From: Sulfurimonas sp.
GTDB taxonomy: Bacteria; Campylobacterota; Campylobacteria; Campylobacterales; Sulfurimonadaceae
Reading direction: 5' to 3'
Assembly: GCA_026996295.1 (NCBI GenBank)
Contig: JALWLL010000104.1
Coordinates: forward strand, 1 to 34,759
DNA: 34,759 nt
Each line of letters begins with the position of its first letter. Positions within the stretch are counted from its first letter, which is position 1. Shown here piece after piece: positions 1-34,759 of this stretch. The notes under the pieces are model-generated. The model saw nothing but the letters and a program-made list of their open reading frames with translations. It ran no database searches and was not told the DNA's origin. The translations under genes and the position numbers were made by a program.

Positions 1-66
1 TTTATCTACCCGAAGCAGTTTGAATATTATATGCCAAAGCAGATTCGTACAACACTACCGAGGTAG
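1..66 (+). CDS. C-terminal tail of an unidentified protein (partial)
   Basis: The first 66 bases read as an open frame from the window edge to a TAG at 64-66, ending in ...IRTTLPR. It would be the end of a plus-strand gene converging on the minus-strand PAS/GGDEF gene, with their stop codons overlapping by about 12 bases. About 21 residues are visible, rich in Tyr, Lys and Gln, with no recognisable motif. An open frame this short can occur by chance, so confidence is low. Confidence 0.3.
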   Translation, partial: FIYPKQFEYYMPKQIRTTLPR

Positions 67-1248
67 CTTTTGTTTATCAATTTTTTTTCTCTGTAGAAGT
101 TTGTGTGCCAAGGAGAGAGTCTCTTTGTTCTCTTTTATGTCATGAGGATAGCCAAGCAGTAAACTTGTACAATGAAACTCTATGATATCTTCATCACTGT
201 AATATAAGGGGTTTTCTGCAAAAAGTGAAGGGAGCCTTTGAAGTAAAATCTCTATATATTCTCTCTTTTTACCACTCTCAAAGATAATAGCAAAAGTATC
301 TGCATGAAGACGCATAAGCATATCACCTGCTTCTATAAACTCCAAAAGGAGTCTGCTGAGGTGTTTTAGCAGCATATCGGCAGCGTGAGCACCATACTCT
401 TCGTTAATCGTGTGAAAACCATCAATATCAACAAAGCAGAGAAAAAACTCTTCACTCTTTTCTATTTTACTATCGAGCACTTTTAAAAAGCGATGCCTAT
501 TAGCAAGCCCTGTAAGTGTATCATGCTCTTGTGCGTATTCGAGCTCGTGTTTTATCTTTTTTAGGTGGGTGATATCTTGCGCGACAATGATGTTCTCAAA
601 TACTTTTGCACTTTTATCGGCAAGAGGAATGATATCTGCGTGAAAAAAGATATCTTCTTCATTGGAATTTTTGGCGATGAAGATGCTTGCTGTGCTGAGT
701 TGTGATTTTTGCGGTTGAAAGAATGTAGAAAAATGCTTCCCTATCATCTCGTCTCGCTCAAGGTTAAAAAAATGCAGGGCAGCCTCATTTATCATTGTGA
801 TATGACCATCGAGATCAACATGCAGCGTAATGAGATGTTTGTTTATCTCTTGGTAGGAGCTGTTTTGTTTCTTTTCATCACTAAGCTCATAAATGAGTGT
901 CTTTTTGTTTATTTTTTTAAGTACATTCGCATACTCTTGTGAGTGTTTGGACTTTTGTTGCATTGTAGCTATAAAGAGGGTTTGGCGTGTATGATCTTCA
1001 AAGCCAGTTATCTCCAGGTCATAGTAGAAGCCATCACGTAGTATCATAGGAAGTTCTATGGAGCTTTTTTCTTTGCTAAGCGCTAAGATCTCATCCTCAA
1101 GACCTACAATCTCCCATAAATACTCATGAATATCAGAGTTAGGTGCCAGGCTTTCATTATTTGTCTCTACAACTAAAAAGTTTGCATCAAAAATAATATA
1201 GGAGAGTGCATTTTTCCGACACAGAAGTTTTAAGAGAGTTGTTTGCAT
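55..1248 (-). CDS. PAS domain protein with degenerate GGDEF domain
   Basis: 397-residue soluble protein, last gene of the four-gene minus-strand operon. The N-terminal ~100 residues look like a divergent PAS-like fold, residues ~140-228 are a clearer PAS domain, and residues ~243-390 are a GGDEF-type domain with the usual entry motif DTLTGLANR (243-251) and FVDIDGFH (272-279). The signature loop reads LHADTF at 314-319 where an active diguanylate cyclase has GGDEF/GGEEF, so cyclic-di-GMP synthesis is unlikely. A nucleotide-sensing or protein-binding role is more plausible. The ATG overlaps the end of the upstream GTPase gene by 19 bases, implying translational coupling and a shared function. 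No membrane segment or signal peptide is visible. Confidence 0.85.
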   Translation of the reverse strand: MQTTLLKLLCRKNALSYIIFDANFLVVETNNESLAPNSDIHEYLWEIVGLEDEILALSKEKSSIELPMILRDGFYYDLEITGFEDHTRQTLFIATMQQKSKHSQEYANVLKKINKKTLIYELSDEKKQNSSYQEINKHLITLHVDLDGHITMINEAALHFFNLERDEMIGKHFSTFFQPQKSQLSTASIFIAKNSNEEDIFFHADIIPLADKSAKVFENIIVAQDITHLKKIKHELEYAQEHDTLTGLANRHRFLKVLDSKIEKSEEFFLCFVDIDGFHTINEEYGAHAADMLLKHLSRLLLEFIEAGDMLMRLHADTFAIIFESGKKREYIEILLQRLPSLFAENPLYYSDEDIIEFHCTSLLLGYPHDIKENKETLSLAHKLLQRKKIDKQKLPR

Positions 1249-1727
1249 ATTACCTCATTCAGTGCTAAAAAGAGCTCCTCTACCGCATCCCCGCTCTTTG
1301 CTGATGTCTTGAGTACTTTTATGACTGCAGGAGAGAGATTTTGGATTGTATTGAGCTTTTCATCATCGAGTGTGTGCGGCATATCGCTTTTGTTGAGCGC
1401 TATACAGACAGGTGCGTCTTGGACTACCTCACGAGAGAGCTTTATATGATTCTCTATCGCATCCATACTCTCCTCACGCAAGAGATCGGCAACAATGATA
1501 AACCCCTTCGCTCCAAGAAGATACTGCTTGTAGATGGGTTTAAACTCTGTATGCCCCTCGATATCCCAGATCATGATCGTTGCATCACCTAGAGTTTTTT
1601 TTGAGATGCTCACACCGATGGTGCTGAGATACTCCTCACTAAAAGAGTTCTCTACAAAGCGTCTGATAAGACTTGTTTTGCCAACCCCAAAATTTCCAAC
1701 TAAAACTATTTTGTAGCTAAACATCAC
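1230..1727 (-). CDS. Ras/Rab-like small GTPase
   Basis: 165-residue single-domain small GTPase. All guanine-nucleotide motifs are visible: P-loop GNFGVGKTS (11-19), switch I Thr in STIGVS (~36), G3 WDIEGH (54-59), G4 NKSD (112-115) and G5 TSAKSG (141-146). The residue after the DxxG glycine is His59, where Ras and Rab have catalytic Gln, so intrinsic hydrolysis is probably slow and may need a partner. There is no CaaX or other lipidation signal, so membrane association would have to come through a partner. It overlaps the upstream OmpA-fusion gene by 11 bases and the downstream PAS/GGDEF gene by 19. A second ATG one codon in (1724) is an equally good start. By analogy with MglA-MglB, the roadblock-like domain of the upstream protein is the candidate partner; that is inference. 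Confidence 0.9.
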   Translation of the reverse strand: MMFSYKIVLVGNFGVGKTSLIRRFVENSFSEEYLSTIGVSISKKTLGDATIMIWDIEGHTEFKPIYKQYLLGAKGFIIVADLLREESMDAIENHIKLSREVVQDAPVCIALNKSDMPHTLDDEKLNTIQNLSPAVIKVLKTSAKSGDAVEELFLALNEVICKQLS

Positions 1728-3357
1728 TTTTGCTTTTTTTGAGTGTGAGTGTTATGCGGCGTGCCTCTTTTGGATCTTTTGTGGCATCTATATGAGGTGG
1801 CGGCATGTCAAAGATCTGACTCTCAATAGCGTTCGTTACACCATTTTCTTGTAAAAACATTTGAATGCTTTGGAGTCTTTTTTTTGCTAGTTCTGTGTTG
1901 ATCGCTTTGCTTCCTACCATATCACTGTAGGCTGTTAATTGAAGCGGTGCAGTGATTTGATTCTCTTTTATGCTCTTTATGACTTTTAAAAGTGCTTCTT
2001 TTGTTGCGTTGTCCAAGGTTGTAGCACCTCTTTGAAAGTAGAGATTTGTATCTATGTTTGGTGTTTGGATGGTAGTGTTGTCTTGAATCTTTTCTATCCC
2101 CTGCATCTCTTTAAGGGTATGCAGGAGTTTTGTTTTTGTTTGTTTGTTTGCAAGAGTACCGTGAAGTGCAAGTGTGTTATAGTCGAAGGTATAGCTTACA
2201 TTGTTATTTTTCTCAAGGTTGAGCCCTTTGAGAAAATAGGCAATGTTCGCACTCACCTGAAGTGGATCCGTAAGGGTTGGAATAACTGCCACTTTGTTAT
2301 GGATGGCTTGTAGGCCGGAGATATTTTGCAGCTCTTTTTGCAGCAGTTGTTTGTGGTACTCAAAAGGGACACGACCATTGATGGTGGCCATTTTGTCATC
2401 CACTTCAACATTAAACTTAAAGGGGAGCAGTTGCGGTGTCGCTTCTATGCGAGAGTAGATGCTCTCTTGAAGGTTTGCATCAACACTTTTTTCATAAAAA
2501 ATATAGGCAATATACAAAAGAAGAAGCAGAGGCAGTAAAAAAAGTAAGGGTGATTTTTTCTTTTGTGTTTTTGCTTCTGTTGATTTTGATTTTAAAAGAA
2601 GTGACTTGAGTTCTTTCTCAATAGACTCTTGGTCCAATGTCTCAAAGTTGCCTTGAAAATCCTGAATGCTTTTGCCGTGAGTAAGTACGATCTTCTCAAG
2701 TACAGTGCGGATCATTTCATAGGTTTTGGTATAGGCCGCCCCCTCAACAATTACGGCAAGGTAGCTATAGCCACTCGCTTCAATGATGATCTTGTTTCCG
2801 CCGTACTCTATCTCACCGAGTTCTTGAAATTGGTTATTGTTCTCTACCCACTCATTGACAAAGCTGCGTATCGCTGTCATCATCGAAGCGAGCATATCGG
2901 CATCGCTGAGGCTTGCCTTTTCATCTTCTACCTTGCAAAGCAGTGCACCACTGGCTTTGTGAATGAGCAAAACGGCTTTGATTTTCGCCTCGCTGCTCTC
3001 TTCTAAAAGCAGTTCTGTCTCACTGACCCCTTTTATCTTTGCTTTTATCTTTCGTTTGAGTGTTGTTGTGGAGAGACCGTTTTGGATCTGGTCGTTTATT
3101 TTATTGAGAATCTCTTCAAAGGATTTTGTCACAAATTTGCTGATCATATTACCCATAACAGGGTAGAGTGCATCAACAATATCATCTTTTTGACTCTTGA
3201 TCTGTTCACGAATAGCACCCCCAATAAGCGGAGCCATCTGTGTAGCGATCTTATCGCCCGAGTTTTCAAAGTTCTTATCGATGAGTTTGTTAACTATTGG
3301 TGAAAGCGCTCCCTCAAGAGCATCTTCTTCACTTATAGTCTGTTTTTTTTGTGACAT
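1717..3357 (-). CDS. Roadblock/longin-like, single-TM, BON-like, OmpA-domain envelope protein
   Basis: 546-residue multidomain protein. Residues 1-100 are helical and amphipathic. Residues ~120-220 resemble a roadblock/LC7 or longin fold: the segment KAVLLIHKASGALL is followed by a helix, then KIIIEASGYSYLAVIVEG. A Lys-rich stop leads into one TM helix at ~269-287. After it come two BON-like repeats (~295-358 and ~368-427) and an OmpA/MotB-type peptidoglycan-binding domain (~438-540) with YSDMVGS...NTELAKKRLQS and a terminal ARRITLTL. There is no cleavable signal peptide, so the N-terminus should stay in the cytoplasm and the C-terminus reach the periplasm. It lies between a coiled-coil gene (9-bp gap) and a Ras-like GTPase (11-base overlap). 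The layout suggests a GTPase scaffold or effector anchored to the cell wall. The OmpA assignment is firm; the roadblock-like one is a fold-level reading. Confidence 0.85.
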   Translation of the reverse strand: MSQKKQTISEEDALEGALSPIVNKLIDKNFENSGDKIATQMAPLIGGAIREQIKSQKDDIVDALYPVMGNMISKFVTKSFEEILNKINDQIQNGLSTTTLKRKIKAKIKGVSETELLLEESSEAKIKAVLLIHKASGALLCKVEDEKASLSDADMLASMMTAIRSFVNEWVENNNQFQELGEIEYGGNKIIIEASGYSYLAVIVEGAAYTKTYEMIRTVLEKIVLTHGKSIQDFQGNFETLDQESIEKELKSLLLKSKSTEAKTQKKKSPLLFLLPLLLLLYIAYIFYEKSVDANLQESIYSRIEATPQLLPFKFNVEVDDKMATINGRVPFEYHKQLLQKELQNISGLQAIHNKVAVIPTLTDPLQVSANIAYFLKGLNLEKNNNVSYTFDYNTLALHGTLANKQTKTKLLHTLKEMQGIEKIQDNTTIQTPNIDTNLYFQRGATTLDNATKEALLKVIKSIKENQITAPLQLTAYSDMVGSKAINTELAKKRLQSIQMFLQENGVTNAIESQIFDMPPPHIDATKDPKEARRITLTLKKSKSDV

Positions 3358-3366
3358 AGAGTTGAA

Positions 3367-3942
3367 CTACTGATCGTTCTTTTGTGTAAGGGAGAGTTGC
3401 TCTTTGATCTGTGTGCCCTTCATCGCCATTGCCGCTTCCATCAGAATCTCTGCTGCATCATCGCGTGAGAGTTTTACACCATTCATCTCCGCTATTTTAT
3501 TGTTGAGTGTCTGCAACACTTCATCTTTGAGCGTATCCATCTCATTGCGCAGTGCAGTGTTGTTCTCAAGTTGTTGTTTTTGGAGCTGCTCTCTTTTTGC
3601 ATTGAGTTCCTCTTCCATGATATCCATAGCATTTTGAAGACGTTTTTCTTGTTTGAGCGCACTGTCTCTTACATCTGAGAACTCATCTTGTTGTTGCGTG
3701 AGTATATTTTTCATCTTGCGCGAGAGGGTTTCAAGCTCATTGTCTATTCTGATGTTAAAATCATTTTGCGTCTGTTCCATCTTTTTTCGCATCTCTTCAT
3801 GCATCGCTTTGATGGAAGCTTCGAGTTGTTCAAACTTCTCTTTCATCTCGCGTGATTGTGAACCGAAGAGTATCTCACGAATCTGATCTACATTTCCGAG
3901 TTGCGATAAGTCGTTCTCTTTTGTTTGCTTTTCATTACCCAT
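3367..3942 (-). CDS. Coiled-coil protein, first gene of the GTPase/OmpA operon
   Basis: 191-residue charged soluble protein, no signal peptide or TM. A short N-terminal block with VDQIREILFGSQ (~19-30) precedes a long coiled coil (~31-150, heptads rich in Glu, Lys, Gln), and the C-terminal part ends in a compact helical block SRDDAAEILMEAAMAMKG. The N- and C-terminal blocks look like conserved docking segments on either side of a coiled-coil spacer. An AAGG sits 8 bases before the ATG, and a minus-strand TATAAT lies just upstream. The next gene starts 9 bp after the stop. Function unknown; an adaptor or cytoskeletal spacer for the GTPase module is inference from context. Confidence 0.8.
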   Translation of the reverse strand: MGNEKQTKENDLSQLGNVDQIREILFGSQSREMKEKFEQLEASIKAMHEEMRKKMEQTQNDFNIRIDNELETLSRKMKNILTQQQDEFSDVRDSALKQEKRLQNAMDIMEEELNAKREQLQKQQLENNTALRNEMDTLKDEVLQTLNNKIAEMNGVKLSRDDAAEILMEAAMAMKGTQIKEQLSLTQKNDQ

Positions 3943-3981
3943 ATTTCAAACCTTGTTTTTACAAATTATCTTTAGCTAGAG

Positions 3982-3987
3982 ATTATA
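3982..3987 (-). promoter_or_regulatory. -10 element for the coiled-coil/OmpA/GTPase/PAS operon
   Basis: The minus strand reads TATAAT here, about 40 bases before the coiled-coil ATG at 3942. No convincing -35 is visible, as is common in Campylobacterota. It would drive the whole four-gene operon, divergently from the two-component genes. Confidence 0.5.
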
Positions 3988-4027
3988 TTTAAACTAACTT
4001 AACAGTATAATTAATTTAAATAATTTT

Positions 4028-4036
4028 TGTTATAAT
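4028..4036 (+). promoter_or_regulatory. Extended -10 element for the two-component operon
   Basis: TG-T-TATAAT, an extended -10 on the plus strand, predicts a transcription start near 4043. That would place a TTG start at 4054 only about 11 bases into the mRNA and favours the ATG at 4066. Confidence 0.5.
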
Positions 4037-4065
4037 AATTCATATTTTATAATTTGGATACAAGT

Positions 4066-4785
4066 ATGTGCGATGGAGCTATGGATTTAGACAGTTCTTT
4101 AAATGATAACCTTCTGCTGAAAGAGCTTTTTGCCTCTATTGCGCACCAATGGAGAGGACCGCTTTCTCAAATAAACTCTATTATCGGTAGTATTGACAAC
4201 CGACTCTATGAACTAAAAATTGAGGATCCGCTTATCGCAGAACAGTTGCTTCAAATTGAAACAATTACCAAGCAGATGTCACAGAGTATTGATGATCATC
4301 GTGGTTTTCTCAGCCAGGAACACAGGAGCAGTTCTTTAAAAGACTTAGTGTCTGCATCCCTTGAAAGTGTCAGTTTGAGCTTAGAAGAAAATGAGATAAC
4401 TATTGAGCATGATATAGAGATGCCGGTTCAATTCAGTGGGGATGAGCAGTTGTTAAAACAGGTTATTGTAACACTGATTAATAATGCAAAAGATGCTTTT
4501 GTAAGTAGAAATATCCATAACCCATCTATAAAAATATCTACAGAGGCTGATAAAGATTTTTTATTTATTAAAATATGTGATAATGCCGGAGGTATAAGCA
4601 GGAGTGTAAGGAGTAAAATCTTTGAACCCGATTTTACTACAAAACACAGCTCTGAAGGTACGGGTGTAGGGCTCTTTATGGCAAAAAAACTTCTAAGTCA
4701 AAAGATGAAAGCAACACTCAGTGTAAAAAATGTAGAGAGTGGTGTCTGTTTTACGATAGAGATTCCAAGGAATAAAAATGGGTGA
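4066..4785 (+). CDS. Soluble sensor histidine kinase without a sensor domain
   Basis: About 239 residues from ATG 4066 (GGA seven bases upstream); a TTG at 4054 would add four residues. It is a short cytoplasmic histidine kinase. The H-box is SIAHQWRGPLSQI with phosphoacceptor His27. The HATPase domain has N-box LINNAKDAF (Asn140), G1 DNAGGI (~172-177) and G2 GTGVGLFMA (~198-206). Only about 20 residues precede the kinase core, so there is no PAS, GAF or transmembrane input domain; the signal must come from a partner or the dimer itself. It overlaps the response regulator by 8 bases, so the two form a cognate pair. The AHQWRxPL H-box is common in campylobacterial kinases. Confidence 0.92.
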   Translation: MCDGAMDLDSSLNDNLLLKELFASIAHQWRGPLSQINSIIGSIDNRLYELKIEDPLIAEQLLQIETITKQMSQSIDDHRGFLSQEHRSSSLKDLVSASLESVSLSLEENEITIEHDIEMPVQFSGDEQLLKQVIVTLINNAKDAFVSRNIHNPSIKISTEADKDFLFIKICDNAGGISRSVRSKIFEPDFTTKHSSEGTGVGLFMAKKLLSQKMKATLSVKNVESGVCFTIEIPRNKNG

Positions 4786-5467
4786 AGCTAAATTAAAATA
4801 TACAATACTATATGTAGAAGATGACCAAGCTGTTCGTGAGAACTATGTAAACTATCTTAAACGTTTTTATAAGGTTGTCTATGAAGCATCTTGTGCGAAA
4901 GATGCATATCAGATTTTTAAGAGTAAAAAACCAGATATATTGCTTATTGATATCAATCTTCCCGATAAAAGTGGCATAGAATTTTTACAAGATGTTCGAG
5001 TATTCGACCACTCGGTAAAGGCTATAATGTTGACAGCTATGAGCGATGTTGAGACATTAATGAATGCTTCAGAGCTGAAACTGACAAAATACTTGGTAAA
5101 GCCAATATCTAGAGATGAGTTAAAAGATGCTCTTTGTGTAGCAGTAAAGGAGATAGTGGAGTTTACAACCTATGCAAATAGAATTATTCACATACAAGAT
5201 GAACTCTATTGGGATCGAGATAAAGAGAAGCTTATAGTACAAGGGCAGGAGGTATTTTTAACTCGCAAAGAGAGGGAGTTACTGGTCTTTCTTTTTGCAA
5301 ATGCAAACAATGTAGTTACAAGCGAAGATATTATTTATGAGCTATGGTATGATTATGATAATTTAAAAATGGCATCACTCAAGACATTGGTAAAGACATT
5401 AAGGAAAAAGTTACCCCAAAATTTTATAAAAAATATTTTTGGAATTGGCTACAAGGTAGAGGTATAG
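4778..5467 (+). CDS. OmpR/PhoB-type response regulator
   Basis: 229 residues. The receiver domain (~7-122) has the acidic pocket VEDD (13-16), phosphoacceptor Asp58 in LLIDINLP, Thr86 in IMLTAMS and Lys108 in VKP. The C-terminal winged helix (~140-229) has the family signature LTRKERELLVFLF, the recognition-helix region KTLVKTLRKKL and the closing wing FGIGYKVEV. It is co-translated with the histidine kinase. Target promoters cannot be read from the sequence; the divergent GTPase operon promoter about 55-100 bases from the shared start region is one candidate. Confidence 0.95.
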   Translation: MGEAKLKYTILYVEDDQAVRENYVNYLKRFYKVVYEASCAKDAYQIFKSKKPDILLIDINLPDKSGIEFLQDVRVFDHSVKAIMLTAMSDVETLMNASELKLTKYLVKPISRDELKDALCVAVKEIVEFTTYANRIIHIQDELYWDRDKEKLIVQGQEVFLTRKERELLVFLFANANNVVTSEDIIYELWYDYDNLKMASLKTLVKTLRKKLPQNFIKNIFGIGYKVEV

Positions 5468-5504
5468 AATGAACGCAATAGTAGTCAGTTTGGGGTGTTT
5501 TTGA

Positions 5505-6476
5505 CTAAGAATTTTGTTTTAAAAGATAGTTGGCTATTCTTGTGTCAAGCCAATAGTGTGGCTTAAAAAATGTTCCGGAAATAAAACCAACATGACCGCC
5601 GTGCTCTAATATCTCCAGCTCTACTGTACGTGAGATCTCTTCATCTGTAGGAATAACTTCAGGTGTCATAAAAGGGTCGTCCTTTGCGTGAATAATGAGT
5701 GTCGGTGTTTGTATATCTTTTAGATACTGTTTTGATGAGCTTTTGGTATAGTACTCCTGTGCGGATGTAAAACCATTGATTTTTGCAGTATAGGCTTCAT
5801 CAAAGAGCCAGAAGTTTTTTAGTTTTTTTATATCCTCTCTTCTAAGAGCCAGTAGCTTTTGCATATCGTGCTTATCATATTTTTTATCGAGTGCCAAACG
5901 CAGATCTTTTAAAAGAATATTTTGATAAAACTTTGAAAACCCCTTTTGCATCTTATTTGCACAAACATCTAAAAGCATGGGTGCCGAAACAGCTATAGCT
6001 GCATTAAATGGAGTGTTTTGTTTTGTTTCTCCCAAAAGTTTGAGCAGCATATTGGCTCCAAGAGAATAGCCAACCCCAAAAAGATTGGCATCTGGAGAGT
6101 GTTTTTTTACACTATCGATAAACTCCAATGCGTCTTTGGTATCTCCACTATGGTAGGAACGTGCTTTGAGATTATCTTTGCCGGAGCATCCTCGAAAATG
6201 GAGCACAACAGCAGAAAAGCCAACACTATTCAGTGCTCTGAGGGCTCCTTGAATATAGGGAGATATATAAGAGCCAGCAAGTCCGTGAAAAAGTATAACA
6301 ATGGGTGTTGTGTGAGTATGCTGTATTGTTTTGTACCAATAGGCCTCTGTAAAATCACCATCACTGAGCCAAAAAGTCTCTATTTCAAAATCAAGTGGAG
6401 GGAACTTCCTAAAAAGAGAACTATAAAGGGTCTGGATATGTCTGTTTTTTAACAAAAATGATGGTTGAAAATTCAT
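5505..6476 (-). CDS. YheT-type alpha/beta hydrolase
   Basis: 323 residues, matching the COG0429/YheT family in length. Visible elements are an N-terminal NRHIQTLYSSLFRK, the oxyanion region ILFHGLAGSYISPYIQG, the nucleophile elbow GYSLGAN with catalytic Ser, an acid-bearing HAKDDPFM and the terminal His in EHGGHVGF. E. coli YheT is a poorly characterised hydrolase near the outer cell functions, so the substrate is not predictable. It is monocistronic and convergent with the response regulator; its start faces nrdB across about 70 bp. Confidence 0.9.
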   Translation of the reverse strand: MNFQPSFLLKNRHIQTLYSSLFRKFPPLDFEIETFWLSDGDFTEAYWYKTIQHTHTTPIVILFHGLAGSYISPYIQGALRALNSVGFSAVVLHFRGCSGKDNLKARSYHSGDTKDALEFIDSVKKHSPDANLFGVGYSLGANMLLKLLGETKQNTPFNAAIAVSAPMLLDVCANKMQKGFSKFYQNILLKDLRLALDKKYDKHDMQKLLALRREDIKKLKNFWLFDEAYTAKINGFTSAQEYYTKSSSKQYLKDIQTPTLIIHAKDDPFMTPEVIPTDEEISRTVELEILEHGGHVGFISGTFFKPHYWLDTRIANYLLKQNS

Positions 6477-6511
6477 ACCGTAATCTTATCAAATTTTTAT
6501 GTATAGATGGC

Positions 6512-6517
6512 TATAAT
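6512..6517 (+). promoter_or_regulatory. -10 element upstream of nrdB
   Basis: TATAAT, about 30 bases before the nrdB ATG, in the gap between divergent genes. A TGGAG Shine-Dalgarno lies just before the start codon. Confidence 0.5.
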
Positions 6518-6546
6518 CATACACTTATAATAACAATGGAGTCGCA

Positions 6547-7569
6547 ATGCAGAGAAAACAAATATATAATCCGGACTCAAAAGAAAACGTTAATGACAGA
6601 AAAATATTTGGTGGTGATCCAACGGGTATCTTTGAGCTTAACAACATCAAATACCAGTGGGCATACAATCTTTGGGAGATGATGCTTAACAACACATGGT
6701 TTCCAAAAGAGGTCGATATGACCCGCGATGTTAATGACTACAAAAATCTTACAGAAGCTGAAAAAACAGCATACGACAAGGCACTTTCACAACTTATTTT
6801 TATGGATTCGCTTCAGACGAATAACCTTATAGACAATGTAAATCCCTATGTTACATCTCCGGAAGTTAACCTTATTTTGGTGCGTCAAAGTTTTGAAGAG
6901 GCTCTGCATTCTCAGAGTTATGCTGTTATGGTGGATTCTATCTCGACAAACTCAGAAGAGATCTATGATCTATGGCGTCGTGATATGATGCTCAAACACA
7001 AAAATGATGCGATTGCCGCAGTGTATCAGGAGCTTGCAGCAAACCCTAGTGAACACAACTTTGTCAAAGCATGTTTTGCCAATCAGATCTTGGAAGGTAT
7101 CTATTTTTACAGTGGATTTACTTATATATATACGCTTGCCCGTTCAGGCAAAATGCTTGGTTCTGCACAGATGATCCGCTTTATTCAGCGCGATGAAGTA
7201 ACACACCTTGTTCTTTTTCAAAATCTTATCAATACACTTCGCAAAGAGAGACCTGATCTCTTTACACAGAAGCTTAAAAGTGAAGTGGTAGCGATGTTTC
7301 AAGAAGCCGTAAAACTGGAAGTGGAGTGGGGCAAGTACATCACTCAGGGTCAAATTCTTGGACTTACGGATGAGATCGTAGAGCAGTATATAAAATTTTT
7401 GGCAGATGATAGACTTACGGCAGTAGGGTTTGAGAAGCTTTATGATGTTACAAATCCTATCAAATGGGTAGATGATTTTGCAAAATTTAATGACCAAAAG
7501 ACAAACTTCTTTGAGGGAACAGTGACAAACTACTCAAAAGGAAGTCTCTCTTTTGATGATGACTTCTAG
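6547..7569 (+). CDS. nrdB: Class Ia ribonucleotide reductase small subunit
   Basis: 340-residue ferritin-fold protein that holds the di-iron/tyrosyl-radical cofactor converting ribonucleotides to deoxyribonucleotides. Metal ligands and the radical Tyr are all identifiable: Asp87 (FMDSLQ), Glu118 and His121 in EEALHSQSY with Tyr125 four residues later, Glu183 ([11 protein letters not shown]), Glu217 and His220 ([12 protein letters not shown]). The acidic C-terminus SFDDDF matches the tail that docks on NrdA. The large subunit gene is not in this window. The next gene starts two bases after the stop, so nrdB, the amidase gene and pcm are probably cotranscribed. Confidence 0.97.
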
Positions 7570-7571
7570 CC

Positions 7572-8297
7572 ATGGGTGAGTACACACTTTGCTCACTCCT
7601 CTTTCGCACCACACCGGAGTATGGTGCTAACCTCCAAACACTTCTAAACCTTGTAGAGCAGACACCTGCCAAATCACTCATAGTAGCTCCGGAAGTTTGT
7701 TTGAGCGGCTATGACTACGATAACCTTGAAGCGGTTCTTGAGTTTGCAGAGGTAGCTAACAAAGCACTGAAAAAAGCTTCGCAGAAAAAAATCATCATAC
7801 TTACTATGCTTGAGAGAAGGGATGGTGAGGTATTTAACTTTGCCAAAATTTTTCATAACGGTGCAATAGTATATGAACGCCCAAAAGCAAGATTGTTCCG
7901 TTTTGGTGATGAGCATAAGTATATGAGCGAAGGAGATGATAAAGAGGTTCGGATAGTAGAAGTTGAGGGGATTAAAATCGGGGTGCTTATTTGCTTTGAG
8001 CTTCGTTTTAAGGATCTGTGGCAAAAGCTTGAGGGTGCTGATGTGATTGCGGCACCTTCGTACTGGGGTGTTTTGCGAACAGAGCATTTCAAGGTGATCA
8101 CTCAGGCTTTGGCGATCATAAACCAGTGCTATGTTGTAGCAAGTGATTCAGAGGATGATGAGTGTACAAAGATGAGCGGTATTATCAGACCACATGGCGA
8201 GGTGCTTCATAATGGGAATAAGCCTTGCTTAGAACTGCCATATAACACAAAAGAGATCAAGACCATGAGACGATATATGGATATAGGAATAAAGTAA
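7572..8297 (+). CDS. Carbon-nitrogen hydrolase (nitrilase superfamily)
   Basis: 241 residues with the Glu-Lys-Cys triad of the nitrilase superfamily: Glu41 in VAPEVCLSGYDYD, Lys105 in YERPKARLF and Cys141 in GVLICFELRF. The later conserved segment DVIAAPSYWG also fits. These enzymes hydrolyse amide or C-N bonds; length and motifs suit a small omega-amidase or deaminated-glutathione-amidase-like protein, but the substrate is not readable. It sits between nrdB (2-bp gap) and pcm (no gap), so it is probably in the same transcript. Confidence 0.92.
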   Translation: MGEYTLCSLLFRTTPEYGANLQTLLNLVEQTPAKSLIVAPEVCLSGYDYDNLEAVLEFAEVANKALKKASQKKIIILTMLERRDGEVFNFAKIFHNGAIVYERPKARLFRFGDEHKYMSEGDDKEVRIVEVEGIKIGVLICFELRFKDLWQKLEGADVIAAPSYWGVLRTEHFKVITQALAIINQCYVVASDSEDDECTKMSGIIRPHGEVLHNGNKPCLELPYNTKEIKTMRRYMDIGIK

Positions 8298-8936
8298 TTG
8301 GACAGAATAACAGCAACTAAAACGGCAAGGTTGGCACAGGAGTGTCATACATTTTTTGCTTTGAGTGACGAGGTCAAAGAGGCTATAGCAAAAACAAACA
8401 GAGAGGTGTTTGTGCCAAACGGTTTTAAGCACCATGCTTATAAACTCGATGCCCTTCCCATAGGAGCCGCTCAGTATATCAGTTCACCGCTTACAGTTGC
8501 CAAGATGACACAGTATCTTGAGCCTCAAGGTGCTGACAGAGTTTTAGAAGTTGGTTGTGGCAGCGGGTATCAGGCAGCTGTTTTGTCACACCTTTTTCGC
8601 GGTGTTTTTACGATAGAGCGTATCGAACCACTTATTTTAGAAGCAAAAAAGCGTTTTAGAGCGCTTGGTATCCATAACATACATACAAGAACAGATGATG
8701 GACAAAACGGCTGGATTCAGTATGCTCCCTATGACAGGATCTTATTTTCTGCTTCTGCAAAAGAGATACCTCAGAAGCTTTTTGAACAGTTGCGTGATGG
8801 CGGTATTTTGGTCGCACCGGTAGAAAAGGGCGGCAAACAGATCATAACACGTTTTAAAAAGAGCGGCACTACAATACAAAAAACTGAACTTGAAGCGTGT
8901 GACTTTGTCCCGATCCTCAATGGGGTTCAGAAGTAG
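8298..8936 (+). CDS. pcm: Protein-L-isoaspartate O-methyltransferase
   Basis: 212-residue SAM-dependent methyltransferase that repairs isoaspartyl damage in ageing proteins. SAM motif I is VLEVGCGSGYQAA (82-94), preceded by the family segment LPIGAAQYISSP (53-64), which is a variant of the usual PIGxxQTIS. DRILFSASAKEIP and LRDGGILVAPV match the later motifs. The start is a TTG immediately after the upstream stop codon, suggesting translational coupling; the next in-frame ATG lies too deep in the conserved fold. Confidence 0.92.
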   Translation: MDRITATKTARLAQECHTFFALSDEVKEAIAKTNREVFVPNGFKHHAYKLDALPIGAAQYISSPLTVAKMTQYLEPQGADRVLEVGCGSGYQAAVLSHLFRGVFTIERIEPLILEAKKRFRALGIHNIHTRTDDGQNGWIQYAPYDRILFSASAKEIPQKLFEQLRDGGILVAPVEKGGKQIITRFKKSGTTIQKTELEACDFVPILNGVQK

Positions 8937-8989
8937 TACTAAAGCTTTTTGATAGTAAAATAACATGAAATTAAACTAGGAAGTGGCAT

Positions 8990-9826
8990 ATGGAAAATGT
9001 TTATGGCATAGAATACTCAAAACCGAAAGTGGTCCTTTTACAAGAGACAGGGATCGGTGTCGCAGAAGCAGCGGCAAGAACATGTTATGATTCTTTTGAA
9101 AACTCTGAAAATGACGTAGTAAAAGATATAGAGCATACTTTGCCAAACACCCAAATGTGTGATGCACTCAACAGCATAGAAAAATCAAACCTTTTAGAAG
9201 ACCTTGCCTGGACCTATTTTCACCACTCCATTTTAGAACATGCAAACCTTAGTTTTTTGATTCGCGGTACTTCCAGAGGTGTACTGCAAGAACATGCTCG
9301 CCATCGTATTCAGGCGATAAGCGTACGAAGTACACGTTACACGATGAGCTCCATTATCAACGCTTTTGTTGCATCTCGACATGGCGGGGACAAAGAGTTC
9401 TTCATCACTAAGATCTTGGAACTTGATATGTTCGTGACCCAAAGTGAAGAGTACAACCGCATAGAGATAGGGGCGATGTATGATAAGTTGAGCTATCAGT
9501 CTCAGGTGGTAGAGGATTTTGATGCTATGGCGGTTACAAAGAGTTCACTGGAGTTTGTAGAGAAACTCGAAGGTAATCCTGAAGAGCTTTACAATGCTTT
9601 GGAGTATGGAAAGAAAAAACGCAATGTCGGTGATGCTTTTAAACATATCATCAGTGACAATGTCAAGGTAGATATGGTAGTTACTTTTAACTTGAGAAGT
9701 CTGAAGAACTATTTCTCTTTAAGAGATTCCGGTGCAGCCTACTTCCAAATAAGATGGCTTGCTCAAGAGATGATGAGAGTAACACCGAAGAAGTACTTAG
9801 ATCTCATCGTAAAATCAAGCAGATAG
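8990..9826 (+). CDS. thyX: FAD-dependent thymidylate synthase
   Basis: 278 residues, longer than many ThyX (about 210-250), with extra sequence after residue ~120. ThyX makes dTMP from dUMP using FAD and methylene-tetrahydrofolate. The ThyX motif is RHRIQAISVRSTRY at 104-117: RHR, Ser114 and Arg116 are conserved, while the usual Ser of RHRxxS is Ala109. Other matches are the helix with HHSILEHANLSFLIRG and the C-terminal LRSLKNYFSLRDSGAAYFQIRWLA region containing the catalytic Arg. There is no thyA in the window. A small lipoprotein gene follows after 7 bp. Confidence 0.95.
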   Translation: MENVYGIEYSKPKVVLLQETGIGVAEAAARTCYDSFENSENDVVKDIEHTLPNTQMCDALNSIEKSNLLEDLAWTYFHHSILEHANLSFLIRGTSRGVLQEHARHRIQAISVRSTRYTMSSIINAFVASRHGGDKEFFITKILELDMFVTQSEEYNRIEIGAMYDKLSYQSQVVEDFDAMAVTKSSLEFVEKLEGNPEELYNALEYGKKKRNVGDAFKHIISDNVKVDMVVTFNLRSLKNYFSLRDSGAAYFQIRWLAQEMMRVTPKKYLDLIVKSSR

Positions 9827-9833
9827 GGTATAT

Positions 9834-10046
9834 ATGTATAAGTTATTATTTTTAAGCGCTTTGGTGTTTAGTGGGTGTTCTTACTTCACTTTCAATGCGA
9901 CGATGTGTGAACAGATAGCATCAGATCCTCAAGCGACTATCCCTCAAGAGTGTAGAGCCTACAACGAAGAAGAAGCGAAAAAGGCGTTTGACAAAGAGAA
10001 AGAAAACATAAGCACGGACGAAATCATAAAGTTCAACAAAGAATAA
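9834..10046 (+). CDS. Small lipoprotein of unknown function
   Basis: 70 residues. An N-terminal hydrophobic segment ends in lipobox LVFSGC, giving lipidated Cys15. The mature part contains CEQIASDPQ and TIPQECRAY (a second and third Cys that could pair) and a charged C-terminal helix rich in Glu and Lys. It is 7 bp after thyX and 18 bp before the diguanylate cyclase gene, so it is probably part of a short operon. No family recognised. Confidence 0.8.
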   Translation: MYKLLFLSALVFSGCSYFTFNATMCEQIASDPQATIPQECRAYNEEEAKKAFDKEKENISTDEIIKFNKE

Positions 10047-10064
10047 ACACAGGTAAGAGGCAAT

Positions 10065-11234
10065 ATGAATTCATTAAAATTAATTTTTATCAACCTTATG
10101 ATTCCAGCGGCTATAACAGCTGTCTTTGCGCTTTTGGTGTACAAAATGTCAGGTGTTCCAAGTTCACTTTTTTCTATTGCTCCTTATCTTTTATATGCAC
10201 TGACTGCTATTGTTGTGTGGGTCTCTTGGCACTTTAACAGAAACAGATTTATCTATGTTTTGCTCCCTTTAATTTTTATGCACTTGGGTTTTGAGTATCT
10301 TGACAGCGCTCATGCGACAGCTTTGTACAACTACGGATCGCTTTTTTACCCCATACATCTTTTGGTGTTTCTGGTTTTAAAAGAGCGGGGTTTTTTGAGT
10401 GTATGGGGTATGGCAAAAGTTGCATTTTTTATTTTTGAGCTGTTTTTGGTGCTGTATCTGCTTAATTTTCCTAGTCTCGCCCTTGATAGCTTTATAAATA
10501 CCAAAATCTTTGCGATCTCTTTTGCTCCGATCAAAGATGTTTCAGTGATCGTTGGGGTATTTATAGCTTTTGTTATGGGTGTGCTTGTGCTTTTAAACAG
10601 ATACCTTATTTACAACAGCTCTTTTTTAGTGATCTTGATCACTTTTTACTTGGCGCTTTATTATATCAAGGTGCCTCATGCGACAGAGACGCTCTTTTTG
10701 GCAATAGGGGTGATAGTATTTGTCATTCTCATAAGAGAGTCTTACAGACTTGCTTTTTATGACGAGCTTACTTTACTTCCGGGAAGAAGAGCTCTTGTGG
10801 AAGATATGGCAAAACTAGGAAGAAAGTACACCTTGGCGATGATAGATATCGATCATTTCAAAAAGTTTAACGATACCTATGGACATAAGACAGGTGATGA
10901 TGTGTTGAAGATGGTCGCTTCGAAATTTGCCAATGTTGGAGGTAACGGAAAAGCATACCGTTACGGCGGGGAGGAGTTTACCATACTTTTTCCCTCTCGG
11001 GATGTTCATGAGTCGTACATCCATGTTGATCTGCTCAGACAGGATATAGCCCAAACACCTTTTGTTGTCCGAAGCAAGAAGAAAAAAAGTTCCAAAACCA
11101 TCCATGTGAACATCTCTGCGGGGATGGTTGAGAACACTTCAGAAGACAAGGACCCTTTCGCTGTTATGAAAAGAGCCGATGAAGCACTCTACAGAGCGAA
11201 AAAATCCGGTAGAAACCGTGTTGTAAAAGCTTAG
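10065..11234 (+). CDS. Membrane diguanylate cyclase (multi-TM + GGEEF)
   Basis: 389 residues. The first ~225 hold seven or eight hydrophobic helices, an integral-membrane sensory module of unrecognised type. The C-terminal GGDEF domain (~230-389) looks active: DELTLLPGRR (233-242), DIDHFKKFND (261-270), and GGEEF at 301-305, with ISAGM and YRAKKSGRNRV at the end. The RxxD I-site normally found five residues before the signature is absent (GGNGKAYRYGGEEF), so product feedback inhibition is unlikely. Contrast the two degenerate GGDEF-like proteins at 55-1248 and 18124-18543. Confidence 0.92.
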   Translation: MNSLKLIFINLMIPAAITAVFALLVYKMSGVPSSLFSIAPYLLYALTAIVVWVSWHFNRNRFIYVLLPLIFMHLGFEYLDSAHATALYNYGSLFYPIHLLVFLVLKERGFLSVWGMAKVAFFIFELFLVLYLLNFPSLALDSFINTKIFAISFAPIKDVSVIVGVFIAFVMGVLVLLNRYLIYNSSFLVILITFYLALYYIKVPHATETLFLAIGVIVFVILIRESYRLAFYDELTLLPGRRALVEDMAKLGRKYTLAMIDIDHFKKFNDTYGHKTGDDVLKMVASKFANVGGNGKAYRYGGEEFTILFPSRDVHESYIHVDLLRQDIAQTPFVVRSKKKKSSKTIHVNISAGMVENTSEDKDPFAVMKRADEALYRAKKSGRNRVVKA

Positions 11235-11247
11235 CATAGGTTTTAGG

Positions 11248-11253
11248 TATAAT
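11248..11253 (+). promoter_or_regulatory. -10 element upstream of phnA
   Basis: TATAAT about 30 bases before the phnA start, followed by a strong AAAGGA Shine-Dalgarno at 11272-11277. It overlaps the tail of the intergenic gap after the diguanylate cyclase gene. Confidence 0.5.
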
Positions 11254-11282
11254 TCGAAAAAATTAACTTCTAAAGGAAAAGT

Positions 11283-11837
11283 ATGAGTATAGAAAAAGAG
11301 CTTCAAGAGAGAAGTGGCGGTGTTTGTGAACTTTGTGGAAGTGCTGATGATCTAAGTGTTTTTGATGTTACACCTTCTGATGGAAGTGCTGAAAAAGCTG
11401 CATATATTTGTGGTGTTTGTAAAAAACAGATACAGAGCGGTGAACTTGATGAAACACACTTCAACTGTTTAAACGATGCCATGTGGAGTGAAGTTCCTGC
11501 CGTACAGGTGCTCTCTTACAGACTTCTCAATACTCTTGGTCGTCAAGATCTTGTCGATATGATCTATATGACAGATGATATCAAAGCCTGGGCAGAAGAG
11601 GGTATGGGTAACGATGAAGATACCCTTATCTACAAAGATGCAAACGGTGTAGTTCTTCAAGCGGGAGATACTGTTGTTATAACAAAAGATTTGGATGTTA
11701 AGGGAGGCGGATTTACGGCAAAACGCGGTACTGCGGTGAGAAATATCGCTTTGGTTCCAAACGATGCTGAGCATATAGAGGGTCGTGTAAACGGCGTAAA
11801 GATCCATATACTGACAAAATTCCTAAAAAAATCATAA
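11283..11837 (+). CDS. phnA: PhnA-family zinc-ribbon protein
   Basis: 184 residues. The N-terminal zinc ribbon has two CxxC pairs, CELC and CGVC, and the C-terminal half is the SH3-like PhnA domain containing GVVLQAGDTVVITKDLDVKG and a closing GVKIHILTKFLKK. The name comes from an early E. coli phosphonate link; the protein is broadly distributed and its role is unsettled. The stop codon overlaps the dGTPase ATG by one base (TAATG), so the two are translationally coupled. Confidence 0.92.
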   Translation: MSIEKELQERSGGVCELCGSADDLSVFDVTPSDGSAEKAAYICGVCKKQIQSGELDETHFNCLNDAMWSEVPAVQVLSYRLLNTLGRQDLVDMIYMTDDIKAWAEEGMGNDEDTLIYKDANGVVLQAGDTVVITKDLDVKGGGFTAKRGTAVRNIALVPNDAEHIEGRVNGVKIHILTKFLKKS

Positions 11838-12934
11838 TGCTTCCCTACGAGCGTTTTTATACCATAGAGAAAGATTTTAGAACACCTTATGCAAGGGACA
11901 GAGACAGGATCATCCACTCCGGAAGTTTTAGAAAATTAGAGTACAAAACACAGGTTTTTTTAAATCAGGAGGGTGATTTTTTCCGCACCCGTCTGACCCA
12001 CTCCATAGAGGTATCGCAGATCGCACGCTCGATCACTTCCCAGCTGGGTTTGGATGATTCGCTTGCAGAAGCGATCGCTTTAGCACATGACTTGGGGCAC
12101 ACTCCCTTTGGTCACGTTGGTGGTGATGCCCTTGATGAGTGCTTGAGAAACGATGGCTATACAAATGGTTTTGAGCACAATTTTCAAAGTTTTCGGGTTG
12201 TCTCCTCCTTGGAGAAAAGATACAAGCAGTTTGATGGGCTCAACCTTACTTTTGCAACTTTGGAGGGAATTCTTAAACACTCCTACCCTTATAAAAAAAG
12301 CTTTCTTCCTTCAGTGATAGATGAGATGTTTCATCTCGATACCCACCCCTCCATCGAAGCGATGGTGGTAGATCGTGCCGATGAGATAGCCTATATGAGT
12401 CATGATATTGACGATGGTATCAACTCGGGGTTTATCAGTTTTGAGGACTTAAAAGAGAGTGAGCTTATTTGTGAAATATTGCAAAAAGTGCAAGAGGAGG
12501 GTGTGGGACTTGAGGATGATGAGATGTTTCGTTACCGTTTCAGTTCCCATCTTATTAACCATTTGGTGTACTCACTTTTAGAGTATTCCAAAGAGAAGAT
12601 AGACAACTCTGAAGTTTTAAGTGCTCAGATAGACTCAAAAAAGGAACTGCCGGTTGGTTTTGAACCTGCTTTGGAGAGAAAAATCAAGAAGTTAAAAAAG
12701 CTGCTCTTTAACAAACTCTACCAACATAAGAACATAGTTACGAAAATGTTTGCCGGAAAACAGGCCATAGGGGGTCTCTACACCGCTTTAATGCAAGAAG
12801 AGAAGATGTTACCGCAGTTTTATTACAAACAGCTTGGAGACAGAGCAAAACATAGAGTGATAGCAGATTTCATCGCTTCCATGAGTGACAGACATGCTCT
12901 TTCACTCTACAATGAGATGTACGGAAAAATCTAA
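11837..12934 (+). CDS. dgt: dGTPase-like HD-domain triphosphohydrolase
   Basis: 365 residues. The HD metal site is complete: His55 in RLTHSIEVSQIARS, His84-Asp85 in ALAHDLGHTPFGHVGG, and Asp181 in VDRADEIAYMSHDIDDG. It also has the family N-terminus RTPYARDRDRIIHSGSFRKLEYKTQVF. Enzymes of this family cut dNTPs to deoxynucleoside plus triphosphate and tune dNTP pools, which fits the nearby nrdB and thyX. It matches the shorter type-2 dGTPase-like subfamily, so it may act on several dNTPs. It starts on the last base of phnA's stop codon. Confidence 0.93.
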   Translation: MLPYERFYTIEKDFRTPYARDRDRIIHSGSFRKLEYKTQVFLNQEGDFFRTRLTHSIEVSQIARSITSQLGLDDSLAEAIALAHDLGHTPFGHVGGDALDECLRNDGYTNGFEHNFQSFRVVSSLEKRYKQFDGLNLTFATLEGILKHSYPYKKSFLPSVIDEMFHLDTHPSIEAMVVDRADEIAYMSHDIDDGINSGFISFEDLKESELICEILQKVQEEGVGLEDDEMFRYRFSSHLINHLVYSLLEYSKEKIDNSEVLSAQIDSKKELPVGFEPALERKIKKLKKLLFNKLYQHKNIVTKMFAGKQAIGGLYTALMQEEKMLPQFYYKQLGDRAKHRVIADFIASMSDRHALSLYNEMYGKI

Positions 12935-12966
12935 AGTCTCTTTTATATGTGAGAGACCTTAGTGAC

Positions 12967-13001
12967 AAGCTCCTGTATTGAGTGCTCAATGAAGTGAGCT
13001 T
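12967..13001 (+). terminator. Possible terminator after dgt
   Basis: Nested inverted repeat between convergent genes: outer arms AAGCTC/GAGCTT and inner arms ATTGAG/CTCAAT with a 2-base loop and small internal bulges. T-rich sequence follows on the plus side. A shorter 6-bp repeat (GTCTCT/AGAGAC) lies just upstream at 12936-12957. Imperfect, so only moderately convincing. Confidence 0.4.
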
Positions 13002-13024
13002 TTAGTATTTTCCAAGTTTTTTTA

Positions 13025-14503
13025 TTAAAACTGTTGTAAAAACTTTGCGAGATTGTGCTGATCTTCTCGATATATTGTATGTTTTTGATAAGGTTGAAGT
13101 GTCGCATACTTAATAGCTAATCCAAATTTGAGAGTTTTTTTGCGTGTTGTACCCACTGTTACCTTTTTAAAGCTAGCCTCTTTTATGTGATCCCAGAATG
13201 TTAAGGCTTTTAGTTGTATGACACCATTTGGAGAGAGCTCACTCATAAAATTTTGAGTTCTATCATTGGCAATCTTATAGATTGCACCATCATAGTAAAG
13301 GCTAATTGAACCAATTTCAATAAATTGATCTGTTTTATTTGTTAAGCCAATTGTCTGAGTTTCAGGCTCAAATGTTACCTCGATATTTTTATCGCTATTA
13401 TGATATTTTGGAAAGACATCATTAAAGCTTGCTGATATGATTTCATAAGTTGCTGTGATACTTTTTGTATCGCTGTTGACCTCTTTTGGCATTTGTTTGA
13501 GGCGGTAAAAAAGCGTTTTATGTTTTGTTGTTGCTTGATATTCATTATAGTCTGCAAAAATCTCAATGTTAGTCGTTTGTTGTTTCAAATAATTCTCATA
13601 ATCTTTTTTTGCATTCACTGCTCTTTTTTGTTTAATTGTCTGCAACTCCATTTTTAAATCTTTTTCTATTTCTATTTTTGAGTTAGAAAATTTTTCTAAA
13701 CACTCATTATTTGCTGTACAAGGAAAATTGTTATCGACAAGAGACTTATAATTTTTTCTGAAATCTACTGGGTGCTTTTCAAGTGCTGTATGTTTTAATG
13801 ATGCTAGGGTATTAAGTGGTTCGTTATGATAAAAACCACTATGGTCTTGAATATTTATTTTAACTTTAGGCATTTTTTTTATATAGCTGTTTTGGTATTG
13901 AGTAAGCAATGTATTTAACTCGTTATTTGTTTCATCTGTTATCTGTTTGAGTGAATTCTCTGCTTTATACTTTGTTTGTAATAGAGCGTCATACTTGTTT
14001 ATAAGAGCTATACGATCAATATTTTCATCTTTTATCCAATCTTTTGCAGTTTCATCGAAGAGTTCATAGTCAAAAACATGATGATTGTCACACATTCCAC
14101 CGCCCAATACAATATTGAGTCCAAGTACAAATGGGGCAAATAATAGGTTTTGAAGAAAAACGTGGCTTGTCTTATCATCACACTCAACAATTTCAAATGG
14201 TACCTCAGGAGTTTCCGGAGTATTCCATAAGATACCGGACTTTTTAAGCTTATAAACACGTGTATTGAAACCAACGGGTTTGTAATCATTCAGACGAAGG
14301 GCAGGCTTATTTGTTTGATTGACTATCTCTTTTGAAAAAGTTTTATTTTCAAGATCATATGGAGCGAAAAGTTTTGCTTCTTGTTTATAGTTCTCGTTGC
14401 TAATAGGTTGAGGGAGAGGTTTTTTCCCGCAACCGCTTAAAAGAGAGATTATCGCAAAAGTTGATAGTCCTAAAAGTAGTAAGTTTTTTCTGTTGTTTTT
14501 CAT
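13025..14503 (-). CDS. Large lipoprotein of unknown function
   Basis: 492 residues from the ATG at 14503, chosen because an AAGGA lies 7 bases upstream; an in-frame ATG at 14551 falls inside the promoter and cannot be used. Lipobox LLSGC gives lipidated Cys25. The mature part starts with a Lys/Pro-rich linker, has a Cys pair in GGGMCDNHH and ECDDK, a helical, probably coiled-coil middle (~180-330), and a beta-rich C-terminal third with VTFEPETQTIGLTNKTDQFIEIGSISLYYDG. No family recognised. It is monocistronic, with a more AT-rich, Asn/Lys/Gln-heavy composition than its neighbours, which could mean lineage-specific acquisition. Confidence 0.82.
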   Translation of the reverse strand: MKNNRKNLLLLGLSTFAIISLLSGCGKKPLPQPISNENYKQEAKLFAPYDLENKTFSKEIVNQTNKPALRLNDYKPVGFNTRVYKLKKSGILWNTPETPEVPFEIVECDDKTSHVFLQNLLFAPFVLGLNIVLGGGMCDNHHVFDYELFDETAKDWIKDENIDRIALINKYDALLQTKYKAENSLKQITDETNNELNTLLTQYQNSYIKKMPKVKINIQDHSGFYHNEPLNTLASLKHTALEKHPVDFRKNYKSLVDNNFPCTANNECLEKFSNSKIEIEKDLKMELQTIKQKRAVNAKKDYENYLKQQTTNIEIFADYNEYQATTKHKTLFYRLKQMPKEVNSDTKSITATYEIISASFNDVFPKYHNSDKNIEVTFEPETQTIGLTNKTDQFIEIGSISLYYDGAIYKIANDRTQNFMSELSPNGVIQLKALTFWDHIKEASFKKVTVGTTRKKTLKFGLAIKYATLQPYQKHTIYREDQHNLAKFLQQF

Positions 14504-14536
14504 ATAAATATCCTTGTTGAAATTAGCAAGAAACAG

Positions 14537-14565
14537 TGTATAAAAAGTCACCCCCTCTTTGTCAA
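14537..14565 (-). promoter_or_regulatory. Consensus sigma70 promoter for the large lipoprotein gene
   Basis: On the minus strand: TTGACA (14560-14565), exact 17-base spacer, TATACA (14537-14542). The predicted start is near 14530, giving a leader of about 27 bases to the ATG at 14503. A full -35 hexamer is unusual in this window, where most promoters show only a -10. Confidence 0.75.
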
Positions 14566-14735
14566 GAATAAAATAATTTTTTTATTTGTTCCTTTAGTGG
14601 CGTTACTGCAAGTAGCAATATTTAAAAGATGACTATTATAGTATTGTTGGGGAAAAATCGCGATAGTTTGTTTCATAAAGTGTAAAATATGGAAGTTAAA
14701 AAGTTGAGCAAGATCGTAAAATAAAAATAGAAGTA

Positions 14736-14755
14736 TATAAGCCCGAAGGCTTATA
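14736..14755 (-). terminator. rpsU terminator with UUCG tetraloop
   Basis: Perfect 8-bp stem TATAAGCC/GGCTTATA starting directly after the rpsU stop codon. On the minus strand the loop is C(UUCG)G, an exceptionally stable tetraloop, followed by a T-rich run in the RNA (about 10 T in 18 bases). Confidence 0.8.
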
Positions 14756-14968
14756 TTACAGGCGTGATTCGTAACGTCTCATCATATAAAGACGTTTAAG
14801 CATTTTTTTACGAGCTGAAATTTTGAACTTCTTACGTTTCTCAGTTTCTGTTTCGTGGAAACGGCGAGCACGAGCTTCTGTAACGATTAAGTTACGGTCA
14901 GTCTGCTTCTTGAAACGTCTGTAAGCTGCATCAAAATTATCATCTGGACGTAGTACAATACCAGGCAT
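14756..14968 (-). CDS. rpsU: 30S ribosomal protein bS21
   Basis: 70 residues starting [20 protein letters not shown], an unmistakable bS21: acidic/aromatic N-terminus, then very basic helices ending in [12 protein letters not shown]. bS21 sits near the 16S 3' end and helps mRNA selection. GGTGAT before the start is complementary to the 16S tail. A consensus-like extended -10 and a tight terminator flank it, so it is monocistronic and transcribed away from dnaG, unlike the E. coli rpsU-dnaG-rpoD operon. Confidence 0.98.
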
Positions 14969-15005
14969 ATCACATCACCCACTTTCTTTTAAAATTTGGA
15001 GTGCA

Positions 15006-15014
15006 AGTATAGCA
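15006..15014 (-). promoter_or_regulatory. Extended -10 promoter for rpsU
   Basis: The minus strand reads TG-C-TATACT, an extended -10 about 40 bases before the rpsU ATG. The predicted start is near 15000. The upstream stretch is strongly T-rich. Confidence 0.6.
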
Positions 15015-15068
15015 TAAATAACTTCTTTTAAAGAAAAATCATATAAATTTTTAAAATTTTTTGTATTA

Positions 15069-15082
15069 TTGATCTATATCAA
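15069..15082. promoter_or_regulatory. FNR/CRP-family binding site
   Basis: TTGATCTATATCAA is an exact match to the FNR consensus TTGAT-N4-ATCAA and is fully palindromic in its arms. Its centre (15075.5) lies 41.5 bases before the start predicted from the TAAAAT element at 15105-15110, the classic class II activator spacing. It sits between divergent rpsU and the small peptide gene; spacing favours the peptide as target. Confidence 0.65.
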
Positions 15083-15104
15083 CAGCTTCTTTTTTTAAAT
15101 CAGA

Positions 15105-15110
15105 TAAAAT
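15105..15110 (+). promoter_or_regulatory. -10 element of the small peptide gene
   Basis: TAAAAT, predicted start near 15117, with the FNR-type box centred 41.5 bases upstream. There is no recognisable -35, as expected for an activator-dependent promoter. Confidence 0.5.
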
Positions 15111-15129
15111 TTGTCCGATTTAAAATTTT

Positions 15130-15146
15130 AGAACGTAATGCGTTCT
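15130..15146 (+). other. Short hairpin in the leader of the small peptide gene
   Basis: Inverted repeat AGAACG/CGTTCT with a 5-base loop, six bases before the AAAGGA Shine-Dalgarno. It could affect mRNA stability or be incidental. Confidence 0.35.
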
Positions 15147-15162
15147 TACCAAAGGAAATAAA

Positions 15163-15294
15163 ATGAAAAAAATCATTTTAACAATTGTTTTAATATGTGG
15201 TGCTCTTGGAGCAGATTCTATAGTGCATTATGATACACGAGATACGCCAAATCCAATCTCTAAACCAAACCATCCAAGTTCTGAGCTTTATTAA
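15163..15294 (+). CDS. Small exported peptide (43 aa)
   Basis: Short open frame with the marks of a real gene: AAAGGA Shine-Dalgarno at 15151, ATG, a signal peptide MKKIILTIVLICGALGA with a good cleavage site, and a perfect-stem terminator downstream. The mature peptide would be about 26 residues starting DSIVHYDTRD and ending HPSSELY, polar and Pro-rich with two His and no mature Cys. No family recognised. It is preceded by a class II FNR-type promoter, so expression may follow oxygen or redox state. Function unknown; periplasmic location is predicted. Confidence 0.72.
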   Translation: MKKIILTIVLICGALGADSIVHYDTRDTPNPISKPNHPSSELY

Positions 15295-15318
15295 ATAAAA
15301 GTTTTTCACTTTATTCAT

Positions 15319-15358
15319 TTTGCTTCTATAGTAAGGCTTTGATCTCTATAGAAGCAAA
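15319..15358 (+). terminator. Terminator after the small peptide gene
   Basis: Perfect 13-bp inverted repeat TTTGCTTCTATAG/CTATAGAAGCAAA with a 14-base loop, followed by a run of T. It isolates the small peptide from dnaG, which starts 40 bases later. Confidence 0.7.
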
Positions 15359-15397
15359 TATACTCTTTTTTAAACCACTCCCTGATATAATCTTTTT

Positions 15398-17044
15398 ATG
15401 ATTACCCAAGATTCCATAGAAGCCTTAAAGGCACGACTTGATGTTGTTGATGTAGTAGGTTCTTATGTAGAGTTGAAAAAAGCGGGTGCGAACTTTAAAG
15501 CCCCTTGCCCTTTTCATGATGAAAAAACAGCCTCTTTTGTTGTAAGCCCTGCTAAGCAGATATACCATTGTTTTGGGTGTGGTGTCGGTGGCGACAGTGT
15601 CAAGTTTGTTATGGAGTATGAGAAGCTTAATTATCCGGAAGCTTTGGAAAAACTTGCATCTTCGTATAATTTTACACTTGCGTACACAGATAACAAACAT
15701 AACAAACCACGCTCACAGGTTATGGATGTAGTAAACTCATGGTATCAAAATCTCCTTGTTTCAAATACCACTGCAAATGCTTACTTGAAAGAAAGAGGGA
15801 TATATGAGAGCTCTATTGAAAAGTTTGGTATCGGGTATGCTCCGGATTCAAATGCGACGATACACTTTATTAAGTCCCAGTCACTTCCCATAGCCGAAGC
15901 TGTAAACATGGGTGTTTTAGGTTCTGACGGCCATAGAACGTTTGCCCGTTTTATAGAGCGTATAACCTTTCCCATACACTCTTCAAACGGAACACTTGTC
16001 GGTTTTGGAGGCAGAACCATTACGGGGCATCAGGCGAAGTATGTAAACTCTCCCGAGACACCGTTTTTTAACAAGTCCAAACTTTTGTATGCCTATAACC
16101 ATGCAAGGCAAAGCATATACAAACAAAAAGAGATCATCATAACAGAGGGTTATCTTGATGTGATTATGCTTCATCAGGCAGGGTTTTTAAATGCTGTTGC
16201 AACGCTTGGAACAGCACTGACACCTGAACATCTGCCACTTCTAAGAAAGGGTGAGCCTCGTATTGTTATGGCGTATGATGGAGACAAGGCAGGACGTGCA
16301 GCAGCACTCAAGGCGGCAAAACTTCTGAGTGCTTCGGGTTTTAACGGGGGAGTCGTTATTTTTGGTGGTGGACTTGATCCCGCGGACATGGTAAAAAACG
16401 GGGAAACAGAAACACTTAAAAAGATGTTTATAAGACCGGTTGCTTTTATAGATTTTGTTTTGGGGGAGATTCTTGCTTTATATGATTTGCGAGATCCAAA
16501 AGCCAAAGAAGCGGCCATGCATGAGGGTGTGGCATATATTAAAACACTTTCAGCGATCCTTCAAGACAGATACAAAGCAGATTTTGCGCAAAAGCTCGGC
16601 ATCAACCCCTCTTATATACGACTTAACAATCAAAGCAACATACAAAAGCCCTCTGCCATTGTGCAAAACAACAGGCACAAAGATGCTTGGGAACTTGCTC
16701 TTGTAAAAACAGTGTTGGAGTATCCACAGTTTATAGATCAGATACTCGATGTTCTTGATCCCTCTTTATTGCAGTTTCACTCCAGAGAGTTCTCTTTGGC
16801 ACTAAAAGGTCAAAGAGATGCCCCTGAACTGATGGCGATCATGGTCGATGAGAATATTCTCTCTTTACAAAGTGAGGAGGAGTTAAGAGCTGAGCTTATA
16901 ACCTTTTTAACCAAACACTACGAAAGAGAACTTAAAAAAGTCAATATGCAAAACTCCATCTCTTTTGAGGAGAAGGCTTTTTATATACGTAAGTTTCGTG
17001 GTAAAATTGCGGCATTAAAACGAGGTGAACTGGCTGGAGTGTAA
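15398..17044 (+). CDS. dnaG: DNA primase
   Basis: 548 residues; makes RNA primers for replication. The N-terminal CHC2 zinc finger has ligands Cys37, His40, Cys58 and Cys61 (CPFH...CFGC). The catalytic core has the FPIHSSNGTLVGFGGRT segment, and the Toprim domain has Glu250 (TEGYLDVIMLHQAGF) and Asp294/Asp296 (AYDGDKAGR). The C-terminal ~150 residues form a divergent helicase-binding region. It starts at an ATG inside TTTTTATG and has no strong Shine-Dalgarno. It is not in an operon with rpsU (opposite strand) or a visible sigma factor. Confidence 0.97.
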   Translation: MITQDSIEALKARLDVVDVVGSYVELKKAGANFKAPCPFHDEKTASFVVSPAKQIYHCFGCGVGGDSVKFVMEYEKLNYPEALEKLASSYNFTLAYTDNKHNKPRSQVMDVVNSWYQNLLVSNTTANAYLKERGIYESSIEKFGIGYAPDSNATIHFIKSQSLPIAEAVNMGVLGSDGHRTFARFIERITFPIHSSNGTLVGFGGRTITGHQAKYVNSPETPFFNKSKLLYAYNHARQSIYKQKEIIITEGYLDVIMLHQAGFLNAVATLGTALTPEHLPLLRKGEPRIVMAYDGDKAGRAAALKAAKLLSASGFNGGVVIFGGGLDPADMVKNGETETLKKMFIRPVAFIDFVLGEILALYDLRDPKAKEAAMHEGVAYIKTLSAILQDRYKADFAQKLGINPSYIRLNNQSNIQKPSAIVQNNRHKDAWELALVKTVLEYPQFIDQILDVLDPSLLQFHSREFSLALKGQRDAPELMAIMVDENILSLQSEEELRAELITFLTKHYERELKKVNMQNSISFEEKAFYIRKFRGKIAALKRGELAGV

Positions 17045-17080
17045 CGTCTGGCTCTTGTACTTCAACATAAAAGGGGACAA

Positions 17081-18058
17081 ATGAAAGCGATAGCACTCTT
17101 TAGCGGAGGACTCGATTCTACTTTGGCAATGAAGCTTATTATAGATCAGGGTATAGAGGTTTTGGCTGTAAATATCAGTACCGGTTTTGGAAGTACAAAA
17201 GACAGACTTGAGCATATGAAAAGTATGTGTGAACAGGTTGGGGCAGAGCTGAAGATCGTCGATATTCAAAATGAGTATCTTCAAGATGTGCTGTTCGATC
17301 CAAAACACGGCTATGGCAAAAACTTCAATCCATGTATAGATTGTCACGCAAAGATGTTTGCCGTTGCAAAAAGAATCATGAAAGATGAGGGTGCTTCTTT
17401 TCTTATAAGCGGTGAGGTTATGGGTCAAAGACCGATGAGCCAAAACAAAGATGCCCTGCAAACTGTTTTAGATGAGTCTAACTGTGATGGACTCTTACTG
17501 CGCCCTTTGTCCGCAAAAATGCTCACCCCGACCATAGCTGAACAAAATGGTTGGGTTAACAGGGACAAGTTAGAAGGTATTGTTGGAAGAAGTCGTGACA
17601 GACAGCTTGAACTGGTTCAAGAGATCGGCTTGGAAAACTTTGAGTCTCCGGGTGGAGGGTGTCTTTTAACAGATGAAAATTTTGCAAAGAAGATGCTTGA
17701 TATTGTAAAATATGACACATTTGAGGTGAGAGATATTCCCCTTATGAAGTATGGGCGTCATCTTCGCATCTCTGAACAGGCAAAGCTTGTTGTTGGAAGA
17801 AACAAAGAGGAAAACGGGCATCTTCAAATGATCGATAATGAGAAGTACTATCACATAAGAACGCTTGGTATTGCAGGACCACACGCAATGCTCACTAAAA
17901 CCGCAACACCACAAGACAAAGAGATGGCTACAAAAATAATTTTGACATATTGTAAAACATCACCTGATCAACTTTATACCCTTGCATACGATGGTGTTGA
18001 GGTTCAAGGCTCCCCTTTTATTTCGCGAGAAGAGATCAAGCCTTACTCTATTTTATAA
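17081..18058 (+). CDS. PP-loop ATPase, probable tRNA-thiolation-type enzyme
   Basis: 325 residues. The N-terminal PP-loop SGGLDST (8-14) binds and adenylates a substrate as in MnmA, ThiI and TtcA. A CIDC pair (Cys85, Cys88) sits where such enzymes carry catalytic or metal-binding Cys, and Cys194 lies in SPGGGCLLT. The C-terminal region (~200-325) with KYGRHLRIS and KLVVGRNKEEN resembles the NFACT-R/DUF814 fold. It is not MnmA, which has a different layout; the closest reading is a tRNA sulfurtransferase-like protein. A strong AAAAGGGG lies before the ATG, 36 bp after dnaG, so it may be cotranscribed. Confidence 0.8.
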   Translation: MKAIALFSGGLDSTLAMKLIIDQGIEVLAVNISTGFGSTKDRLEHMKSMCEQVGAELKIVDIQNEYLQDVLFDPKHGYGKNFNPCIDCHAKMFAVAKRIMKDEGASFLISGEVMGQRPMSQNKDALQTVLDESNCDGLLLRPLSAKMLTPTIAEQNGWVNRDKLEGIVGRSRDRQLELVQEIGLENFESPGGGCLLTDENFAKKMLDIVKYDTFEVRDIPLMKYGRHLRISEQAKLVVGRNKEENGHLQMIDNEKYYHIRTLGIAGPHAMLTKTATPQDKEMATKIILTYCKTSPDQLYTLAYDGVEVQGSPFISREEIKPYSIL

Positions 18059-18123
18059 TTTTATAAGTATCTTAGATTGAGATGCTATACTAATGCCATA
18101 AAGTTTTTTAATAAGGATCTCTG

Positions 18124-18543
18124 ATGGCTGGTGTACATTTTTCTTTTGATAACTTTGAACAGTTGGTAAGTCTCAATATGGGTATAGCGGACAGGCTTGA
18201 TGAAAATCGTGCTGAGAGTTTTACTATTTTGTATTGTGATCTTTCTATGCTTGCAGATACTGTGATTAAAAACAGTCTTGAACAGGTACTCAGGAGCTCT
18301 GATGCAATTGTCAACTGTGAAAAAAATTACTTTTTTGTCCTTCCTTATACTGACAAGTACGGTGCACAGATCGTAAAAGAGATGTTTGATGAATTTTTTG
18401 GTGAGACTACAGAAGCATATGCTGTGAGCTATCCAAGAGATGGAGAAACACCAAAAGCAGTACTTAGTGAGCTCCAAGACAGAGTGAGTAAAGTATGCGA
18501 GAACGATCTGAGATGCTTGGACAGGTTTACTTTACATCTTTAA
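18124..18543 (+). CDS. Degenerate GGDEF-like small protein
   Basis: 139 residues with no signal or TM. The segment LYCDLSMLADTVIKNSLEQV followed by SSDAIVNCEKNYFFVLPYTD has the spacing and strand-helix order of a GGDEF domain core, where NCEKNYFFVLP replaces RYGGDEFVVLLP. None of the catalytic residues are present, so it is not a cyclase; it may be a protein- or nucleotide-binding relic domain. AAGGA lies 8 bases before the ATG. It converges on the small exported protein, overlapping it by 17 bases. The GGDEF relationship is a reading of pattern and needs structural support. Confidence 0.72.
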   Translation: MAGVHFSFDNFEQLVSLNMGIADRLDENRAESFTILYCDLSMLADTVIKNSLEQVLRSSDAIVNCEKNYFFVLPYTDKYGAQIVKEMFDEFFGETTEAYAVSYPRDGETPKAVLSELQDRVSKVCENDLRCLDRFTLHL

Positions 18544-18781
18544 AACTATAGTTTTTTGACCTTTTATAAAAAGAGATCGCTTCAGCTATCTTTTGTTCCT
18601 TATACACCTTCTTATCGCACACCCACCTGCATTTGATTTTTTTGTTTTGAGAAGCCATTGTGTTAAGCTCATTCTTTTTTGTGTTAAAACAACTAAGATC
18701 AAACTGCTTACTCTGAGGTGTATCAAAGGGCGTTTGCGCCAATAAAAAAACCGGAAATATAACTAATACTATCTTATTCAT
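18527..18781 (-). CDS. Small exported protein of unknown function
   Basis: 84 residues from ATG 18781. An upstream in-frame ATG at 18856 would put the signal peptide in the middle of the protein, so the internal start is preferred. Signal peptide MNKIVLVIFPVFLLA is followed by Gln16. The mature part has three Cys (31, 51, 55) in DLSCF and CRWVC and ends in a basic helix with EQKIAEAISFYKRS. No family recognised. It is divergent from fliK and convergent with the GGDEF-like gene. No clear Shine-Dalgarno. Confidence 0.6.
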   Translation of the reverse strand: MNKIVLVIFPVFLLAQTPFDTPQSKQFDLSCFNTKKNELNTMASQNKKIKCRWVCDKKVYKEQKIAEAISFYKRSKNYSFKDVK

Positions 18782-18845
18782 CACCACTACATCGACACAG
18801 TGTAAAATAAATGTAACCAAATCTTTGTCTATTGTGTTTTTGTTG

Positions 18846-18861
18846 TGGAATGGCATATGCT
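18846..18861 (+). promoter_or_regulatory. sigma54 (-24/-12) promoter upstream of fliK
   Basis: TGGAATGGCATATGCT contains GG (18847-18848), exactly 10 bases, then GC (18859-18860), and agrees with TGGCAC-N5-TTGCW at most key bases. The predicted start is near 18872. This fits the RpoN-dependent middle class of flagellar genes in this phylum. Confidence 0.6.
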
Positions 18862-18907
18862 TACTTCTAAAAAAACCTATAAAAAAGACCCTACAACAGG
18901 AGAGAAG

Positions 18908-20482
18908 ATGATTGTTCTAAATAAAGATGCCAAAGCAGCTTCATCATCACCTCTAAATCTTTCGCCTGCTTCTTTAGAGGAACAAGATGCCAAGCTTTCT
19001 TTTTCTGATTTACTCAAGGGGATAGGTTTTGATAAAGATATAGCAAATGAGAAAAAAGAGCTTGAGAGAGCCCCCTTGATCTTGTCTCTTGAGGAAACAA
19101 AAGAGAGCTCTTCGCCTATAAAAAATAACTCTAAAACAGATCAGCTGCTTTCGCTGTTAAAAAATGATGAGTTGGCAAAAAGTAAAACTTCAGAAGCTCT
19201 TGAGCTCAACCCAAAGCTTACACAAAATATGAGTACCTCGGAGCTTAAAACACTTATAGCAGATGCTAAAGAGTACTTGAAATCAAAAATACTTCAAAGT
19301 GATGCGTATAAAATATCGCAGGCAAAAGAGTTGCCAAATACGATGAGAGGTTTGGCGGATTTTGCTAAAACCCTTGGATTGGATGTTTCCAAAATCACTT
19401 TAGAAGATCTCAAAGGAAAAAGCTCTCTTGAGATACAAAGCCAAAAAGCTGTAGATATAAAAACTCAAGATATAAAAGCGCCTAACACGAAAGCCTCAGA
19501 TACAAAGGGGTCATTTTCAGAAGTAAGCACGTCAGAGCAACAAAAACCTTTTAAAACAAGCAGTGAGAAAGGCTCTGTAGATCTCGTAAAAGCAAAAATC
19601 CCAAATGAAAGACACAAAGAGGTTTCGGCTGAAGTGTTACAACAGCCAAAAGCCCAGATTCTACAAGAGGAAAAAAATGTAACTCTGCAACAGGAATTAA
19701 AATCTACGCCACTGTTTAAGGCACAAAAAAATGGAAGTGAACTCACTACAGAGCAACTGGTTCAGACAAAAACTAGCAGTGCCTTTAAGGTAGAGGAGAA
19801 AACTCCCAAGCAAAAAGCGGATGAAACACTGAAGTTGCTTCTTCGTGGTGAAAAACCTCAACACTCATCACTCAACCTGACGGCAGATTTTTCAGTCGCA
19901 ACGGCAAGAGTGATTGCACCAAGTGCTATGAGTGAAACAACAAAACATCTTGAATCACTTTTAAAAGGTGAGCCAGATACTAAAAGTGATACACAAGCAA
20001 ATGCTAAAGTTGATGGGCTTGGTGTTGCCAAAGCTGATAGTTTTGAGGTGAAACTCAATGAAGCAAAACAGATGATCAAGTATCTCTCAAGTGATGTGAA
20101 AAGTGCTATAGACGATTATAAGTCACCTTTTAGTAGAGTCAAGGTGCAACTCAACCCACAAAACCTTGGGGAGATTGAACTTACAGTGGTGCAGCGCGGA
20201 AAGAGTCTGCATGTCAATCTCAGCTCAAACAATGCCGCCATCAATGCCTTGGCTATGAATGCAAACGATCTGAAAGTCCAATTGAGTAATAATGGAATAA
20301 ATAATGCTACATTGAATTTTAGTAATAACTCTGAAGGTGGAAACTTCTCTGGTTTTTCAGGAGGGCAACAGAATTCAGAAGATGCTAGAAAAGAGTATGA
20401 GCATTTTCAAGTGCTCGAAAATGAAGATGTGAATGAGGAAGGCGTAAGCTCCTTAGAGATCATTGTACCAAGATATATATAA
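18908..20482 (+). CDS. fliK: Flagellar hook-length control protein
   Basis: 524 residues from ATG 18908, which has AGGAG five bases upstream and lies 36 bases after the predicted sigma54 start. The in-frame GTG 18845 and ATG 18857 lie before that start and are disfavoured. The N-terminal ~370 residues are low-complexity Ser/Lys/Gln/Glu-rich sequence, typical of the variable ruler region. The conserved C-terminal domain (~390-490) contains VKVQLNPQNLGEIELTVV and LKVQLSNNGINNATLNFS, the FliK switch that flips export specificity when the hook is complete. It heads fliK-flgD-flgE. Confidence 0.88.
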   Translation: MIVLNKDAKAASSSPLNLSPASLEEQDAKLSFSDLLKGIGFDKDIANEKKELERAPLILSLEETKESSSPIKNNSKTDQLLSLLKNDELAKSKTSEALELNPKLTQNMSTSELKTLIADAKEYLKSKILQSDAYKISQAKELPNTMRGLADFAKTLGLDVSKITLEDLKGKSSLEIQSQKAVDIKTQDIKAPNTKASDTKGSFSEVSTSEQQKPFKTSSEKGSVDLVKAKIPNERHKEVSAEVLQQPKAQILQEEKNVTLQQELKSTPLFKAQKNGSELTTEQLVQTKTSSAFKVEEKTPKQKADETLKLLLRGEKPQHSSLNLTADFSVATARVIAPSAMSETTKHLESLLKGEPDTKSDTQANAKVDGLGVAKADSFEVKLNEAKQMIKYLSSDVKSAIDDYKSPFSRVKVQLNPQNLGEIELTVVQRGKSLHVNLSSNNAAINALAMNANDLKVQLSNNGINNATLNFSNNSEGGNFSGFSGGQQNSEDARKEYEHFQVLENEDVNEEGVSSLEIIVPRYI

Positions 20483-20502
20483 GTACCGAGAAAGGATATA
20501 TT

Positions 20503-21156
20503 ATGATTAGTTCAACACAACAAGTAAGTTATCAAACGACAGAGCCTGCGACAGCCGAGAATCCTGACGGAATTTTGGGTAAAGATGACTTTATGATGCT
20601 TCTGCTTACTGAGTTACAATATCAAGATCCGACAGAACCAACAGATACAGAAACGATCTTGACACAAACATCACAGTTGGCTGCATTAGAGTCGGCTGAC
20701 AACACAAACAAAGCACTCGAAGATCTAGCTGCATCACTTTCTACATCAAACCAGTTTTCAACAATAGCAGCGATTGGAAAAACAGCAGATCTTGGCAGTA
20801 ATGCTATCTACTTTGAGGAGGAGTCAACTACGTTTGAAGTGTACTATCCTTCTGATATAGAGCAGGGCAGCGTAGAGATTCTCGATGTTGAGGGCCAGGT
20901 AATAAAAACTTTAGATGTAGGAACAAACCCTAGTGGAGTGTATCAGTTTACCTGGGATGGAACAGATGCAGCAGGAAACCTTGTAGATGAGGGCGTTTAT
21001 TATGTAACCTCGAGTTACAGTGATTCTGAAGGAAATCCTCAAACAACAAGATTGGGTGCTTATCCTATAGAGTCTGTAAAATTTGATGGTGGAGATACTT
21101 ATCTTAAAGTAGGTTCTAGCTATGTTGCTCTTGAAAATGTCAAAGAGATATACTAA
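20503..21156 (+). CDS. flgD: Flagellar hook-capping protein
   Basis: 217 residues. The N-terminal block GKDDFMMLLLTELQYQDPTEP with TSQLAALES is the FlgD signature that scaffolds hook assembly. The middle holds a FlgD Ig-like region (residues ~130-165, VEILDVEGQVIKTLDVG and YQFTWDGTDAAG), and a Tudor-like end closes the protein. It is 20 bp after fliK, with AAAGGA before the ATG, and 12 bp before the next gene. Confidence 0.95.
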   Translation: MISSTQQVSYQTTEPATAENPDGILGKDDFMMLLLTELQYQDPTEPTDTETILTQTSQLAALESADNTNKALEDLAASLSTSNQFSTIAAIGKTADLGSNAIYFEEESTTFEVYYPSDIEQGSVEILDVEGQVIKTLDVGTNPSGVYQFTWDGTDAAGNLVDEGVYYVTSSYSDSEGNPQTTRLGAYPIESVKFDGGDTYLKVGSSYVALENVKEIY

Positions 21157-21168
21157 AAGGGATCCACT

Positions 21169-22428
21169 ATGATGACGCAGGCTTTTTATACCGGTCTCTC
21201 TGGGCTTAAAAGTAATCAAACAGCGATAGATGCGACTTCTGATAATATTGCAAACATCAGTACCATCGGGTATCGCTCTTATGATGTAGAGTTCTCTTCT
21301 ATGTTTGAAGATGCTTTAACAACTTCTGCAAATAGTACAAGTGTTGACAGTGGGATAGGGATAGGAACAAGCATACAAACTGCTGCCACAAACTTAGAGA
21401 GTGGAGCGTTATCACTTACTTCCAGAAGTACCGATCTTGCCATAAACGGTGATGGATGGTTTGGCGTTCAGGGTCCGGGTGAGCCAATGTACACAAGAGC
21501 CGGAAACTTTACATTTGATGTCAATAATGATCTTGTAACTCCTGAAGGTTATTATGTACTTGGTACATTAGGCGGAAATATTGATGGTGAGGTATTGACA
21601 AAACAGATAGATGATATCCCCCTAGGTAATGTCAACGAACAAGAGAAACTCCGTTTTCCAAAGACACTTCAATATCCCGCTGAACCAACGACAAACACGA
21701 GTTTTTTGATGAACCTTGGTGTAGAAAATGAAGTACAGACCATTAGTACCGGTATAGTAGATGTTGATGGTGAAAAAAATGAGCTTAAACTTACTTTTAC
21801 ACAAAGTGCTGTGCAAAACCCTCCCGGTATTAGCTGGGATGTCGTAGCAACAACCCAAAGCCTTGACGGTGAAACAATTTTTAGTACACAAGAAGGGGTT
21901 GTTAATTTTGATTCTTCAGGTGCCCTTGTCTCCTCTACACTCAATAGTATTAACCATAAGGGTGTTGATATTGCTATTGATCTTGGCAACGGATATGATG
22001 GTGTTATATCAAGTAATACACCCTCTACTTCCGGTTCAAGTGTTGCTGATGGTACTATTGGCGGAGACCTTATCGGGTATGATATAAACAGAAACGCAGA
22101 AGTGATAGCAACATTTTCAAATGGTATGCAAAGCAGTGTCGGTAAAATTGCGGTGTATCATTTTCAAAATGATCAGGGTCTTAGCAGGCTTGATGGTTCA
22201 AAATTTGTGCAAAGTCCAAACAGTGGGGATCCTCTTTTCTTTCAAGATGCGCAGGGCAATAATATACTCGGTGCAGAAGTTATGAACTTTAGCGTTGAAA
22301 ATTCAAATGTCAAGATGGAGGTAGCTTTAACTGAACTTATCATTTTGCAACGTTCTTATGATTCAAACTCCAAAGTGATCACTACCGCTGATCAGATGCT
22401 TCAAAAAGCAATAGATATGGATGCTTAA
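21169..22428 (+). CDS. flgE: Flagellar hook protein FlgE (shorter paralogue)
   Basis: 419 residues. The N-terminal rod/hook motif is FYTGLSGLKSNQTAIDATSDNIANISTIGY and the C-terminal motif is VALTELIILQRSYDSNSKVITTADQML; the two ends form the coiled core of the filament. Between them are the FlgE beta domains, including FTYTRAGNF-like MYTRAGNFTFD and the ENGMQSSVGKIAVYHF-type segment. Length matches ordinary enterobacterial FlgE. It is the third gene of the fliK operon. Two adjacent ATGs (21169, 21172) could both start it. A second, much larger FlgE gene follows. Confidence 0.9.
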   Translation: MMTQAFYTGLSGLKSNQTAIDATSDNIANISTIGYRSYDVEFSSMFEDALTTSANSTSVDSGIGIGTSIQTAATNLESGALSLTSRSTDLAINGDGWFGVQGPGEPMYTRAGNFTFDVNNDLVTPEGYYVLGTLGGNIDGEVLTKQIDDIPLGNVNEQEKLRFPKTLQYPAEPTTNTSFLMNLGVENEVQTISTGIVDVDGEKNELKLTFTQSAVQNPPGISWDVVATTQSLDGETIFSTQEGVVNFDSSGALVSSTLNSINHKGVDIAIDLGNGYDGVISSNTPSTSGSSVADGTIGGDLIGYDINRNAEVIATFSNGMQSSVGKIAVYHFQNDQGLSRLDGSKFVQSPNSGDPLFFQDAQGNNILGAEVMNFSVENSNVKMEVALTELIILQRSYDSNSKVITTADQMLQKAIDMDA

Positions 22429-22435
22429 AAGCATC
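22420..22435 (+). terminator. Weak stem-loop over the flgE stop codon
   Basis: GATGCT/AGCATC with TAAA loop holding the stop codon; a T-run follows only after about 11 bases. Could slow polymerase before the second hook gene but is a weak terminator by sequence. Confidence 0.3.
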
Positions 22436-22493
22436 TGTCGAAGCATATTTTTAAAAAATCACAAATACAGATTTCATTACTATAGTTAAAAGT

Positions 22494-22509
22494 TGGAACA
22501 CTTCATGCT
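22494..22509 (+). promoter_or_regulatory. sigma54 (-24/-12) promoter upstream of the second flgE
   Basis: TGGAACACTTCATGCT has GG (22495-22496), exactly 10 bases, then GC (22507-22508). The predicted start is near 22520, leaving a leader of about 24 bases with an AAAGGA Shine-Dalgarno at 22532-22537. This is the clearer of two such elements in the window. Confidence 0.7.
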
Positions 22510-22543
22510 AGATATTCTTACTTAAAGAGATAAAGGATATAAG

Positions 22544-24700
22544 ATGTTAAAATCATTATATTCCGGTGTATCCGGACTACAGTCGCACCAAGTTGCGATG
22601 GATGTAGAATCAAATAATATCGCAAATGTAAATACTGTCGGTTTTAAGTATTCTCGTGCCAATTTTTCAGATCTTCTTGCTCAAACAAGATCTATTGCAA
22701 CAGCCCCGCAAGGCGCTCTTGGTGGTAAAAATGCTGTTCAGGTAGGTTTGGGTTCAAGTGTAAACTCAATGACTCGTATATTTTCTCAGGGGTCTATTCA
22801 AAATACCGATAAAAATACCGATGTCGCTATTCAGGGAGATGGTTTTTTCATTACATCCCCAGATGGTGGGAACACTTACAAATATACTCGTGCAGGGGAT
22901 TTTAAGTTTGATGCGGCGGGTAACTTTGTCGATAACAACGGTTTTATTGTTCAGGGTTGGGTAAGAGACCCTGATACAGGGAAAGTAGATTCGACTGCAC
23001 CGATTACAAATATAAATATTCCGCCGGGACTTACAACACCCGCAAGCCCGACAACTGAAGTGGTACTAAAAGCAAACTTGAACTCTGGTCCTTTGGTAGA
23101 GAGCTTTTCTCCTGCTTATGAGGTTCCAAGTGGTCCTCCACCGGCACTTCCGACGCCACCGGCAGTTGATGCAAACGGTAATCCTATCGCTTCCGGTGAT
23201 ATGGGTGTTATGTTTAATGAGGTTGGTGAAGCATTTTCTTTGCAAAAAGATCAAGGAGTATGGATCTCATTTTTAAGTGCACAAAAGACGGATGGTGGCG
23301 CTGTAAATGCGAGTACCGGCGCCAATGATGAACTCGATATCACTTTTACTCTTGATGATGGAACAACAAAGCAGATTGTAACAACCGGAGCTACGGGTAC
23401 TGAAACTGCAGCAGAGAATGCAGCACGATATGTTGCAGCAATCAATGCACAAACATCTGTGACAGGTGTGACGGCTTCTTATGATGCTATTAACGGAAAG
23501 ATCGATCTTATCAATACCAATGGTGATGCTGCCGCTTCGCACAACATTAACTATACGGTAGGTGCAAATGATAATAGTGGACTTGGCACAGGTACGACCA
23601 ATATCACAACGGCATATAGATACCAGTATGATCCGGCATCTTCATCTAATGTAGTCGGTCAGGATAAAACATTTACAACGATTTCAGATCTTCGTTATGC
23701 CATGGAACTCGAAGCTCGCAATGTTGGTGACGGTGATGGGGATGGTATAGCCAATGAGAATAATATAGAGATCAAGATTAATGAGCAGGGCAAATTTGAG
23801 ATCATCAATCCGGGTGGTTCTCAGGATGGTGATTACGATATGAACTTGAAAATCACAGGGCTTTCTGCTTCCGGAATTACTGAAAATACCCGTTTTACAA
23901 GAAATATGGAAGCACTCAACTCCGTACTTCCGGTTGGAAGCGGGGGAAAAGCATTTTCTCAAAGCTTTAATGCAGCAACACACTCAAGCTCCATAGATGT
24001 TTTTGATTCTTTGGGTTCTAAACATACCGTAAGAATGGAGTTTAGAAAAACAGCAGTCGATACGGCAACGGGAAGTACATGGGATATGCTTGTTTCGGTT
24101 CCTGAACCTGCTACGATCGATACAACGGCTCCTTATAATGAAAAAACAGGTTCGATCCGTTTTAACAACGATGGTTCCCTTGCAACCTATAATCCGCCGA
24201 ATATCTCTTTTTCGGCAAATAACGGTTCGGCACCTGATCAGCAGATTAGTTTGAGTTTTGGTACCGCAAATGCTTTTGACGGTATGACAAGTTTTGATTC
24301 ATCCTCGGGAACTTCCGGAATCTCTCAAGACGGTTTCACAGGTGGGGATCTTGTCGGTATCAGAATTGATCAGAGCGGAACAGTGGTAGGCTCATTTTCA
24401 AATGGTAGAAGTTTTGGTCTTGCTCAGGTGGGTATGGCTAAATTTACGAACAATGAGGGTCTTGCGACGGAGGGGGGAAATACCTATACCCAAACTGCAA
24501 ACTCGGGTGATCCTATTATCGGTACGGCAGCGACGTCTGGGCGTGGGTTTATTCAGTCATCGGCATTAGAAGCTTCCAATGTTGATCTTTCTTTGGCACT
24601 GACTCAGCTTATCATCATACAGAGAGGTTATCAGGCAAACGGTAAAACCATTACCACTTCTGATCAACTTCTTCAAACTCTTATAGGTTTAAAACAGTAA
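22544..24700 (+). CDS. flgE: Large flagellar hook protein FlgE
   Basis: 718 residues, the long type of hook protein found in Campylobacterota. N-terminal motif YSGVSGLQSHQVAMDVESNNIANVNTVGF and C-terminal motif ALTQLIIIQRGYQANGKTITTSDQLLQTL are well conserved. The middle is expanded by ~250 residues, including a Pro-rich linker (~185-205) and a DGDGDG acidic loop at 396-401 that looks like a calcium-binding repeat. It has its own sigma54 promoter and 115 bp separate it from the shorter paralogue. It is likely the main hook subunit, with the shorter one possibly minor or stage-specific; that split is inference. Confidence 0.93.
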   Translation: MLKSLYSGVSGLQSHQVAMDVESNNIANVNTVGFKYSRANFSDLLAQTRSIATAPQGALGGKNAVQVGLGSSVNSMTRIFSQGSIQNTDKNTDVAIQGDGFFITSPDGGNTYKYTRAGDFKFDAAGNFVDNNGFIVQGWVRDPDTGKVDSTAPITNINIPPGLTTPASPTTEVVLKANLNSGPLVESFSPAYEVPSGPPPALPTPPAVDANGNPIASGDMGVMFNEVGEAFSLQKDQGVWISFLSAQKTDGGAVNASTGANDELDITFTLDDGTTKQIVTTGATGTETAAENAARYVAAINAQTSVTGVTASYDAINGKIDLINTNGDAAASHNINYTVGANDNSGLGTGTTNITTAYRYQYDPASSSNVVGQDKTFTTISDLRYAMELEARNVGDGDGDGIANENNIEIKINEQGKFEIINPGGSQDGDYDMNLKITGLSASGITENTRFTRNMEALNSVLPVGSGGKAFSQSFNAATHSSSIDVFDSLGSKHTVRMEFRKTAVDTATGSTWDMLVSVPEPATIDTTAPYNEKTGSIRFNNDGSLATYNPPNISFSANNGSAPDQQISLSFGTANAFDGMTSFDSSSGTSGISQDGFTGGDLVGIRIDQSGTVVGSFSNGRSFGLAQVGMAKFTNNEGLATEGGNTYTQTANSGDPIIGTAATSGRGFIQSSALEASNVDLSLALTQLIIIQRGYQANGKTITTSDQLLQTLIGLKQ

Positions 24701-24717
24701 CATTAATCCTATTTTGA

Positions 24718-24723
24718 TATAAT
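24718..24723 (+). promoter_or_regulatory. -10 element upstream of purT
   Basis: TATAAT about 30 bases before the purT ATG. It overlaps the 5' arm of a perfect inverted repeat (24721-24747). Confidence 0.5.
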
Positions 24724-24747
24724 TCCTTCAACATAAATGAAGGAATT
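24721..24747 (+). promoter_or_regulatory. Perfect inverted repeat at the purT promoter/Shine-Dalgarno
   Basis: AATTCCTTCA, a 7-base spacer, TGAAGGAATT: ten perfect base pairs. The 5' arm overlaps the -10, the 3' arm contains the purT Shine-Dalgarno AAGGA. It could be an operator, an SD-sequestering hairpin in read-through transcripts from flgE, or both. No T-run follows, so it is not a usual terminator. Confidence 0.5.
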
Positions 24748-24753
24748 ATTCAC

Positions 24754-25917
24754 ATGCAATTTTCTGCTCCCCTTAAATCAAATTCAAAAAAAGTGATGCT
24801 TCTTGGCTCCGGTGAACTCGGTAAAGAGGTTGTTATTGAGGCACAAAGACTCGGTCTTGAGGTTATTGCCGTTGACAGGTATCAAAATGCACCTGCACAC
24901 CACGTGGCACACCGCTCTTATGTGGTCAATATGCAGGACAAAGATGCTCTTTTGGAGATTATTTACCGTGAAAAACCCGACTATATCTTACCAGAGATCG
25001 AAGCTATCAGTATCGATGCACTTTTTGCAGCAGAAGATAAGGGCTACAATGTTATTCCAAATGCAATAGCGGTCAGTAAGACGATGAACAGAAAAAATAT
25101 CCGCACATTTGCAGCGGAGGTACTTAAGCTGAAAACAGGTCCTTATGAGTTTGTTACAACGCAGGAGGGTCTTTTAGAAGCTGCTAAAAAACTTGGGTTT
25201 CCTTGTGTTATAAAACCTGTTATGAGCTCTTCGGGACATGGACAGAGTATAGCTAGAAGTGAAGAGGATATCCCTGTTTCTTGGGAGATGGCAAAAGAGG
25301 CTCGCGGTGATGCGAGTGAGTTGATCGTTGAGGCGTTTGTTGATTTTGACTATGAGATCACGATGCTTACAGTGAGAAACGGCAAAGAAACAGTTTTTTG
25401 TGAGCCTATCGGGCATGAACAGCGTGATGGTGACTATGTTTTTTCATGGCAGCCGATGCAGATGAGTGAAGTGGCAAAACAAAGATCTCAAGAGATCGCT
25501 AAAGCGATCACTGACGGTCTAGGTGGACGCGGGCTTTTTGGTGTTGAGCTTTTTGTCAAAGGGGATGAGGTGTACTTCTCAGAAGTAAGCCCACGTCCAC
25601 ATGATACGGGGATGGTAACGCTTATCACTCAGAGTCAGAGTGAATTTGCACTTCATCTGCGTGCGGTTCTTGGACTTCCTCTGGGCTTTACATTTTACGG
25701 TGATGGTGCTTCTGCGGCATTTAAATCTCAAAAGCACTCTTATGCGCCGGTGGTAGATGTGGATGAGGATCTCTTTAGTGAGAACTCTTTTGTAAGAGTG
25801 TTTTCAAAACCTGAATCCCACAAGGGGAGACGCATGGCGGTTGCTTTAGTGTTTGATGAGGTTGAGGCAGCGCTTGAGAAGTCACGCGAGCTTATAGAAA
25901 AAGTAAAAGATGCTTAG
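24754..25917 (+). CDS. purT: Formate-dependent GAR transformylase
   Basis: 387-residue ATP-grasp enzyme that formylates glycinamide ribonucleotide with formate and ATP in purine synthesis. The N-terminal Rossmann-like start [21 protein letters not shown] is followed by [32 protein letters not shown] (ATP-binding loop), [29 protein letters not shown] (metal-binding Glu and Asn-equivalent region) and [17 protein letters not shown], in PurT order. Length fits E. coli PurT (392). The next gene starts right at the stop codon. Confidence 0.95.
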
Positions 25918-26850
25918 ATGTCACGTAACAAAATAGTCTTACTCGATGCTTTGACATTTGGCGATACAGATTTGAGCGGTTTTGATCCGCTCGGTGAAGT
26001 TACGGTTTTTGAGACAACCTCACCCCAAGAGGTGCAAGAGCGTATAACAGATGCAGATGTCATTGTTACTAACAAGGTTGTTATAAACGATGAGCATATG
26101 CACAACACGCCAAGTCTAAAACTTATCTGTGTCGCAGCGACAGGGATGAACAATATCGACCTAGAAGCAGCGAAAAAGAGAAATATAGCTGTAAAAAATG
26201 TTGCGGGATACTCAACAGACTCAGTTATTCAACACACATTTTCGATGCTGTTTTATCTTATGGGGCATTCAAGATATTATGATGAGTATGTCAAAAGCGG
26301 TGCATATTCCAGAAGTAAAATATTTACAGATGTATCACGCCCGTTCTTTGAGATAAAAGGGAAAAAGTGGGGTATTATCGGTCTTGGTGAGATCGGTCGG
26401 GGTGTGGCAAAGCTGGCAGATGCCTTTGGTGCAGAGGTGTGCTACTACTCTACAAGTGGAAAAAACCATTCACAGCCCTATGAGAGGCTCAAACTTGATG
26501 AACTTCTGCAAAGTTGTGATTTTATCTCTATACACGCACCGCTCAATGAGCAAACAAACAACCTTTTAGATTATGAACAGTTGTTACTATGTAAAGATGG
26601 AGCGATTGTGCTCAACCTTGGGCGTGGCGGTATTGTCAATGAAGAAGCGATCGCAAGAGTGATCGATGAGAAGTATATCTATTTTGGTTTGGATGTGCTT
26701 ACAAAAGAACCTATGAGAGAAGATCATCCGCTTTTAGAGGTGAAAAACAAAGAGAATCTCTATGTTACTCCACATATTGCCTGGACCTCTGTAGAGGCAA
26801 GAGATAAACTTATAACCTCCGTTATAGAGAATATCTCATCGCTGAAGTAG
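25918..26850 (+). CDS. D-2-hydroxyacid dehydrogenase (hydroxypyruvate/glycerate type)
   Basis: 310 residues. The NAD-binding fingerprint GLGEIG (155-160) is in IIGLGEIGRGVAKLADAFGA. The catalytic set is complete: Arg236 in NLGRGGIVNE, Glu264 in DVLTKEP and His286 in TPHIAW. The N-terminal segment CVAATGMNNIDLEAAKKRNI is typical of glycerate dehydrogenase/hydroxypyruvate reductase relatives (HprA-like). Substrate cannot be fixed from sequence. It follows purT with no gap, and its end overlaps an unusual YqaA-type reading frame in the -1 phase. Confidence 0.92.
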   Translation: MSRNKIVLLDALTFGDTDLSGFDPLGEVTVFETTSPQEVQERITDADVIVTNKVVINDEHMHNTPSLKLICVAATGMNNIDLEAAKKRNIAVKNVAGYSTDSVIQHTFSMLFYLMGHSRYYDEYVKSGAYSRSKIFTDVSRPFFEIKGKKWGIIGLGEIGRGVAKLADAFGAEVCYYSTSGKNHSQPYERLKLDELLQSCDFISIHAPLNEQTNNLLDYEQLLLCKDGAIVLNLGRGGIVNEEAIARVIDEKYIYFGLDVLTKEPMREDHPLLEVKNKENLYVTPHIAWTSVEARDKLITSVIENISSLK

Positions 26851-27242
26851 CGCTTTTCTTTTCTGCGTTTTTAGCAGCAACTATACTTCCTTTCTCCTCA
26901 GAAGTAGCTTTTGTGGCTGCTTTAGCAAACGATATGCCGCCTTTGAGTGCGCTTGTTTTTGCATCGTGCGGCAATATTCTTGCCATCATATTGAACTATT
27001 TTTTGGGTCTGCTCCTTTTTGAAAAAACAAAAACGAAACTCCTTGCTTCAAGCATAGGTACAAAAGCGTATCATTATGGTCATAAGTATGGCTATTTTGC
27101 TTTGTTGTTCTCATGGCTTCCCATCATCGGTGATCCACTAACACTTGTAGCGGGTGTTGTTAGGTTACAGTTTGTTTGGTTTGTTTTGATCGCCGGAAGT
27201 TTACGGGTGTTGCGCTATTATGTTTTAACCCTTATGCTATAA
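26838..27242 (+). CDS. YqaA/DedA-type membrane protein, start codon unclear
   Basis: Short, very hydrophobic integral membrane protein. The family motif LPFSSE (26889-26906; LPGxSE in E. coli YqaA) and its first TM helix lie upstream of the only canonical start in the frame, GTG 26913, so that start would cut off the conserved part. The frame is open back to a stop at 26805 but has no ATG, GTG or TTG before 26913. The ATC at 26838 is given as a working start; initiation at a rare codon, or a -1 shift from the end of the preceding dehydrogenase gene, are the alternatives. The remaining sequence has a helix pair, FSWLPIIGDPLTLVAGV and a final TM. An ordinary coding-length ~134 residues fits the family. 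Confidence 0.65.
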   Translation: MAEVALFFSAFLAATILPFSSEVAFVAALANDMPPLSALVFASCGNILAIILNYFLGLLLFEKTKTKLLASSIGTKAYHYGHKYGYFALLFSWLPIIGDPLTLVAGVVRLQFVWFVLIAGSLRVLRYYVLTLML

Positions 27243-27243
27243 T
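27235..27243 (+). promoter_or_regulatory. Extended -10 promoter for the fumarate reductase/SDH-like pair
   Basis: TG-C-TATAAT at the end of the YqaA frame, with a predicted start near 27250 and 28 bases to the ATG at 27278. Confidence 0.6.
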
Positions 27244-27277
27244 AAAACCACATTTTAAACAGGACAGGTATAACCAT

Positions 27278-28897
27278 ATGAGAAGCGATGTATTGATTAT
27301 TGGAGCAGGTGGAGCAGGGCTTGTAGCTGCTTTAAATGCTCATAAGAGTGGTGCCAAGGTAAGGGTTTTGACAAAAGAGTATCCAACACGAAGTCAAACC
27401 TCTATGGCTCAAGGGGGGATCAATGCCGCTCTTGGCAATGTAGCAGATGACAGTGTGGAAGCGCATATACAAAACACACTCAAGTCGGCTCACGGACTTG
27501 CAAACGAGGAAGCCGTAAAACTTTTATGTGAAGAGGCACCAAAGGCTGTAGAGTGGCTTGACTCCATAGGCGTGCCCTTTAGCAGAACAAAAGATGCAAA
27601 AATCGCACAAAGAACTTTAGGTGGAGCATCTGCACCAAGAGCCTGTTACGCACAGGACTATACGGGGCTGAAGATACTTCATACCCTTTATGACAGATGC
27701 AATGAAGCGGGTATTGAGATACTTAACGAACGTTATCTTTTGAACTTTGTAGTCAATAAAGACACATATGACAAGCCTTATGCCTGCGGAGCTACTGTTT
27801 TAAATATCCGAACAGGGGAAGTTGAGACATATGAAAGTGCTTCTGTGATCGTGGCAACGGGAGGCTACAGCAGAATCTATGACAGATACTCTACAAACTC
27901 CGTTGGCTCAACAGGAGACGGTATAGCTGCCGCTTTGCGTGCAGGAGCAAGACTGAGCGATATGGAGTTTATACAGTTTCACCCAACCGCGCTGAAAAAT
28001 TCTGCTATCTTGATCTCTGAGAGTGCCAGAGGTGCGGGTGGATATCTTGTCAACTCACAAGGGGAGCGATTTACCAATGAGCTGGCTCCCCGTGATGAAG
28101 TCGCAAGAGCGATTGTCAATGAGATAGAGAAAGGGGAAGATGTATTTTTAGATATTCGCCATCTTGGTGAAGCGTTTATCGATGCTGAACTTCCACAAGA
28201 GAGAAAACTTGCCCGTTTGTATGAAAATGTGGATCCTGTTTATGATCTGATCCCCATAAAGCCGGTCGCACATTACACCATGGGTGGCATAGAAGTGGAT
28301 GCAAAATCACAAAGCAAACTCAAGGGGCTTTTTGCCGTGGGTGAGTGTGCAAACCACAGGGTTCACGGTGCGAATCGTTTAGGGGGCAACTCCCTTTTAG
28401 AGCTCATAGTCTTTGGTATTCAGAGTGGAGAAAATGCTGCAAAGTATGCCAGGGAGTTTGATAAAAGCATAGAGACCTCGGCGGCTTCACAAAGTGCAAA
28501 CAACTTTGTAAAAGGGGTGAAGTACTTTAGCAACCAGATAGATTTTTATGAGAAAAAAGCATTTTTAGGGAAGATTTTTTATAACAATGCCGGCATACAA
28601 AGAGATGAAATGGGGCTCAAAGCTGTTTTGGGAGCAGTGCGCCAGATACAAAAAGAGATCCCATTTATGGGGCCGCGCGATAAATCCAAACTCTATAACA
28701 CCAATCTTGTAGAGTTTATAGAGTTTGGCAATATGGTTGAACTCAGCGAGATCATACTTGTATGTGCCATCAGTAGAAATGAGAGTCGTGGGGCACATTT
28801 TAGAAGTGACATACCTCAGGCAAATGATATGGCATATAAAGCACACACTATAACATGGAAAGAAGATAGTGTGCTGTGTGCAGACTTTATGGAGTAG
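27278..28897 (+). CDS. Fumarate reductase/succinate dehydrogenase flavoprotein subunit lacking the FAD-linking His
   Basis: 539 residues from ATG 27278; an in-frame upstream GTG at 27176 lies inside the previous gene. FAD-binding start IIGAGGAGLVAALNAH. Catalytic residues are present: FHPTAL, EL-APRDEVARAI (Arg), HYTMGGI (His) and HRVHGANRLGGNSLLELIVFG. At the covalent-FAD position the motif is TRSQTSMAQGGI (Gln40) instead of TRSHT, so flavin is probably bound non-covalently. In studied fumarate reductases loss of that His removes succinate oxidation but can leave fumarate reduction, so a reductase role is favoured. The B subunit follows by 1 bp; no anchor or CCG subunit is in the window. Confidence 0.93.
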   Translation: MRSDVLIIGAGGAGLVAALNAHKSGAKVRVLTKEYPTRSQTSMAQGGINAALGNVADDSVEAHIQNTLKSAHGLANEEAVKLLCEEAPKAVEWLDSIGVPFSRTKDAKIAQRTLGGASAPRACYAQDYTGLKILHTLYDRCNEAGIEILNERYLLNFVVNKDTYDKPYACGATVLNIRTGEVETYESASVIVATGGYSRIYDRYSTNSVGSTGDGIAAALRAGARLSDMEFIQFHPTALKNSAILISESARGAGGYLVNSQGERFTNELAPRDEVARAIVNEIEKGEDVFLDIRHLGEAFIDAELPQERKLARLYENVDPVYDLIPIKPVAHYTMGGIEVDAKSQSKLKGLFAVGECANHRVHGANRLGGNSLLELIVFGIQSGENAAKYAREFDKSIETSAASQSANNFVKGVKYFSNQIDFYEKKAFLGKIFYNNAGIQRDEMGLKAVLGAVRQIQKEIPFMGPRDKSKLYNTNLVEFIEFGNMVELSEIILVCAISRNESRGAHFRSDIPQANDMAYKAHTITWKEDSVLCADFME

Positions 28898-28898
28898 C

Positions 28899-29627
28899 AT
28901 GATGAAGATACAAATAAAAAGATACACAACAGAACCCAAACTGCATGAGGCTGTTTTGGAGTATGAGGTTGCCCTAGAGGATGCAACGCTGCTAGAGGTG
29001 CTTCATGAGATCAAAACAAAACAGGATCCTTCTCTTTCCTATGCGAGTGGCTGTAGAAGCAGTGTTTGTGGAAGCTGCTCTATGCGAGTTAATGAAAAAG
29101 AGGTTCTTGCCTGTGCGTATAAGGTGCAAGAGGGTGATCTCGTAGAGCCTTTGAGAAATGCGCCTGTTATTCGTGATCTTGTTGTAGATATGGACAAAGC
29201 CTATGCTTTTAATGCAAAAGCAAAAGGATGGCTGCAAAGCAGCTCCGCGAAAAAAGCGCTGACTTTGGAAGATGAAAAAAGAAATGAGCTGCAGAGTGAT
29301 TGTATATTGTGTGGTTCATGCTACAGTGCCTGCCCAGTGTACAGTGTCAATGAAGAGTTTTTAGGACCTTTTGCCTTGACCCGCGTTTGGAAGTATGTCA
29401 GTGATGCACGAGAAGAGGGGATAAGTGAAAAGATAGCAAATATCCAAACAAATGGTGTTTGGGACTGTACTTTGTGCAATGAGTGTACCTTGGTGTGTCC
29501 TCAGGGTATTTCAAGTAAATCAGATATCGAAAAACTTCGCTCCAAAAGTGCTATGGAAGGCTTTAGCGATCCAAACTTTGGAAATTTCGGCGGTGGTTTC
29601 GGTTTTGATGGCAGTCCTAGTTTTTAG
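28899..29627 (+). CDS. Fumarate reductase/SDH iron-sulfur subunit with two CX2CX2CX3C motifs
   Basis: 242 residues from ATG 28899 (1 bp after the flavoprotein stop). A plant-type 2Fe-2S site has Cys52, 57, 60 and 72 (SGCRSSVCGSC...C). It then has CILCGSCYSACP (135-145) and CTLCNECTLVCP (190-200). The second has four Cys where the E. coli SdhB 3Fe-4S site has an Ile, so a second 4Fe-4S cluster is likely, as in type-E enzymes. The end is an odd Gly/Phe-rich tail, FGNFGGGFGFDGSPSF. The E-type partner SdhE/CCG protein is not here. Confidence 0.93.
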   Translation: MMKIQIKRYTTEPKLHEAVLEYEVALEDATLLEVLHEIKTKQDPSLSYASGCRSSVCGSCSMRVNEKEVLACAYKVQEGDLVEPLRNAPVIRDLVVDMDKAYAFNAKAKGWLQSSSAKKALTLEDEKRNELQSDCILCGSCYSACPVYSVNEEFLGPFALTRVWKYVSDAREEGISEKIANIQTNGVWDCTLCNECTLVCPQGISSKSDIEKLRSKSAMEGFSDPNFGNFGGGFGFDGSPSF

Positions 29628-29661
29628 TTGTTTTCAAAGCATAACAATGTTTTAAATATGT

Positions 29662-29667
29662 TATAAT
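29662..29667 (+). promoter_or_regulatory. -10 element upstream of yajQ
   Basis: TATAAT about 45 bases before the yajQ GTG, in an AT-rich 82-bp gap. No -35 is clear. A second TATAAA lies at 29694. Confidence 0.4.
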
Positions 29668-29709
29668 CAGTTTTAATAAATAAAATTTTTTGTTATAAAA
29701 GGGTGAGTC

Positions 29710-30207
29710 GTGGCAAAAGAACATTCGTTTGATATAAGTGCAAAAATAAGTATGCAAAGCTTTAAAGATGCTATCAATCTTGTAGAGAGAGAGGTCTCAA
29801 ACCGTTATGATTTTAAAGGGACAACATACGAGGTAAATTATAAAGAAAAAGACAAACTTCTGATTTTAGTGGCATCAAGTGATAACAAACTCGATGCGCT
29901 CAAAGATATAGTGATTGCAAAACTTTTAAAGCAGGGGCTCTCTTCTAAGGTACTTGATGAGCTTAGAGTGGAAGATGCAAGTGGCTCAACGCGAAAAGTC
30001 ACCTATAAAATAGTGGACTACATAGAATCAAAAGAGGCCAAAAAAATTGTTGCAGATATAAAGAAGATGAAGCTTAAGGTACATGCACAGATAGAGGGTG
30101 ACTCCATCCGTGTCAAGGGTAAGAGCCTTGATGATCTGCAAAAAGTGATCAAAGAGATACGCTCGGGCGAATGGGAAGCTCCTTTGGTTTTTGAAAATAT
30201 GAGATAA
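29710..30207 (+). CDS. YajQ-family nucleotide-binding protein
   Basis: 165 residues with GTG start and a nearby GGGTGAG Shine-Dalgarno. Typical segments are SFDISAKISMQSFKDAINLVEREVSNRYDFKG (first half) and KKMKLKVHAQIEGDSIRVKGKSLDDLQKVI (second half). The family forms two ferredoxin-like domains and binds nucleotides; a Xanthomonas member binds cyclic di-GMP, which would fit the GGDEF-rich region, but that is not shown for this protein. The next gene is 9 bp downstream. Confidence 0.95.
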   Translation: MAKEHSFDISAKISMQSFKDAINLVEREVSNRYDFKGTTYEVNYKEKDKLLILVASSDNKLDALKDIVIAKLLKQGLSSKVLDELRVEDASGSTRKVTYKIVDYIESKEAKKIVADIKKMKLKVHAQIEGDSIRVKGKSLDDLQKVIKEIRSGEWEAPLVFENMR

Positions 30208-30216
30208 GGGGTTGTT

Positions 30217-30861
30217 ATGTCCAAAATGAGTATAGGGGAGGCCGCTGAGTATTTTGGTGTTTCCAAAGAAGCGATCCATAACAGAATAAGAAGAGGCTCT
30301 TTGCAAAGTGTTATGCAAGAGGGTGTAAAACTTGTTCTCGTGGATAAGGATTTGCTCAAAACATCGGCAAAAAAGACAGCTTCAAAACCGCTTGCTTCTG
30401 ATGAGCGCTACTACAAACTTCTAGAAGAACAAAATGCCAAGCTTCAAGATCGTGTAGAGAAACTTGAAAATGAAACAAGAACCCTGAGAGATCAAAAAGA
30501 GCAGATGCTCGTACAAGAGCGTATAAAAATCGAAGAGATATACAAACAAAAAGATGAGCAGCTAAAAAATATACTCAGTGCGATCTCTTCTAAATTTATG
30601 CTCAATGCCCCTGCTGATGTGCCTCAAGAGAGTGAGCATGTTGAAGCAGAGATAGAGATCCCCTTGGAGGAAGAGCAAGAGCATGAGAGTGTTTTGATCT
30701 CTTTAAAAAAGTATCTCAAAGAGCATAAATACTCAAAGAAAAAACAGCAAAAGATCAAAACAAAGTTTAAGAAGATTGCCAAAGAAGATACCCGAGTGAT
30801 CATGGTCGGCAAGAAGTGCTACATAGATCTTGGCAAGTATGATTACAGTGATCTGCTTTAG
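30217..30861 (+). CDS. HTH/coiled-coil DNA-binding protein
   Basis: 214 residues. The N-terminal ~50 residues contain a MerR/excisionase-like helix-turn-helix, [27 protein letters not shown] coiled coil follows (~65-125, [17 protein letters not shown]) then an acidic linker and a C-terminal basic domain with [21 protein letters not shown]. This resembles a small campylobacterial family of unknown function. It is 9 bp downstream of yajQ and converges with the DUF1538 gene, sharing 4 bases at the stops. Confidence 0.78.
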
Positions 30862-30870
30862 AGATCACTG
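30846..30870. terminator. Bidirectional terminator over overlapping stop codons
   Basis: Perfect 9-bp palindrome CAGTGATCT-N7-AGATCACTG. The loop contains both stop codons (TAG on plus, TAA on minus). The plus side continues CTTTTAAGGG and the minus side is T-poorer, so it would work best for the plus gene. The stem is entirely coding sequence. Confidence 0.55.
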
Positions 30871-32780
30871 CTTTTAAGGGTCAAGCCTTTGAGGTGTGAG
30901 ATAGGGTAGGAGTAGGATATACCCGCACCCTCTCCGACAATGTCGAGTTTGTGCATGACACTGTATATGATGTCATTGACTTTTTTCGCTGGAACAATAA
31001 ACATAAGGTTTACGTCGGTACTGCCATTTTCAAGTCTGTTATAGAAGTTATCCATCTCATCAAGCCCCATGCCGTAAGCTTCCATAATGGTAACACCGGT
31101 GGCGCCGGCTTCTTTTGCAGCAAGAAGAGCCTCATCTTTTTTAGTGTTTGGAACTATGATGTGAACAGCGTAAAAAGCCATTTTATAAGAGTGTCGTTTG
31201 TTTGTTCCATGGATGTTGACGGTAGAGAGACCCATGTTGTCCGCATCTTTAAGCGCATGACGCAGTTCATTCATGTGGATCTCTTCAAGTTCATGTTGAC
31301 CTTTTATGCCCATTTTTTCTGTGATAACGCCATAAAGCATAACAGTTAGCATCGGAAACAAAGAAGCAAAGGCGATAAGACCAAAACCATCTATAAGTGG
31401 ATCCCGTCCGGCGATATTTGTCGCAAGTCCAAGACCAAGTGCCGCAACCAAAGGAACAGTTACGGTAGATGTAGTTACTCCACCGCTGTCATAAGCGATA
31501 GGGATGATGTACTTGGGTGCAATAAATGTCAGGACAATAACAAACATATAGCCTGCCATAATGTAGTAAACGATCTCTCCACCTACAACAATACGGTAGG
31601 CACCAAGAGCGATCCCTATGGCAACGCCAAGAGCAACAAACAAACGTAGTATAAAATCATTGATTTTCCCGTCGCTGATCTCTTTTGCTTTTTTGGCAAT
31701 GGCAGTGAGGGAAGGTTCTGCCATGGTAGTGGAAAAACCTATGAGAAACCCAAAAGAGTAGATGATAATGTTGTTGTCATACTGGGTCAATTCATAAGCC
31801 ATAGTTTCACCGACAGAGAAAAGTCCCATCTCTAAACCGACTATAAAAGCATCAAGTCCGATAACAACAAGCACAAAACCTATGATCACCTCTTTGAGAT
31901 TTTGTATAGGTTTTTTGAGTACTGCATACTGAAAAAACAGGATAACCCCCAAAATAGGGATCACATCTTTGATAACACCTAACAAGCCATATAAAATACC
32001 GCTTATATCCATATGCATAACTGCTTGTGCTTCCGGGTCTGCAACTATAGGGATAAGTACTTCTGAAGCCTCTACGAACTGATACACAAACATACCGTAA
32101 AACTGGACAAATATCATAGGTGTCAAAGAGGCAAAAGCGATAAGACCAAAGCCGTCAAGTACGGGGTTTCTCCCCTTGATGGTTGATGCTAGTCCAATGC
32201 CAAGTGCCGCAACCAAAGGAACTGTAACCGTTGAGGTGGTAACACCGCCAAGATCGTATGCCAGACCTACGATCTCTTTGGGAGCAAAAGCGGTTGCCGT
32301 AACCACCAGGATGTAACCTGATATGATATAGTAGTGTATGGGGTGACCTTTGATGATCCTATATACACCAAGAACTATGGCAAAACCTACCGAAAAGGCG
32401 ACAACCAGTCTAAGGGTATTGGCATCTATGCGTCCACTGCTGATCGCGGCAGCCTTGTCTGCAATGACCACAAGAGCAGGTTCTGCTATAGTGGTTCCAA
32501 AACCGATCATAAAGGCAAAAAGGATGATCCACCCAAGAGAGCCCTTTTTGGCAAAGTCGCTTGCCAAGCCCTCTCCAACAGGGAAAATACCAACTTCAAG
32601 ACCCAAAAGAAATACAGCAAGACCAACCCCCACAACAGCAAGGCCGATGGCGGTGCTTAACCAATTCTCAGGCACACTTTGTATAATTGCCAGTTGAAAA
32701 AACATTATGACCAAAATGATGGGCAGTAGGTCTCGAAATGACTCTTTTAACAATTTTACAAATGAGGTAATACTCAACAT
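30858..32780 (-). CDS. Duplicated DUF1538 membrane protein fused to a PII-like domain
   Basis: About 640 residues from ATG 32780 (GTG 32783 just before it is possible). Two DUF1538 halves (~1-250 and ~260-490) are clear internal repeats. Each has [26 protein letters not shown](G/S)TT(I/M)[20 protein letters not shown] and [11 protein letters not shown]. Multiple TM helices make it an integral inner-membrane protein. The C-terminal ~110 residues ([33 protein letters not shown]) are a PII-like nucleotide-sensing ferredoxin fold. DUF1538 and PII-like genes are elsewhere often separate neighbours; here they are joined. Substrate unknown; a transporter gated by the PII-like domain is inference. 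Confidence 0.9.
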
Positions 32781-32802
32781 CACATAAACCCTATTTTTTT
32801 GA

Positions 32803-32808
32803 TATAAT
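32803..32808 (+). promoter_or_regulatory. -10 element for the cobUSC operon
   Basis: TATAAT about 40 bases before the cobU ATG. An AAAAGGGAG Shine-Dalgarno follows. No cobalamin riboswitch fits in the 68-bp gap. Confidence 0.5.
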
Positions 32809-32848
32809 CTTGATATATTTTACAAAAAATTTGCTTAAAAGGGAGTAG

Positions 32849-33343
32849 ATGAAAGCTCTTTTCATTGGTGGGATCAAAAGTGGGAAGTCTCTTAACGCCG
32901 AGGAGTATATTTTAAAGCTCACGCAACAAAAACCTCTCTATCTGGCTACAACCGAGTTCTTTGATGAGGAGATGCAAAAAAGAGTGCAGCAGCATCAAAA
33001 ACAAAGAGCGCAAAGGTTTGTAACCCAAGAGGAGGGTGTAGATATCTACACAGTAATCAAACAGTATGAGGGGGCAGTACTTGTTGAGTGTGTTTCTATG
33101 TGGATCAACAATATGTTATACCACGGGCGAAACTTCCAACAGATACAAGAGGAGATACACCGTATCCTCTCACTTGATAAAGAGATAGTTTTTGTACTCA
33201 ATGATGTAGGTTCAGGTGTGATACCCGAGAATGCTTTGGCTCGAGAATTTGTCGATATAAGCGGCAAGATCTCTCAGCAGATCGCTCAAGGGTGTGATGA
33301 GGTGTACCACTGTATAGCTTCCATCGCTACAAAGATAAAATGA
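32849..33343 (+). CDS. cobU: Adenosylcobinamide kinase / GMP transferase
   Basis: 164 residues with N-terminal P-loop GGIKSGKS. It phosphorylates adenosylcobinamide and transfers GMP to give adenosylcobinamide-GDP, a late cobalamin step. KPLYLATTEFFDEEMQKRVQQHQKQR carries the guanylylated His region, and VLVECVSMWINNML is the conserved Walker-B-like segment (LVDCLTLWL in E. coli). The final IVFVLNDVGSGVIPENALAREFVDISG fits CobU/CobP. It overlaps cobS by 4 bases. Confidence 0.93.
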   Translation: MKALFIGGIKSGKSLNAEEYILKLTQQKPLYLATTEFFDEEMQKRVQQHQKQRAQRFVTQEEGVDIYTVIKQYEGAVLVECVSMWINNMLYHGRNFQQIQEEIHRILSLDKEIVFVLNDVGSGVIPENALAREFVDISGKISQQIAQGCDEVYHCIASIATKIK

Positions 33344-34068
33344 TGAAACATATCGCAAAAGGGTTCGCTTTGGCTGTTTCCATGCTTACGACACTGCCGT
33401 TTTTTAAAGTACATGATTTTTACAAGGGGATTAATGGCTATGCTGTTATGTTCTACCCTGTGGTGGGCTTTTTACTCGGAACTATCTTATATGGTACGTA
33501 TCTACTCTTAGAAGCGCATACTTCTGAGACTCATGCGGCTGTTATAGTGTTTGCTTTGTGGGTGGTGCTGAGTGGTGCATTACATCTTGATGGTCTGAGT
33601 GATACGATCGATGGTTTATTTGTACCCAAAGAGCGTGCTTTGGAAGTTATGAAAGATCCCCATACGGGTGGTATGGGGATGATATTTAGTGTCGTTTTTC
33701 TCATACTTAAAGCTGCGACATTGGCGGCTCTTGATGCGATCTACCTGCTACCCTTTGTTATGATGTTAGCACGTTTTAATGCTGTGTTAGCGATATATAA
33801 CTACCCATATGTAAGTCCAAACGGGATGAGTGCTTTGGCAAAAGAGGAGTTTACAACCCCTCAGTTTCTTGTAGTACTTGGCTATGTGTTTGTCGTATCT
33901 TTTATATTTTCATGGACTTTACTTTTTGTATCGTTGGGTGTTTTGTTTGTTTTAAAAACTTTTTTTATGCGTAGATATGGTGGCTTTAGTGGCGATATAT
34001 ATGGTTTTAGTATTGAGATGACGGAGATGGTTTTACTCAATGCGATTGTTTTTGGAGTTTTGTTGTGA
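33340..34068 (+). CDS. cobS: Cobalamin synthase (adenosylcobinamide-GDP ribazoletransferase)
   Basis: 242-residue polytopic membrane protein that joins alpha-ribazole to adenosylcobinamide-GDP. The catalytic motif GALHLDGLSDTIDGLF (~86-101) with MKDPHTGGMGM is diagnostic, and the C-terminal GGFSGDIYGFSIEMTE is also conserved. Start ATG overlaps the end of cobU by 4 bases (ATGA), and the stop overlaps the GTG of cobC. Together the three genes do lower-ligand assembly. Confidence 0.95.
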   Translation: MMKHIAKGFALAVSMLTTLPFFKVHDFYKGINGYAVMFYPVVGFLLGTILYGTYLLLEAHTSETHAAVIVFALWVVLSGALHLDGLSDTIDGLFVPKERALEVMKDPHTGGMGMIFSVVFLILKAATLAALDAIYLLPFVMMLARFNAVLAIYNYPYVSPNGMSALAKEEFTTPQFLVVLGYVFVVSFIFSWTLLFVSLGVLFVLKTFFMRRYGGFSGDIYGFSIEMTEMVLLNAIVFGVLL

Positions 34069-34649
34069 AAATAACCTTGCTGAGACACACTGATGTAGAT
34101 GAAAAGTACCATAGATGTTATAACGGACATATAGATATAGAGCTCTCAGAGCTTGGACACAAACAGGCAAAAGAGCTGGCAAAATTTTTAGATACACAAG
34201 AGTTTGACGGCGTATTTTGCTCCGATCTTCAACGTGCCAAACAAACACTTCAGTACAGTAAATACTATGACTGTGCGGTGTTTACCAAAAAGTTACGAGA
34301 GAAGTCGTGGGGCAAACATGAGGGGCTTTGTTTTGATGAGATTATTGCACAGGGGGAGATCAAATACCTTGAGTTTATTCAGTGGGTCGTTGCTTTGGAC
34401 GGGGAGCCTTATGAGGAGTATGTAAAGAGGGTAAGAGAGTTCTTTTTAGAATATCTTCCATCTTTGGATAAAGAAAATGTTTTGGTAGTTACTCATGCGG
34501 GAGTTATCAGGGTGTTGATCAGTTTGGTTAAACAAATTTCCCTTGAAGAGGCGTTTTGTATCAATGTTCCATACTCCTCGTATATTCTTTATGATTCATC
34601 TACAAAAGAGTTTAGTGAGGTAAAATATAACGACATTGCCAAAAATTAA
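34065..34649 (+). CDS. cobC: Alpha-ribazole phosphatase-like histidine phosphatase
   Basis: 194 residues, GTG start overlapping cobS by 4 bases. Histidine-phosphatase core: LLRHTDVDE with the phosphohistidine, LSELGHKQAKELA, FCSDLQRAKQT and a second catalytic His in VVTHAGVIRVL. It removes the 5' phosphate from alpha-ribazole phosphate or adenosylcobalamin phosphate in the last cobalamin steps. The name is from operon context; other phosphoglycerate-mutase-like enzymes share the fold. Confidence 0.88.
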   Translation: MKITLLRHTDVDEKYHRCYNGHIDIELSELGHKQAKELAKFLDTQEFDGVFCSDLQRAKQTLQYSKYYDCAVFTKKLREKSWGKHEGLCFDEIIAQGEIKYLEFIQWVVALDGEPYEEYVKRVREFFLEYLPSLDKENVLVVTHAGVIRVLISLVKQISLEEAFCINVPYSSYILYDSSTKEFSEVKYNDIAKN

Positions 34650-34683
34650 GCCTGAAGTAGATAAAATTTCACTCCACATACAA

Positions 34684-34759
34684 GGACAGCTGGCCGAGTG
34701 GTCGAAGGCGCACGCCTGGAACGCGTGTATAGGGCAACCTATCTAGGGTTCGAATCCCT
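34684..34759 (+). tRNA. tRNA-Ser(GGA), 3' end cut by the window edge
   Basis: Acceptor 5' strand GGACAGC, conserved T8 and D-arm GGCCGAGTGGTCGAAGGC, anticodon stem CACGC/GCGTG with loop CTGGAAC giving anticodon GGA (34718-34720), a long variable arm typical of serine tRNA, and the T-arm GGTTCGAATCC. The window stops before the 3' acceptor strand. Serine assignment rests on the long variable arm and anticodon. Confidence 0.93.

Follow-up and report, generated by a model that had tools for sequence, protein, structure and literature searches.

How a short interval between rpsU and dnaG in Sulfurimonas is used by the cell is the question raised by a 34,759-nucleotide stretch of Sulfurimonas sp. 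DNA, here called the window. A first-pass annotation, made from the letters alone, had proposed that this interval holds an unlisted gene for an exported peptide of 43 residues, easily overlooked, and, from an FNR-type box, that the peptide is induced by redox state or low oxygen. We were interested in establishing whether the frame is a gene, which elements make up its promoter and which regulators may act there. Our overall reading, to which we give about two chances in three, is that of a single-gene unit that would be activated by a Dnr/Nss-type protein and repressed by an IscR-like protein of the Rrf2 family, and whose product would be a periplasmic stress peptide. The features of the locus are collected in Table 1.

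Table 1. Features of the rpsU-dnaG interval, in window coordinates
Feature	Position	Strand	Remarks
rpsU, divergent neighbour	14756..14968	-	
FNR/Dnr-type activator box TTGATCTATATCAA	15069..15082	+	centre 15075.5 = -41.5; position kept in 27/28 dnaG-linked copies
27-bp palindromic operator TAAATCAGATAAAATTTGTCCGATTTA	15096..15122 (extends to 15094-15124)	.	IscR type-1-like geometry; covers -10 and predicted start
-10 hexamer TAAAAT	15105..15110	+	29.5 bp from box centre
Predicted transcription start	15117	+	inferred from the -10
Leader hairpin, covarying 7-pair stem	15130..15146	+	79 copies with 7/7 pairs
Ribosome-binding site AAAGGA	15151..15156	+	conserved as AAAGGAAACAAA among copies
43-aa exported peptide ORF MKKIILTIVLICGALGADSIVHYDTRDTPNPISKPNHPSSELY	15163..15294	+	signal peptide about residues 1-17; ATG at 15163, stop codon ends at 15294
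Terminator-like hairpin, perfect 13-bp stem	15319..15358 (arms 15319-15331 / 15346-15358)	+	
dnaG, downstream neighbour	15398..17044	+	marker of the orthologous copy

The peptide gene and its relatives

The frame with its signal peptide and the AAAGGA before it are both present as first annotated, and the peptide is conserved in close relatives, which had been named as a check on the proposal. In a search of 100 genomes of the genus, full-length relatives at about 45-74% identity were found in about half, and a single genome had as many as five copies; the tally of 68 from this search also counts weak matches to parts of long frames that are unrelated. Named genomes, when scanned, yielded 73 loci. 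One of these has no label but 'bacterium', and all the others are labelled as Sulfurimonas or as related Campylobacterota. About 111 of 115 distinct copies belong to Sulfurimonas and close relatives. Across the order (399 genomes), matches were confined to the Sulfurimonas-group family and a second Campylobacterales family (f4), which has divergent homologues of 64-70 residues, some with three VxYD repeats. Substitutions among the family copies fall predominantly at the third codon position (1881, 1012 and 3923 at positions 1, 2 and 3), and median dN/dS is 0.17. Conserved relatives, third-position changes and this ratio together identify the 43-residue frame, on comparative grounds, as a genuine gene, and uphold the view that it was an exported-peptide gene easily missed.

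Members of the family share a signal peptide that ends near LQA|D, a V-x-Y-D that hardly varies and a K-P-N-H/Y-P motif. In the AlphaFold model only the N-terminal signal helix is confident and the remainder is disordered. The two histidines of the peptide, His22 and His37, are both replaceable and neither is invariant, so that metal binding does not appear to be favoured by conservation. The peptide gave no match of note in Pfam and NCBIfam, no match in PHROGs and PADLOC and no relative among PDB sequences, and a literature search found no description of it. A known peptide family was rejected on the Pfam, NCBIfam and PDB results, and an antiphage or phage origin on those from PADLOC and PHROGs. 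The family is an undescribed one, present in none of these libraries.

A small, multi-copy peptide with a hydrophobic N-terminus could also be a type I toxin, silenced by an antisense RNA. However, the hydrophobic part ends at a signal-peptidase-like site, conservation takes in the hydrophilic C-terminus as well, and the operator described below is held in common with repair genes. We consider a toxin very unlikely.

Three classes of copies were distinguished when the operator was counted: 28 linked to dnaG, 17 linked to two-component genes and 65 others. Those flanked by both rpsU and dnaG are, judged by their position, orthologous. The source genome has three members, the dnaG-linked copy and two more (C84 and C115). 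In the two-component class, genes for a PAS histidine kinase and a response regulator are convergent to the peptide gene, within about 20 bp in most cases, an arrangement that would suit a secreted peptide signal sensed by the adjoining system. Most copies, the dnaG-linked one included, nevertheless do not stand beside a two-component system, and the kinase starts with a PAS-like domain, with no obvious periplasmic sensor by eye; a signal of this kind is in our estimate the least probable explanation. The genes next to dispersed copies, named by eye except where tested with Pfam, include nrdD with an NrdG-like radical-SAM gene, nitrite/sulfite reductase and pyruvate:ferredoxin oxidoreductase. 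They mostly encode Fe-S or haem redox proteins, and other copies lie by unrelated genes.

The leader hairpin reported earlier is also present. A hairpin that starts with AGA and has at least 6 pairs was found in 85 copies, and a 17-mer with all seven pairs in the 79 copies of Table 1. Compensatory variation at pairs 5-13 and 6-12 indicates that the stem is an RNA structure. It is an accessory one, since most two-component-linked copies lack it and none was seen in f4. Four copies (L054, L060, L064 and L066) have an insertion between operator and hairpin, and two of them share a CCATAGCGGCTAGCG stretch.

A conserved, covarying hairpin in a short monocistronic unit, whose transcript folds better than shuffled sequences (z -2.9), might mean that the transcript is chiefly a small regulatory RNA and the peptide secondary. 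The dN/dS value speaks against this, as does the persistence of the peptide motif in those very copies where the hairpin is missing or not seen, and we regard a regulatory RNA as an unlikely explanation of the locus. Rfam gave nothing at the peptide locus. A tRNA gene lies at 34684-34759, where it is cut by the end of the window.

The perfect 13-bp stem annotated downstream does exist, but it lies past the point at which the first-pass annotation closed the unit, and we call it terminator-like rather than canonical because its T-run begins 7 nt past the stem.

An activator box and an operator in the same promoter

The exact TTGAT-N4-ATCAA box stands where it was first noted, and its class II position is conserved in the orthologues. 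No other perfect box occurs in the window, where 0.13 are expected per strand. Genome-wide there are nine perfect boxes against one for the reversed control; several of the nine are inside genes, and the box on its own would therefore not have been conclusive. The combination of a box and a -10 at the observed spacing occurred in none of 400 simulated windows.

Comparison among copies gives the spacing its weight. A box with at most one mismatch is present in 27 of the 28 dnaG-linked copies, and 26 of these 27 place its centre 29.5 bp from the -10, the remaining one being off by one. Eleven of the 17 two-component-linked copies are boxed, and in all 11 a TAnnAT-like hexamer lies 29.5 bp from the box centre. 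The source-genome copy C115, which lacks the palindrome, keeps this spacing between its box and a TATAAT. A fixed spacing between box and -10 is required by class II activators of the Crp/Fnr family. The constancy found in three settings is, with the start itself predicted, the geometry of a class II activator.

The first annotation had overlooked a second element, the 27-bp palindrome, with the pattern TAAATnnGA-N9-TCnnATTTA. Allowing one mismatch, it is present in all 28 dnaG-linked copies, in 17/17 two-component-linked copies and in 58 of the 65 others, and in none of about 2200 shuffled sequences. In the two-component class the palindrome is displaced 26 bp downstream relative to the dnaG-linked copies; the 29.5-bp spacing of the box is kept in spite of this shift, which argues that box and operator are separate elements.

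Most paralogues are without a box. Among these (e.g. L020:1384-1396) we observed a common element that contains CTTAAA and lies upstream of the operator, about 58 bp from its centre. A tpx promoter (L198) has an 11-bp direct repeat, AAACTTAG, suggestive of an OmpR-family activator.

The operator is not restricted to the peptide genes. In the source genome it is also found upstream of nifS-nifU and tpx, and in other genomes upstream of superoxide reductase, tpx, mrp beside thiC (the latter identified by eye), sufB and an nfuA-like gene. Raw counts of the pattern in the larger genomes are near those of the reversed control, and the regulon consequently rests on the recurrence of the same gene identities and not on counts. 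Several Sulfurimonas genomes, some of them complete (G030, G031, G054), have no detectable member of the peptide family, which is thus not essential to the regulon. In genome G012 (L201:2215-2290) an operator lies between a CorA-like gene and uvrB, beside a CTAAAATAGG...CCTATTTTAG hairpin and with no peptide between; the usual place of this hairpin is downstream of peptide copies, and the arrangement may be what is left of a copy since lost.

Candidates for the two regulators

The gene set of the operator points to an Rrf2 regulator of the IscR type, since Fe-S assembly genes (nifSU, sufB, the nfuA-like gene and mrp) have the operator in common. Its inner half-sites, GAY-N7-RTC, fit the type-1 motif of IscR as given in PMC3899308, where tpx of Pseudomonas aeruginosa is also described as under direct IscR control. 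As in the IscR regulons of E. coli and P. aeruginosa, the GAY-N7-RTC palindrome lies over the promoter, and the genes that follow it include those for Fe-S assembly and tpx. Unlike those regulons, the outer half-sites here are TAAAT/ATTTA and the candidate regulator scores under the IscR equivalog cut-off. We know of no small exported peptides described among IscR targets.

The source genome encodes two Rrf2 proteins. One (L214) has three cysteines, and its gene lies between flhA- and rpsO-like genes. This type was conserved in 10 of 10 genomes searched, with the three cysteines present in all nine full-length homologues read. It scored 52.7 bits against the IscR equivalog TIGR02010 (cut-off 207.55) and 68.3 bits against TIGR02944 (cut-off 110.65), and is called IscR-like, not IscR, because it falls below the equivalog cut-off. 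The conserved three-cysteine protein is likely to be the repressor at the operator. No operator was seen upstream of the Rrf2 gene, and autoregulation through it was rejected for this reason. The other protein, the CymR-like L215, was set aside as it has no cysteine triad and its gene, between metY-like and cysK-like genes, stands in a setting of cysteine metabolism.

The box sequence and its centre at -41.5 are those of class II FNR promoters, and they are what the proposal of an oxygen-sensing FNR driving a low-oxygen secreted peptide has in its favour. The candidate activators differ from FNR. A census of the source genome with a single Pfam model (PF13545) found four Crp/Fnr proteins, and the N-terminal cysteine cluster of FNR is present in none of the four. 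A review states that Campylobacterota encode no FNR orthologue (PMC6682613), and the operator that covers the -10 belongs to a gene set for Fe-S and oxidative stress. Low-oxygen control through FNR is thus unsupported in the form first annotated, and is in our judgement quite unlikely.

A Dnr/Nss-type protein fits the box better. Two of the four proteins (L217 and L218) have PETLSR in the recognition helix and a third (L219) has PATLSR, an FNR-like helix, and the genes of these three are near nir-like genes, napA and nosZ (neighbours named by eye). Two other intergenic boxes stand upstream of nos and of ahb/nir-like genes. Dnr is an NO-responsive activator whose consensus, TTGATnnnnATCAA, is identical to the box (PMC1274295), and the Nss proteins of Wolinella respond to nitrate, NO and N2O (PMC6682613). 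The resemblance to the Dnr/Nss group (NssA, NssB, NssC, NssR) therefore lies in the Dnr box and in Crp/Fnr genes that adjoin nap, nir-like and nos genes; in contrast, NssR of C. jejuni uses TTAAC half-sites (PMC1274295), and binding of the activator here is predicted. The missing cysteine cluster, the nap/nir/nos neighbours, the reported lack of FNR in Campylobacterota and the consensus shared with Dnr together make a Dnr/Nss-like activator responding to nitrogen oxides, and not an oxygen-sensing FNR, the probable one. For both regulators it is the identity and the signal that we infer, from gene context and motifs.

A possible role at the cell envelope

The arrangement suggests how the unit might work. 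A small single-gene transcript would encode a peptide for Sec export, about 26 residues long once mature. During nitrogen-oxide respiration, a Dnr/Nss-type activator would bind the box at -41.5 and recruit RNA polymerase, and an Rrf2 repressor that resembles IscR and carries a labile Fe-S cluster would sit on the palindrome over the -10 and the start until cluster damage or iron shortage released it. The peptide would thus be produced when nitrogen-oxide respiration and Fe-S or oxidative damage coincide. A compact promoter of this kind would join nitrogen-oxide and Fe-S signals, and it provides a candidate operator and regulon for a little-studied three-cysteine Rrf2 protein of Campylobacterota.

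What the peptide does is a guess from its regulation and context, made with low confidence: it may be a small periplasmic peptide that protects exposed redox proteins or serves as an accessory to them. Repair in the cytoplasm is what Fe-S-sensing regulons are known for. Nearly every member of this multi-copy exported family bears the operator of the Fe-S assembly, tpx and superoxide reductase genes, and the redox neighbours of the dispersed copies agree with that gene set. Tentatively, and at rather less than even odds, the V-x-Y-D family of Sulfurimonas and f4 might be a dedicated output arm for Fe-S and oxidative stress that guards or services extracytoplasmic redox enzymes, its copies responding separately to nitrogen oxides and to other signals. 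If true, this would be an extracytoplasmic arm of the Fe-S response in sulfur-oxidising denitrifiers.

In four copies (L128, L131, L155 and L047) the gene for a small cytochrome c begins 3-12 bp past the peptide gene, which suggests that the two are co-transcribed there.
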